Source: Bacillota bacterium | GTDB lineage: Bacteria > Bacillota > Dethiobacteria > DTU022 | Assembly (NCBI GenBank): GCA_030611385.1 | Contig: JAUWPV010000006.1 | Span: forward strand, 1 to 64,000 | Length of the DNA stretch: 64,000 nt | Direction of reading: 5' to 3' | In this document: positions 1 to 64,000 of the stretch, piece by piece | How the letters are laid out: each line of letters begins with the position of its first letter | Position numbering within the stretch: position 1 is the stretch's first letter | Position numbers and translations under genes: made by a program | The notes under the pieces: generated by a model | Databases searched by the model: none | Seen by the model: only the letters and a program-made list of their open reading frames with translations | What the model was told of the DNA's origin: nothing

Positions 1-1
1 T

Positions 2-256
2 GCTGATGCCGCTGCTGATGCTGAACCCGAACCGGAACCCGAACCGGAAGGGTCTTTAATTAAAGATTTTATTGTAAAAGATGGAATCATCCCTGGCAAG
101 AAGATGGTTATCGTAACCCTGAATGTATCCGACCCGCAAAACTATCTGGTTACAGTTGGCGGTACGCCTTTGGGTTATAACGCCCAGGCAAAAAGTTTCT
201 GGGATGAAGTTGACAGCGATGATGCTGTTCTCAGCAAAGCTGTGGTAAGCCAGTAA
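2..256 (+). CDS. C-terminal fragment of an unknown protein with an EPEPEPEP linker (5'-truncated by the window edge)
   Basis: Frame 2 is open from the window start to TAA 254-256: ADAADAEPEPEPEPEGSLIKDFIVKDGIIPGKKMVIVTLNVSDPQNYLVTVGGTPLGYNAQAKSFWDEVDSDDAVLSKAVVSQ*. Confidence 0.6.
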   Translation, partial: ADAAADAEPEPEPEPEGSLIKDFIVKDGIIPGKKMVIVTLNVSDPQNYLVTVGGTPLGYNAQAKSFWDEVDSDDAVLSKAVVSQ

Positions 257-296
257 TCAGGCAACAACCAGGGAGAAGTTGTTCGGAGGTGGACCG

Positions 297-2108
297 GTGT
301 TTAGAGACAAGAAGCTTATTATCCGGTTGCTGTTACTGACATTGTTCATATTTATTCTCTTAAGCTCGCCGGCAACAGCCGCTATTACCGGTTTTGTAAG
401 CAGCGGTGAAGATGGCGACATATATGAGTATAACTACGCTGATCTGCTTGATTCATATGCCCTCAAAATCCTTGGATTATCAAACGGCCTTTATGAAGAT
501 TTTGCCGCAAAAAAGGTCTATGCTCTTTTAGGAAGTTCTGGCAGATACCTTGATTACGCTGATGTTCTGGACCGTTATGCCTCCACCTTAATCTTGGAAG
601 AAACATTCGACCTCAATAAATATTTGGACAGTAAAGAAGTCAAGATGGCTCAGATGCCAGCCAGTGTAAGCATGGTCAGTCTTAATGACGGTAGACTGAT
701 TCGTACGAGTAAGACGATTCCTTCAAGCATTACCGAATCTAACCCCATCGTTGAAAATCCTGAAACCAAAACGCTGATTATTGGCCCGGCCGAAGTTTCG
801 TTGGAACAGGCGCAGCAGTGGTCCAGGAACCGGGCAGCCGATCAAGGGTTTGTCGACATTGCCCCCCTATACTGGGAATATGGCGAAAAAACAGGGATAA
901 GGCCAGAAGTTCTCTATGCCCAATCTGCTGTTGAGACTAATTTTGGCAAGTATACCGGCAAGGTGCCCTCAATATTTAACAACTGGGCAGGGATTAAAAT
1001 TGCTAACGCTGATGGTGATAAGGTTTATGATCACGAAATTTTTGCTGGACCAGAAGACGGGGTGCGGGCACATTTTAATCACATGTCTGCCTACGTAGGT
1101 TTGGAACCACTTGGCGAACCGCACGACCGCTACTATGTAGCTGTCGGTCAGACCTGGTCCGGATCAATACTTTATGTTGAAGAGTTGAGCGGCAAATGGG
1201 CCCCCAGGCTTGACTACCATGCCAGCATTTTGAATTTGCTGGATCAGCTCAAAACAACCGAAGTCGTTACCGTGAGTCAGGCAACGGAAAATGAAGGTTC
1301 TAATACTATGTCTGACGGTGTTTCCGGCAATGAAAACACTGCAGTGCAGCATGTTGCAGTCAACGTGGAGTTGCTACGCTTACGCAGCGGTCCGGGCACC
1401 AATTATAGCATTATTGATCTTCTCCCACTCGGCACCGTATTAAAAACAACCGGGAACCAGGAAGAGTGGTTGAAGGTCACTACACCAGGAGAACAAAACG
1501 GTTGGATTCACGGTGATTATGTCAGTGAAGTTGATATGTCTGTTGATCCTTTCAAAGGGAAAACAATTGTTGTCGACCCCGGGCATGGCGGTTCAGACCA
1601 TGGTGCAATTGGCGTTACCGGCTTACAGGAAAAAGAGCTTAACCTTGCCGTGGCTCATAAGCTGGCGATCTTGCTGAAAGAAGCAGGCGCCTCTGTGCTG
1701 ATGACCCGGGAAGGCGATCAGCCTGTGAGTAATGGACAGAGAGTTGATTTAGCCAATAAAGCGAAGGCCGATCTCTTTATCAGTATTCATGCCAATGCCT
1801 ATGTAAGCAATGAATCAAATGGCACAGAAACACATTATTGTTCTGAAAATAATCATAGCAATGCGAGCAGGTACCTGGCTCATCAGGTGCAAAATGAGTT
1901 GATATCTGCATTAAGCCTACGTGACCGTGGGGTTAAGGCGAACAACTTTTATGTTCTTAAAAACACTGAAATTCCAGCAGCACTGGTTGAACTCGCTTTT
2001 ATAAGTAACCCGGCAGAGGAGGAAATTTTAAGAAATGAGCAGACCCACAGTACAATTGCCCAGGCTCTTTATCGCGGTCTTGAAGCATATCTGCTCAATT
2101 ACCGGTAA
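297..2108 (+). CDS. Secreted N-acetylmuramoyl-L-alanine amidase (Amidase_3) with glucosaminidase-like and SH3 domains
   Basis: Signal peptide; VVDPGHGGSDHGAIG..ELNLAVAHKLA and SIHANAY motifs of Amidase_3; SH3 segment LRLRSGPGTNYSIIDLLPLG. GTG 297 follows GGAGGT (285-290) and is preferred over TTG 279. Confidence 0.9.
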   Translation: MFRDKKLIIRLLLLTLFIFILLSSPATAAITGFVSSGEDGDIYEYNYADLLDSYALKILGLSNGLYEDFAAKKVYALLGSSGRYLDYADVLDRYASTLILEETFDLNKYLDSKEVKMAQMPASVSMVSLNDGRLIRTSKTIPSSITESNPIVENPETKTLIIGPAEVSLEQAQQWSRNRAADQGFVDIAPLYWEYGEKTGIRPEVLYAQSAVETNFGKYTGKVPSIFNNWAGIKIANADGDKVYDHEIFAGPEDGVRAHFNHMSAYVGLEPLGEPHDRYYVAVGQTWSGSILYVEELSGKWAPRLDYHASILNLLDQLKTTEVVTVSQATENEGSNTMSDGVSGNENTAVQHVAVNVELLRLRSGPGTNYSIIDLLPLGTVLKTTGNQEEWLKVTTPGEQNGWIHGDYVSEVDMSVDPFKGKTIVVDPGHGGSDHGAIGVTGLQEKELNLAVAHKLAILLKEAGASVLMTREGDQPVSNGQRVDLANKAKADLFISIHANAYVSNESNGTETHYCSENNHSNASRYLAHQVQNELISALSLRDRGVKANNFYVLKNTEIPAALVELAFISNPAEEEILRNEQTHSTIAQALYRGLEAYLLNYR

Positions 2109-2537
2109 GCTGCCCGGTTTTGGATTTGAAGATTTACATAATAGTTTCGGTAAGTTATACCAATTATAGAAATAGCATAAAAAGGTATTTAGTTGCCATT
2201 TAAATAAATAGCTTGATTTTTTTAGTAAAAGAGTATAAAATATTCTAAAACAGGGATCAGATTAGAAAAAATTTTACACGCAAAAGAAGGATATTTTAGA
2301 TAAATATAGAATTTTGGCAGGGTATAGTATGTTAAAATAGAGAAAAGTGTTTTTATTTGTAAGCAGCAATGGTTCTGAATGATCTGGAATAATTCAGTCA
2401 GGATTGTATCTAACCTGAAATCGGAGGTGAAGCCAAAAGCCCAAACTGATTATTATTGAGAATGTGCCCGAAAAACAGGATATAAATAGACTAGAGAACC
2501 CGGGTGCATTATTTATTACGAAAGGGAGAGAAAAATT

Positions 2538-3254
2538 ATGAAAATGCTAGTCAGATACGGACTGCTTCTGCTCGTTGTATCGTCGATTGGCCTATCAATA
2601 TTTTTGATTGGCACCCAGACCGTCTATGCTAACGAAGAAGAAGCAGTAATAGAACTAGGGTATACTCCCGCAGAGAAAACTGCCGCTATCGGGGCAGCCA
2701 ATGATGCTATAGGTAGGCTTCCCCAGCCCGAAAGCATTGTTTCCTATGAACAGTCATATATTAATGATGTTGCCAGTGCCTTTGCCCTGGTGGAAACCGC
2801 CCGAATAGAATTCGACGCGGTTGATAGCGATTTTCCGGAGCTGGCCAAGCTTTATGCTGCGGAGCAAAGGGTTTTAAGGATGTTGGCTATCAAGGCTGCA
2901 CAAGATGCAATCGATGCAATTCCCCCTCTATCAGAGCTAACTGAGGAAGATAGAGAGACTGTAGAAGAAGCCCGCCAACTTGTTAATATTGCTATGGAAG
3001 AATATGGGGCTACTGCTTTTGAAATTTGCTGGCGTTTCGACGTCCTCAAAGCTGCCGAAGAACAGCTCGGTGAAGAAGAGCTTGAACCTGAACCTGAACC
3101 TGAACCTGAACCTGAACCTGAACCGGCCAAGCCCGATGACCGCCCCCCGACGCCGCCAACAGGTGGCCTGTCAGCCTACCTGGCTATGGGATTGCTGCTC
3201 TCGGGAACAGGTCTGTTCTTTATTAAACAGCGTAGCAGAGGAAGACATAAATAA
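2538..3254 (+). CDS. Surface protein with helical repeat modules, EP-repeat linker and PPTGG-TM-basic C-terminal tail
   Basis: Signal peptide; two ~70 aa helical modules; (EP)n linker; C-terminus TPPTGGLSAYLAMGLLLSGTGLFFIKQRSRGRHK; RBS aaagggag. Confidence 0.8.
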   Translation: MKMLVRYGLLLLVVSSIGLSIFLIGTQTVYANEEEAVIELGYTPAEKTAAIGAANDAIGRLPQPESIVSYEQSYINDVASAFALVETARIEFDAVDSDFPELAKLYAAEQRVLRMLAIKAAQDAIDAIPPLSELTEEDRETVEEARQLVNIAMEEYGATAFEICWRFDVLKAAEEQLGEEELEPEPEPEPEPEPEPAKPDDRPPTPPTGGLSAYLAMGLLLSGTGLFFIKQRSRGRHK

Positions 3255-3336
3255 TCTGAGATCTTTGTTAGAAGGAGGATAGCAATCAACCTCATTATTG
3301 AATCGATTATTTAAATAATAAAGGGGTGTAAATATA

Positions 3337-4362
3337 ATGAAATCACTAAACAGAAGAAAGACAGTCTTACTCACAATTGTAATCTGCATATCGTTTTTGC
3401 TGTTATTTCCACAGGCGGCCTTTGCCGCAGACAGCGTTAAGCTAAGCGCCAGCACTGAATCCGGTATTGCCGGTGAAGAGGTTATAATCACGATCAATAT
3501 TATCAATGCTGTGGATACTGAAGGTGGCCAGTTCGACCTCTCCTATGATTCGGCCATCATTGAACCTAAAAAAGATTCAGCTGACGACTATTTGATTGAA
3601 GAAGGCAAATTTGTTTCCGATGCGAGCAGCAGCCTTTTAATGTCCAATGTAGTCGATGATACAATTAAAGTTGCCTGGATTACTCCCGAAGCTGACACTG
3701 CAGATTCCGGGGTTGTCTGTACAATAGTCTTCGAACTGCTTGGTGACGGAGATGTTACTCTAACCTTCAGTGATGTGGTTATGGCGCCTGATGGTGTTGT
3801 TATTGATACTCCCACTTCCGGCGAAGTAACTGTTATCAGTGTTACGGATGCCAAAAAGGCGGCAATCGATGCTGCTGATGCGGCTATTGCCGATCTTCCC
3901 GATCCCGATGATGTTGAGCTCACCGATCAGGATGATGTTGAAGCAGCTCGTGCCCTCGTTAAAGTGGCTAAAGATGACCACGGCGCGGTCGACAGTGATT
4001 TTGAAGATCTTGAAAGGCTGGTTGATGCAGAAGAAATGATTGACAAGCTGGAGGCAATCAAAACGGCAGACGATGCCATTCTGGCCCTGCCTTCCGTGGA
4101 CAGCCTGAAGCTCGACGACAAACCTGACGTTGTGGCAGCTAGTGCCCTGGTCAACAAGGCAAAAGACGATCATGATGCTGTAGATGCCGATTTTACTTAT
4201 CTGGCCAGGCTTACAGCCGCTGAAAACAGGATCAAGGAGCTCGAAGGACTTCAGCCGACTCCACCAACCGGCGGGGTGCAATACCTGATTCTGCTCGGAC
4301 TGGTAATCGTAATTGCCGGCGCTATGGTTTACTACAGGCGCAGGCGTTTGGGTGTTGAGTAA
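3337..4362 (+). CDS. Cohesin-domain surface protein with two helical repeats and PPTGG-TM-RRRR tail
   Basis: Cohesin-like region DSVKLSASTESGIAGEEVIITINIINAVDTEGGQFDLSYDSAIIEP...GVVCTIVFELLGDGDVTLTFSDVVMAPDG; C-terminus PTPPTGGVQYLILLGLVIVIAGAMVYYRRRR. Confidence 0.85.
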   Translation: MKSLNRRKTVLLTIVICISFLLLFPQAAFAADSVKLSASTESGIAGEEVIITINIINAVDTEGGQFDLSYDSAIIEPKKDSADDYLIEEGKFVSDASSSLLMSNVVDDTIKVAWITPEADTADSGVVCTIVFELLGDGDVTLTFSDVVMAPDGVVIDTPTSGEVTVISVTDAKKAAIDAADAAIADLPDPDDVELTDQDDVEAARALVKVAKDDHGAVDSDFEDLERLVDAEEMIDKLEAIKTADDAILALPSVDSLKLDDKPDVVAASALVNKAKDDHDAVDADFTYLARLTAAENRIKELEGLQPTPPTGGVQYLILLGLVIVIAGAMVYYRRRRLGVE

Positions 4363-4488
4363 GCATTACATCTAGCATTTTCAATTTGCTATATGTAAAC
4401 CTTGAAAAAACAATCGGTTGCGGCGGTGATTGATGAATCGCCGCCGCTGAAGCCTGCGCAGCTTGATATTGAGGGTCGTAAACTAACA

Positions 4489-5229
4489 ATGAACATGACA
4501 GTCAGAACCAGGTTTAAAAACATAATGGTATTCGGATTCTTATCTCTTGTATTTTCGCTAATCGCTCACAACGCAGCGGCTGCGGCAGACTTTAAGCTGT
4601 CAGCCGAAGAAGCGGAGGGGAGCAGTGGAAATCAGGCTGTTGTATCTGTAGAGGTGGAAAATGCAGCGGGTACTGAAGGTGGTCAGTTTATACTCAACTA
4701 TGATTCCACTCTTGTCAGACCGGTCGTTGTTGAAGCCGGTAAACTGATTGCCAAAGCACGCAGCAGCCTCTACATGGTCAACCTGGAATATGCTCCGGGA
4801 CAGCTGATGTTCATGTGGGTCACCGTTTTTGCCGACACCGATAACGCTGGTGTGGTCTGCACAATTACTTTTGAGTTATTAAAAGAAGGCATCAGCGGTC
4901 TCACTTTTGGCGAAGCCCTAGTCGCGCCCGATGGGATTCGAATCGGGGAAATGATTGCGGGGAAAATATCCATCGGTGCCATGGAGGTGGACCAGGAAGA
5001 TAGTGAACCCAATAGCCTTGAACAGGAAGACGAAGCTGAAATAGATGATGATAATCAAGTTTTGGGCATGGAAAACGGCGAAGAGGGCGAAACGGAAACC
5101 GCCACAGAAAACGGTGGCAACGGCTCTTTTCTGCTCTACTGGTCAGCCGCGGTAGTGGTTTTGGTGGCAGCCGGGGTCGTCGTTCTTAATCGTCTGAAAA
5201 AGTTTGACTCTAAGAAAATAAAAAGATAG
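4489..5229 (+). CDS. Membrane-anchored cohesin-domain protein
   Basis: ADFKLSAEEAEGSSGNQAVVSVEVENAAGTEGGQFILNYDSTLVRP...GVVCTITFELLKEGISGLTFGEALVAPDG closely matches the cohesin region of the preceding gene; acidic linker; C-terminal TM plus Lys/Arg tail. Start within the ORF (4402 or 4489) is uncertain. Confidence 0.8.
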   Translation: MNMTVRTRFKNIMVFGFLSLVFSLIAHNAAAAADFKLSAEEAEGSSGNQAVVSVEVENAAGTEGGQFILNYDSTLVRPVVVEAGKLIAKARSSLYMVNLEYAPGQLMFMWVTVFADTDNAGVVCTITFELLKEGISGLTFGEALVAPDGIRIGEMIAGKISIGAMEVDQEDSEPNSLEQEDEAEIDDDNQVLGMENGEEGETETATENGGNGSFLLYWSAAVVVLVAAGVVVLNRLKKFDSKKIKR

Positions 5230-5331
5230 CAACATGAACCAGGGAGAAAAAATATTGCACGGATATACCGGAATGCTTTTGCATCTATCTAATAAGGTGA
5301 GTGATGATTAAACGAAAGCGAGGTTTTTAGA

Positions 5332-7971
5332 ATGCCGAAAACTCTTTTTAAGAGAGCAGGGTTAATAACACCTTTAGTTATAATCACCATCTTTCTATTC
5401 CTGATGATATTTTCTGCAGCAGCATCAGCTGCAATGCTGGGTGATGTAAACAATGATGGGTTCATTAATATACAAGACGTTGTGTTGGTGCAGAAGCATG
5501 TGCTGGGGTTTACCCCACCACTTACCGATGCTCAAAAAATAGTCGCCGATGTCAATGGTGATGGGGTTATCAACATCCTGGATGTAACTCTGATCACACA
5601 GATGTCTTTAGGGCTAATTAATGAGTTTCCAATTCTTGCCACGCCAGTGCTTTCCTCACCGGTCGACAACACTTTTATTGCCACTACATCGATCATTTTT
5701 CAGTGGAATCCATCCAGCGGGGCCAACAAGTACGAGCTGGAAGTAATAAGAGTTAGCGACAGCGCTATCTTTAGAAACCAGGTTTTAGGTAACGTTACTT
5801 CCTCTATGCAATTTGGTTTTCCGAATGACGACACCCAGTTCAGGTGGCGTGTCCGGGCCGGTAACGAAGTCGGCTGGGGCGTTTGGTCGGGGTACCGAAA
5901 CCTAACTAACGGGACCATAGCGACTATACCTGCCACGATGGTTCTATTTTCGCCAGCCGACAACGCTAATACTCTTAGTACGTCGATTATGTTCGAGTGG
6001 AAATTAACCAGCGGGGCCAACAAGTACGAGTTGGAAGTAACCAGGGTTAGCGATAGTGTTGTTTTCAAAAACCCGGTTTTGGGCAACGTTTCTGCCTCAA
6101 TACAGACTGGCTTTCCTGGCACCGGCACGCAGTATAAATGGCGTGTCCGGGCCGGTAACGAAGTCGGCTGGGGCACCTGGTCGGGATATCGAATCTTAAA
6201 TAACGGAACAATGTCGACTCTGCCTGCCGCTCCGATTCTATTATCGCCGGCTGACAACGCTACTGCTGCCGCAGCATCGATCATTTTTCAGTGGAATCCA
6301 TCCAGCGGGGCCAACAAGTACGAGTTGGAAGTAACAAGGGTTAGCGATGGCACCGTTTTCAAAAACCCGGTTTTAGGTAACTTTACTTCCTCAACGCAAA
6401 ATGACTTTCCGAATGACGGCACCCAGTTCAGGTGGCGTGTCCGGGCCGGTAACGATGCTGGCTGGGGCGTTTGGTCGGGTTACCGAAATTTAACTAACGG
6501 GACTATATTGACTATACCTACCGCGCCGGTACTGTTCTCGCCGGCCGACACTACCAATGTTTTTAGTACGTCGATTATGTTCGAGTGGAAATTAACCAGC
6601 GGGGCCAACAATTACGAGTTGGAAGTAACCAGGGTCAGCGATAGTGTTGTTTTCAAAAACCCGGTTTTAGGTAACGTTACTTCCTCTATACAATTTGGTT
6701 TTCCTAACGACGGCACGCAGTACAAATGGCGTGTCCGGGCTGGTAACGATGCCGGCTGGGGTGCCTGGTCGGGATATCGAATCTTAAATAACGGTGTTTT
6801 GCCTGATGCACCTAGTCTATCATCGCCTGCCGATAACGCCTATGCTTCCGGCATATCGGTTAGTTTCCAGTGGACTGCTTCCAGCGGGTCCAATAAGTAC
6901 CAGCTGGAAGTGACAAGGGTTAGCGATGGTGCTGTTTTCATGAACCCGCTTCTCGGTAATGTTACCTTCACGAAGCAAACGGGCTTTTTTGATGATGGCA
7001 CGCAATACAGGTGGCGTGTCCGGGCCGGTAGCAATGACGGTTGGGGCGTCTGGTCTGGGTATCGAATCTTTACCAACGGTGTTGTACCTGTTGCGCCGGA
7101 ACTGTTCTCGCCGGCTGACAACGTTAATACTTATAGTAATTCGATTACGTTCGAGTGGAAATTTACCAGCGGGGCCAACAAGTACGAATTAGAAATAAGA
7201 AACAGCGACGATACACTTTTTAGAACCGTAACTCTGGGTAATGTTTCTGCCTCAATGCAGACAGGTTTTCCTGATAATGCACTGTACAAGTGGCGGGTGC
7301 GGGCTGGTAACGATGCCGGCTGGGGTGCCTGGTCGAACTATAGGAACATAACCAAGGGTAATTTACTTGCTGCTCCGGCACTGATTTTACCGTATGAAAC
7401 TTCTACAGTTCCCGATACATCGATCACTTTCGAGTGGGCTGCTTCCAGCGGGGCCAATAAGTACCAATTAGAAGTTATAAGGGTCAGCGATGGCGCTGTT
7501 ATTAAAAACCAGGTTTTGGATCCCCTCGTTCCCGTTACCACCACAACGCAGACGGGCTTTTCTGATGATGGTACGCAGTACAGGTGGCGTGTCAGGGCTG
7601 GTAATGATATCGGCTGGGGTGCCTGGTCGGGCTACCGGAACTTTATAAACGAAACTATCCTGGATACCGCTCCGGTTGCTCCGGTAATGTCAACGCCGGA
7701 CGATGACACTCTTGTCAGTGGCACATCGGTCACTTTCGTGTGGGAAGCACCCATTGGGACTATCATTGAATACCAGCTGCAAGTAATAAGGGCCAGTGAT
7801 GGAGCGGTTATTAAAAACCAGGTTTTGACCGGTATCACCACAACGCAGACTGGCTTTCCTGATGACGGTACGCAGTACAGGTGGCGTGTCAGGGTAAGCA
7901 ATGCAACCGGATGGGGCAATTGGTCGTTCTATACAAACTTCACTAACGGCTTCTGGTGGTTGTCCTGGTAG
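5332..7971 (+). CDS. Secreted protein with N-terminal dockerin and eight tandem FN3-like repeats
   Basis: Signal peptide; dockerin LGDVNNDGFINIQDVVLVQKHVLG...VADVNGDGVINILDVTLITQMSLGLI; eight ~95 aa repeats of the type APVLFSPADN..FEWKLTSGANKYELEVTRVSD..WRVRAGNDAGWGAWSGYR. Confidence 0.9.
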   Translation: MPKTLFKRAGLITPLVIITIFLFLMIFSAAASAAMLGDVNNDGFINIQDVVLVQKHVLGFTPPLTDAQKIVADVNGDGVINILDVTLITQMSLGLINEFPILATPVLSSPVDNTFIATTSIIFQWNPSSGANKYELEVIRVSDSAIFRNQVLGNVTSSMQFGFPNDDTQFRWRVRAGNEVGWGVWSGYRNLTNGTIATIPATMVLFSPADNANTLSTSIMFEWKLTSGANKYELEVTRVSDSVVFKNPVLGNVSASIQTGFPGTGTQYKWRVRAGNEVGWGTWSGYRILNNGTMSTLPAAPILLSPADNATAAAASIIFQWNPSSGANKYELEVTRVSDGTVFKNPVLGNFTSSTQNDFPNDGTQFRWRVRAGNDAGWGVWSGYRNLTNGTILTIPTAPVLFSPADTTNVFSTSIMFEWKLTSGANNYELEVTRVSDSVVFKNPVLGNVTSSIQFGFPNDGTQYKWRVRAGNDAGWGAWSGYRILNNGVLPDAPSLSSPADNAYASGISVSFQWTASSGSNKYQLEVTRVSDGAVFMNPLLGNVTFTKQTGFFDDGTQYRWRVRAGSNDGWGVWSGYRIFTNGVVPVAPELFSPADNVNTYSNSITFEWKFTSGANKYELEIRNSDDTLFRTVTLGNVSASMQTGFPDNALYKWRVRAGNDAGWGAWSNYRNITKGNLLAAPALILPYETSTVPDTSITFEWAASSGANKYQLEVIRVSDGAVIKNQVLDPLVPVTTTTQTGFSDDGTQYRWRVRAGNDIGWGAWSGYRNFINETILDTAPVAPVMSTPDDDTLVSGTSVTFVWEAPIGTIIEYQLQVIRASDGAVIKNQVLTGITTTQTGFPDDGTQYRWRVRVSNATGWGNWSFYTNFTNGFWWLSW

Positions 7972-8149
7972 CTATGCGTACGGGTTCGACTACTCAGTTT
8001 GCCGGATATACTTTTTTCGCTGTGTAACATTTTGTATTATTCTCCGATGGAATGAGAATGGGTGCAGATGTAACGGGTTGTAAATTCCATCGGAGACGCG
8101 GAGGTGGATCGAGAAGAAAGTGATCAATAACCGCTATGACAAATTAACT

Positions 8150-8197
8150 TTTCTCAAAAGGCTCAAAAAGCCTGGTTCTGAAAAGTGTAAAAGATAG
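8150..8197 (+). pseudogene. Possible remnant of the 3' end of a cohesin anchor gene
   Basis: Encodes FLKRLKKPGSEKCKR* versus ...LNRLKKFDSKKIKR* of the 4489-5229 gene; the following DNA aaaagatagcaacat(ac)gaaccagggagaaa is shared with 5216-5251. Confidence 0.5.
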
Positions 8198-8303
8198 CAA
8201 CATACGAACCAGGGAGAAATAAAGATTGTCTTAATGTTATAAGAACATCTAATTAATTTAACCGAAAGGTGCTAAGTTACTTAACGAAAGTGAGGTTATT
8301 AAA

Positions 8304-10856
8304 ATGCCTAAGTTTTTAAGGAAGAGAGCAGGAGCAAAAGTGCCGATAGTTTTGCTATCCGCTTTTCTTTTCATCCTACTGCTCGTTTCAGCCGCTTCGG
8401 CCGCTGTATATGGCGATATAAACGACGATGGGGATATAAATGTGCAGGATGTCGTGCTGGTAATGAAGCACGTTCTGGAATTAGAGACGTTAACCGCTGC
8501 TCAACTGACGACAGCCGATGTTAACGGCGATGGAGCTATAAACGTTCAGGATGTCACCCTGATCATGCAGCACACTCTTGGTCTGATCGACGAGTTTGAC
8601 ATGGCTGAACTCCAGGTCTCCAGTGTAACTGCAGAGAACCCGAAACAGGTGGAGGTCGTCTTTAACAGAATTCTTAATTCTGAAGAGCAAGGCAAGATGA
8701 TCGCTGCGAACTTCCACGTTGGTCTGTACGGTACACCTGAAACAAACCGGTTAACCGGAACGGGTTCCGCCGTAGCAGTACTGGACGATAACAAGACGGT
8801 GCTATTAACCCTGGGTGATGGTTATAAGTTTACAAGCGGAACGACAACCAACCGGGCTATCGTCAGGGAAGCTGTCGGGCTCGATGCTGACTATACTGTA
8901 TCAAGCCTGGTTTTCATAGATTCTGAAGTGCCTACACTGTTATCAGTGGAGTCAATTAGCCCGACAACTATTGTTATGACTTTCTCCGAGCCACTTGACA
9001 AGAGTATATTAGTGCCGACAAGCATTACTTTAAACAGCGGGGCAATTGCTCTAAATCTGGCCGGAGCTGTTTATACTGATTCGCAAAGGGAATTAACAAT
9101 TAATACCTTTACCAACCTGAGTGCCGGTGTTTATACTATCGGTATTGCCTCCGGGACAAACTTAAAAGACTATACCGGTTATGGGGTTGTTCCCGTATCA
9201 AAAACATTTACCCATACTCCGGTAACTACTGCGCCTACGGTCAGCGCCAAATCATCGACGGAGACTTCGGTGACACTTGAGTTCTCGGGACCGATTAACG
9301 CGGCAACTTTAGTCGGTAATGCAAACGTTTTATTCAGACACACTTACGATACCACTATTTATGAAGTAACCGGAGCAGCGGTTTCTAACCCGTCCGGAGA
9401 TAATAAAACATTCGTCGTTTTATTTGGCAGTGCCAAGTTGTTGCCTCCGGGAAGCACAACCGTGTGGTTAAAGTATACTACGGGAACGGCCGATGCCAAT
9501 AAAATCAAAGATACCTGGGGCAACATCATTGCACCGGTATCATTTACCATTGTAACTGTACCCGATACAGTACTACCGACGGCTACTGTATCTGTGGTTT
9601 CTGCATCGAACACTCAAATTGATGTCCAGTACAGTGAACAAGTGCAGGGTGCTACTGTTCTGGCTAATTACTCGCTGATAAAAGCAACTGCTACAGTAAA
9701 CATTGTCAGTATTATAGACCAAGGCGGATATAAATATCGCCTTACCACGGCTACCCCGATGCAGAGTGTCCATACCCTGACTATTTCCAATATCAAAGAC
9801 AGCTCGATATCGGAAAACCTGATGGGTACCCAAACCTATACTATTGATGTTCCGGATACAATTGTGCCTAAAGTTGTCAACCTTTTAGGAATAGAAGATG
9901 ATGAATTCTATTGGCAGGCGACTAATAATAAAGTGCGGATATTCTTTAGCGAGCCTATGAATGCTACCGATCTGGCCAATATAACAATGTATGAGAACGT
10001 TGACGATACCTATGCAAAAGCTACAGTAGCCTTCCCAGGGCCGGATGGAAAATCTGTATTCCTTGAATTCGCCAACAATGTTGTAACTGGAGCAGGCGAT
10101 GGTTTGCGTGTTGGTGCTTTGAGAGATTTGGCCGGTAATTCCTTGGGAATCTCGACAACGCTAATAACCGGTGTTTCGTATGTTTTTGGGCTCGATTCTT
10201 CAATTGCTGACAATTTGAGTGCGACGTCACCTACCACTGTTAAAGCATCCTTAAACGATCCGGTGGTTAGCGCAGATGTTAATGATTTTGAAATCAGGAT
10301 CGATGCCTCGCCAGTTACCTGGGTTAAACCAGCCAGCATTAGTATTGATAACGGCACTGAAATATCGGTGCTAACATTTACATTATCCGGTGCCAATGCA
10401 CTATACTACGATGCATTAGATAATGATGACGCGGTAACCCAGGTAAGGACAGTTTCAGCGCTTAATACCCCGGGTCCTGCAACAAATACTAAAAATGATT
10501 TCGGAATATCGGCGAACTTTGCTGCTACTACTATTGTTGACAGGATTCTGCCAGCGTTGCTAACAGCCAAGGTAACCTCCCCTTTAACAATCGAATTAAC
10601 CTTTAGTGAGAAGTTAGATACCGGAACATTTACGTCAACAACAAATGGTTTTAGCGTTACTGGTGGTGCATATACCTTGTTCACAGTAACTGTAGGAACC
10701 GATCCTAATAACTACAAGGTGACTATCACAAAGACTGCAGCCGGTGATGACTTTATTACCGGAACAAGCAGTGTAAGCTACAATTCGGTTTTCGGTCACA
10801 AGGATTTGGTGGGCAATGTACTTGCCGGTTTTACCTTTGTTGTAACTACACCGTAA
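8304..10856 (+). CDS. Secreted protein with N-terminal dockerin and Ig-like (SbsA/Big-like) repeats
   Basis: Signal peptide; dockerin VYGDINDDGDINVQDVVLVMKHVLE...TADVNGDGAINVQDVTLIMQHTLGLI; repeated 'TIVMTFSEPLDKS..', 'TQIDVQYSEQVQGA', 'TIELTFSEKLDTGTF' segments. Confidence 0.88.
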   Translation: MPKFLRKRAGAKVPIVLLSAFLFILLLVSAASAAVYGDINDDGDINVQDVVLVMKHVLELETLTAAQLTTADVNGDGAINVQDVTLIMQHTLGLIDEFDMAELQVSSVTAENPKQVEVVFNRILNSEEQGKMIAANFHVGLYGTPETNRLTGTGSAVAVLDDNKTVLLTLGDGYKFTSGTTTNRAIVREAVGLDADYTVSSLVFIDSEVPTLLSVESISPTTIVMTFSEPLDKSILVPTSITLNSGAIALNLAGAVYTDSQRELTINTFTNLSAGVYTIGIASGTNLKDYTGYGVVPVSKTFTHTPVTTAPTVSAKSSTETSVTLEFSGPINAATLVGNANVLFRHTYDTTIYEVTGAAVSNPSGDNKTFVVLFGSAKLLPPGSTTVWLKYTTGTADANKIKDTWGNIIAPVSFTIVTVPDTVLPTATVSVVSASNTQIDVQYSEQVQGATVLANYSLIKATATVNIVSIIDQGGYKYRLTTATPMQSVHTLTISNIKDSSISENLMGTQTYTIDVPDTIVPKVVNLLGIEDDEFYWQATNNKVRIFFSEPMNATDLANITMYENVDDTYAKATVAFPGPDGKSVFLEFANNVVTGAGDGLRVGALRDLAGNSLGISTTLITGVSYVFGLDSSIADNLSATSPTTVKASLNDPVVSADVNDFEIRIDASPVTWVKPASISIDNGTEISVLTFTLSGANALYYDALDNDDAVTQVRTVSALNTPGPATNTKNDFGISANFAATTIVDRILPALLTAKVTSPLTIELTFSEKLDTGTFTSTTNGFSVTGGAYTLFTVTVGTDPNNYKVTITKTAAGDDFITGTSSVSYNSVFGHKDLVGNVLAGFTFVVTTP

Positions 10857-10916
10857 CGAATAGTAAAGCAGCTAACACTGTGCATTACATTACTGAGTAA
10901 ATGAATTATCGCCCTA

Positions 10917-10945
10917 AGGAGCACGCACTGCAAGCGCGTGCTCCT
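10917..10945 (+). terminator. Hairpin downstream of the dockerin/Ig-like gene
   Basis: AGGAGCACGC (10917-10926) / GCGTGCTCCT (10936-10945), perfect 10-bp stem; no strong T-run follows. Confidence 0.5.
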
Positions 10946-11145
10946 CACTATAAGTAATTCATCAAAGTGGTTATGTGCGGGCGATGTGAGCGCGTATAAT
11001 CCTGTGTTCCTGTCAACTTACCGACTATGCAGGAAAATGAATCGATTGTGTGAACTATATAGATATTCAAGAGCGAGTCCGGGTAGAGATAAATGACTGA
11101 TAATATGGTTGGTGCAATAAGACTATTATTGTGGAGGTATTGATT

Positions 11146-11721
11146 ATGCCGGAAGACGACTTTGGTAGTCTCGATTACCAACCGAAAAAGAAATCGAAAT
11201 ACCTTATGCCTGCACTGATTGTAGCAATAGTAGTAGTAGTTAGCATAGTTGTTTTTATTATCGTTCTGATGGGTAGGAATGCAGATAAGTCCGGTTTAGG
11301 CGACGAACAGGGCATTGAGCAGGAGAAACAAGGGCAGGCTGAAGAAACAGCTCAGGATATTTCCGGCCCGGTCGACGCGGAAACGGATACTGCCGGGGAA
11401 GAGAGCGATCAGTCGGAAGAAAAAGACTCAATTCCACCCGATTATGATCTGCTTGAAACGGCGATTTACAGCTGGCTGATCGATCGGATCGGTGACCCTG
11501 CTGTAATTATGGTTCATACTGATGAGCTCGAAGATGTTGAAGGTTTCTTTGAGCGCTTCAGTCTGGAGGAGGATAATGTTATCGTTTATCAGGTTCAATC
11601 GACTGATGATCAATTTGCCACAGTCGCTTTTGGGCTTCCTTACAGTGAGTGGTCTACAAGGGTAGTATTTATCTGGCGTGACCGAGAGTGGTCATTTTTA
11701 AGGGAAGAAACTATTCAGTAG
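11146..11721 (+). CDS. Hypothetical single-pass membrane protein
   Basis: ATG after GGAGGT; TM segment YLMPALIVAIVVVVSIVVFIIVLMG followed by an acidic region. Confidence 0.7.
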   Translation: MPEDDFGSLDYQPKKKSKYLMPALIVAIVVVVSIVVFIIVLMGRNADKSGLGDEQGIEQEKQGQAEETAQDISGPVDAETDTAGEESDQSEEKDSIPPDYDLLETAIYSWLIDRIGDPAVIMVHTDELEDVEGFFERFSLEEDNVIVYQVQSTDDQFATVAFGLPYSEWSTRVVFIWRDREWSFLREETIQ

Positions 11722-11820
11722 TGGTGCAGTATGGTTTGGAGTAGTACGGTTCTGGTTAAACTACCGGTTTTGATTAAACCATTGTTTTTTAGAGCAGTTC
11801 AGGGTAATATATCATTGCAT

Positions 11821-11896
11821 GCGCCTGTAGCTCAGGGGATAGAGCAGCGGACTTCTAATCCGCTTGTCGCAGGTTCGATTCCTGTCAGGCGTACCA
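11821..11896 (+). tRNA. tRNA-Arg (anticodon TCT), CCA encoded
   Basis: GCGCCTGTAGCTCAGGGGATAGAGCAGCGGACTTCTAATCCGCTTGTCGCAGGTTCGATTCCTGTCAGGCGTACCA folds as a cloverleaf. Confidence 0.96.
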
Positions 11897-11906
11897 GTAA
11901 ATACAG

Positions 11907-11944
11907 GGGTTTCGGGATTAAGTAGCAGATCCCGAAACCCTTTT
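11907..11944 (+). terminator. Rho-independent terminator after tRNA-Arg
   Basis: GGGTTTCGGGAT (11907-11918) / ATCCCGAAACCC (11929-11940) followed by TTTT. Confidence 0.9.
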
Positions 11945-12088
11945 AGTATGCCTGGGTGTGCTGTTGTTGTTAAAAGGAATCAAGCTTACTCAGGGAATAC
12001 TGCATGATCAGGGTTATATCTAGGTTTGTGTATCTTTTTTATATGATATAATGCTCAGTAAATATAACGCTGGAATGGAGGAGACAAT

Positions 12089-12292
12089 ATGTCTTTGGAA
12101 CGGCAGCGTATCTTATGGGTGGTTTTGTTTTGCCTGATGATTTTAACTGCAATTATTGTCCCGTTTACTCCCCTGATGCGCGATTTGACTAAATTTTATG
12201 GCGCATTTCTTTTCTGGAGTATCTTTGGCCTGGTCGTGATTGTCTGTCTAGGTTTTATTACCGCCAAGTGGAGGGATGATGATGAGCGCTAA
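12089..12292 (+). CDS. Small membrane protein preceding a symporter (YhdT/DUF997-like)
   Basis: Two TM segments; overlaps the start of the solute symporter gene. Confidence 0.6.
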   Translation: MSLERQRILWVVLFCLMILTAIIVPFTPLMRDLTKFYGAFLFWSIFGLVVIVCLGFITAKWRDDDER

Positions 12293-13760
12293 TACGATCT
12301 ATCTGGCTCTCTTTTTATACTTTATTATCGGCAGCATCGTTGCCAGACGGGCCGGTAAAAAGCTTGGTGGTGGGGTTAACGAGTTTTTCCTGGCCAGCCG
12401 CTCTCTCGGTGGTATCGTTGCCGCTCTGACCTACAGCGCCACCACTTATAGCGCATTCATGCTAGTCGGTTTAGCCGGGCTTACTTACATCGGTGGGGTC
12501 GGTGCGTTTGGTTTTGAGCTGATTTATCTTTCTGGCCTGATCTTGGTAGCCTTTTTCGGACCGAGATTCTGGCTGGTTGGGAAGCGTTATAATTATCTGA
12601 CGCCAACTGAAATGCTCGGCGATCGTTACCAGAGCAAAGCTGTTGCCGCGATTTCGGCGGTAGCGGCTGTAATATTTCTGATTCCCTATAGTGCGGTCCA
12701 GCTCATTGGTATAGGCGCTCTTCTGGAGGGTATATCCGGTGGGGCAATTCCCTACATGGTCGGCGTAGGTATTGCTGCTTTTATAGCCGTTTACTGGACC
12801 TGGAGCGGCGGTTTGAAAGCCGTAGCCTGGACCGATTCACTGCAGGCTGCCGTAATGCTGACAGTGGCGATAACGTCTATAATCTTTATTGCTTACCGCG
12901 GTTTTGGCGGTTTTGGCGGGATGTTCACCCAACTTGAAGCGCAGTACCCAACCTGGCTGACTGTACCGGGTCCCGGATTCTTCAATGTCAAAGCATTTAT
13001 CGGTTTGACCCTGCCCTGGTTTTTCTTTTCTATCTCCAACCCCCAGGTCAGTCAACGCCTGTTTATGCCCCGCTCGTTGGGTCAAATGCGGATCATGGTT
13101 ATGGGTTTTCTCGTTTTCGGTTTTATATATACTATTGTCTCGGTTCTATGGGGGTTTTCAGCACGCTTGCTGCTCCCGGATTTAGCTCTTGCCGACAGCG
13201 CCACTCCGGCTTTACTCGGTTTGAGCATTGTTCCGGCTTCTATCGCCCTGCTGGTTATGTTGGGTATTAGCGCAGCGGCAATTTCCACTGTCAATTCGAT
13301 TGTCTTAACGCTTTCTTCGATGGTTTGTCGTGATGTTTTTAAAAATGTATCAACCGGCGCCAATGAAGATCGGGAACTTTTAGTGGGTAAAATATTTGTA
13401 CCCCTCTTTACACTGCTGATAGTCTTTTTTGCCACACAGCGCCTCGGCCTGATTGCCTCCCTCTCGGTGGCCTCCTCTGCCGGATTGCTGGTAATGGTGC
13501 CGGCCTTGATCGGCAGTTTTTTCTGGAAAAGAGGTACTGCTGCTGCAGTTTTGGCCAGTATAATTATCGGTGGACTTGTGGCCACTATCCTTCAATTCAG
13601 CGGTTTGCGTCCCCTGGGCCTCTGGCCAGGGGTATGGAGCGGCCTGGTGGCGGTAGTGCTCTTTATTGTTGTCAGTCTCTTTACAAAAGCGCCTGAGCAA
13701 AAAGCGGCAGAGTTTTTAGGTTATCTGAAGGAAGAGCTCAGCGGTAGAAAAGTGATTTAA
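12276..13760 (+). CDS. Sodium:solute symporter family protein
   Basis: Multi-TM; N-terminus FFLASRSLGGIVAALTYSATTYSAFMLVGLAGLTYIGG typical of SSF transporters. Confidence 0.88.
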   Translation: MMMSANTIYLALFLYFIIGSIVARRAGKKLGGGVNEFFLASRSLGGIVAALTYSATTYSAFMLVGLAGLTYIGGVGAFGFELIYLSGLILVAFFGPRFWLVGKRYNYLTPTEMLGDRYQSKAVAAISAVAAVIFLIPYSAVQLIGIGALLEGISGGAIPYMVGVGIAAFIAVYWTWSGGLKAVAWTDSLQAAVMLTVAITSIIFIAYRGFGGFGGMFTQLEAQYPTWLTVPGPGFFNVKAFIGLTLPWFFFSISNPQVSQRLFMPRSLGQMRIMVMGFLVFGFIYTIVSVLWGFSARLLLPDLALADSATPALLGLSIVPASIALLVMLGISAAAISTVNSIVLTLSSMVCRDVFKNVSTGANEDRELLVGKIFVPLFTLLIVFFATQRLGLIASLSVASSAGLLVMVPALIGSFFWKRGTAAAVLASIIIGGLVATILQFSGLRPLGLWPGVWSGLVAVVLFIVVSLFTKAPEQKAAEFLGYLKEELSGRKVI

Positions 13761-13773
13761 ACTGGGGTTGTTT

Positions 13774-14616
13774 ATGGAAAAAATCCATGATGAAATGGTT
13801 TCAATAGCCTTGAAGAAGGAACGGCAGCTGGTGGGACTTCTGAGCAGTATCGATGAAGTTGTCATGATTGCCTTTTCCGGTGGAGTGGACAGTACTTACC
13901 TGTTAAGTAAAGCGGCACAGGTTATCGGTCGGGAACGGGTAATCGCTGTAACCTTTGAATCAGAATTATATTTGCCTGGTGAAACTGAAGCGGCTTTAGT
14001 ACTTGCTCAAAAGCTGCCGATAAAACATCTTATATTAAGCACAGACCCGCTGGCAGATCGGGAATTCAGGGCCAATACACCGGAGCGTTGCTATTTTTGT
14101 AAGCACAAAATTTATAGCAAGTTGCTGGGGATTGCTGCAGAGAAAGGGATTGCGGTAGTGTTGGACGGATCCAATGCAGATGACACGGCCGATTACAGGC
14201 CGGGCATGCGTGCCCTTGAGGAACTGGGGATCCGTAGCCCCCTGTTGGAGGTTTCCCTGAACAAGGCAGAGATCAGGGAACTGTCGAGGCTGGCTGGATT
14301 ACCGACCTGGAATAAACCGGCGGCGGCATGCCTGGCGTCGCGTTTTCCCTATGGTGATGAGATTACCGGTTATAAGCTGAAACAGGTTGCCGAAGCGGAA
14401 TGTTTTTTGCGTCAGTTGGGTGTGAAGCATGATCTGCGGGTGCGCTATCACGGTAGCCTGGCCAGAATTGAAGTAAATAAGGATGATCTGGATAGTATTC
14501 TGACCTGGCGAGAAATGATTGTAGGGAAGTTGCAGGAACTCGGGTTTGTTTATATCACACTTGATTTGGGTGGGTTCGAATCTGGAAGTATGAACCGACT
14601 GCTTACAAACTTATGA
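13774..14616 (+). CDS. larE: ATP-dependent sacrificial sulfur transferase LarE
   Basis: PP-loop AFSGGVDSTYLLSKAA; ERCYFCKHKIYSKL; DGSNADDTADYRPGMRALEELGIRSPL. Confidence 0.88.
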   Translation: MEKIHDEMVSIALKKERQLVGLLSSIDEVVMIAFSGGVDSTYLLSKAAQVIGRERVIAVTFESELYLPGETEAALVLAQKLPIKHLILSTDPLADREFRANTPERCYFCKHKIYSKLLGIAAEKGIAVVLDGSNADDTADYRPGMRALEELGIRSPLLEVSLNKAEIRELSRLAGLPTWNKPAAACLASRFPYGDEITGYKLKQVAEAECFLRQLGVKHDLRVRYHGSLARIEVNKDDLDSILTWREMIVGKLQELGFVYITLDLGGFESGSMNRLLTNL

Positions 14617-14628
14617 TTGTGGGTTTCC

Positions 14629-14952
14629 CTAATCGATTATCCACCATTCTTCACCCTGATTAGTTTCGATAATACCGTCAATCTTCATTACGACATCATG
14701 TTTGAAACCAGAACCGGGATAAGTTTCTGTGCCTGCCCCATCTGTTTGCGTCTGATCGGAACCCTGATTTTCACTAGCGTTTTCAGGTTCGGATTCATCT
14801 TCAGCTTGTGTGTCGCTTTGCTCTGGCAGATCTGACTCCGCATTGACCTGCTCAATATCGTCCGGCTGATCTGTGGAACTGGCACAGCCAATCAGGAAAA
14901 GAGCGAGAAAGATCGAAACAAGAATTACCAAAACCCTGCTTATCTTAATCAC
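14629..14952 (-). CDS. Putative lipoprotein
   Basis: Lipobox LALFLIGCASS; acidic low-complexity body. Confidence 0.65.
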   Translation of the reverse strand: MIKISRVLVILVSIFLALFLIGCASSTDQPDDIEQVNAESDLPEQSDTQAEDESEPENASENQGSDQTQTDGAGTETYPGSGFKHDVVMKIDGIIETNQGEEWWIID

Positions 14953-15255
14953 TACTTCATCTCCCTTTTAATACGGTAGATCCGCTAATAGCTTTACGTT
15001 ATTATAACATATCAACCCACAATTTTGATTATTTCATTTCCGGAAACCCAGGCTGTTGATGGCGAAAGTTTGTGTAAGAAATTATTAAGGATCACCGTGG
15101 TTTGTTGTAAATAAATAGGATGGTCTTTCTTATCGTCGGATTGGATTCTCGAAAAAATTTAGAGGCCGGGGTAAACTCAGTAGGGTTAATTGCGAGAAGG
15201 AATATATGATGCAAAACAAGAAGAATAGGGAATAATCGATAAAGGATGTGAAAGG

Positions 15256-16242
15256 ATGTCTCAAATAGTTATCGAGCAAATCCGCGCGGACCTGTTTCGT
15301 GCAGAAATTCCCCTGCCCCGCAACCCACTGAAAGCCACCAACTCATACATTATCAAGGGAGAAGATCGAAATTTAATTATCGATACCGGTATGAACCGGG
15401 ATGAATGCAAATCAGCCCTGCTGGCTGCCCTGGATCAACTGGATATTGATCTCGGTAAGACAGATTTCTTTGTTACCCACCTGCATGCCGACCATGTCGG
15501 CCTGGTCGACGAACTGGCGGCTGCTGATGCAGTAATCTATTTTAATAAGCCTGACGCTGAAATATTGAACTATAAAGATCTGTGGCAGCTGATTTTTTCC
15601 CTGGCCAGCAAGCATGGGTTTCCTCCTGAACAGGTTAATGCCGCTATCGATTCACACCCTGGCCAGCGCTACAGCCCGAAGAATCCGGTAGATTTTACCC
15701 TGGTTGAAGACGGAGACATCATCAAATGTACCGACTATGAACTGCATTGCGTTGTCACACCCGGCCATACCAGCGGGCATACCTGTTTATATGAACCGAA
15801 CCTGAAATATTTCTTTTCCGGTGACCATATTCTTGGTAATATTACGCCAAATATATCGACCTGGATTGAGGACGGCGATCCCCTTGGCGATTATTTAAAG
15901 AGTCTCACTAAAGTATATGCTATGTCTATTGATCTTGTTTTGCCGGGCCACCGTGGTTTGATCACCGACTGCCGAAAGAGGATCAACGAGCTGAGGGAGC
16001 ATCACCGGCTTCGCCTTGATGAGGTAATGGCGATATTGGATGTGAAAAAAGATCCTGGCAGTGCTTTTGACGTAGCTTCCCAGATGACCTGGGACCTGGT
16101 GGCTGACAGCTGGGACGATTTTCCATTAATGCAGAAATGGTTCGCTACCGGTGAAGCACTGGCCCATATCTGCCACCTTGAAGTCGCGGGAAAATTGAAG
16201 CGGGAAATGGCTGGCTCGACAATGGTCTTCACGGCCACATAA
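15256..16242 (+). CDS. MBL-fold metallo-hydrolase
   Basis: THLHADHVG, PGHTSGH and FSGDHIL motifs. Confidence 0.88.
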   Translation: MSQIVIEQIRADLFRAEIPLPRNPLKATNSYIIKGEDRNLIIDTGMNRDECKSALLAALDQLDIDLGKTDFFVTHLHADHVGLVDELAAADAVIYFNKPDAEILNYKDLWQLIFSLASKHGFPPEQVNAAIDSHPGQRYSPKNPVDFTLVEDGDIIKCTDYELHCVVTPGHTSGHTCLYEPNLKYFFSGDHILGNITPNISTWIEDGDPLGDYLKSLTKVYAMSIDLVLPGHRGLITDCRKRINELREHHRLRLDEVMAILDVKKDPGSAFDVASQMTWDLVADSWDDFPLMQKWFATGEALAHICHLEVAGKLKREMAGSTMVFTAT

Positions 16243-16278
16243 TGGAAATGGTTACTGTTATAGCGGGAGGCGAGAGTA

Positions 16279-17799
16279 ATCAGTAAATACATACTATCAA
16301 TAGATCAGGGTACCACCGGAACAACAGCGATTCTCTGGGATAAAGAAGGCCTCTCGCGAGCTGTGGTTAACCGAGAACATAAGCAATATTATCCACAGCC
16401 GGGATGGGTTGAACATGATCCTGAGGAAATCTGGCAAAATGTATTACTGACGGTTGAAAAGGTACTGCTGGAAGCAGGGTCAACCGCTGCTGACCTTGCC
16501 GCTGTCGGCATAACCAACCAGCGTGAAACTCTGGTATTTTGGGATCGCCGGACCGGTAAACCAATTACCAGGGCCATAGTCTGGCAGTGTCGCCGTACTG
16601 CTGAAATGTGCAGTGGTCTTAAAAGAGCAGGTCATGAGGAAGAGGTTCGCCGTAAAACAGGGTTGCTGCTGGATCCCTATTTTTCCGGAACTAAACTGCG
16701 TTGGGCTTTGGAAAATATTCCGGATGTAGCACGGGCTGCCGAAGAAGGTACTCTGGCCTGCGGAACTATCGACAGTTATCTGCTCTTTCGCCTGACCGGA
16801 GGCAGAGTTTTTGCCACCGATTACTCGAATGCTTCGCGAACTCTGCTCTATAACATCCACAGCTTGCAGTGGGATCCTGAATTGTTGAGACTGTTTGGTG
16901 TTCCGGTCGAAATATTACCAGAGGTTATGCCGAGCAGTTATAGCTATGGTGATACCGATCCGGAGATCTTTTTCGGCCAAAAGGTCTTGGTGGGAGGCAT
17001 TGCCGGAGATCAGCAGGCTGCACTCTTTGGCCAGGCCTGTTACAGCCCGGGAATGATCAAGAATACATACGGTACCGGATCTTTTTTACTGATGAATACT
17101 GGTGAAAAAGCGGTGATCTCAAAACAGGGCTTGCTGACTACAATAGCCTGGGGTATTGGTGACAAAGTTGAATATGCGCTCGAAGGAAGCATCTTTATTA
17201 CCGGAGCCGCGGTACAGTGGTTAAGAGATGGTCTCGGCCTGATTAGTAAATCTTCTGAGCTGGAAGGTCTGGCCAGGCAGGTTAATGATAATGAAGGAGT
17301 CTACCTGGTTCCCGCTTTTGCCGGGTTGGGCGCTCCCTACTGGGATCCTTATGCCCGCGGCCTCTTAATTGGCATTACCGGCGGCACATCGAAAGCGCAT
17401 ATTGCCAGAGCGGTTGTTGAAGCGATGGCTTATCAGACCAGGGATGTTCTTGAGGTAATGAGACGAGAAGCGGAACTGCCTCTGCAAGAGCTGAGAGTGG
17501 ATGGAGGAGCCAGTGTGATGGACCTGCTACTTCAGTTCCAGGCTGATATAACCGGGACAGTGGTCCGCCGGGCCGCTACTTCTGATACAACGGCCCTTGG
17601 CGCCGCTTATCTGGCGGGATTATCTTCCGGTTTCTGGAAAAATATCGATGATCTCTCCGGGCGGTGGAAACAGAGCGCTGTTTTCAAACCACAGATGAGC
17701 GAAACAACCAGGGAGGCGCTTTACACAGGGTGGATCAGGGCTGTAAAGCGAACTCTCTGCTGGGCTGCTGATCAGGATGATTCCGGCGGTTGGGATTGA
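16279..17799 (+). CDS. glpK: Glycerol kinase, apparently initiated at ATC
   Basis: Codons from ATC 16279 give (M)SKYILSIDQGTTGTTAILWDKEGLSRAVVNREHKQYYPQPGWVEHDP..., the conserved FGGY/GlpK N-terminus; no ATG/GTG/TTG in frame between stop TAG 16261 and this sequence; GGGAGG at 16265-16270. Confidence 0.88.
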   Translation: MSKYILSIDQGTTGTTAILWDKEGLSRAVVNREHKQYYPQPGWVEHDPEEIWQNVLLTVEKVLLEAGSTAADLAAVGITNQRETLVFWDRRTGKPITRAIVWQCRRTAEMCSGLKRAGHEEEVRRKTGLLLDPYFSGTKLRWALENIPDVARAAEEGTLACGTIDSYLLFRLTGGRVFATDYSNASRTLLYNIHSLQWDPELLRLFGVPVEILPEVMPSSYSYGDTDPEIFFGQKVLVGGIAGDQQAALFGQACYSPGMIKNTYGTGSFLLMNTGEKAVISKQGLLTTIAWGIGDKVEYALEGSIFITGAAVQWLRDGLGLISKSSELEGLARQVNDNEGVYLVPAFAGLGAPYWDPYARGLLIGITGGTSKAHIARAVVEAMAYQTRDVLEVMRREAELPLQELRVDGGASVMDLLLQFQADITGTVVRRAATSDTTALGAAYLAGLSSGFWKNIDDLSGRWKQSAVFKPQMSETTREALYTGWIRAVKRTLCWAADQDDSGGWD

Positions 17800-18413
17800 T
17801 CTGTTTGATCTGGCGTTTCTAAAAGGTTAACGTTATTTGAATTGGGCGGAGAAAAAAGTCCCCCGGATATGATTACCTTCATACCCTCTTCGATGGTCAT
17901 GTTGAGTTCGATCACCTCTTGCCGGGGCGCCAGGATCAGCATCCCCGAGGTGGGGTTGGGAGTAGTTGGAATAAAGATATTGAGGGTGTCTGCATGGGTT
18001 TTATCTTGGATTTCACCCTTTGAACTACCGGTGACAAAACCGAGCACATAAAGTCCCTTGCGGGGGTATTCCAGCAAGACTACTTTTTGAAAGGCGTTTT
18101 TACCCTGCACGGTAAAGGCGTCGATAATCTGCCTGGCGCTTGTATAGATACCCCGGGCCAAAGGCAGGCGCTGCAGCAGTTTGTCGCTGAAACCAATCAG
18201 GCGGCTGCCGATGATATTTGAAGCAATAAAACCTATGAGCAAGATTAGGAGCAGGCCGGCAGCAAAGCCAATCCCCGGTATGCGGTAGCTGAATACGGCT
18301 TCGATCAAGTCGCCGATAAGATTGTCGAGAAAGTTAAAGATTAGATAAAAGACATATATTGTTATGACCAGCGGTAAAATGGTAAGCAGACCTGTGGTAA
18401 ATATTTTTTTCAT
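17772..18413 (-). CDS. DUF502 family membrane protein
   Basis: Two N-terminal TMs; IYTSARQIIDAF; VTIFIPTTPNPTSG-type motif (here NIFIPTTPNPTSGMLI). Confidence 0.82.
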   Translation of the reverse strand: MKKIFTTGLLTILPLVITIYVFYLIFNFLDNLIGDLIEAVFSYRIPGIGFAAGLLLILLIGFIASNIIGSRLIGFSDKLLQRLPLARGIYTSARQIIDAFTVQGKNAFQKVVLLEYPRKGLYVLGFVTGSSKGEIQDKTHADTLNIFIPTTPNPTSGMLILAPRQEVIELNMTIEEGMKVIISGGLFSPPNSNNVNLLETPDQTDQSQPPESS

Positions 18414-18581
18414 CTTGTCCTGACACTCTCCTTATACAACTCAGTCACATCTTCTCAATTCTAACAGTTCGGCAGTTTTAATCAAGTCCGAATTAAGCGT
18501 TTTTGTCCGAACCAAGCGCCATATTGTGACCGGGGATTGACCGGTGGTTACAAATCAGGAAGGGCTGGCGATACGACTAAC

Positions 18582-19121
18582 ATGATCAGATCAGGTTCTT
18601 CAAGATTAAGTTTGTTCCTGTTGATAACTATTATTTTAAGCCTGTTTACGGGTTGCGCATTTAACCAATCGGACGCTTTATCCCCCGAGGTTGTTGTTGA
18701 TGAAAAGCCTTTCACTGAAGAGGTTCAGTTAAAAGATCAACTGTTTCTGATGGAACTGGCACTTACTCCTGTGCAAAGAGCCCAGGGTCTGATGGGGCGT
18801 AAATCAATGGCTGACGATCAGGGGATGCTCTTTGTCTTTCCCGATACCGATCCGTTTCCGGCAGTGCTAAGTTTTTGGATGAAAAATTGCCTGATGCCGA
18901 TTGATGTAATCTTTATCAGCGGGGAAGGGTTAATTACGGCTATTCATGAAATGCAGCCGCCTCTTCCTGATACACCCGATGAAGAGCTAATTACTTATTC
19001 AAGCATGGAGCTGGCTCAGTTTGCTATCGAACTGCGCGGCGGATTGGCCGCCGAGCTTGGGCTGCAGGTTGGCGAAATGATCGAACTGGGGGGTGCTTAT
19101 TTGCTGAAGATTGCTGAATAA
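18582..19121 (+). CDS. DUF192 family lipoprotein
   Basis: Lipobox SLFTGCAF; AQGLMGRKSMADDQGMLFVFPDTDP..LSFWMKNCLMPIDVIFI is the DUF192 signature. Confidence 0.85.
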   Translation: MIRSGSSRLSLFLLITIILSLFTGCAFNQSDALSPEVVVDEKPFTEEVQLKDQLFLMELALTPVQRAQGLMGRKSMADDQGMLFVFPDTDPFPAVLSFWMKNCLMPIDVIFISGEGLITAIHEMQPPLPDTPDEELITYSSMELAQFAIELRGGLAAELGLQVGEMIELGGAYLLKIAE

Positions 19122-19186
19122 GGGGTAGCTGTGAAGAAACAGAAGGGTGATCTGTTGTCGCAATAGTTGAATCCGGACAATTAAAT

Positions 19187-19261
19187 TGGCTGGGGTGGTA
19201 GGATTCGAACCCACGGATGCGGGAACCAAAGTCCCGTGCCTTACCGCTTGGCCACACCCCA
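19187..19261 (-). tRNA. tRNA-Gln (anticodon TTG)
   Basis: Reverse complement TGGGGTGTGGCCAAGCGGTAAGGCACGGGACTTTGGTTCCCGCATCCGTGGGTTCGAATCCTACCACCCCAGCCA. Confidence 0.95.
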
Positions 19262-19285
19262 GCACAAACTATAAATATTGGAAGA

Positions 19286-19363
19286 TGGGGTGAGTGATGG
19301 GGCTCGAACCCACGGCCTCCAGGGCCACAACCTGGCGCTCTAACCAACTGAGCTACACCCACC
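19286..19363 (-). tRNA. tRNA-His (anticodon GTG)
   Basis: Reverse complement GGTGGGTGTAGCTCAGTTGGTTAGAGCGCCAGGTTGTGGCCCTGGAGGCCGTGGGTTCGAGCCCCATCACTCACCCCA, with the extra 5' G typical of tRNA-His. Confidence 0.95.
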
Positions 19364-19478
19364 ATAAGGTTGTTTACTGCGTTGTTCATTTTAGCATGCA
19401 CTATTGAAAAAGTCAACGAAATCAAGGAAGTGTGTGGTTAGTACGTGATAATGTCACCTTGTTAATTATCATGATAAC

Positions 19479-20881
19479 ATGTCACCTATGGAAAGCAGGG
19501 TGTTAATGTCACAGAAGCAGTTGAACCGCTATGTGGTAGTTGAGAAGAGTTTAGCAGGAATGATCAGTGTAAAGGAGGCAGCAGAAATACTTAGTATAAG
19601 CACAAGGCAGGTAATCAGGCTAAGAAAGGGCGTAAGCGAAAATGGAGTTTTTACCCTGGTCCATAAGAATCAGGGGCGCACACCTGTCCATGCTTTGGAA
19701 AGTGGCATCAAGGAGAAGATCGTTTCACTTAAGCTTTCAAAAAAATATCTGGAATCTAATTTCATGCATTTTCAGGAGTTACTGATGAAGCATGAATCGA
19801 TTGAGGTAAGTTACAGCTTGATTTATCAAACCTTAACGAGGCCGGCATAAAAAGCCCCAAGAAGCGCCGGCGGACTAAAGTGCATCACAGGCGCAAGAGA
19901 ATGGCCCAGGAAGGTATGTTGGTCCAAATTGATGCTTCGCCCTTTGCCTGGTTTGGAGGGCAAGAAAAGTATGCATTACACGGCGCCATTGATGATGCGA
20001 CAGGCAAAGTGGTCGGTCTTCATATAACGGAAAAGGAATGCCTGCAGGGTTATTTTGAAACTACCAGACAGCTTGTCGAAAACTTTGGCATTCCGCTCAG
20101 TTTGTACTCCGACCGGCATACCATTTTTCTTTCTCCCCTCCAGGGCAAGCTTACCATCGAGGAGCAGCTCGAGGGAAAGGTTTGCAATGATACCTAGTTT
20201 GGCCGGGCAATGAATGAACTGGGAGTCAATATTATCCCTGCCCGTTCTCCTCAGGCCAAGGGAAGAGTTGAAAGACTCTGGAATACTTTGCAATCAAGGC
20301 TGCCGGTTGAATTTCAGATTGCTGGAATCAGCACTCCTGAACAAGCTAACCGTTTTTTGGAGGAAGAGTATATTAATGAATTCAACAAGCTTTTTGTGGT
20401 AGAAGCTGCTGATAAAGAAGTAGCTTTCCGCAGGTTAGAAGATATTGATCTAAGCAGCATTCTTTGTGTAAAAGAAAAAAGAAAAGTCGATGCCGGTGGC
20501 GTCTTTTCCTTTTACGGCAGGCACTTCAAGGTAATTGCCGATAAAAACCAACCACCGGTTCCGACCCGAACACAAATAACCGTTTGCATCAGTAATATAA
20601 CCGGAATCAGAGTTCAATACAAGAGCAATCTTTTCCAAACCGTGCCTTTTATTAAACCGAAAAAGACTAAACTGGTTAAGGCCAAAAAAGAACCGGCTAA
20701 GCATAGCCTACCTGAAACGCATTATTACAAGCGGGGACAAATTCTTTTTCCTAAGCTTTGTTATGGGGAAGCAACCAGGAAGTCTTGGAGATGCTCCATG
20801 AGGTTTTCTTTGGGCAACACGCAAAACTCATTTGAGCTACTTGATTTCAGCTTAATAAAAGGGCTAGCCGGGATCATATAG
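19479..20881 (+). pseudogene. ISNCY-family transposase, disrupted by a frameshift (~19832) and an in-frame stop (TAG, ~20195)
   Basis: Fragments 19479-19850 (HTH), 19880-20197 (MLVQIDASPFAWFGGQEKYALHGAIDDATGKVVG...LYSDRHTIF) and 20210-20881 (AKGRVERLWNTLQSRLP) together give DDE transposase motifs. Confidence 0.8.
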
Positions 20882-20887
20882 ATCAAA

Positions 20888-20914
20888 GGAGGTGGGGTTT
20901 ACAGCCCCACCTCC
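20888..20914. terminator. Strong hairpin at the 3' end of the IS
   Basis: GGAGGTGGGG-TTTACAG-CCCCACCTCC, perfect 10-bp stem. Confidence 0.55.
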
Positions 20915-21299
20915 ACCAATATTTGAGGTGACATTTTCTCGTGATAATTAAAGCCATTAAAAAGGTGCTTCAGGTGACATTTTCAAATGTTATTGACAGG
21001 TAATGGCAAATGGTTCTTACCTCTGGTAAGTTTAAGCCAGGAACAGAATATGTGATAATCGACAATACAAATATGGGTAAATCTGTAAAACGTGGACCTG
21101 CTTTTAGTGTCTGCGTTTTACAGGCTGAATAACCATAGTAATAAAAACAATAAGTATTTATATCAAGAGAGGCATACCGGGAAGGGAGGAGAAAAGACCC
21201 GGCAGGATTCCTGATAACTAAAATTGAAATGATTAGCATGTGAAAGAGGAATTTAATATTCTATATTTAACATCATAAAAAAGAGAGGAGTAAATTGAT

Positions 21300-22730
21300 A
21301 TGGCTATCAGCTCAGCTGATCAATACCGCGAGCGCATGTATAAAATGCGCAAAAATATCTATATGGGGGGAGAGTGCATCGGCCGTGACGATCCTCGCCT
21401 CAAGCCGGGTTTGGATCTGATTGCGGAAAGCTTTGAGCGGGTGAATGACCCCTCGCTCAAAGGTCTGATCATTACTACTTCACACCTGACTGGCGAAGAG
21501 ATCCATCGTCTCTGTCACATCCACCAAAGCTCAGATGATCTGCTAAAAAAACAGGATCTGACCCGCCAGCTCTGTCGTAAGGCCGGTGGCTGCATTCAAC
21601 GCTGCATGGGCATCGATGCACTGAACGCTATTTCAGTAGTAACGAAAGACTGTGATGATGTATTTAGTACGGAATACTACCCGCGCTTTATCGAATTTAT
21701 GAAATACTTTCAAAAAAATGATCTCGTCGGTAACTGTGCCCAGTCAGATGTAAAGGGCGACCGCTCCAAGAGACCTTTTGAGCAGAGTGACCCCGATCTC
21801 TATCTACGTGTGGTTGAGAAGAAAAAAGAAGGAATAGTTGTACGCGGATGTAAGGCTCATAACTCAAATGCTCCATTTTCAGATGAGATTGTAGCTGTCC
21901 CCACCCGTCTGATGACCGACAAGGATGCCGACTGGGCCGTCGCTTTTTCTATTCCCGCAGACACCCCCGGCATTAAGCAGGTGGTGCGTATTACGACACC
22001 GCGAGAACGCAAGTATATTAAAACGAAAAATTTCTTCGGTATGGCTGACTCGATGACTGTCTTTGATGATGTCCTCGTTCCCTGGGACAGAGTCTTTCTC
22101 TGCGGGGAGACCTATTTTGCCAGCATCCTGGCGATGCTTTTTGCCACCTATCACCGCCATAGCTATACCGGTTGCAAACCGGCTATTACTGATCTGATTC
22201 TCGGTGCTGCGGCTTTGGTGGCCGAATATAATGGTGTCGGCGAAGCCTCACATGTTAAGGACAAACTCTCTGAACTAATTGCTACTGGAGAACTGGTCTA
22301 TGCCGCCGGTATAGCCGCTTCAGTCAAATCGACCCCGGCTAACTCTGGCACCCACATTCCAAATATCATCTATACAAATGTCGGACGCTACCATGCCGGA
22401 GTAAATCTTTACCACGAATATGAAACATTGGCCGACCTAGCCGGTGGTCTGCCCGCTACCCTGCCCTATGAAGATGAATTCTTTACTGAAGAGACCAAAG
22501 CGCTGATGGACAAGTATATTACGCGCAAGGATGGTGTTTCAGCTGAAGACCAGCACCGTCTTTTCCGCACCTTATCGGATATGCTCTGTAGTTCTCATGC
22601 CGGAGTGGCCCAGGTTGGCGGTTTGCATGGGGGTGGTTCGCCGATTATGGAAAAAATTGCTATTCGTAATAACTACGATATCGATTCCCGTAAGCGGTTG
22701 ATTAAAATGCACTGTGGAATCGAGAGCTAA
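21300..22730 (+). CDS. 4-hydroxybutyryl-CoA dehydratase / 4-hydroxyphenylacetate 3-hydroxylase family protein
   Basis: GGCIQRCMGIDALNA (CxxxC) and YHRHSYTGCK (Hx6C) match the [4Fe-4S] ligand pattern of 4-hydroxybutyryl-CoA dehydratase (Cys, Cys, His, Cys). Confidence 0.85.
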   Translation: MAISSADQYRERMYKMRKNIYMGGECIGRDDPRLKPGLDLIAESFERVNDPSLKGLIITTSHLTGEEIHRLCHIHQSSDDLLKKQDLTRQLCRKAGGCIQRCMGIDALNAISVVTKDCDDVFSTEYYPRFIEFMKYFQKNDLVGNCAQSDVKGDRSKRPFEQSDPDLYLRVVEKKKEGIVVRGCKAHNSNAPFSDEIVAVPTRLMTDKDADWAVAFSIPADTPGIKQVVRITTPRERKYIKTKNFFGMADSMTVFDDVLVPWDRVFLCGETYFASILAMLFATYHRHSYTGCKPAITDLILGAAALVAEYNGVGEASHVKDKLSELIATGELVYAAGIAASVKSTPANSGTHIPNIIYTNVGRYHAGVNLYHEYETLADLAGGLPATLPYEDEFFTEETKALMDKYITRKDGVSAEDQHRLFRTLSDMLCSSHAGVAQVGGLHGGGSPIMEKIAIRNNYDIDSRKRLIKMHCGIES

Positions 22731-22754
22731 AAAGAATAAAATGAGGGGATTACC

Positions 22755-24176
22755 ATGAACTGCAAGGTGGTAGTGATTGGAGCCGGTCCGGGCGGAATGA
22801 TCTTGGCTCGCGAACTGGCCGGTAAAGGAATTAATGTTGCTGTTTACGAAAAGGGCGGCTTCGCTGAGCTGGGCCATGACTGGTCTGATGCTATGGAACT
22901 GATTGCCCTGCAGAAAGCCGGCTTCGCTGTGCCTGTTTTAGAAAGGTTGGAATGGAAGGGTTCCCTGGTAAAAGAGAATCTTGATGATCCGGGCATTTTC
23001 GAAAAGCATGCCGTGCCTCGCCTAAAAATCTGCTCGCCCGGTATGAGCAGCTGCAAAGAAGTTGATTTCCGGATGATTACTACCGACCGCCGCCGGTTGG
23101 GGCAAATGTTGGTTGAGCAGGCCGAATCTGCAGGAGCGGTTATTCACTACCGCCATGAAGGTATAAGTCTTCTTTACCGTGAAAACGGGAAAAAGAGTGC
23201 AGATGGGCTCGTCGTATACGGTGTGGTTGTCCGTGACCTTGAAAGTGGAAACAAAGAAGAAGTAAAAGCCGACATTGTAGTCGAATCTTCCGGCTTCCAA
23301 TCGGTTTTGCGTAAAAGTCTGCCGGTTTACACCGGGCTGGCCGAGCCATTCGAAGAAAGGGATTTTGCCCTTGTTCACCGGGAAGTCCGGCCTTATGCAC
23401 CGGAAAACCGGGAAGCTGAAGCCATCCCCGATCATTACCGCTACGGATACCATACTGGATATCAGTGGACGCATATTCATAATGATAAAAGCATTGATGT
23501 CGGGGCCGGAGTGAGACAAGATTCAGCCAACCCCGATCCAAAAGATCTAATCGAAGAGTTTATATCCAGGCATCCGGCGATCAAAGATGAACGAATCAGG
23601 GGTGGTAGAAGACTCTGTATCGTCGGACGACCTTTGATGAACTTCATTACTAATGGGTTTTTAGTAATTGGTGATGCCGCCTCCACTTCGGTACCAACCA
23701 CCGGCTGCGGAGCCGGTTCGGCTCTTTTAATCGGCCTGTGGGCAGCCGAAGTAATTGCTGAAGCGGCTCTGGAAAAAAGAAGTGACCTCGAAAAACTGTG
23801 GGAGATTAATAAGAAATTTTACCTGTGTAGTGATCGGGGGCCTTCATTCGCCGCCCTGGCGGCACTGCGAGTTGCACTGCAATCCCTCAGTCACAGAGAG
23901 CTTGACTTTCTTTTCGACAAAGACCTAATGGATGCCGCTACCCTGCAGAATGCCGTAAATGGTATCTTCAGACCTCCTGATCTTATTAAAATGTTCAAAT
24001 CGCTGTGCAGCGGGATCTCCAACCCGCTGATTCTTTTGAAACTCAACCGGGCTATCACCGGAGCTGTCCATGTCTATAATCATTATCGTAGTTATCCTGA
24101 TATCTGGGATGTGACAGCTTATGATAAGTGGAAAATCAGGGCGGAAGAACTTTTTGCCGCTGTAAATTTGGAATGA
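22755..24176 (+). CDS. FAD-dependent oxidoreductase, geranylgeranyl reductase-like
   Basis: VVVIGAGPGGMILARELAGKGINVAVYEK Rossmann motif; GFLVIGDAASTSVPTTGCGAG. Confidence 0.8.
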   Translation: MNCKVVVIGAGPGGMILARELAGKGINVAVYEKGGFAELGHDWSDAMELIALQKAGFAVPVLERLEWKGSLVKENLDDPGIFEKHAVPRLKICSPGMSSCKEVDFRMITTDRRRLGQMLVEQAESAGAVIHYRHEGISLLYRENGKKSADGLVVYGVVVRDLESGNKEEVKADIVVESSGFQSVLRKSLPVYTGLAEPFEERDFALVHREVRPYAPENREAEAIPDHYRYGYHTGYQWTHIHNDKSIDVGAGVRQDSANPDPKDLIEEFISRHPAIKDERIRGGRRLCIVGRPLMNFITNGFLVIGDAASTSVPTTGCGAGSALLIGLWAAEVIAEAALEKRSDLEKLWEINKKFYLCSDRGPSFAALAALRVALQSLSHRELDFLFDKDLMDAATLQNAVNGIFRPPDLIKMFKSLCSGISNPLILLKLNRAITGAVHVYNHYRSYPDIWDVTAYDKWKIRAEELFAAVNLE

Positions 24177-24394
24177 TGAACTGCCGGGCGATTAATTCTG
24201 TTCGGCGCATTCCACCCTATTCCAGAGACCGATTCCTGCAAATTGATTATCTGGCTTTTTATGCTATAATTTGCATAACACGTTTGAATGATGCCCTGTT
24301 TCAGACCTACCGGCACAACATGGCCGCGTAACTGTTTTCTCTATTTGTGTATCTGTATGAAAAATAAATTCTGATCAGAAAGAGGGTTAAATAG

Positions 24395-25660
24395 ATGCAC
24401 TACGATGTGGAGTATGTCAGGAAACAATTTCCGGCTTTAAATGTTACTGTAAATGGCCAACCTGCTGCCTATTTTGATGGTCCGGGAGGCACCCAGGTGC
24501 CCCAAAGGGTGATTGATGCCATGGTTGATTATCTGGTACGCTGTAATGCCAACTCCGGCGGCAGCTTTTTGACCAGCCAGAACAGTGATCAGATGATCAC
24601 CGGAGCACGTCTTGTCATGGCTGACTTCTTTGGTTCCGAACCTGAAGAAGTGGCTTTTGGTCATAACACAACTACTATGATCTATCAGCTGGCTCTGGCA
24701 CTGGGGCGTGAATTGGGCTCCCGTAAAGAGATTGTAATTACCGAGATTGATCATGAAGCTAACCGGGGGCCCTGGCTCGCCCTGGAAGAACGTGGTTTTA
24801 CGATCCGGGAAGCAAAAATCAATCCGGAAACCTGCACAGTCGATATGGATGATTACCAGTCCAAACTTACCGATAAAACCCTGGTTGCAGCATTCAATTA
24901 TGCTTCAAACGGAGTTGGCACCATCAGCGATGTTAAAGAGATGACCCACCTGGCGCATGCGGTTGGAGCGATCGCCGTGGTTGATGCGGTTCACTATGCC
25001 CTACACGGTCCGATTGATGTCAGGGCTCTTGATATTGACTTCTTGCTCTGTTCAGCCTATAAATTTTTTGGACCACACCTGGGAGTTCTTTACGGTAGAC
25101 GTGATCAGTTCGAGAAACTGCCCACATACCGTCTGCGTGTCCAGTCGGAGGCTGTGCCTTACTGTTTCGAAACCGGAACACTCAACCACGAGGGTATTGC
25201 CGGAGCCGGAGAAGCAGTTGAATTTATTGCCGATCTGGGTGCCTGTTTCGGCGATTTTTCAGCAGGTTCATATGCTGTATCGGACTGCAATTGGTCGGAA
25301 CGCCGCCGCCAGGTGATGGCCGGAATGGAAGTTATGGAGCACTACGAGCAACCGCTTGCTGAAAAACTGATCCATGAGCTTTCTTCGATTGGAAAAGTTA
25401 AGGTTTACGGACCGCCCCCGGGACATCCGCGCACCTCGACAGTTTCCTTTACCATAGACAGTGTGCCGGCCGATAAAATCGCGGCAACCCTTGGAGAAAA
25501 GGGGCTTTTTGTCTGGGATGGACACTTTTTCGCTGCCCGTCTTGTCGAACGTTTGGGACTCGATAAGAGCGGTGGTCTGGTCCGAGTCGGGCTTTGTCCT
25601 TATAATACCGCAGCCGAAATTGACCGTCTGCTTGAGGAAATTAAAATTATCGCCAAATAA
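24395..25660 (+). CDS. Class V aminotransferase / cysteine desulfurase-like protein (VC1184-type)
   Basis: AYFDGPGGTQVPQRVIDAM; AVVDAVHYALHGPIDVRALDIDFLLCSAYKFFGPHLGVLYGR with the PLP lysine. Confidence 0.85.
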   Translation: MHYDVEYVRKQFPALNVTVNGQPAAYFDGPGGTQVPQRVIDAMVDYLVRCNANSGGSFLTSQNSDQMITGARLVMADFFGSEPEEVAFGHNTTTMIYQLALALGRELGSRKEIVITEIDHEANRGPWLALEERGFTIREAKINPETCTVDMDDYQSKLTDKTLVAAFNYASNGVGTISDVKEMTHLAHAVGAIAVVDAVHYALHGPIDVRALDIDFLLCSAYKFFGPHLGVLYGRRDQFEKLPTYRLRVQSEAVPYCFETGTLNHEGIAGAGEAVEFIADLGACFGDFSAGSYAVSDCNWSERRRQVMAGMEVMEHYEQPLAEKLIHELSSIGKVKVYGPPPGHPRTSTVSFTIDSVPADKIAATLGEKGLFVWDGHFFAARLVERLGLDKSGGLVRVGLCPYNTAAEIDRLLEEIKIIAK

Positions 25661-25688
25661 ATTACCAGGTAAAGGGGAGATTGTAACC

Positions 25689-26642
25689 TTGAAAATTAAA
25701 GAGATTTATGATTATCTTGTTGCCAGGGGTATCGAAAAAGATCCGCGCCGTCCTGATGGCATCAAAGAGGTCCTGAGGCGGGAAAAGAAGAAATATGATG
25801 AGCTGAAAGAAGAAGAGAAGAAAGATTTCGATCTTGAGGCCTTAACCAATCCTTACAGTGATACACGCATTCTCTGCGGTGATCCCGAAGCCGAAGTCCG
25901 GCGTATATTGGTTGGAGTCGATATCGAAGTAGGAGAAGTGATGTTGGCTGACCGTCTGGCCGAAAAAGGCAAGCCTATTGATCTGATTTTAGCGCACCAC
26001 CCTGAAGGAAAAGCCCTGGCTAAACTGCATGATGTGATGCACTTGCAGGAAGATATTCTGGCCCAGTTCGGTGTGCCGATCAACGTGGCTGAAGGGATTA
26101 TGGCTTCCCGGATCAGTGAAGTGAAAAGGGGATTAATGCCGATTAACCATAATCGGGCTATTGATGCGGCAAAAATACTTGGTCTGGCTATGATGTGCGC
26201 CCATACTGTGGCCGATAACCAGGTTACTGCTTACCTGCAGGATATGTTCGATCGTGAAAAGCCGCTGACGCTTGACGATGTGGTCAAACTCTTAAAGAAA
26301 ATCCCAGAATATGCCGAAGCAACCTGCCACAGTGCTGGGCCGGATATTGTTCTCGGCTGTAAGGAGCGACGCGCTGGCAAGATACTGGTCGATATGACCG
26401 GTGGGACAGGTGGTTCTGTGGATGCCTTTGCCAAACTGTCCCAGGCCGGGGTTGGTACTATTGTTGGTATGCACATCGGTGAAAAGCACCGCAAGCAGGC
26501 GGAAAAAAACCATATAAACGTGGTTATTGCCGGTCATATTGCCAGTGATTCAATTGGCATGAACCTGCTTCTCGATGGTATCGAGAAAAACGGGGTAGAA
26601 CTCTTACCTTGTTCTGGTTTGATCAGAAACAGACGCAGTTAA
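25689..26642 (+). CDS. NIF3-like (NGG1p-interacting factor 3) protein
   Basis: ILVGVDIEVGEVMLADRLAEKGKPIDLILAHHPEGKA; MTGGTGGSVDAFAKLSQAGVGTIVGMHIGEKHRKQAEKNHINVVIAGHIASDSIGMN. TTG start at 25689 after AAAGGGGAG. Confidence 0.8.
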   Translation: MKIKEIYDYLVARGIEKDPRRPDGIKEVLRREKKKYDELKEEEKKDFDLEALTNPYSDTRILCGDPEAEVRRILVGVDIEVGEVMLADRLAEKGKPIDLILAHHPEGKALAKLHDVMHLQEDILAQFGVPINVAEGIMASRISEVKRGLMPINHNRAIDAAKILGLAMMCAHTVADNQVTAYLQDMFDREKPLTLDDVVKLLKKIPEYAEATCHSAGPDIVLGCKERRAGKILVDMTGGTGGSVDAFAKLSQAGVGTIVGMHIGEKHRKQAEKNHINVVIAGHIASDSIGMNLLLDGIEKNGVELLPCSGLIRNRRS

Positions 26643-26645
26643 AGT

Positions 26646-28755
26646 TTAAAGAACAAGGCGAACCCTGGCATCGAGGGCGATAACCCCTTTGCCCTCTGGA
26701 AAAACCCGCACCGGGTTGATATCGAGTTCCTTGATGCTGGGGAAATCAGCCAGCAGAAAAGATGTCCGTACTACCAGGTCAATAAAAGAGTTCACATCTC
26801 CCGGTGTTTTGCCGCGGAGACCTTCGAGCACCTGGGCCGACTTTAAAGTCTTAAGTCGTTTGTCCACGCTTTCCGTTCTTGCCGGGCAAATAACATTGGC
26901 TATATCTCTGAATACTTCAACATAAATTCCACCCATGCCAAAAAAGACCACTGGACCAAACGATGGATCCTGCCTGCCGCCGACAAACATATCGTAACCG
27001 TCAGGGGCCATTTTCTGAATTCTTACTCCGCCGAAATGGGCATCTTTATTATATCGAAACAGGTTTTCACGAATAGTAGAGAAACCTCCAGTAACCTGCT
27101 CGACATTATCCAGGCCGAGCAGTACTCCTCCCACATCAGATTTGTGGAGAGCATCGGGCGAGATTACTTTCATTACTATCGGAAAGCCGAGTTCACCGGC
27201 ATGGTCTACTGCCTCATCTGTGGTCAGTGCTGTTTTCGAAGCGGTAGTGGTAATTCCATACGCGGCGAGCAGCTCGAGTGTCTCCTCACCATAATCACCC
27301 TGTTTATCCCGCATCCACAATTTAGCGGAGTCTCGATTGATACCCGGTGGAGACGAGATCTCTTTTTGTTCCCGAAGGAGTCGTCTATTTTCATGATATT
27401 TCATCTGCTGGGCCAGGGCATTGACCATTTCCTCCAGGCTGTTGAAAATGGGAAATTCAACATAACGCTTGGTCTGCTGGATCATGCGTGTTGGGCCGAA
27501 AAGGCATATCCCAAGTGGTTTGCCGGCAGAGAGGATCGACCCCCAGGCCTCTTTGGAAAGATCAGCCAGGAATAGTTTCTGAAAAACATTGTCCCCCTGA
27601 GGCATTTGCGGCCGCTGGCTTATATAAATAGAGCCGTCAACCTGGTCTGAATGCATTACCGAATAGATCACATGTGCAGTCAGCTGTGGGTCGTAGATAT
27701 CGCCCATATCAAGAGGGTTGGAAAAATTAATTACACCGGCATTGCTGAATTGTTTCAGACTGTCATAGAATTCTTTGCCCATATCGGCGAATTCGAAGCC
27801 GGCTTTTTCACAGAGGTCAGCGCCCATTACCGCAAACCCTCCGGCGGGGCTCATCACCATAATTCGTCGACCCTTCATAGCCGGCAGGTGGAACGCCTTG
27901 GTCACCTCCATAAAATCGAGAAAATTGTTAATCCGGATAATTCCTGCTTCCATCAAAGCTGAATCGATGATTGCCTCGTCACTACTCAGGGCTGCGGTGT
28001 GGCTCATAGCCGCTTTTTCACCCGCCGCCGTGGTATTAGCTTTATAAACGATAATCGGCTTGTCGATCTTTTTAGCGATCTCGATGAACTTTTTGCCGCG
28101 GGTGATGCTTTCCAGATAGAGGCAGATTACTTTAGTCTGGAGATCATTGCCGTAATACTCAAGAAAATCGACCTCATCAAGATCAAGCTTATTGCCGATG
28201 CTGGCGAATTTAGCCAAGCCAATCTTTTCATCATAGAGATAGTTGAGCATAGTCAGAGCAACCCCACCGCTCTGGGAGATAATTGACATTTCACCCTTGG
28301 GGAGCCTTATGCAGGGCCACAAAGGGAAGACAGAGACCATTATCGGTGTTGGCTATGGTAATGCTGTTTGGTCCGACAAAACGAATTCCGTATTTCCGTG
28401 CTACATCAACAAGCATTGCGGCAAGAACTTTCCCTTCCTCACTATATTCAGAAAAGCCGCCTGAAGGAATAGCCATTCGCCTGATCCCAAACTTGCCGCA
28501 TTGTTCTATCATATCGGGAATCAGTTGGGCCGGGATCATACAGAAGGCCAGGTCTGGAGCTTCAGGGAGGTCTTCGATATTTTTATACATCCTGATTCCG
28601 TCGACATGAATATCGTTGCTTCGCTGGTTAACCCCGAAGATTCTGCCGCGGTAACCCCAGCGCAGTAAATTTTCAAGAGTTAGTCTGGGAATGTTAGTCG
28701 GCTTTGACGATAAACCGATAATCACGATTGATTTCGGGTAAAAGAGCTGTTGCAT
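26646..28755 (-). pseudogene. ADP-forming acyl/acetyl-CoA synthetase, frameshifted
   Basis: N-terminal part 28291-28755 (VGPNSITIANTDNGLCLPFVALHKAP) and C-terminal part 26646-28340 (KGEMSIISQSGGVALTMLNYL... ATP-grasp) join if one C of the CCCC run (GGGG at 28299-28302 on + strand) is removed. Confidence 0.85.
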
Positions 28756-29044
28756 GGCTGTTATTCCTCCAGTTTTATGATCTGCGGCCCTAAATTACAG
28801 ATTTCGGGTTGGCTTAAATTATTCTCGGAGTGGTCACTAATCAACACCTACTAGATTAGTTGACCCTTCTGCCTGAAAGTGATGTGGTTTAACGGCACGT
28901 CTTTGATTTTACCATAGATTGAAACCTTATAATTGACAAATTGGAGTTTATACTAACGACTGTCAGGCATCAGGTAGCCAGGAATTATGGGGGATGTTAT
29001 AATCTTAAATAGAGTGCGCGATAAATAAAGGGGCATATTACTAA

Positions 29045-29635
29045 TTGAGTATGAATAAGTCTAAAGATGTGGTGTTTTCTTGGCTGAAACAGATAATCCT
29101 GGTCATTCTGCTTACCCTCTTTATCAGTATTTTTATAATCCAGACATATGATATTAGCGATGTTTCTATGGAACCGACCTTTGATCAGCAGGGAAACAGG
29201 GTGCTGGTATTTTTAACACCTTATCATTTTGGAATCAAGCCGGGTTACGGTGAAATAGTAATTATTGACAGCAGAGTCGATCGGAAAAGGATCTTATGGG
29301 ATAAATTGATTGAAAGTCCGCTTGTGGCGCTAATTGTTCGTGACCGAAATGTTCACATGTGGGTCAAGCGAGTGATCGGCCTGCCTGGTGACATCTTGGA
29401 GTATAAAGACGGTAGAGTCTACCGAAACGGGCAAGAACTTACCGAACCGTATGTCATGGATAAAATGAAAACTGCATTTGAAACAGCCGTCATCCCTGAA
29501 GGGTTTATTTATGTCATGGGCGATAACCGCAACCGGAGCAGTGACAGCAGGATAATCGGCCCGGTTCCGATTAGCAATATCCAGGGCAGGGTAGTCTTGA
29601 GATTTTACCCCTTCAATAAAATGAGCACCTACTGA
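29045..29635 (+). CDS. lepB: Signal peptidase I
   Basis: Single TM; SDVSMEPTF (Ser), WVKRVIGLPGD (Lys), GDNRNRSSDSR. Confidence 0.92.
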   Translation: MSMNKSKDVVFSWLKQIILVILLTLFISIFIIQTYDISDVSMEPTFDQQGNRVLVFLTPYHFGIKPGYGEIVIIDSRVDRKRILWDKLIESPLVALIVRDRNVHMWVKRVIGLPGDILEYKDGRVYRNGQELTEPYVMDKMKTAFETAVIPEGFIYVMGDNRNRSSDSRIIGPVPISNIQGRVVLRFYPFNKMSTY

Positions 29636-30666
29636 TCAAGGTTTTTCGCTATAGTCAGCAGATCACTGACCAGGGCGTAGGCGGTCTGACGTATTTTAGG
29701 TTCTTCAATCTCGATGGTTAATCTCCCGGTAAAATCGGTTTCAATAGTCAGGGTGGAACTTGTGCCGCTGATATGGGCCAGTGGATGAGTCTGCGCAATT
29801 GCCACCGGGGCGACTTTGCCATGAGGAGTACCGCCGCTTATAAATCCTTCGCAGAGCAGTTTGATTACTTTTCCTTCGGCACTGGCTGCTTCGATCATTT
29901 CTATAGATATTTTACTAATTCCGGTTCTTTCGACATGATGCGGAGTAATTGCAGCATCCATTAATACATTGAGAAGAGCTGCTGTTTTTGCGGCGGAGTC
30001 CCATCCATCCAGATCCAATGAGGGATCTGCTTCTGCCCAGCCCATTTTCTGGGCGGTTTGCAGGGCTGCTTCGAAGCTATTTCCAGCGGCCATTTCACAT
30101 AGAATAAAGTTGGTGGTACCGGTGAGGATGCCGCTAAAGCCGGTGACCCTGCACCCCGGCAGTGTTTCCCGCAGCAGGTTGAAAACCGGGGCCCCATCCA
30201 TAACGGTTCCCTCGAAGTAGAAATAACGGTTTTCTTTTTCAGCCAGCTGTTTTAATTCCCGGTAATGGAACGCGATCGGCCCTTTATTGGCGGTAATAAC
30301 ATGCTTGCCGTTTTTCAAAGCGCCGGCAATATGATCAGCGGCAGGCTGACCGTTTTCGATGTTTAAAGTAGTTATTTCAATAACCAGGTCAACGTCTTTA
30401 TGCGCGATTATTTCAGCGGTGCTTAAGGTGCTCTGATCGGGATTGTCAGGCGAAAAACGCTCGTTATCTTTAATTTCCCGGAGAGTTCTTTTTAAATCCA
30501 CGCCGGCCTTGTTCAGTAAAGAACCTTTGCTCCTGGTAATGATAGCGACAACTTTGCAGCTGCACCCATAATGTTCTGCCCATTCCTTTTCACACTCAAT
30601 TAAAATGCGACTGAATTCCTGCCCGACACTGCCAAAGCCAATCAAGGCTATATTTAGATTGTGCAT
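29629..30666 (-). CDS. Homoserine dehydrogenase family protein
   Basis: NIALIGFGSVGQEF; VITANKGPIAFHYREL; GVTxILTGTTNFIL-type segment; GWAEADPSLDLDGWDSAAK. Start ATG 30666 with RBS preferred over 30834. Confidence 0.88.
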   Translation of the reverse strand: MHNLNIALIGFGSVGQEFSRILIECEKEWAEHYGCSCKVVAIITRSKGSLLNKAGVDLKRTLREIKDNERFSPDNPDQSTLSTAEIIAHKDVDLVIEITTLNIENGQPAADHIAGALKNGKHVITANKGPIAFHYRELKQLAEKENRYFYFEGTVMDGAPVFNLLRETLPGCRVTGFSGILTGTTNFILCEMAAGNSFEAALQTAQKMGWAEADPSLDLDGWDSAAKTAALLNVLMDAAITPHHVERTGISKISIEMIEAASAEGKVIKLLCEGFISGGTPHGKVAPVAIAQTHPLAHISGTSSTLTIETDFTGRLTIEIEEPKIRQTAYALVSDLLTIAKNLDQ

Positions 30667-30865
30667 TTTACCGCTCCCTTCATGAACATTATACTGTAAA
30701 ATAAAAGGGAAGAGAATCGGGGTAATATTAAATTCATACTTAAGGACGATATAAAATTCATACCGGCGGACCTTGTTAGCAATTAGCGGTGTTGGTATTC
30801 TGATATCAGCAGCAGTGAAGAGAGGAATAGTCACTGCAAGTTGAACAGGAAAGAGGTAGATTTAA

Positions 30866-31639
30866 ATGAAACATCGGTTTTGGGGCTTTATCCTGCTTGT
30901 GCTCGGCGTATTGATTTTACTTCAGTTAACCGGGGTTTATAACCTGGGGCTCTCTTTTTGGCCGGTGGTCTTGCTGTTGTTTGGTATAACGATCTTATGG
31001 CAGAGCATCAGTCACGGTTTCAATTCATGGTTTTTACTCGGTTTGGGATTATGGGTCGGAGGTATTGGTTTATTTGGGATTCTTTCCACTGCTGGTGTAA
31101 GTTCTATTGGCAGCAGTGAAATTGCCCGCTATGGCTGGCCTCTTCTATTGGTTGCGATCGGTTTGTCGCTTTTGATCGGCAACCGGGGTTGGTTTAGCGG
31201 TTGGCGCGGTTGTGGAGCCTGGGCGAAAAATAAAAAATGGGAGGGCTGCTCGCGTATGCGCCATGTCGGGGATCTTTACCATGGGCGGGTCCCCTGGGTA
31301 CTCGACAAAGATCTCGACTTCTATCATGGTATCGGTGATGTGGTGATCGATTTAACTACGGCTGAAATCAGACCCGGTTCACATAAGATATTTGTTAAAA
31401 CCGGTATTGGTGAAGTGACCATCAGGGTGCCCGGTGGAGTTAATTTGGATGTAGATGCATCGGTCGGTCTTGGTGAGCTCAATCTTTTTGGTGAGCAGCG
31501 TTCCGGATTCGCCGGTTTAGCACTGAGCAAGGTCATTGAAGTTGACGGAGCCGAGGCCGCAGTACAAATTGAAGCAAAGCTTGGTATCGGGGAAATGACT
31601 GTATTATATCTTCCGGCTATTCCGGGGGCATCAAAGTGA
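30866..31639 (+). CDS. LiaF-like membrane protein
   Basis: DUF5668-like TM region; C-terminal repeats of DVVIDLTTAEI..GEVTIRVPGGVNLDVDASVGLGEL; upstream of a LiaS/LiaR-type pair. Confidence 0.75.
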   Translation: MKHRFWGFILLVLGVLILLQLTGVYNLGLSFWPVVLLLFGITILWQSISHGFNSWFLLGLGLWVGGIGLFGILSTAGVSSIGSSEIARYGWPLLLVAIGLSLLIGNRGWFSGWRGCGAWAKNKKWEGCSRMRHVGDLYHGRVPWVLDKDLDFYHGIGDVVIDLTTAEIRPGSHKIFVKTGIGEVTIRVPGGVNLDVDASVGLGELNLFGEQRSGFAGLALSKVIEVDGAEAAVQIEAKLGIGEMTVLYLPAIPGASK

Positions 31640-32694
31640 GTCTGGAACGCAGTTTTGGTTTGCAGTGGCGCCTGGCGGTCATATTATTGGCCGTCGGCGC
31701 CGGAAGTTCTCTGGCGGCATTGGCTGTCTATTGGATAGGAGTTTACTTTGGTTTATCGCTACCGATCAGTTTCGGATTGGGTCTTGGTGCCGGCATTTTA
31801 ATTGGCTTGACTGGAGCGGTTATCGGTTCAATGATAACCCGCTCGGCCAAGCTACGGCTGTGGGAAGCTGGTCGAATGGCCAGTCGTATTGCCCGTGGTG
31901 ACTACGGGGCTCGTCTTGTAACCGGTCCAGACGATGAAGTCGGCTGGCTCGAGGAGCAGCTGAACCAGATGGCCGGTCAACTGGAAACCGCGGTTGGCTC
32001 ATTGCGGGAATTGGCCGAACAGAATCGGCGCCTCGGAGAGGAAGCAGGGCGCGGCGCCGCCTTGGAAGAGCGGATGCGCCTGGCTCGCGATCTTCATGAC
32101 ACGGTTAATCAGCAGCTCTTTGTGCTGGCTATGCGTACTGCTGCGGTGAAGCGCCGCCTGGAACAGCTGGGAGGCAAAGCAGCTTCTCTGGCGCCTGAAA
32201 TGAATAGCCTTGAAGAGTTAGCCAGCCAGGCCCATAATCAGATCCGTGAGTTGATCCTACAGATCCGGCTGGTTGCCCTTGAAAAAGAGGGTCTGGGTGC
32301 TGCCTTGAAAGATTACCTGAAAAACGTGGCAGAGCGAGAAGACTGGAGCGTAACTGATCGTGTCGAGCTGTCGGTTCGTCCCGACGATCAAATTGGGGAA
32401 AATCTCTTCCGTATAGCCCAGGAGGCGCTGAATAATATATGCAAACATGCAGCGGCAAAAAATGTTGAAGTTAAGCTTATTCAGGATAAGAATAATATCC
32501 GACTGAGTATTTCGGATGATGGGGCCGGTTTTGATCTTAAAAGTCCGATTAGGCCGACAGCTGTAGGCCTTTCCGGTATTCATGAACGGGCTGCAGCTAT
32601 CGGTGGCCGGGTTGATGTTAATAGCTCCCCTGGCCGGGGGACGGAGTTCACCGTGTTAGTTTCGCTTAAGTGCGAAGGGAGCGTATATAAATGA
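31636..32694 (+). CDS. LiaS-like sensor histidine kinase (HisKA_3)
   Basis: ERMRLARDLHDTVNQQLFVLAMRTAAV; HATPase NICKHAAAKNVEVKL; HAMP-like segment. Confidence 0.88.
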   Translation: MSLERSFGLQWRLAVILLAVGAGSSLAALAVYWIGVYFGLSLPISFGLGLGAGILIGLTGAVIGSMITRSAKLRLWEAGRMASRIARGDYGARLVTGPDDEVGWLEEQLNQMAGQLETAVGSLRELAEQNRRLGEEAGRGAALEERMRLARDLHDTVNQQLFVLAMRTAAVKRRLEQLGGKAASLAPEMNSLEELASQAHNQIRELILQIRLVALEKEGLGAALKDYLKNVAEREDWSVTDRVELSVRPDDQIGENLFRIAQEALNNICKHAAAKNVEVKLIQDKNNIRLSISDDGAGFDLKSPIRPTAVGLSGIHERAAAIGGRVDVNSSPGRGTEFTVLVSLKCEGSVYK

Positions 32695-33323
32695 TCTCAG
32701 TTTTGCTGGTTGATGATCATGCCATGGTTCGCGAAGGGTTGAAATATTATCTTGAAACTGAGGCTGATATTGAAGTAGTCGGGGAAGCGGGTAATGGTAA
32801 AGCTGCTGCCGAGTTGGCTGCAAATTTACAGCCTGATGTTATCCTCATGGATTTGATCATGCCTGATGTGGATGGAGTCGAGGGAACCAGGTTCTGTCTT
32901 GCGGCCAGCCCTGTTTCGAAAGTGATCGTTTTGACCAGCAAACCTGAAGACGATATGGTCTTGCCGGCGGTCAGGGCAGGCGCGCTTTCCTACCTGCTTA
33001 AAGATGTTTCAGCGGCAGATCTTTCCATTGCTATTCGTGATGCTGCTGCCGGAAAGCCGAGGCTTCACCCGATGGCGGTGGCGCGGATGCTGCAGGAAGT
33101 GAGCAGCGGAAAGAAAGATCAGAATAAACAGGATCAAATCAGTCCACGGGAAATGGAAGTGCTGCAGCTGATTGCCCACGGTCTTGGCAATAAAGAGATA
33201 AGTGCACAGCTCTTCATCAGTGAGCGGACGGTTAAAACCCATGTTACCCACCTTCTTGAAAAATTAAGCCTGCGCGATCGTACCCAGCTGGCAATCTATG
33301 CCCTTCAGAAAAAGCTTGTTTAA
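32691..33323 (+). CDS. NarL/LuxR-family response regulator (LiaR-like)
   Basis: ISVLLVDDHAMVREGL; PDVILMDLIMPDVDG; LuxR HTH SPREMEVLQLIAHGLGNKEISAQLFISERTVKTHV. Confidence 0.93.
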   Translation: MISVLLVDDHAMVREGLKYYLETEADIEVVGEAGNGKAAAELAANLQPDVILMDLIMPDVDGVEGTRFCLAASPVSKVIVLTSKPEDDMVLPAVRAGALSYLLKDVSAADLSIAIRDAAAGKPRLHPMAVARMLQEVSSGKKDQNKQDQISPREMEVLQLIAHGLGNKEISAQLFISERTVKTHVTHLLEKLSLRDRTQLAIYALQKKLV

Positions 33324-33444
33324 TCTATTTTTATTTGAACCTTATCATGATGGGATTGGTCTACCTGATATGGTGTATAATCATGTTCAGATTGTTGCGA
33401 CGTAGTTATGCTGCCGATATATGTAACCAGTGGGAGAGGGGCCT

Positions 33445-34158
33445 TTGGATAAGCTGAAATTGATCAAACAAGAGCTAAATAATCACGCTGATGTTGAGAA
33501 GGCTGCATCGTCAGCAAAATATTTTCAGGTGTTCCCTGGCGGTTATGGCGAAGGAGACCGTTTTATCGGAGTTACCGTACCCAATCAGCACCGGATTGCC
33601 CGCGAGTATTACCGCTCAATTTCTTTTAGAGAGCTTGAAGATTTAATTCGCGATCCTGTTCACGAATGCCGGCTCACGGCCATCTTAATCCTGGTTTTGA
33701 AATTCGAGAAAGCAAAAACAGAAACCGAAAAGCAGTCTGTAGTTGATTATTACCTGGGTAATATTGATTACATCAACAACTGGGATCTGGTCGATTCTTC
33801 CGCTCATAAAATAGTCGGGGCTTACTTGTTCAACAAAGACAGGAACCTGCTTTTCAATCTGGCCCGCTCCGGGGAACTCTGGCAGCAGAGAATAGCTGTT
33901 ATAGCAACCTTTTACTTCATCCGGAATGGTGATTTTACAGATTCCCTGGAGATAGCCAGGCTGCTGCTCAACCACGAACATGATTTGATACACAAGGCGG
34001 TCGGTTGGATGCTCCGGGAGGTCGGTAACCGGGGTTTTGCAACAGAATACAACTTCCTGAAGAAACACTATCAAATCATGCCCCGGACGATGCTCCGTTA
34101 CGCAATTGAAAAATTTGATCCTGTTCTGCGCAAGAAGTTTTTAGCAGGGCAGGTTTAG
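33445..34158 (+). CDS. DNA alkylation repair family protein
   Basis: AKYFQVFPGGYGEGDRFIGVTVPNQHRIAREYY; NWDLVDSSAHKIVGAYL; HKAVGWMLREVG. TTG 33445 after GGGAGAGGGG. Confidence 0.85.
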   Translation: MDKLKLIKQELNNHADVEKAASSAKYFQVFPGGYGEGDRFIGVTVPNQHRIAREYYRSISFRELEDLIRDPVHECRLTAILILVLKFEKAKTETEKQSVVDYYLGNIDYINNWDLVDSSAHKIVGAYLFNKDRNLLFNLARSGELWQQRIAVIATFYFIRNGDFTDSLEIARLLLNHEHDLIHKAVGWMLREVGNRGFATEYNFLKKHYQIMPRTMLRYAIEKFDPVLRKKFLAGQV

Positions 34159-34250
34159 GCATCTTCACTTGCTGCAGTTGCCTGAAGAACGGAAAGTATA
34201 TATATAATGGTTGGTGGTATTTTTGTTTATATTGAAAGGGAAACTATGAA

Positions 34251-35438
34251 ATGAGTAAGGTAAAAAAGAGAAAAGGTCTCCGGTTTAGCACAAAATTATT
34301 GCTGCTGATAATGACAGTGCTGGTTATGATGGCAGTTCTGGTTACTTTCTTCCCGACGCTGTTGTTTTATTCGCCAGCCAGTCAGACCGTTAACGGACAG
34401 GCAGGTCCGCCTACCGCTGGAACGGTTAATGTCGCCCTGCTCGGCTTCGATCGTACCGCGGCACGTGATCAGCAGTACGATCTATATCGGCCGGATACAA
34501 TTATAGTCGCTTCAATAAATTTTCATACCGCCCAGGTTTCAATGGTCAATATCCCCCGGGACAGCTATGTGCGGGTTAATGGAGCGGCTATTTATGACAA
34601 GATCAATCATTCCTACATGTATGGTTACTATCGGACCGCCGAAGGGGAAGATCAACATGCCGGCGGCATAAAGACTACTCTTCTGACCATCCAGGATTTT
34701 TTAGGCGGAGTACCAATCCATGGTTTCATGAAGATAGACATGGACGGAGCCGCGGCGATTATCGATGCTATCGGGGGAGTCTATTATAATGTCGAAGAGG
34801 AACTGCGCGCTGATTATGGTCGGGGCAGTGTGCAGATTGAAAAAGGTGATCAGCTTCTTGATGGCAATAAATTTTTAGATTTTGTCCGCAACCGGGCCGA
34901 CTACCTGGGTGGCGAACGCGGAAGAACACAGCGGCAGCAGCAAGTTCTGATCGCCCTGTTCAAACAGTTGATCGGTCTGGATGGTCTCTTCAAGATACCC
35001 CGTCTTTACAGTGCAGTCAAAGCCAATATCGAAACAGACCTGAATTTTACTCAGATGGCGGCGCTGGCTCTCTTCGGCCTGCGAGTTGATCCCCCGGAAA
35101 TCGCCACTGCTGTTTTCAGCGGCGAGAACATGCTTTCGAACCGGGATGGCTTGAACATTTACTACCTGGTGATTGACGAAGAAGGGCGAGTCAATATTAT
35201 TGAGAAGGTTTTTGGGATCACTGTCGAAAAACGCACCCAACCAACCCTACCCGGACCGGTTATACCGGAACCGGATCCTGAAGATGAGCCGGAACTCGAA
35301 CCGGATCTATTGCCGGAACCGGAATCTGAACCATTGCCGGAACCGGAACCTGAATCGGAATCTGAAGTTGAGCCGGAATCGGACCCAGACCCGGATCCCG
35401 AAACTGAACCTGAACCCGAAGCTATTCCGGGAGAATGA
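34251..35438 (+). CDS. LytR-CpsA-Psr (LCP) family protein with a C-terminal EP-rich tail
   Basis: [68 protein letters not shown]; long Pro/Glu/Asp tail. Confidence 0.9.
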
Positions 35439-35448
35439 AGTGTCCTCC

Positions 35449-35502
35449 AGGCAAAGCTCTATTGCTAAATATTCTGTTAAATGTTACTGTTGCACTGTAA
35501 TA
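35449..35502. repeat. 54-bp direct repeat, copy 1
   Basis: aggcaaagctctattgctaaatattctgttaaatgttactgttgcactgtaata, 53/54 identical to 39275-39328. Confidence 0.95.
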
Positions 35503-35562
35503 AAGAATAGACTCTAACAATAATAGGTTTATATAGTACAAAATGTATAGAACAAAAGGTAG

Positions 35563-36252
35563 GTGGAAATCAATGATGCTTGGGGCTACTGTAAGATGAG
35601 TGACGTGGTGCTATTTCAAATAATTCAAACGATTTTCTGGCTTTTGATCGTAGTGATAATAGTTATTGTGTTTCATCGGGAAATAAAACATTTACTACAA
35701 TCTTTGAGTAGCCTGCAAGTAGCTGGCGCGACGATTCAGTTAAAGGATAGAAAGGAGACTCTACGGTCTTATATTTTACTTGCGGAAACATTGATAGACC
35801 TTGTCTCGAGCAACGATCGTATTGAGGAGATTCAAAAGCTGTTGAATCCATCTCAGATTGAGTCTCTGGGTGTGTTTGCCCTTAAATACACTGATGAGAT
35901 GGAAGAAAGTGAATGGAACGAAGAATTGTTGAAGAATATCGCCTACTTACTTAGCCGGGCTGGCAGATATAGACAATCAGTCGCACTATATGAAGCGCTT
36001 CTAATGAAACGGCCAGATCATTGGGAACTACTACATCTTAAAGCATTAGCCCTGATGGTCACTAGATTACCAGAACCCGTAGAAGAGGCCCACAAAATAC
36101 TTTTGCAGTTGGTGAATCGTTATCCAGAGATTAAGGAAACTCGTTTCAACTACGCGCTCGTCCTATCCATGTTGAAAAAAGAGGACGATGCCTATAAGGA
36201 AATGGCGCGAGCAATCGAAGATGGTTATTTGCCGAAGGGGAAGATCCGCTAG
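35563..36252 (+). CDS. Membrane-anchored TPR-type hypothetical protein, likely 3' frameshifted
   Basis: N-terminal TM (IIQTIFWLLIVVIIVIVF); TPR-like LLSRAGRYRQSVALYEALLMKRPDHWELLHLKALALM. Start may be ATG 35596. A +1 frame after ~36237 continues EGEDPLEDPLFYHIKENRSDLFDLLRKKLDAARVADITAQQGHSADAPNSRN*. Confidence 0.65.
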   Translation: MEINDAWGYCKMSDVVLFQIIQTIFWLLIVVIIVIVFHREIKHLLQSLSSLQVAGATIQLKDRKETLRSYILLAETLIDLVSSNDRIEEIQKLLNPSQIESLGVFALKYTDEMEESEWNEELLKNIAYLLSRAGRYRQSVALYEALLMKRPDHWELLHLKALALMVTRLPEPVEEAHKILLQLVNRYPEIKETRFNYALVLSMLKKEDDAYKEMARAIEDGYLPKGKIR

Positions 36253-36347
36253 AAGACCCGTTATTCTACCACATTAAAGAGAATCGTTCGGATTTGTTTG
36301 ATCTCCTGCGGAAAAAATTGGACGCTGCGAGGGTGGCAGACATCACC

Positions 36348-36407
36348 GCCCAACAAGGCCATTCAGCTGACGCTCCTAACTCGCGCAATTGATGGCCGGT
36401 TTAGTGC
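36348..36407. repeat. attC-like inverted repeat between two accessory genes
   Basis: GCCCAACAAGGCCATTCA (36348-36365) versus TGATGGCCGGTTTAGTGC (36390-36407); GGCCAT(T)CA/TGATGGCC arm has one unpaired base. Confidence 0.35.
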
Positions 36408-36418
36408 GTGAATAAAAT

Positions 36419-37159
36419 ATGACATCAAAAAAAGAACATTACTGTTTCCAACCGCCAGCAGATGAAAATGTTAAAATCTGGCGATGTATGGATTTCACAA
36501 AATACGTTTCTTTGCTGTCATCAGAAACTCTATATTTCTCTCGAAGCGATAGGTTCGGTGACCCTTATGAGGGTGCAACATCCCACGCGAACACAAGCCT
36601 TCGACAAAATGTTTATAAAGACAAACCAATCCCTAAAGAAATGTTAGAAAAATATTCAATATTTGCGGAATGGGTCAGACAATGGACATATATTAATTGT
36701 TGGCACATGAATGAGTATGAATCAGCTGCAATGTGGAAATTATATGCTCGAATAGATGAAGCCGTAGCCATCCAATCAACTTATAGAAAACTGAAAAACT
36801 GTTTGTCTAAAAATGTACTTGTTGGTGTAGTCCATTATATTGACTACGAAACCCAGTGGTTGCCTGAAGGTAATACGAGGTGGCCATTTGTTCATAAAAG
36901 AAAATCTTTTGAGCATGAGCGAGAGCTAAGGGCGCTTATTCAAGATATACCATCAAAAGATAAGTTCACGTTAACCGGTATGTCTAATAATGAAACTGGC
37001 AAAACAGTGCCAATTGATCTTAACGGTTTAATAGAAAGTGTTCTTGTTTTTCCAAATTCACCAAAATGGTTTTCAGGGTTAGTTAAAGAAATTACAAGCA
37101 AATATAAATTTAGTTTTGAGGTAAGGTACTCCCTGCTTGCCAAGTCACCAGTTTATTAA
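36419..37159 (+). CDS. DUF2971-like protein
   Basis: IWRCMDFTKYVSLLSSETLYFSRSDRFGDPYEGATS; SAAMWKLYARIDEAVAIQSTYRKLK; FEHERELRALI. Confidence 0.75.
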   Translation: MTSKKEHYCFQPPADENVKIWRCMDFTKYVSLLSSETLYFSRSDRFGDPYEGATSHANTSLRQNVYKDKPIPKEMLEKYSIFAEWVRQWTYINCWHMNEYESAAMWKLYARIDEAVAIQSTYRKLKNCLSKNVLVGVVHYIDYETQWLPEGNTRWPFVHKRKSFEHERELRALIQDIPSKDKFTLTGMSNNETGKTVPIDLNGLIESVLVFPNSPKWFSGLVKEITSKYKFSFEVRYSLLAKSPVY

Positions 37160-37473
37160 TCGGCATTGAGCACGACCAGTGCAGATACTTTTCCGTGCAA
37201 TGCGTTTTAAGTATTAAGCCTGAAATCAAGGAATATGTGGAAGTTATATGACAGACTATGGCGGGTTAGGGAAGCGGCGATAGATGAATTTATATTGTCT
37301 GGTCAAATTAACAATAAATCAGGAAGTGAAGAATGAATTAACAGGTGTGCTAATGTAATGTTGCGTAAAAAGTGTGCATAGCAAGGCGCTCCACCGGAAA
37401 GGTATTGCGCTATGAACTATTGCTGCTGGTGAAATTATTCGTTATCTTGTTTAAGAGAGAGAGATATTACGAT

Positions 37474-38886
37474 ATGGCACAACGAAGACAAAAAGTACTT
37501 CTCATAGGGGCAACTGGCTATCAACGTAACCTAGACGATGTGAGGATCGAATGTTATGACTGGATGAAGGTATCCGGCATTAAGAGCATCCGGGATTTTG
37601 ATACAATCATCATAGATCTTCTTCCTCTTGTATCGCAGGAATTACGAGACACCATCGATTGGGGCAACTTCTTCAAAAAACTTGATTTTGCCGTGGCAAT
37701 GGATGTTCTCTGCAATGCCGGTATTTTTATTATCATCGGGGATCCTCGCTTCAATGTAAAATATAATGGAGCATTTGGAGAGGATGTCGAGGAGACCTTC
37801 CTTCACTGGACAGGTATTTCATTTTATTGGAGTTCGGAACCTGGCGACACTGTGAGTTTTGCTGAGGGTCCTTTTTACTTGGAATATGCTAACTATATTG
37901 CGAACCTTGAACAGTGGAAGTATTCATTAGAAGCATGCGAGCTGGATGAGAAGAAAATGTCGGAGTATTTTAATTTGCTTGTTCTAAAGGAAAAGAGTAT
38001 GAGCGTTCGTCTTAACAAGAATATCTTTTGTAAAAACCGCTACGAAAATGCCCTTTCCTTCATTATTCGTTATGAGCTTGTGGAAAATAAATATAGCCAA
38101 ACAAAGGCTCGAAAGACATATGGTCCCATGATCTTTCTCCCCGAAGTATCGCTTTCTCACGACGAGGCGGTCCAGTGTGTATTAGCAGACATCTGTGACA
38201 TCGAAACAGATCTCCCGGAGCCTGCGTGGGTTGACCAGCTTAACGCTCCTGGTCAGGAAGAGATTGATGAAAAAATCGTGCACATTAAGGAGCGAATAGG
38301 TCTAGAGGTTAAGACTCTTGAGGAAGCAGACGCACAGAAGCAGGAATGTAGGAAATGCTTGAAGTTGCTATATGAACGAGAGTACGCTCTCGAGCTAGTA
38401 GTTCGCGACATTCTACGCGAATTAGGCGCAGAGGTTGAGGATCCAACCGAGAACAACAAAGAAGATGGTTGGGTTGTTGTAAAGGGTGGGGACAAAACGT
38501 ACGAGGGAGTTATAGAGATAAAGAGTACGCGTTCGGATACGTTCGGTGAAGATGGACGGAAACAGCTTCTCGACTGGATTGATAGAGGGAGAACCCTTCG
38601 TGGTAAAAACTATAAAGGGTTGTTTATTGGAAACAATGCCGTTGACAAACCACCCAATGAAAGAGAGAAAGCATTTTCCGACAGTTGGGTAAACGCGGCT
38701 GAGCTTAGTCAAATCTGTGTTTTCAAGACCGAAGATCTTTACGTATTACATCTTTTGAACTCTAGTGGTAAACTTAGTTTAGGGGATCTTTGGAAAAAAA
38801 TCTTTGAAACTAATGGCATACTTGATATGCAAGAATACATGGAAGCACTTGAGCCAAAAGATATAACGGCCAAGCATAGTGGCTGA
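37474..38886 (+). CDS. Hypothetical protein with a C-terminal PD-(D/E)XK nuclease-like domain
   Basis: C-terminal LGAEVEDPTENNKEDGWVVVKGGDKTYEGVIEIKSTRSDTFGEDGRKQLLDWI resembles D-x(n)-(D/E)xK restriction-like cores; N-terminus MAQRRQKVLLIGATGYQRNLDDVRIECYDWM. Confidence 0.6.
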   Translation: MAQRRQKVLLIGATGYQRNLDDVRIECYDWMKVSGIKSIRDFDTIIIDLLPLVSQELRDTIDWGNFFKKLDFAVAMDVLCNAGIFIIIGDPRFNVKYNGAFGEDVEETFLHWTGISFYWSSEPGDTVSFAEGPFYLEYANYIANLEQWKYSLEACELDEKKMSEYFNLLVLKEKSMSVRLNKNIFCKNRYENALSFIIRYELVENKYSQTKARKTYGPMIFLPEVSLSHDEAVQCVLADICDIETDLPEPAWVDQLNAPGQEEIDEKIVHIKERIGLEVKTLEEADAQKQECRKCLKLLYEREYALELVVRDILRELGAEVEDPTENNKEDGWVVVKGGDKTYEGVIEIKSTRSDTFGEDGRKQLLDWIDRGRTLRGKNYKGLFIGNNAVDKPPNEREKAFSDSWVNAAELSQICVFKTEDLYVLHLLNSSGKLSLGDLWKKIFETNGILDMQEYMEALEPKDITAKHSG

Positions 38887-38958
38887 CGACACAACAACAG
38901 CATATGCTATCCATAAACGTCTGCAAATAGCATAAATGTTAACAAGGAGACCTTCATT

Positions 38959-39180
38959 ATGGGAAACTCATTCAAGAACCCCTTAGAGAATCCGATGAAA
39001 TGGGGCGTATATAACGGTCTTGTCTGTGGCCTCTCAGTAGGGTTGGTTTGGACGGTAGTTCACTATCTGTAGTATGGCAAGTTAACTTACCTAGGCGTTG
39101 TATGGGCAGCAATGGGCATCTTAGTTTCTGTGGATATGGGATTTATTGTGTGCCTGTATTACCGAGGAGAACGAAAATAA
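38959..39180 (+). pseudogene. Small two-TM membrane protein ORF interrupted by an in-frame TAG (39070-39072)
   Basis: aaggaga RBS; MGNSFKNPLENPMKWGVYNGLVCGLSVGLVWTVVHYL-TAG-YGKLTYLGVVWAAMGILVSVDMGFIVCLYYRGERK*, same frame to TAA 39178-39180. Confidence 0.5.
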
Positions 39181-39274
39181 GTTGCTAAACATAAGCCATA
39201 AAACTATCAATGCAAATTATTGCCGACATTTATAAAAGTAGCGCTTCATTTACACCCACAAGTCCTCAATCCCT

Positions 39275-39328
39275 AGGCAAAGCTCTATTGCTAAATATTC
39301 TGTTAAATGTTACTGTTGCAATGTAATA
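39275..39328. repeat. 54-bp direct repeat, copy 2
   Basis: aggcaaagctctattgctaaatattctgttaaatgttactgttgcaatgtaata; see 35449-35502. Confidence 0.95.
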
Positions 39329-39416
39329 TTATAATCCATGTTTTACATGTTACTGGATTACAGAGTGCATAATCTATAGAAAAACAAGTTGCCCGGAAAG
39401 GGAAAAGAATAAACAG

Positions 39417-40967
39417 ATGGCAGAAAAGAAAAATAACGGTGCCAACCTTGGCTTTGAGAGCCAGATGTGGGCAGCAGCCGACAAGCTCCGGGGGCATATG
39501 GATGCCTCTGAATATAAACATGTGGTTCTCGGTTTGATATTTCTGAAATACATCTCCGATGCTTTCCACACCAAGTACAAGCAGTTAGAGGCAACCAAAG
39601 GCACTGACTACACTGATCCGGAAGACCGCGACGAATACTCGGCGGCCAACATCTTTTGGGTGCCGAAGGAGGCCCGCTGGGCCAAACTGCAGGCCGACGC
39701 CAAGCAGCCGACCATCGGCAAACTCGTTGATGACGCCATGGTGGCCATCGAGAAAGAGAACCCAACCCTTAAGGGGGTTCTTCCCAAGGACTATTCCCGT
39801 CCATCGCTGGACAAATATCGCCTGGGCGAACTCATCGATATCATCAGCAAGATCGGTCTTGGGGATAATCAATCCCGCTCAATGGACATTCTTGGCCGGG
39901 TTTATGAATATTTTCTCGGCCGCTTCGCCACGGCAGAAGGTAAAGGCGGCGGTGAGTTTTACACGCCCCGGTGTGTGGTTAATCTGCTTGTCAGGATGAT
40001 TGAACCATACAAAGGTCGGGTGTTCGACCCCTGTTGCGGATCGGGTGGCATGTTCGTTCAGAGTGAGCGCTTTGTTGAAGAGCGCGGCGGCCGGTTAGGC
40101 GACATCGCCATTTACGGTCAGGAATCAAACTCCACAACCTGGCGGTTGGCCATGATGAATCTGGCCATCCGTGGGCTCGATGCCAACCTTGGCGGTCAGC
40201 ATGCGGATAGTTTTCACAACGACCTGCACAAAGACCTCCGCGCTGATTTTATTCTTGCCAACCCACCCTTTAACATGAGTGACTGGGGTGGCGAACGGTT
40301 ACGTGAAGATGCCCGTTGGAAATACGGCATTCCGCCAATGAACAACGCCAACTACGCCTGGATTCAGCATTTTATCCATCACCTATCCCCCACAGGTGTT
40401 GCCGGTTTTGTCATGGCCAACGGATCTATGTCCACCAATATTACCAGTGAAGGCGAAATCCGCAAAAATATGATCGAAGCGGACCTGGTAGATTGTATGG
40501 TCGCCATGCCTGGCCAGCTATTTTACACGACACAGATTCCGGTATGCCTCTGGTTTTTAGCCCGGAATAAAAAGAACGGCAAGTTCCGTAATCGGAGCGG
40601 GCATACACTTTTCATTGATGTCCGCAAGCTGGGCATCCTTATCGACCGAACCCACAAAGATTTCTCGGACGAAGAAATCGACAGGGTCGCTGCGACCTAC
40701 CATGCTTGGCGCGGAGAGAAAGACGCCGGCGAGTATGAGGATGTGCCAGGTTTCTGTAAGAGCGCTACAGCTGACGAGATCAGGGATCACGGCTATGTGT
40801 TGACCCCAGGACGATATGTAGGGGCCGCCGAGATCGAGGACGACGGCGTTCCTTTTGAGGTAAAAATGGCCGAGCTTTCGGCCAAACTGCATGAGCAGTT
40901 TGCCGAAGCCGACCGGCTTGAAACTGCTATTAAAAAGAATTTGGAGATCCTAGGCCATGGGGAGTAA
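39417..40967 (+). CDS. hsdM: Type I restriction-modification system, methyltransferase subunit HsdM
   Basis: [48 protein letters not shown]. Confidence 0.96.
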
Positions 40968-42195
40968 ATGGACGCCCACAACTGTTGGTTCTTTCTGTCC
41001 ATTTGTATATGGAAAGGGACTGCCCAAGATAACGCGCAATAATCAAGGGAGTATCACAGTTTTCGGTTCAAATGGGCCTGTTGGTGTGCATGACCAACCC
41101 TTGGTGGATGAGCCAGGTATTGTTATCGGTCGAAAAGGTACAGTAGGAGCAGTTCATTTCGCTTCTGATCCATTTTGGCCAATTGATACAACATTTTACG
41201 TGGTTAGCGAATCTGAACGTGACCTCAAATACACATTTTATTTACTTAGCTCTATTGGTCTGGAGAATATGAATGCAGATAGTGCTGTTCCCGGTCTTAA
41301 TCGTGCTGCAGCCCACGCCTGCCAAATACTTGTACCAGAATACGACGAACAACGTGCTATAGCCCATATTCTCGGAACACTCGACGACAAGATCGAATTG
41401 AACCGGCGGATCAACAAAACACTAGAGGCGATGGCACGTGCTATTTTTAAATCTTGGTTCGTGGATTTCGACCCGGTACGCGCCAAAACCGAAGGCCGCG
41501 ACCCCGGTCTGCCCGACGAGATTGCCGTGCTCTTCCCCGACAGTTTCGAAGAATCGGAACTTGGAGAGATTCCGAAGGGGTGGAAGGTTTTATCTCTGAC
41601 CGAAGTTGTAAGCGTAATCGGGGGTGGTACTCCGAAAACAATAGTGAATGAATACTGGGGGGGCGATATTCCATGGTTCTCAGTTGTAGATGCGCCCAGC
41701 GAAACAGATATGTTTGTTATAGATACAGAGAAACACATTACACAGCTTGGGGTAGAAAGATCCTCAACCAGAGTACTCCGCAAAGGGACAACAATAATTA
41801 GCGCACGAGGCACAGTTGGGAAATGTGCATTCGTAGGACGTCCAATGGCTATGAATCAATCTTGTTATGGCATCCAAGGTAAGAGCGGTATAGACGATTA
41901 TTTCATTTATTTTATGACAAGGAGGCAAGTTGCGGATTTACAGAGAAGTGGACACGGATCAGTATTTAACACTATTACGCGAGATACTTTTAAAACCATC
42001 CGAATTGCATGCCCTCCAACAAATCTGACTACCTCATACGAGGAAATGGTGTACCCATTTATGGAATCGGCTTTGGCATATATATATGAGAATGTAACCC
42101 TCGTCTCTCTTCGCGATACCCTCCTCCCCAAGCTCATTTCCGGTGAGCTGCGCATTCCGGATGCCGAGAAGTTCATTGAGGAGGGCGGAATATGA
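40957..42195 (+). CDS. hsdS: Type I restriction-modification system, specificity subunit HsdS
   Basis: Two TRDs; conserved [40 protein letters not shown] between them; overlaps hsdM. Confidence 0.93.
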
Positions 42196-43727
42196 GTAGC
42201 ATTGGTTCTAATCAAATTATTACAGGTGGAAACAACCGTTCAATACTCGAACTATCTGCAGGGGAAGCGCGTAAATTTTTATTAAAAGAAGAAAGTTATT
42301 GTAGTATTGACTTACCACCATACATCGTGTTTGCTGATTTACTACATGCTGTTGAAACCCAGATCACTGAGAATAATCTTTCAGATTTTTATTCTAGCCA
42401 TCCGAAAAAAAATGATTGTGTTAACTATACACTGCTAACCAACAAAGACGGTATGTATGGTTGGAGGCCGATTTCTCTGATCCACCCAGCGATTTACGTT
42501 TCTTTGGTTCACGAAATCACTATGGATAATAATTGGAATGATATATGCACGAGGTTTAAAGCTTTTTCACAAAATGAGCGAATCTTATGCTTAAGTTTGC
42601 CAGTTGCATCATTGGGGGAAGAGAAAGATAAAGCAGAACAAGTTTCACACTGGTTGCACCAGGTCGAACAAAAATCCATTGAATTAGCTCTTGATTACGA
42701 ATATATTATTGAGACTGATATGGTAGATTGTTACAGTTCCATTTACACGCATTCAATAGCCTGGGCTCTTCACACAAAGGATACTGCAAAAGCAGAACCA
42801 GAAAACCCATCGCTCATCGGCAATAATATCGATAATCACATTCGGAATATGTGTTACGGTCAGACCAATGGGATTCCTCAAGGGTCAGTTTTGATGGATT
42901 TTATTGCAGAGATGGTGCTTGGCTATGCAGACTTGGAGCTTTCCGAGAGAATACAAGAAGCAAACGCAGATTTTCAGATCCTGCGTTATCGAGATGACTA
43001 CCGTATATTTGTAAACAATCCACAGGTCGGAGAAAAGATCACAAAATATCTTACGGAAGTCATGATTGGCCTCGGACTTAAACTTAATCCATCAAAAACC
43101 AAATTGAGCAATACGGTGATTCGTTCATCCATAAAAGGCGACAAATTGAACTGGATGTTTAGAAAGAAAACTGAGAAAAAATTACAGAGAAACATGCTGA
43201 TCATTCACGATCATAGCATACAGTTCCCCAACTCGGGAAGTTTGGTTGTTGCTCTCGTAGATTACTACAAAAGAATTTTACACTTTCAGAAATACACCCA
43301 TTCGTTACCATTGATCAGTATCGTGGTAGACATCGCGTATCGGAATCCAAGGACATATCCAATCTGCGCAGCTACTATTAGTAAGTTGTTAAGCTTTTTG
43401 GAGAGGGAGGAGGAAAAACAAGTTGTTATTAAGAAAATTAAGAAGAGATTTTCCCAGATACCGAACACAGGTTACATGGAAATTTGGCTTCAGAGAATCA
43501 CGCTACCATTTTCAAAGGCTATAGATTATGATGAACCGATTTGTAAATTGGTCGCTGGCAATAACGTTTCATTATGGAATAACAACTGGATATCAAATAA
43601 AAATTTAATAAAGGCAATAAACGCTGAGAAGATAGTTGATCGGGAAATAATTAGGATGCAAGAGCCAGTTATTCCGCCTAAGGAAGTAGAACTGTATATT
43701 TCTAAAACCAAGGGCTATTATCAATAA
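42192..43727 (+). CDS. Reverse transcriptase (defence-type/UG-like, class unassigned)
   Basis: RT motifs YIIETDMVDCYSSIYTHSIAWALH (motif A), TNGIPQGSVLMDFIAEMVLGYAD (motif B), ILRYRDDYRIFVNNP (YxDD), GLKLNPSKTKL; ATGA start/stop overlap with hsdS. Confidence 0.9.
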   Translation: MSSIGSNQIITGGNNRSILELSAGEARKFLLKEESYCSIDLPPYIVFADLLHAVETQITENNLSDFYSSHPKKNDCVNYTLLTNKDGMYGWRPISLIHPAIYVSLVHEITMDNNWNDICTRFKAFSQNERILCLSLPVASLGEEKDKAEQVSHWLHQVEQKSIELALDYEYIIETDMVDCYSSIYTHSIAWALHTKDTAKAEPENPSLIGNNIDNHIRNMCYGQTNGIPQGSVLMDFIAEMVLGYADLELSERIQEANADFQILRYRDDYRIFVNNPQVGEKITKYLTEVMIGLGLKLNPSKTKLSNTVIRSSIKGDKLNWMFRKKTEKKLQRNMLIIHDHSIQFPNSGSLVVALVDYYKRILHFQKYTHSLPLISIVVDIAYRNPRTYPICAATISKLLSFLEREEEKQVVIKKIKKRFSQIPNTGYMEIWLQRITLPFSKAIDYDEPICKLVAGNNVSLWNNNWISNKNLIKAINAEKIVDREIIRMQEPVIPPKEVELYISKTKGYYQ

Positions 43728-43783
43728 GCTTACGAAAATACCCTCGAATAAATTATCCTCATAAAAGACAGAGAGGCTGGTCT

Positions 43784-44794
43784 ATGAATAACGAAATTAT
43801 TTTCTACAGCTCTCCTGATGGCGATAAGAAAGTGGAGGTATTGTTTCAGGATGAGAATTTCTGGCTGACGCAAAAGGCCATTGCCCGGCTGTTTAATGTT
43901 GAAGTGCCTGCTGTCAGCAAACACCTGGGGAATATTTACGAGACAGGTGAACTTGAGCGAAAAGCAACTGTTTCCATTTTGGAAACAGTTCAGCAGGAGA
44001 GTGGTCGTAGCGTCAGGCGGAAGCTGGAATACTACAACCTCGACGCAATCATTGCCGTGGGTTACCGGGTCAACAGCTACGAGGCCACCCAGTTTCGCAT
44101 CTGGGCGACCAAAACTCTGAAGGAATTCATCATCAAGGGATTTGTGCTGGATGATGAACGGCTCAAACAGGGCAAGCGCTTCGGCAAGGATTATTTTGAC
44201 GAGCTGCTGGAACGGATTCGGGAGATTCGCGCCAGTGAGCGGCGGTTTTATCAGAAAATCACTGATATTTATTCTCTTTCGGCCGATTATGACAAAGAAG
44301 CGCCTATTACCAAGGATTTTTTTGCCGTGGTGCAGAACAAACTGCACTGGGCTATTACCGGTAAAACCGCTGCCGAAATCATCTATGACTCTGCTGATGC
44401 CCAAAAAATACACATGGGTCTGACCAATTGGAAGCAGGCTCCTGACGGGAAAATTCTGAAATCTGATGTTACCGTAGCAAAAAACTATCTGAGCGAGGCG
44501 CATATTAAAGAATTGAACCGTATTGTGAACGCTTACCTCGACCTTGCGGAAAATAGAGCGGAACGGCAGATTGTGATGAAAATGGAAGATTGGGTTCACT
44601 TTCTTCACAGTTTTCTGGAGCTTTCCAACTATCCCATTCTTAAAGAAAAGGGAAAGGTAAGCGCCATAGAGGCCAAACTCAAGGCCGACCAAGAATATGA
44701 CACCTACCATAAGCTCCAGGACCGGGAGTTTATTTCGGATTTTGACAGGGAAATCAAACGCATTCAGGGAAAGCAAGATAATGATGATGAGTAG
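43784..44794 (+). CDS. RhuM family protein
   Basis: [105 protein letters not shown]. Confidence 0.9.
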
Positions 44795-47700
44795 AACTTC
44801 CGAAAATACCATCGAACAAACTAGCCTTGGCTGGTTCGAATCTCTGGGTTGGCAAGTCGTCTTTGGCCCGGATATTAGTCCGGACGGTTTAGCTTGTGAA
44901 CGAGGGGATTACGGCCAGGTCATTTTGCTTGGAAGACTTCAAGCCGCCCTTGAGAACATCAACCCGAACATCCCGCCGGATGTTATTGTTGAGGCCGTCC
45001 GCAAAATATCGCGGAGCGACTCTCCCAGCCTGATCGAGAACAACCGGCGTTTCCATCGGATGCTAACCGATGGCGTGGATGTTTCCTATATGTATGACGG
45101 TAGCGAGGTTCACGATAAGGTGTGGCTCCTGGACCTTGACGATCTCGAGAACAACGATTGGCTTGCCGTCAACCAGTTTACGGTCATTGAGAATCGGAGC
45201 AACCGTCGGCCGGATGTCGTGGTATTTGTCAACGGTCTTCCTCTATGTGTAATCGAGCTGAAGAACCCTGCAGATGAAAAGGCTACTATACGTCACGCCT
45301 TCAATCAGCTTCAGACCTACAAAATGGATATCCCCGGTTTGTTTATCTATAATGATTTGCTCGTCATATCCGACGGCCTGGAGGCTCGCGGCGGTACGCT
45401 CACGAGCGGCTGGGACCGGTTCATGCCGTGGCGGACCATTGACGGGAAAGAGGTTGCGCCCCGGGGGTCAGTGGAGCTTGAGGTGTTGATCAAAGGTGTA
45501 TTTGACAAACGGCGTTTTCTCGATCTGGTGTTGAATTTCGTCGTGTTCGACGATGACGGAGCCGTTATCGTCAAAAAGGCAGCGGCCTATCACCAGTTTC
45601 ATGCAGTGAACAAAGCGATCGAATGCACCTTATCAGCTTGCGGCATCGAGGCCGACCCTGGAATGTTCTATGCCCGCTTCCCGGAACAAGATGAGCACAA
45701 TCCTTTCGGGGTGCGCGAACGTGAGGACGCGTATGGTTCAGGAACCGAACATTTCGGTGGTCGCCGCATTGGTGTGATCTGGCATACCCAGGGTAGTGGA
45801 AAGAGTCTTTTAATGGCGTTTTTTGCCGGAAAGGTAATTCGCCATCCAGCCATGGAAAACCCTACACTGCTGATGATTACAGACCGGAACGACTTAGACG
45901 ATCAGCTCTTCGGCACGTTTTCTTCTTGCCGTGATCTACTACGGCAAACACCTATTCAAGCTTCGAGTCGGGAGCATTTGCAGGAGCTGCTGCAAGTTCC
46001 TGCAGGCGGTGTGATTTTTACGACGATCCAGAAATTTCTGCCTGACGAAAAAGGGAAGCAATACCCTGAATTATCTGCCCGACGCAACATTGTGGTGATA
46101 GCCGATGAAGCGCACCGTAGCCAGTACGATTTCATCGACGGATTCGCCCGCCATATGCACGATGCACTGCCGAATGCCTCCTTTATTGGTTTTACGGGCA
46201 CGCCCATCGAGCGAGACGATCGTAGTACACCGGCGGTTTTCGGTGACTATATCGACAAATACGACATTCTGCGAGCGGTTGAAGATGAGTTTACGGTCCC
46301 AATTTTCTACGAAGGCAGATTGGCGAAGATTGACTTGCGGAAAGAAGAAAAGCCGAAACTTGATCCTGAGTTTGAAGAGATAACCGAGGGCGAAGAGGAA
46401 TCCGACAAGCAGAAATTACGTACCAAGTGGGCTGCTCTTGAGGCTATGGTTGGCACGGAAAAACGAATTGCTCTTGTTGTGGAAGATCTTGTGAAACACT
46501 TCGAGAGTCGCCTGCAAGTCTTAGACGGCAAGGCTATGGTTGTCTGTATGAGTCGTCGAATCTGTGTGGATATCTACAATGCCATCGTGAAGCTCCGACC
46601 AGATTGGCATAACGAGGACGATGACAAGGGTGTAGTGAAGATCGTCATGTCCGGTTCTGCCTCCGACAGAACTGAATGGCAACCTCATATTCGCAGCAAA
46701 TCTCGTCGGGAGGAAATTGCCAAACGGTTCAAAGACTCGGGCGATTCTATGAAAGTAGTGATCGTGCGGGATATGTGGTTAACCAGATTCGACTGTCCTT
46801 CTTTGCATACGATGTATATTGATAAGCCGATGCGGGGGCACGGACTGATGCAGGCGATAGCCCGGGTCAACCGAGTATTCAAAGACAAGCCGGGTGGTTT
46901 GGTGGTTGACTACCTGGGCCTTGCAGACCAGTTGAAACGAGCCCTTGCCGACTACACTGAGGCAGGCGGTCGAGGCAAGGCAGTGGTCAACCAGGAAGAG
47001 GCCGCCCGGGTAATGTTGGAGAAGTACGAAATCGTCGTATCCATGTATTATGGTTTCGATTACGGCTCGTTTCTACAAGCTGAACCGGTAAAGCGTATCG
47101 CCGGTATTGCGACCGCTATGGAACACATCCTTCAGTTGGATGATGGAAAGAGGCGCTATCTCACTGAAGTTTCTGCGTTATCAAAGGCGTTTGCACTAGC
47201 AGTTCCGCATGAGGAAGCTCTCAGAATTCGTGATGAAGTGGGGTTTTTCCAGGAAGTCCGCGCCGGGTTGGCTAAAGCAACTGTCGAAGGCGAAGGCAAG
47301 ACCCCCGAAGAAATAGATACCGCAATTCGCCAGTTGGTATCACGGGCCGTCGCATCTGAAGAGGTCATCGACATTTTCGCTGCGTCTGGCTTGAAGAAAC
47401 CGGATATTTCAATTCTGTCGGACGACTTCCTTCAGGAAGTCCGCCAGCTACCTCACCGGAATCTTGCCGTGGAGCTACTGAGAAAGCTTCTAAACGATGA
47501 GATCAGGTTGAATTATCGCAAGAATGTTGTCCAGGCACGCTCCTTTGCGGAGATGCTGGAAAAAACCATACGCAAATATCAAAACAGAGCGATTGAGATG
47601 GCACAAGTCATCGAAGAACTTATCGAGCTGGCTAAGGAAATGCGCAATTCTCAGCAGCGTGGTGATGATCTTGGTATGACCGATGATGAAGTTGCCTTTT

Positions 47701-47963
47701 ATGATGCCCTGGAGGTTAACGACAGTGCTGTCAAGGTTTTGGGAGATGAGACGCTGAAAACTATTGCTCACGAATTGGTCGAAGCGGTTCGACGGAGCGT
47801 GACAATAGACTGGACTGTCCGCGAGAATGCCCGCGCACAAATTCGTGTAATCGTTAAACGCATTCTCCGCAAATATGGATATCCCCCTGATAAACAGGAG
47901 AAGGCGACACAAACTGTTCTGGAACAGGCAGAGGTGCTCTGTAAGGAGTGGGTGATGTTATAA
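44781..47963 (+). CDS. hsdR: Type I restriction-modification system, endonuclease subunit HsdR
   Basis: PD-(D/E)XK nuclease [14 protein letters not shown]; Walker [32 protein letters not shown] 44781-44787 overlaps the rhuM stop. Confidence 0.95.
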
Positions 47964-48070
47964 GAAGGAAAACTGCCGCGCCTTATATTAAGCATTATGT
48001 CAGGTACCTGATCGTAAAACTACAGGTTAATTCGACAAGGAAATAGTAAAACAGGGAGAGGAAATCTAGA

Positions 48071-50245
48071 ATGCAGGAAAAGATCTATAAGCGGTTGAGC
48101 ATAGAATTAAAGATAGCGGAAGCGAAAATCATCCAGACTACCGCTCTGCTCGATGAGGGCAACACAGTTCCATTTATATCCCGTTACCGCAAGGAGATGA
48201 CCGGCGGACTGACTGACGAAGAGGTGCGCCTGCTGCAGGAAAAGCTTATCCACTACCGTAATCTCGAACAGCGACGCCAGGAAGTGCTGCGCCTGATCGA
48301 GGCACAGGGGGCGCTTACTCCTGAGTTAAAACTGCAGGTGGAAAAGGCGGTTACAGTCACAGAGCTGGATGATCTTTACCGGCCCTTCCGGCCGAAAAAG
48401 CGAACCAGGGCATCTGTGGCCCGCGAAAAGGGACTTGAACCACTGGCCTTGGCTATTCTGGGAGGTTTAATCAAGCCCGCATCGGAAGCGGAAAAGTATA
48501 TTGATTCGGATAAAGGACTGGTTGATGGTGCAGTTGTTCTCCAGGGTGCTTCGGATATTATTGCTGAAATAATCGCTGATGATGCCGCTGTACGTAAAAG
48601 CATGCGTCGGTTCTATCACAGTTCCGGTATCGCCGGCGTCGTCAAGAAAGAGAACGAAGTGGTTAATACATACGACGATTATAACGGGCACTGTGAGCCC
48701 CTGGCAAAAATAAAAGCGCACCGCGTCCTTGCCATTAATAGAGGAGTCAGGGAGAAAGTGCTGGATTTAAAGATAGCGGTTGAAGAGAATGAAGCGTTGT
48801 CTGCGATGGCCCCATTATATGTCAGGCCGGAGCAAAACGAAGCCTGTCAGGAATTAATCAAGGCTGCCGCGGCGGACAGTTATAAGCGTTTGATCCATCC
48901 TTCCCTGGAGAGGGAAGTATGGCAATCTCTGATGGAAAAAGCAGTTGCCGGTGCGCTGGTTGTCTTTAAAGAAAATCTGAAAAAAAGACTGCTTGTCCCT
49001 CCGGTGCGCCATCGCCGGGTGATGGGTTGGGATCCCGGTTTTCGCACCGGCTGTAAACTGGCCTGTGTTTCTGAAACCGGAGAGCTCCTTGAAACAGCAG
49101 CTGTTTTCCCCACGGCACCCCGCAATGACCGGGACGGAGCAGCGGCAAAGGTTCTCCAGCTGCTCGATAAGCACGCTATCGACTGTATCGTTATCGGCAA
49201 TGGCACTGCTTCCAGGGAAAGTGAAACCTTTATTGCCGATCTGATCAAGAAAGAGAAGTTAAATATTGAATACACCATTGTCAATGAAGCCGGGGCCAGT
49301 GTTTATTCGGCTTCAAAAAGGGCTCAAAAAGAATTTCCCGACCTTGATGTAGCCGAACGTAGCGCCGTGTCGATCTCTCGCCGCCTGCAGGATCCCCTGG
49401 CTGAACTGGTCAAGATCGATCCAAAAGCGATCGGGGTTGGTCAATACCAGCACGATATGCCGGCGAAGGAGCTTGATACCAGTCTTGATGGCACAGTAGA
49501 AAGCTGTGTTAACAGTGTTGGTGTTGATCTGAACAGCGCTTCGGCAGCTCTGTTATCTTATGTTGCCGGCATTAATGTAACTGTTGCCGAACGTATTATT
49601 ACCTATCGCAACGGAATCGGCTCATTTCGGTCTCGCGATCAGCTGTTGTCGGTGGGCGGTCTCGGACCGAAAATTTTCACGCAGTGTGCCGGCTTCCTGC
49701 GCCTGCCTGACAGTACCAGTTACCTTGAGCGCAGTGCCATCCACCCTGAATCGTACGCACTGGCCGGGCGGATTATTGAGGAACTCGCTTTAAATCCCGA
49801 AAATCTTGGTCATCCCGAAGCGGTTCCCATCCTCTCCCCCACTGAAGCGGCCTCTCTGGCTGCCCGACTCGAGGCTGGTGAACCGACGGTAAAAGATATC
49901 ATGGAAGAATTCCGTAAACCCGGCCGCGACCCCCGTGAAGATTTGCCCAAACCTGTTTTTTTAAAGTCGGTTACTGAGCTTGATGATTTGAAGCCGGGAA
50001 TGAACCTGATGGGTATTGTCCGCAACATTGTTGATTTTGGCGCTTTTGTTGACATCGGAGTGCACCATGATGGTCTGGTCCACATTTCTGAGATTGCCGA
50101 TCGATACATCAAACATCCTTTAGAGGTACTGCAGATCGAATCCATAGTAAACGTAAAAATTCTTTCCATCGATCGCGAGCGCAATCGCATAGCCCTCTCA
50201 ATCAAGCAAGCCGGAGCAGATGAAAGCGACGATGATACCAATTAG
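48071..50245 (+). CDS. tex: Tex family S1 RNA-binding protein
   Basis: TVPFISRYRKEMTGGLTDEEVRLL; GWDPGFRTGCKLACV; ERSAVSISRRLQDPLAELVKIDPKAIGVGQYQHD; C-terminal S1 domain. Confidence 0.95.
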   Translation: MQEKIYKRLSIELKIAEAKIIQTTALLDEGNTVPFISRYRKEMTGGLTDEEVRLLQEKLIHYRNLEQRRQEVLRLIEAQGALTPELKLQVEKAVTVTELDDLYRPFRPKKRTRASVAREKGLEPLALAILGGLIKPASEAEKYIDSDKGLVDGAVVLQGASDIIAEIIADDAAVRKSMRRFYHSSGIAGVVKKENEVVNTYDDYNGHCEPLAKIKAHRVLAINRGVREKVLDLKIAVEENEALSAMAPLYVRPEQNEACQELIKAAAADSYKRLIHPSLEREVWQSLMEKAVAGALVVFKENLKKRLLVPPVRHRRVMGWDPGFRTGCKLACVSETGELLETAAVFPTAPRNDRDGAAAKVLQLLDKHAIDCIVIGNGTASRESETFIADLIKKEKLNIEYTIVNEAGASVYSASKRAQKEFPDLDVAERSAVSISRRLQDPLAELVKIDPKAIGVGQYQHDMPAKELDTSLDGTVESCVNSVGVDLNSASAALLSYVAGINVTVAERIITYRNGIGSFRSRDQLLSVGGLGPKIFTQCAGFLRLPDSTSYLERSAIHPESYALAGRIIEELALNPENLGHPEAVPILSPTEAASLAARLEAGEPTVKDIMEEFRKPGRDPREDLPKPVFLKSVTELDDLKPGMNLMGIVRNIVDFGAFVDIGVHHDGLVHISEIADRYIKHPLEVLQIESIVNVKILSIDRERNRIALSIKQAGADESDDDTN

Positions 50246-50405
50246 CAGCCTGTAGAGAATTATTGTCAGGATACCAGCTGTACGGTTTGTTTGTATTTAA
50301 TCAATATTTTTTATAAAATAACTTCAGAAGAATTATTGAAGAAATGTTTAGATGAAAGCACACACTGGTCGACTGCTTTTATAACGAAAAACGGAGAGAA
50401 TTTAC

Positions 50406-51467
50406 ATGTATTTAATTTTAGCGATCAATCCTGGCTCAACTTCGACCAAAATTGGACTTTTCGAAGATGAAAAACCTATCTTCAAAGAAACCCTGCGCCA
50501 TTCTGTCGAAGAAGTATCGGTTGAACTCGATCGGGAAAAGCAGGCCAGTTTCCGGCGGGAAGCTGTTCTCGGTTTTCTTAACGAAAAAGATTTATCTCTG
50601 TCCGGTCTATCAGCTATCGTTGTCCGCGGCGGATTGCTTAAGCCGCTTGCTTCCGGAACATACCTGGTCAATGAGGATGTCTACGAAGATCTGGTTACAG
50701 CAAAATTCGGCTGGCATGCTTCGAATCTGGGAACGATTATCGCCTTACCGCTGGCCCGTGAACTTAAGCTACCTGTTTATACTGTTGATCCGGTTACTGT
50801 AGACGAGTTCGAAACAGCGGCTCGCTATTCTGGATTGGAGGGAGTGCCTCGCCTCAGTATGTCTCATGCCCTTAACATGAAAGCGATGGGCCGCCGTGCT
50901 GCCGCCCTGGTCGAAAAAAAGTATGAAGAACTCAACCTCATTGTTATTCACCTGGGCAGTGGCATATCCGTTTCCGCTCACCGGCGTGGACGGATGATTG
51001 ATGTAAATAATGCAAATGAAGAAGGACCATTTTCCCTGGAACGCTGCGGAACCCTGCCGGTGCTGGCCCTGGTGCGGTTATGTTTTAGTGGTAGCTATAA
51101 TCTGAAAGAAACAATAAGCTTACTCACTTCTCAAGCTGGTATTTATTCCTATCTGGGAAGCAAAGATTTTACTGCGATTGAAAAAAAGATTGCCGGTGGT
51201 GACGAGAAAACCAGGGAAGTTGTTGCCGCGATGGCTTACCAGGTGGCCAAGGAAATCGGGGCTATGTCTGCCGTACTGGACGGCTGTGTTGATCGTATTG
51301 TGCTCACTGGTGGTATGGCTAATGCCCAATCCCTGGTGGAGATGATTAGAAAGAAAGTATCATTTATTGCCCCGGTTGAGGTAATTCCGGGAGAAGAGGA
51401 ACTGGAAGCGCTCGCTGCCGGGGCTCTTCGTGTTTTGCGTGGCGATGCGCAGGCCCTGGTTTACTGA
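50406..51467 (+). CDS. buk: Butyrate kinase
   Basis: ILAINPGSTSTKIGLFEDE; VIHLGSGISVSAHRRGRMIDVNNANEEGPFSLERCGTLP; VLTGGMANAQ. Confidence 0.93.
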   Translation: MYLILAINPGSTSTKIGLFEDEKPIFKETLRHSVEEVSVELDREKQASFRREAVLGFLNEKDLSLSGLSAIVVRGGLLKPLASGTYLVNEDVYEDLVTAKFGWHASNLGTIIALPLARELKLPVYTVDPVTVDEFETAARYSGLEGVPRLSMSHALNMKAMGRRAAALVEKKYEELNLIVIHLGSGISVSAHRRGRMIDVNNANEEGPFSLERCGTLPVLALVRLCFSGSYNLKETISLLTSQAGIYSYLGSKDFTAIEKKIAGGDEKTREVVAAMAYQVAKEIGAMSAVLDGCVDRIVLTGGMANAQSLVEMIRKKVSFIAPVEVIPGEEELEALAAGALRVLRGDAQALVY

Positions 51468-51509
51468 GATATTCAAATAATATCCGCTTAAACGGGAGGT
51501 TGATCAGCG

Positions 51510-52424
51510 ATGTCTTTTGAAAATTTTTACCAGGTTATTTCAGCAGTTAAAGAACTGCCCCCCTGCCGGCTTTGCGTTGCCGCTGCCGCCGACGAGACAG
51601 TTTTAGAAGCGGTAAGAGATAGCCGCAAGGAAGGCCTTGTCGATTTTGTGCTGGTTGGTTCTGAAGAAAAAATTTGGCGTCAGGCGACGACGATCAGTCT
51701 TAATCTGCAGGGAATAGAGATTATTGATATCGCCGATCCGGTTGAAGCTACCCAGCGGGCGGTAAAAGAAGTGGCCGCAGGGCAGGCCGATATATTGATG
51801 AAGGGAATGGTTAACAGCGCTGATTTTTTAAGGGCGGTGATCAGCCCACAAGGAGGTATGCGGCGTGACCGTATTTTAAGTCATCTGGCGATCTACGAAG
51901 TATCCGGTTACTACCGGCTTATCTACATGACTGATGGTGGCCTTAATGTCAACCCGGGGTTGGATCAGAAAAAAGTGATACTGCAAAATGCGGTCGAATT
52001 CCTGCACGCTATCGGATTGGATGAGCCGAAGGTTGCTATCCTGTCTGCCAATGAAAAAGTAGATCCCAAGATTCCTGCTACAGTCGATGCCCAGGCTTTA
52101 AAGAATATGGCCGGAGAGGCATTTCCCGGGGCTCTGGTTGATGGACCGACCCCGCTTGATATAGCGCTCAGCTTTGAGGCTGCCCTGCATAAAGGCATTG
52201 ACAGCCCCATTGCCGGAAAGGCCGACCTGCTGGTAGTGCCAAACATCGAGGCGGGAAATATTCTCGGGAAAGCAATTATCTATTTTGCCGGTGGCCGCAT
52301 GGGTGGACTGATCCTTGGTGCCAGCCACCCGGTAATTTTAACTTCTCGCAATGAACCACCGATGGGCAAAATGGCTTCCATAGCCCTGGCTGCTTATTCA
52401 ATCGCCCGGAACCGGAAAGCCTGA
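51510..52424 (+). CDS. ptb: Phosphate butyryltransferase
   Basis: PTA/PTB family; ADILMKGMVNSADFLRAV; MTDGGLNVNP; LVVPNIEAGNILGKAIIYFAGG; adjacent to buk. Confidence 0.9.
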   Translation: MSFENFYQVISAVKELPPCRLCVAAAADETVLEAVRDSRKEGLVDFVLVGSEEKIWRQATTISLNLQGIEIIDIADPVEATQRAVKEVAAGQADILMKGMVNSADFLRAVISPQGGMRRDRILSHLAIYEVSGYYRLIYMTDGGLNVNPGLDQKKVILQNAVEFLHAIGLDEPKVAILSANEKVDPKIPATVDAQALKNMAGEAFPGALVDGPTPLDIALSFEAALHKGIDSPIAGKADLLVVPNIEAGNILGKAIIYFAGGRMGGLILGASHPVILTSRNEPPMGKMASIALAAYSIARNRKA

Positions 52425-52450
52425 TCTCCGGTTTAAAACAATAAGGCGTT

Positions 52451-52768
52451 TCAAGATATTTTGCCGTGTACTGCCAACCAGATGCAAGGCGGTTGTTTTG
52501 AGGTCCAATCAACACGATGGCGTTCACCGGCCGGAATAACAACCCAATCACCGGCCTTCATCTGCAAAGTTTTACCATTTTCCCAAACCAACCCGGCGTC
52601 TCCCTGAAGCAGGGCTACCCACTCGTCTCTTTTCTGGTTATACCAATGCCCTTCTGGCGAAGCCTGTCCGGTTGAAACAATTCGCTCAATGGCAATTCCG
52701 CGATCGGGAATCAGTGGTTCTATAAACTCTTCATTACCGCTTATTAAAGACAGGTCAAATAAATTCAT
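52451..52768 (-). CDS. Cupin-domain protein
   Basis: WYNQKRDEWVALLQGDAGLVWENGKTLQMKAGDWVVIPAGERHRVDWT. Confidence 0.85.
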   Translation of the reverse strand: MNLFDLSLISGNEEFIEPLIPDRGIAIERIVSTGQASPEGHWYNQKRDEWVALLQGDAGLVWENGKTLQMKAGDWVVIPAGERHRVDWTSKQPPCIWLAVHGKIS

Positions 52769-52980
52769 CGTTCAACCCCCTCCGGGTTAGCATATAATAA
52801 GAGTGGTTTTTGCAATTATATCAGAAGCAAGGGAAAAGCCTCTTAGAAGTCTTTGTTTTCAGGGTATGTTCAATAGAGTCTGTCGGCATATGATTTGTTT
52901 ATGAAGCATAAGAGTGAATATGATTTCAGAAGCGACTGGTTCAATAAAAGCAGGATCAGATTAATAGTCAGGAGGAAATC

Positions 52981-54390
52981 ATGATGGACCAAGAAAATTT
53001 TCGCCGTTACGGACATGAATTTATCGACTGGATTGCGGATTACTTCGAGAAGATTGAAGAATACCCGGTCCGATCAACTGTGCAGCCGGGCGATATTAAA
53101 AACAGTTTGCCTGATAACCCGCCGGTTAACGCTGAAGAGATGGACAAGATATTTGCCGATTTTAAAGAGATTATTATACCCGGCATAACCCACTGGCAGC
53201 ATCCGGGCTGGTTTGCCTACTTTCCCGCAAACAATAGTCCGGCCTCGGTTTTGGGTGAACTACTTACCGCCGGCCTCGGTGCCCAGTGCATGATCTGGCA
53301 GACTTCACCGGCGGCAGCCGAATTGGAAGAAGTAGTTATGGAGTGGCTGCGCCAGATGATCGGCCTACCAAAAGGCATGGTCGGAGTGATTCAGGATACT
53401 GCTTCTACAGCAACTCTCTGTGCCTTACTCACTGCCCGGGAAAATGCGACCGATTTCGCGGCTAATCGTGTTGGGATGCGCCAACCACTTACCGTCTATA
53501 CCTCCGAAGAGGCCCACTCCAGTATTAACAAGGCTGTCAAAATCGCCGGGTACGGCATTGATAATCTGCGCAGTATTCCCACCGATCATAACTTCGCCCT
53601 GATTCCGGAAGAGCTGGAGAAGGCGATAGAAAATGATCTAAATAAGGGGCTGCAACCGGCCTGTGTGGTTGCCACGCTGGGCACCACTTCTTCAACAGCG
53701 ATCGATCCCCTGGTGCCGATTGGCGAAATCTGTCATCGCCACAATCTCTGGTTCCATGTCGATGCCGCTTTTGGCGGCACCGCCGCACTGCTTGATGAAA
53801 AGCGCGGAATGCTGAGCGGCGCCGAAATGATCGACTCCTTTGTTTTTAACCCCCATAAATGGATGCTGACCAATTTTGACTGTTCTGCTTACTTTGTCAA
53901 AAATAAGGAACTGCTGATCCGCACCTTTGAGATCCATCCCGAGTATTTGAAAACAGGCCACGATGCTGTAGTTAATAATTACCGCGACTGGGGTATTCAA
54001 CTCGGAAGACGTTTCCGGGCTCTGAAGCTGTGGTTTGTGATCCGTTCTTACGGGGTACAGGGTCTGCAGGAAATGGTCCGTGAGCATCTGCGCCTGGCTG
54101 AACTATTCAAAGGATGGGTCGAAGAAGACAGTCGCTTTGAACTGATGGCTCCTGTAAACTTCAGCCTGGTCTGTTTCCGCCTCAAAAAAGCAGGTGTTTC
54201 TGAAGAGGAGATAGCCCGGCTGAATACCGATTTGCTCGAAAAAGTGAATTGCTCCGGACGTGTTTATCTGACACATACTTCTCTTAAAGGGCGCTATGCC
54301 ATCCGCATGGCTATCGGGCAGCGCACAACGGCGGAAAAACATGTCCGTGAAGCCTGGGAACTGATCAGGAGGCATGCCGCCGCTCTGTAA
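52981..54390 (+). CDS. Pyridoxal-dependent aromatic amino acid decarboxylase (group II)
   Basis: GITHWQHPGWFAYFPANNSPASVLGELL; HVDAAFGGTAAL; SFVFNPHKWMLTNFDCSAYFVK with PLP lysine. Confidence 0.92.
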   Translation: MMDQENFRRYGHEFIDWIADYFEKIEEYPVRSTVQPGDIKNSLPDNPPVNAEEMDKIFADFKEIIIPGITHWQHPGWFAYFPANNSPASVLGELLTAGLGAQCMIWQTSPAAAELEEVVMEWLRQMIGLPKGMVGVIQDTASTATLCALLTARENATDFAANRVGMRQPLTVYTSEEAHSSINKAVKIAGYGIDNLRSIPTDHNFALIPEELEKAIENDLNKGLQPACVVATLGTTSSTAIDPLVPIGEICHRHNLWFHVDAAFGGTAALLDEKRGMLSGAEMIDSFVFNPHKWMLTNFDCSAYFVKNKELLIRTFEIHPEYLKTGHDAVVNNYRDWGIQLGRRFRALKLWFVIRSYGVQGLQEMVREHLRLAELFKGWVEEDSRFELMAPVNFSLVCFRLKKAGVSEEEIARLNTDLLEKVNCSGRVYLTHTSLKGRYAIRMAIGQRTTAEKHVREAWELIRRHAAAL

Positions 54391-54460
54391 ATTCGCTGAA
54401 AAATAGAACTATTGTTGACGGGCTTCCCACGAAGCTCGTCTGTGTTATAATGTAATGCGG

Positions 54461-54476
54461 CTGACCGACCGGTCAG
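54461..54476. promoter_or_regulatory. Candidate TetR-type operator upstream of the RND gene
   Basis: CTGACCGACCGGTCAG, 7-bp arms, 9 bp downstream of a TATAAT at 54446-54451; tetR gene follows the RND gene. Confidence 0.5.
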
Positions 54477-54507
54477 TCACAAGTGAAGTGCCCGGAGGTA
54501 ACGGTTT

Positions 54508-57500
54508 GTGAATCTATCCGCATTAGCAGTTAAACGGCCTGTAGCCACCGGCGCAATATTAGTATTAATCCTGGTGATTGGACTGGTCAGTCTCTACCAG
54601 AGCCCGCTCGATCTGCTGCCTGACATCCAGGTCCCGGTGTTGGCGATCATTACCGCATTTCCGGGTAGTTCTCCTCAGGAAACGCTCGAGTTGGTCACCA
54701 AGCCGATCGAAGAAGGCGTTTCTGCAGTCAGCGGATTGGTCGGCATAAATTCTATTTCCCAGGAAAGCCTCTCCCTGGTTATCCTCAGGCTTGACTGGGG
54801 TTCCGATGTCAAAGGTCTTCGCGAAGAAGTCAATGCACGAATGGACCTACTGACCTTTCCCGATGGTGTTCAACGCCCGATTCTTTTAGAATTTGACCCG
54901 ACCCTTATGCCGATTATGCAGATTTCAGCAAGTGGGATCGATGACCAGGTGAAATTAACTGAATGGTTGGAAGAAACGGCCTCGCCCCGGCTTGAATCGC
55001 TTCGCGGTGTGGCCAGCGTTCAGACCCAGGGAGGGGCCAGGCAGGACTTATTTGTACGCACCTCCCCGGAAATAATGGCCGATTACCAAATTTCATTTGA
55101 ACAAATTGCCAATATCATTCAAGCAAGTCTGATCGATTTACCGGCTGGGATTATTGATCTTGAAAACCGCCAGGTCAGGATTCGATTCCTGGGACGCTAT
55201 GCTGATAGTTCCATGCTAAATGATTTGATTGTTGGTTTTAAAGTTGATCAGGAAGCACTGGAAGAAATGGTTGGCGAAGAGGTTGACATCAACCTGAATC
55301 AGTTTCTGGCTCGTCAGGACAACCCTTTTTCCGGATTTTCCATCGATTCCACTGATGTGCCTTTGCGTGAGGTTTTTTGGGATGATATCTTTGATTTTGA
55401 TAATGTATCGGTATCCGGCAGCAGCCTTTTCCTACCGCTGAATGAGCAGTGGGTAGCTCAAAATGAAAGTGAACTTGAAAACGTACTGCTCTTCTTTACG
55501 GACAATCCTAATATCAGCTATGATGCGTACAGTAAACAGATAAACTTATCCCTGGTTTCTCTCGGTCGAGTGCTTTTTCCTGAAATAGACAGCCGAACAG
55601 ATCCTACTTCAATTCGTCTCGAGGATGTCTGGCTTCTTGATCAAGCAGTTTGGGACAGCGGCCTATTGATTGTCCCCCTCGATTCGGCAAGCCTCGAAAC
55701 CCTGGCTCTAACCACTGAAGAACTTACTGCCCTGGCTGATAATAATCCCCTGATAGTCAGGGCCAACCAGAACCATGTCCTGATCGCTTTCCAGGAAGAC
55801 TGGGAAAATATCCAGCGACAGCCGATTCTCTCTATACCTGATTATGGCGCCTGGTTGAGTGACGTGCAGAGTGATGTCAGCAGGGGGCTCGGCGATGCTT
55901 CCCGGCAGTTGGAAGCAGAACTGACTGGGCTGGCTACCGCAATGATTATTAATTCGATGACCCCGGGCAGTTCTGCTTTTACCGGTTTTGAGCTTGATGA
56001 AGAATTTCCGATTATCCCGATTTCCCTTGGTATGCTGGCAGAAGTCGAACAGGATATCTACAATCCAACTACAATCAGTCGCTATAATGGTCAACCCAGT
56101 ATTGGTCTTGTTATACAGAAAGAGGGCGACGCCAATACTGTCCTGGTTGCCCGCCAGATCCGGGAGACACTGGAAAAGCTTTCAGAAGAGAGTCAGAACG
56201 GGCTTTCCAGGATTCAATTCAACACTGTTTTTGATCAGGCCGAAGAGATTGAACGAGCCCTGGCCGATCTGGCCCGATCGTTGGTTGGCGGAGCTATTTT
56301 AGCTGTCCTGGTTTTAATGTTATTCCTTAAGAACTGGCGTACTACCATGTTTATCGGGCTGAGCATTCCGGCAGCTATAATAACAACTTTTACCCTGCTA
56401 TATTTTACCGATCTGACTATCAACCTGATGACTTTAGGAGGCCTGGCTCTGGCCGCGGGGATGCTGGTTGATAATGCTATTGTCGTTAGTGAAAATATTT
56501 ACCGCCATTATCAGATGGGAGAAGAACCGGCCGTGGCGGCCATTGAAGGCGCTCGTGAGGTATCTGGTGCGGTTACAGCTTCAACTCTGACCACAATTAG
56601 TGTTTTTTTCCCGGTCGTATTCCTAAGCGGCCTGGCCGGGCAGCTCTTCTGGGAGTTTGCCCTGACCGTGGCCTGCGCTATCCTTGCGTCACTATTGGTG
56701 GCCCTGACCGTTATTCCCCTTTTGGCTTCACGATCGCTGCGCCTGCGCTACGAGCACCGCGAAACAAATCGTAAATCACGCCGCCTGCCCGAATACCGTA
56801 GTTTACTGCTGATGGCTGTTCGCTATCCCTGGTGGGTAATCGTTTTTGCAGCAATTTTCGTAGCTGTTGGAGTTTTCGGTTTCAACACTTTGGGCAATGA
56901 GCTATTCCCTTCACCTGATGAATCGGCTTTCACAATCGATATAACCATGCCCCCCGGTACTACCTTGCCAACTACCGATGCCTATACTGCTGACATTGAA
57001 AAAATTATCAATAGCCAGGACGAAGTTGCCTCCTATTCGATCAGGGTGGGCGGTTCCGGATTTATGGGTATACCGGGTGGTTCGGGAATTTCCAACCAGA
57101 GTCAACTGAGAGTTGAGATCGATCCTGCACATGTTCAGGATATGGGAAAGATTATTGATACGGTCAGGGTAGCAGTTAATGCCCTGCCCGGCGAAGCAGT
57201 GGCCGCTTTTGCCCGTGAATCACTTCTTGACGCCGCCGGTCTTGATACCAGACTCGATCTGGTGGTCAGCGGTAATGACCTTGAACAGGTTATCGCCATC
57301 ACCGAGCAGGCAGTGGTGATGTTGAAAAAACAATCTGATTTTACTGATGTGCAATCTTCGTTTGAGGAGAGTCGACCTGAAATACATATTCGTCTCGATC
57401 ACAGCCAGGCCCTGCAGAAAGGGGTGACCCTGATCCAGGTGGCTACAGCGGTGCGCCAGGCCCTGGAGGGTATTCCGGTGAGCCGAATTGAAACTGAAGC

Positions 57501-58515
57501 CGGTATTTTAAACATTGTCCTCGGCTACCAGAGAAACGATATTAATACAATCGACGACCTTGGCCATATCGGCTTCTATTCGCCTACGGGGGAGTATCTG
57601 CACTTAGATGAAGTGGCTGAGTTGAGCGAAGCATTCGGCCCGCAGAGTATTCCCCGTGAAGACCATCGGGTGATCGGTCAGATCCATGTGCAGTACGGCG
57701 ATACCGATCTCGGCACAGCAACCAGTGAAGCGCTCGCGATCCTTGAAGAGATTGCCCTTCCGTCCGGTTACGAAATCAAAACTGCGGGTAGCGCGGATCT
57801 GATGGGTGATGTTCTTTCTGAACTGCGGCTGGTGTTAATTGTAGCCGCCCTACTGGTCTACCTGGTAATGGCAGCCCAGTTTGAATCTTTGTTGCACCCC
57901 TTCATCATTATCTGCAGTTTGCCCCTGGCTTTCACAGGTGCTGTGTTGGGCCTGCTTATCACTGGTAACTCTGTCAGTATTCCAGCCATGATCGGCGTAG
58001 TTGTGCTTTCAGGTATACTTGTCAATGACGGTATTATCATGGTTGATTTCATTAACCAGCAGCGAAGGCTGCATGGTTTACCGCTGATAGAGGCTATCGT
58101 TGAAGGTGCGGCTGCCCGCTTGCGCCCCATTCTGATGACTACCGCCACAACAGTGTTGGGACTGGTTCCGCTGGCAATGGGTATAGGTGAAGGCAGTCAG
58201 CTGCAGGCGCCGATGGCGATTACCATTATCGGCGGGCAGATCACCGGTACCCTCCTACTTCTTATAGCCATTCCTGCAATCTACAAGGTTGTAACCAGAG
58301 AGAAGGGCAACAAGATAATCGGTGAAACAGGTGATGCCCCAATTTCGGCAGATGCACTGCCCGTTGCCGGCGGTAGTTGGCGACAGGAGGCTGCCAGGGC
58401 AAACAAACCACTTTTCAAGGCGATCGTGCGTATGGTCATTATCTTGGTCCTTGTCGCTGCTATTTTTATAATGCTTAGCTTGTCGGGTCAGGGAATATTT
58501 ACAGTGATCCGGTAA
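54508..58515 (+). CDS. RND (AcrB/SwrC-like) efflux transporter with a large periplasmic insertion
   Basis: LSALAVKRPVATGAILVLILVIGLVSLYQSPLDLLPDIQVPVLAIITAFPGSSPQE; GLALAAGMLVDNAIVVSENIYRH; 1335 aa. Confidence 0.9.
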   Translation: MNLSALAVKRPVATGAILVLILVIGLVSLYQSPLDLLPDIQVPVLAIITAFPGSSPQETLELVTKPIEEGVSAVSGLVGINSISQESLSLVILRLDWGSDVKGLREEVNARMDLLTFPDGVQRPILLEFDPTLMPIMQISASGIDDQVKLTEWLEETASPRLESLRGVASVQTQGGARQDLFVRTSPEIMADYQISFEQIANIIQASLIDLPAGIIDLENRQVRIRFLGRYADSSMLNDLIVGFKVDQEALEEMVGEEVDINLNQFLARQDNPFSGFSIDSTDVPLREVFWDDIFDFDNVSVSGSSLFLPLNEQWVAQNESELENVLLFFTDNPNISYDAYSKQINLSLVSLGRVLFPEIDSRTDPTSIRLEDVWLLDQAVWDSGLLIVPLDSASLETLALTTEELTALADNNPLIVRANQNHVLIAFQEDWENIQRQPILSIPDYGAWLSDVQSDVSRGLGDASRQLEAELTGLATAMIINSMTPGSSAFTGFELDEEFPIIPISLGMLAEVEQDIYNPTTISRYNGQPSIGLVIQKEGDANTVLVARQIRETLEKLSEESQNGLSRIQFNTVFDQAEEIERALADLARSLVGGAILAVLVLMLFLKNWRTTMFIGLSIPAAIITTFTLLYFTDLTINLMTLGGLALAAGMLVDNAIVVSENIYRHYQMGEEPAVAAIEGAREVSGAVTASTLTTISVFFPVVFLSGLAGQLFWEFALTVACAILASLLVALTVIPLLASRSLRLRYEHRETNRKSRRLPEYRSLLLMAVRYPWWVIVFAAIFVAVGVFGFNTLGNELFPSPDESAFTIDITMPPGTTLPTTDAYTADIEKIINSQDEVASYSIRVGGSGFMGIPGGSGISNQSQLRVEIDPAHVQDMGKIIDTVRVAVNALPGEAVAAFARESLLDAAGLDTRLDLVVSGNDLEQVIAITEQAVVMLKKQSDFTDVQSSFEESRPEIHIRLDHSQALQKGVTLIQVATAVRQALEGIPVSRIETEAGILNIVLGYQRNDINTIDDLGHIGFYSPTGEYLHLDEVAELSEAFGPQSIPREDHRVIGQIHVQYGDTDLGTATSEALAILEEIALPSGYEIKTAGSADLMGDVLSELRLVLIVAALLVYLVMAAQFESLLHPFIIICSLPLAFTGAVLGLLITGNSVSIPAMIGVVVLSGILVNDGIIMVDFINQQRRLHGLPLIEAIVEGAAARLRPILMTTATTVLGLVPLAMGIGEGSQLQAPMAITIIGGQITGTLLLLIAIPAIYKVVTREKGNKIIGETGDAPISADALPVAGGSWRQEAARANKPLFKAIVRMVIILVLVAAIFIMLSLSGQGIFTVIR

Positions 58516-58594
58516 GATCAACAAATCTGGAATGGGCTAACTAAGGACTAATTGTAGTCCGATTTTAAACCATAAGAGCAGGAGAAAGGAGCTT

Positions 58595-59203
58595 TTGCTG
58601 ATGGTGGTTAATAATCAAAAAAAAGAAGTTAGTAACAAACGAGAGCAGATCCTGCTTGCTGCAGTGGGGGTTTTTTTTGAAAAAGATTATTACCAGGCAA
58701 CTATAGTCGAGATTGCCGAGCGGGCAGGAGTGGGCAAGGGAACTGTCTATGAATACTTCCCGAGCAAAGAAGAACTTTTTAAAGAATGTTTTTCATATTG
58801 TGCCGAAGAATATATTCAGTCCTTCCATCAGCATCTTTCTAAGCCTTCATCGGTTAAAGAAGCAATGTACAATATCATCAATACCCACCTGGAATTGGTT
58901 CGGGATAACCGTAAAAGACTACATCTGCTCTTTACCGAGCGACCGCTAAATTTCCAGGAATTGCAGGCCTGGGTTTTAAAACAGCGCCAGGAGCTTCTCC
59001 AGGGGATAACCAGCCTGATCGCGAAAGGTATTAAAATAGAAGAAATTCGTTCTGATATCGATGCTGAAATGGCCGGACGCCTCTTTCTCGCCCTAACCTA
59101 TGTGGTAATCGGTGGTTTGGTTATCCTCGACAATGTTGAAGTGCGGGATGAACAGATCACCAGCCTGTTCGAAATCTACTGGAATGGCCTAGGTTCAAAA
59201 TAA
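58595..59203 (+). CDS. TetR family transcriptional regulator
   Basis: KREQILLAAVGVFFEKDYYQATIVEIAERAGVGKGTVYEYFPSKEELFKE. Confidence 0.93.
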   Translation: MLMVVNNQKKEVSNKREQILLAAVGVFFEKDYYQATIVEIAERAGVGKGTVYEYFPSKEELFKECFSYCAEEYIQSFHQHLSKPSSVKEAMYNIINTHLELVRDNRKRLHLLFTERPLNFQELQAWVLKQRQELLQGITSLIAKGIKIEEIRSDIDAEMAGRLFLALTYVVIGGLVILDNVEVRDEQITSLFEIYWNGLGSK

Positions 59204-59311
59204 ACTGCTGCTCTGCCACACTTCCGCTAATATCATTGGCAGGTCAACTGCAGATATTCGTTGTTAAGCCGCTGTTTTCTATTTGATCCCCATTTTATTT
59301 ACTTTAGTTTT

Positions 59312-60511
59312 TTAACTGATCAGAGCGGCGCCGATTTCTTTGCCGTAAGCAACACAGTCGGCAATGGCCTCTTCATCAGGATTCCAAAGCATTCTCAGCC
59401 CATCTTTATTGATCAGCGCAAAACCGGCCTCTTCCAGCATACCGTTGATCATCTTCACCGATTCGCCACTCCAGCCGTAACAGCCGAAAGCCGCTCCTTT
59501 TTTCTGTTGAAAATTCAAACCTTTGGCCATCTCCATCAGGGAAGCAATCGAGTGCAAGATACCCTTATTGATGGTTGGTGAACCGACTAAGATTCCCTTC
59601 GATTTAAAAATTTCGGTTACGATATCATTGGTGTCCGAACGGGCGGCATTATAAAGCTTGATATTGATGGAGCTATTGGCCTCCTTAATGCCTGAGGCGA
59701 TTGCCTCGGCTGCCCGGCGGGTACCGTCCCACATAGTATCGTAGATGATTGTAACCTGGTTCTCCTGGTAGTGATCAGCCCACTCCATATACTTATTAAC
59801 GATCTGCAGGGGGTCTTTTCGCCAGATCACACCGTGACTGGGGCAGATCATCTCTACCGGTAGGTTCAGGCCGACTACTTCCTTGATCTTGGCTGTTACC
59901 ATTTTGCTGAAAGGGGTAAGAATATTGGCGTAATACTTGATTGCTTCTTTGTAGAGCTCATCCTGGTCGACAAGGTCGTTAAACATGTATTCGGATGCGT
60001 AATGCTGACCAAAAGCATCGTTGGGGAAGAGGATGTTGTCACCAGTCAGGTAGCAGAACATGCTGTCCGGCCAGTGCAGCATTTTTGCTTCGACGAAAAT
60101 CAGTTCTTTGCTGCCGAGATCAATTTTATCCCCGGTCTTGACCGGCTGGAAATTCCAGTCCTGATGGTAGTGACCGCGCAATGACTTGACACCGGCATTG
60201 GTACAGTAGACCGGGGTGTCCGGAATTTCGCGCAGTAGCTCGGGTAGAGAACCGCTATGGTCGCTTTCGGCATGGTTGGCAACGATATAGTCGATCTCGC
60301 TTAAGTCAATTACTTTTTTCAGTTCGGTGATAAACTCCCGGGCAAAGGGACGCCAGATAGTATCGATCAAAGCAGTTTTGTTGCCACCCCTTACCAAGTA
60401 AGAATTGTATGTGCTGCCCTTGTGAACGCTTAGTTCTTCACCGTGAAATTTACGCAGTTCCCAGTCAATTTTACCTACCCACGTTACATTATCATTAACC
60501 TTGAACGCCAT
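59312..60511 (-). CDS. Flavodiiron protein (FprA-type)
   Basis: HAESDHSGSLPELL (HxExD); MLHWPDSMFCYL; flavodoxin domain VTIIYDTMWDGTRRAAEAIASG; GAAFGCYGWSGESVKMI. Confidence 0.93.
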   Translation of the reverse strand: MAFKVNDNVTWVGKIDWELRKFHGEELSVHKGSTYNSYLVRGGNKTALIDTIWRPFAREFITELKKVIDLSEIDYIVANHAESDHSGSLPELLREIPDTPVYCTNAGVKSLRGHYHQDWNFQPVKTGDKIDLGSKELIFVEAKMLHWPDSMFCYLTGDNILFPNDAFGQHYASEYMFNDLVDQDELYKEAIKYYANILTPFSKMVTAKIKEVVGLNLPVEMICPSHGVIWRKDPLQIVNKYMEWADHYQENQVTIIYDTMWDGTRRAAEAIASGIKEANSSINIKLYNAARSDTNDIVTEIFKSKGILVGSPTINKGILHSIASLMEMAKGLNFQQKKGAAFGCYGWSGESVKMINGMLEEAGFALINKDGLRMLWNPDEEAIADCVAYGKEIGAALIS

Positions 60512-60561
60512 AAAGAGAACCTCCTTTTTAATTGTCGATTCCTTTGAACTGTTCCCGGAGT

Positions 60562-60888
60562 TCAGGAACGAACCATCATCAGCATCATTTTAAACCGTTC
60601 ATTTGCTTTCAGGGCATGTGGTTTATTTGCGGGCATGATGATTATCTCACCTTTTCTAACCATGAAAGATTGGCCGGCGATAATAATTTCCGCGGTGCCG
60701 TCAAGCACGCAGACCAGGGCATCAAAGGGAGTAGTATGCTCGCTTAGACCCTGGCCCTGATCGAAGGCAAATAGAGTCACTGTTCCCGTTTCTTTTTTGA
60801 GGATTTCCTTACTGACTACTGCGCCCCGCTGATATTCGGTTTGGTTTTCCAGATTCTGCACACTGGTTGAAAGGTTGTCATTTTTCAT
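60562..60888 (-). CDS. Small cupin-domain protein
   Basis: GQGLSEHTTPFDALVCVLDGTAEIIIAGQSFMVRKGEIIIMPANKPHALKA. Confidence 0.85.
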   Translation of the reverse strand: MKNDNLSTSVQNLENQTEYQRGAVVSKEILKKETGTVTLFAFDQGQGLSEHTTPFDALVCVLDGTAEIIIAGQSFMVRKGEIIIMPANKPHALKANERFKMMLMMVRS

Positions 60889-61113
60889 TTAATCGCCCCC
60901 GGACGGGTGGGAATAATTTATAACTATAGCGGTTATGTATATATTACCATGCTATTGCTTTGAGCACAATAGATATTTCAGGGCACCAGCGGAGTATTCC
61001 AATTTCTATTATAATAGATGATAATAAATAATGAGAATAACCGAACAAAAAGATTAGCTGGATTACAGAATACTTTTGTTTATTTAAAATGATTGTTTGG
61101 GGAGTGAATAACA

Positions 61114-61935
61114 ATCATCAGTAAAAATAGTGATGAACTTGATCGGGAGCTTATAGAAGAGATAAACCGCAAATATAAAAAAGGTGACCGGAAGTCTGAT
61201 TTTGCCGGCACATCTAAATTCCGGCGGTTTTTCCTCGGCCTGGCTGCTCTTTTTCTGGTTTTAATCTTTATATTCACTGTCACCGGGCGATGGCTATCGG
61301 TCTTTGCCGGGCCGGCTTTCCACTTCCTTCGGGAATCATGGGCTCTTTCTGACGATCCGCTGGTCCGAGAATTAAAAAAGTCAGTTGTCCAGATCTATGT
61401 TGAAACCAGTTCGGGGGCACCGCAGGGACAGCTACGCGGCAGTGGGTTTAATATCGATACCGCCGGATTGATCGTCACCAATCGTCACCTGCTTGAGAAT
61501 GCTGTTGCTGTAAGAGTTTCTTTTCCGGAGCTTGGCACATACAAGGCCAGGGAGTGGGTAGTTTCTCCTTATGTGGATCTGGCTGTTATACTGCTATTGG
61601 AGGCTGATGATCTGCCGGTTGTAACGATTTCCGATGTGCCTGCCCTGCACGGCGAAGAAATTCTGGTTATAGGCAACCCGCTTCAGTTTGCCCGTATCGC
61701 CAATAAGGGAGTTTTGGTCGGCTATCGTGATAACAGCGGTCGGGAAATGCCATTCCTGGTTGTTGAAGCCTCAATATACCCTGGCAGCAGTGGCAGCCCG
61801 GTTATTAATAAACAAGGTAAGGTGGTTGGAGTGATCTTCGCAACCCTGCAGAGTAGTGATCCAGCAGAAGTCAGGGGTTTGGCTGTCGACGCTGCCGAAC
61901 TAAAGCTATTCCTGGAAAAAGCCGCTTTTGATTGA
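61114..61935 (+). CDS. Membrane-anchored trypsin-like (HtrA-type) serine protease, apparently ATC-initiated
   Basis: In-frame extension of the 61468 ORF: (I)ISKNSDELDRELIEEINRKYKKGDRKSDFAGTSKFRRFFLGLAALFLVLIFIFTVTGRW...GSGFNIDTAGLIVTNRHLLENA...YPGSSGSPVIN. No ATG/GTG/TTG upstream of 61468 in frame; GGGGAG at 61099-61104; start ATC 61114 or 61117. Confidence 0.75.
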   Translation: MISKNSDELDRELIEEINRKYKKGDRKSDFAGTSKFRRFFLGLAALFLVLIFIFTVTGRWLSVFAGPAFHFLRESWALSDDPLVRELKKSVVQIYVETSSGAPQGQLRGSGFNIDTAGLIVTNRHLLENAVAVRVSFPELGTYKAREWVVSPYVDLAVILLLEADDLPVVTISDVPALHGEEILVIGNPLQFARIANKGVLVGYRDNSGREMPFLVVEASIYPGSSGSPVINKQGKVVGVIFATLQSSDPAEVRGLAVDAAELKLFLEKAAFD

Positions 61936-62258
61936 AATGACTCAGATCATCAAATTAAGAACCTATCTTTTTGAGATCCCGGGTTTTTGTATACAGTTCG
62001 ATTATTAACTGTAAGGGCTCACCTTGCCGCCGGAACAGTTGCAAATAATCAATTTATACAAGCTTGACAGTCTATTGCGTCTTTTTTCGTTAGGCCGATT
62101 TATTGCCGGTTTCCGGCAGGATTCACCAAAGCGGAAAGAGAATAACAACAGGTCTGTTTATTGTTAGGAAGAGAATGTTGAAGTAATCAGATCTTGTCGC
62201 AAATCCGGTGTACTGAAAAACAACCGGTAAACGAAATAGCGGTAAAGGAAGTGATTGG

Positions 62259-62732
62259 ATGGAAGAACAATTAAAAAATGTCTTTGCATCATATAACGGC
62301 GAAAAAAACGAGCTGATTCCTGTCCTGCAGGATGTTCAGGAAAAAATTGGCTATCTGCCCGATGAAGCGATGTGCGCGGTGGCCCGCTTTGTGAGGGTGC
62401 CCGAAAGCAAAGTTTTCGGGGTAGCCACTTTTTATGCTCGTTTTCATCTTAAGCCACGGGGAAAACATATTGTCCGCCTCTGCTGCGGAACAGCCTGCCA
62501 CGTGCGTGGCGCCAGTAAGGTTGCCGACAAAGTCAAAGGTCTCCTTAAGATCAGCGTTGGTGAGACCACCCCAGATATGAAGTATACATATGAAGAGGTG
62601 GCCTGTATCGGGGCCTGCGGCCTGGCCCCGGTCATGACTATAGACGCAAAAACCTTCGGCAAGCTTGATCCTGATAAAACGAAAAAGATTATCGAAGCCT
62701 TCGGCGAAACGCCGGAAGGGGGGCAGTCATAG
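62259..62732 (+). CDS. NuoE-like thioredoxin-fold [2Fe-2S] subunit (NADH dehydrogenase / bifurcating hydrogenase or formate dehydrogenase type)
   Basis: ELIPVLQDVQEKIGYLPDEAM; VRLCCGTACHVRGA; YTYEEVACIGACGLAPVM. Confidence 0.92.
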   Translation: MEEQLKNVFASYNGEKNELIPVLQDVQEKIGYLPDEAMCAVARFVRVPESKVFGVATFYARFHLKPRGKHIVRLCCGTACHVRGASKVADKVKGLLKISVGETTPDMKYTYEEVACIGACGLAPVMTIDAKTFGKLDPDKTKKIIEAFGETPEGGQS

Positions 62733-62912
62733 GTGGAAAGGTTCATCGATCCCTGTTGCGATAAATGTTTCAACAGTAAAGAAAAGCCCTGTGATCAATT
62801 CGTGGAATGCTGTCTTGAAGGACCGCTCTGTCACGAAAGTGAACCGTGTAAGCAAGCACGTGAGGCGATTACCAACAAGTATTCGCACAGCGCACACTTC
62901 CGGGAACATTAG
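62733..62912 (+). CDS. Small cysteine-rich protein between nuoE-like and nuoF-like genes
   Basis: GTG start just after the nuoE-like stop: VERFIDPCCDKCFNSKEKPCDQFVECCLEGPLCHESEPCKQAREAITNKYSHSAHFREH* (59 aa, 8 Cys); below the ORF track length cutoff. Confidence 0.7.
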   Translation: MERFIDPCCDKCFNSKEKPCDQFVECCLEGPLCHESEPCKQAREAITNKYSHSAHFREH

Positions 62913-62950
62913 TGCTAATAATATAACCAGTGAAAGGAGAGAAGACAGAC

Positions 62951-64000
62951 GTGTATGAGAGACATATACTGATATGTGCCGGAACGGGCTGTATTTCCTC
63001 TGGTGCTCTTGATGTCAGGGATGCCCTGGCTGAACAGCTCAAAAAGCATGGTTTGGATGATAAAGTGCGTATTATCATGTCCGGATGTCACGGTTTCTGT
63101 GAACAGGGGCCGATCTTTATTGTCTACCCCGAAGATGTTTTTTATTGTGGGGTCCAGGCGGAGGATATACCGGAAATAGTGGAAGAGTATCTGATTAAAG
63201 GGAATATGATCGAGCGGTTGCTCTACAAAGACCCTGTCTCTGGAGAGACAGTTATTTCCCACGATCAGATCATGTTCTATAGCAAGCAGAAAAGGCTGGC
63301 CCTGCGCAACTGTGGGGTGATCGACCCAGAAAATATCGATGAATATATCATCCGCGGCGGCTATATTGGTTTGAAAAAAGCGCTGCAGATGGAGCCGATG
63401 GCTGTGGTCAATGAAGTGAAAAGCTCAGGACTGCGCGGCCGCGGTGGAGCCGGATTTCCCACCGGGATGAAGTGGCAGTTTGCCAATGGCAGTAAAGGAA
63501 ACAAGAAATATATTGTCTGTAACGCCGACGAGGGTGACCCGGGGGCTTTCATGGACCGCAGTCTATTAGAAGGAGACCCCCATGCTGTCTTAGAGGGCAT
63601 GCTTATTGCCGGGCAGGCTATTGGTGCTGGCGAAGGCTATATTTACGTCCGTTCAGAGTATCCCCTGGCTATCAAGCGCCTGCGCACGGCTATTGGCCAG
63701 GCTGAAGAATATGGCATGCTTGGCGGGAATATCCTGGGTTTTGGTTTTAATTTTAAGATTAAGATTAAAGAGGGTGCTGGTGCTTTTGTCTGTGGTGAAG
63801 AAACTGCCCTGCTCGCTTCGATTGAAGGAAAACGGGGTGTGCCCCGTCATCGTCCACCTTTTCCTGCTGTGGAAGGGCTGTGGGGTAAGCCGACTTGTAT
63901 CAATAACGTCGAGACCCTGGCTAATGTACCTCTGATTTTACGCCGCGGCGCTGAAGAATTTGCCTCTGTTGGCACTGAGGGCAGCAAGGGAACCAAGGTT
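62951..64000 (+). CDS. NuoF-like subunit with N-terminal thioredoxin-like domain (3'-truncated by the window)
   Basis: VYERHILICAGTGCISSGALDVRDALAEQLKKHGLDDKVRIIMSGCHGFCEQGP...LRGRGGAGFPTGMKWQFANGSKGNKKYIVCNADEGDPGAFMDRSLLEGDPHAVLEGM...; open to the window end. Confidence 0.92.
   Translation, partial: MYERHILICAGTGCISSGALDVRDALAEQLKKHGLDDKVRIIMSGCHGFCEQGPIFIVYPEDVFYCGVQAEDIPEIVEEYLIKGNMIERLLYKDPVSGETVISHDQIMFYSKQKRLALRNCGVIDPENIDEYIIRGGYIGLKKALQMEPMAVVNEVKSSGLRGRGGAGFPTGMKWQFANGSKGNKKYIVCNADEGDPGAFMDRSLLEGDPHAVLEGMLIAGQAIGAGEGYIYVRSEYPLAIKRLRTAIGQAEEYGMLGGNILGFGFNFKIKIKEGAGAFVCGEETALLASIEGKRGVPRHRPPFPAVEGLWGKPTCINNVETLANVPLILRRGAEEFASVGTEGSKGTKV

Follow-up and report, generated by a model that had tools for sequence, protein, structure and literature searches.

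Where does translation begin in a gene whose reading frame offers no ATG, GTG or TTG until it is already inside the catalytic domain? The question is raised by a gene for an HtrA-type protease in the window, by which is meant the whole 64,000-nucleotide stretch of DNA analysed here. The frame, which ends at 61935 on the forward strand, opens after a TGA at 61105-61107 and reads ATA ACA ATC ATC AGT AAA. Its first canonical codon is the TTG at 61468-61470, and a protease started there would lack its membrane anchor and the first part of its catalytic domain. The first-pass annotation had held that the frame listed from 61468 is truncated and that the true N-terminus lies upstream at an ATC. This is borne out by the frame, the transmembrane helix and the conservation of the upstream codons.

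The most likely extent of the gene is 61114-61935 on the forward strand, predicted to encode a membrane-anchored trypsin-like serine protease of 273 residues that is conserved family-wide. About 40 residues follow the ATC start before the transmembrane anchor (FFLGLAALFLVLIFIFTVTG, about 61228-61287, read in frame from the sequence), and the Trypsin_2 domain occupies 61438-61833 in the same frame (Pfam, E 4e-24). The domain contains the codons of the catalytic triad (His 61486-61488, Asp 61576-61578, Ser 61789-61791), which is invariant in 27 of 27 orthologs. A domain search gave no match to a PDZ domain in the protease, and the protein ends 33 residues past the Trypsin_2 match. In codons 2-118, upstream of TTG 61468, the comparison with orthologs gives 673, 494 and 1259 differences in codon positions 1, 2 and 3, respectively. 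This third-position excess indicates that the upstream stretch evolves as translated sequence.

Two adjacent ATC codons could serve as the start. The Shine-Dalgarno region GGGGAGTGA lies at 61099-61107, and measured from GGGGAG (61099-61104) the ATC at 61114-61116 is 9 nt downstream, while that at 61117-61119 is 12 nt downstream. The second had been proposed in the first-pass annotation, but the conserved spacing favours the first. In most family orthologs the Shine-Dalgarno motif is kept as GGAGTGA or GGAGTGG, with a normal distance of 6 nt to the start codon, and the TGA+9 position is ATC, GTT, GTC or, occasionally, GTG. Of 317 trained ATG starts, just 14 have register 12, compared with 54 for register 8. 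The conserved protease motif is GGAGTGA rather than GGAGGTGA, and its TGA part is nonetheless conserved; GGAGTGA pairs fully with the anti-Shine-Dalgarno sequence only if one base bulges.

A protease search of 60 related genomes yielded 20 genes from the same family with a complete start region, the window's own included. In 17 of these 20, there is no canonical codon at the aligned, Shine-Dalgarno-spaced start. The codons found there are ATC, GTT and GTC, with GTG or TTG rare and TTT seen once, and the usual layout is GGAGTGA (or GGAGTGG), mostly N6, then NTY. Orthologs outside the family start at ATT (two) or CTG (one), and also at TTG, GTG and ATG. About six starts were placed by eye; the others are fixed by the Shine-Dalgarno spacing and left no choice. 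Four orthologs (L008, L010, L014 and L020) have a potentially usable canonical codon nearby. A scan of genome contigs with the protease as query gave no match.

All 27 protease rows have T as the second letter of the start codon. At least 16 start-codon changes are required on a maximum-likelihood tree of the 27 proteins, with at least 10 at the first base and at least 10 at the third. An invariant middle T flanked by variable bases fits a start codon read by a CAU anticodon, if the middle pair alone is indispensable. The turnover between T and C at the third base could reflect transition bias instead of selection for weakness. Taken together, a start of the protease at the non-canonical ATC is well supported by these comparisons.

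The second case in the window is glpK, encoding a glycerol kinase of 506 residues (16279-17799, forward strand). Its apparent start is an ATC at 16279-16281 behind a GGGAGG Shine-Dalgarno motif (16265-16270), and there is no canonical codon nearby. Among 13 family orthologs, the aligned codon is ATC, ATA or ATT in eight, ATG in three and ambiguous in two; two members (L062 and L063) have a canonical codon nearby that is possibly usable. As a control, the same rule was applied to 77 glpK loci from a database search, three of which are family-like by identity. Outside the family, every retrieved locus had a canonical codon close to its start. The source organism, an uncultured bacterium, was identified through glpK matches to metagenome-assembled genomes that bear the label Syntrophomonadaceae. 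One public metagenome-assembled genome labelled Desulfovibrio sp. (L143, JAGUZX010000042.1) has the same glpK start region as family member G016, and its label looks wrong.

The protease and glpK share more than an ATC, and the common ATC-AGT-AAA context had been thought to matter. The protease orthologs, however, do not keep an AGTAAA next to their start codons. The window contains four copies of the 9-mer ATCAGTAAA where 0.5 would be expected, but half of these lie on the minus strand. The shared context is a coincidence.

Further genes of this kind were sought in a survey of coding potential and Shine-Dalgarno motifs covering 606 genes and some 800 kb of sequence, or about 45% of the genome, and six of the surveyed candidates were then compared in relatives. 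The gene for initiation factor IF3, infC, was examined in 19 family genomes and starts at ATT in every one, preceded by AGGAGGTGA-N6 or a near match to it, and its spacing from Shine-Dalgarno to start (GGAGGTGA-N6) equals that of the protease. CTG is the start of argH in 20 of 21 family members and of purS in 15 of 19; in the window's genome the argH frame begins at a CTG immediately after a stop codon. For a small protein with an S1 domain, the start is ATC or ATT in 22 of 30 cases, and the remainder have an ATG two codons downstream. The gene for a KorB-like 2-oxoacid:ferredoxin oxidoreductase subunit has ATA, ATC or GTA in 16 of 23, mostly ATA, and ATG in the other seven; an in-frame GTG within its Shine-Dalgarno motif is a possibly usable start. 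The start of larB is ATT, ATC or ATA in 25 of 28, with a nearby canonical codon as a possible start in L400, L401 and L413. In the rpmI control, each of the 33 loci found starts at ATG or GTG, and ATG starts are present among the outgroup copies of argH, larB and purS.

Ortholog-verified non-canonical starts thus number eight among the 606 surveyed genes, about 374 of which start at ATG. The view that AUC is truly used, and is not a one-off base error, is upheld by 17 of 20 proteases, 8 of 13 glpK genes and six further genes. At least eight genes of the family appear from these alignments to keep non-canonical starts (AUH, GUY and CUG) over many genera. The range is wider than was first proposed, since it also includes CTG, ATA, ATT, GTT and GTC, and the family seems to use these codons, together with AUC, as a matter of routine for the start of some proteins. 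An unsupervised genome-wide scan could not tell true non-canonical starts apart from noise. Both the genome scans and a joint alignment scan of two genomes were too noisy at one-codon resolution to yield a percentage for the whole genome, and the conclusions therefore rest on the ortholog-checked genes. The share of raw scan candidates was similar in G047, a relative from another family.

Several other loci were noticed during this work. In the window's own genome, a thymidylate kinase gene (L242:15779, contig C48) has an apparent ACG start (GAGGTGTTAAAA-ACG-CGC-GGT) and lacks a canonical codon at suitable Shine-Dalgarno spacing; it is possibly a case of a non-NTN start. Two genes in a glycosyltransferase region (L048:6600 and L048:13231, contig C40) have candidate ATA and ATT starts with strong Shine-Dalgarno motifs, and an MrpB-like antiporter subunit on the minus strand of L036 (contig C34) apparently starts at an ATC after AGAGGGG. 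In another genome of the family (G002, contigs C1 and C4, L351-L365), galU, rapZ, dapA and typA apparently start at ATT or CTG, and the set of non-canonically started genes may differ between genera. In G047 (L371-L390), which belongs to another family of the order, the candidates are a pilT-like gene with ATC, a Na/Pi-cotransporter-like gene with CTG and a LytS-like gene with ATA. The habit may therefore reach beyond the family.

How might such codons be used? The most probable reading, to which we assign a probability of about 0.82, is that the protease is translated from AUC 61114 and glpK from AUC 16279 by a clade-wide form of weak fMet initiation that is held in place by the Shine-Dalgarno sequence and is most likely sensitive to IF3. 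An ordinary fMet-tRNA(CAU) would mispair with the third base of AUC, and a strong Shine-Dalgarno motif at standard spacing would hold the initiation complex on the near-cognate codon. Initiation would be deliberately weak, and discrimination by IF3 against the codon would give a low output tied to the level of this factor. The use of fMet-tRNA, the low output and the control by IF3 are what we infer for these starts. Regulation by the IF3 level gains plausibility from infC itself, which has its ATT start throughout the family genomes examined, with the same spacing as the protease, so that both may respond to IF3. The protease start belongs to the class of codons against which IF3 discriminates, and it has a strong or extended Shine-Dalgarno motif, as in the class described previously (PMC5472188).

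The translation machinery bears on how general the phenomenon is. The initiator tRNA is ordinary (C1/A72, GGG/CCC in the anticodon stem, CAU), no obvious fidelity changes were seen in IF3, and KsgA was found in 59 of 60 genomes. The 16S rRNA was searched for and found in no family genome assembly.

The foremost alternative is that start-codon selection is generally relaxed in the clade, through the 16S P-site, IF1 or IF2, or a tRNA modification, so that AUH, CUG and GUY would be near-ordinary starts with no regulatory meaning. Such relaxation would account for the mixture of ATG and ATH starts that family members show in glpK and korB, and it is in keeping with at least eight verified genes in 606, biosynthetic enzymes among them. 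A precedent is the 16S rRNA mutation G1338A, which raises initiation at CUG in Escherichia coli (PMC11497404). Against this, nothing unusual was seen in IF3, KsgA or the initiator tRNA, most genes still start at ATG, and the retention of ATT by infC suggests that IF3 feedback still works. We consider general relaxation possible but rather unlikely. Weak, IF3-sensitive initiation could also be part of something larger. A tentative extension, which we would not presently favour, is that the family, or perhaps the order, has a shifted stringency in which AUC, AUU, AUA, CUG, GUU and GUC are standing, heritable starts in dozens of genes per genome, forming a regulon set by IF3 together with its own AUU-started gene.

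Alternatively, ribosomes might initiate at an upstream or overlapping canonical codon that is out of frame (the GTG of GGAGTG, or the ATG at 61089) and enter the protease by frameshifting or by termination and reinitiation. A short ATG/GTG mini-ORF does overlap the protease start in the window, and many orthologs have a GTG at -10. However, the mini-ORF is absent or lies in a different frame in L003, L009, L014, L015, L018 and L020, neither its length nor its stop is kept, and the GTG is part of the Shine-Dalgarno motif itself, which makes such a route highly improbable. A leader peptide, a frameshift and reinitiation were all considered for the protease and rejected, as their features are unconserved among orthologs.

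It is no more credible that the true starts are the downstream canonical codons, with the upstream frame open by chance. TTG 61468 is the choice of standard gene callers, but the 118 codons ahead of it, with their excess of third-position changes, are conserved as protein and encode the anchor and the first part of the protease domain, and the downstream canonical codons are not aligned among orthologs. Finally, although the genome is a 54-contig draft and single-base errors do occur, the loss of ATG codons at the protease and glpK sites through sequencing or assembly errors has a negligible probability and is already refuted by the orthologs, since 17 of 20 assemblies lack a canonical codon at the aligned protease site, as do many at the corresponding sites of the seven other genes, often with different codons, while rpmI in assemblies from the same set always has ATG or GTG.

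Weak initiation at AUC and similar codons, if it operates as proposed, has consequences for annotation. Gene callers normally accept only ATG, GTG and TTG, and thus N-termini, membrane anchors included, are lost. The comparative signature of a Shine-Dalgarno motif, a fixed spacing and an invariant middle T could reveal more such genes. The family also offers a natural system in which to study the evolution of start-codon discrimination, and to ask whether the IF3 level coordinates a set of genes. Single genes with non-canonical starts were already known; the surprise is their clade-wide recurrence.

Among the closest known systems is infC, which encodes IF3, starts at AUU, AUC or AUA and is autoregulated by its product. 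To our knowledge, conserved non-canonical starts other than that of infC have been documented for only a handful of bacterial genes. In E. coli, pcnB has a weak AUU start that lowers its expression. The protease resembles the infC type in its non-canonical start, strong Shine-Dalgarno motif and conservation over long distances, and the infC genes of the family share its spacing. Unlike infC, it encodes no translation factor, and its start codon varies between GUU, GUC and AUC from genus to genus. The protein itself is similar to anchored HtrA/DegP-like proteases (S1C) in its N-terminal anchor, Trypsin_2 fold and His-Asp-Ser triad, but differs in that no PDZ domain was found and in its non-canonical start.

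A search of the open-licence literature only, which is weak evidence, found no description of a family keeping at least eight unrelated non-canonically started genes over many genera. A published comparison of 36 genome triplets covered some 69,000 ancestral starts, of which only about six had switched to CUG or AUU (PMC5622118). The sigR gene of Streptomyces starts at GTC, or at GTT in two species, and is repressed by IF3 (PMC5472188). It is like the protease in its GUY start, extended Shine-Dalgarno motif, misread annotation and conservation within a clade. However, sigR is one gene in one genus, and repression by IF3 has been demonstrated for it, whereas for the protease such repression is only deduced. 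In Staphylococcus aureus, ccpN and cvfC1 start at AUA and AUU, respectively, with extended Shine-Dalgarno motifs (PMC13009471). Like pcnB, these are weak starts that lower expression, and the staphylococcal ones are conserved (PMC13009471). All three are isolated genes, whereas the present family appears to have at least eight such genes, including argH and purS with their CUG starts.
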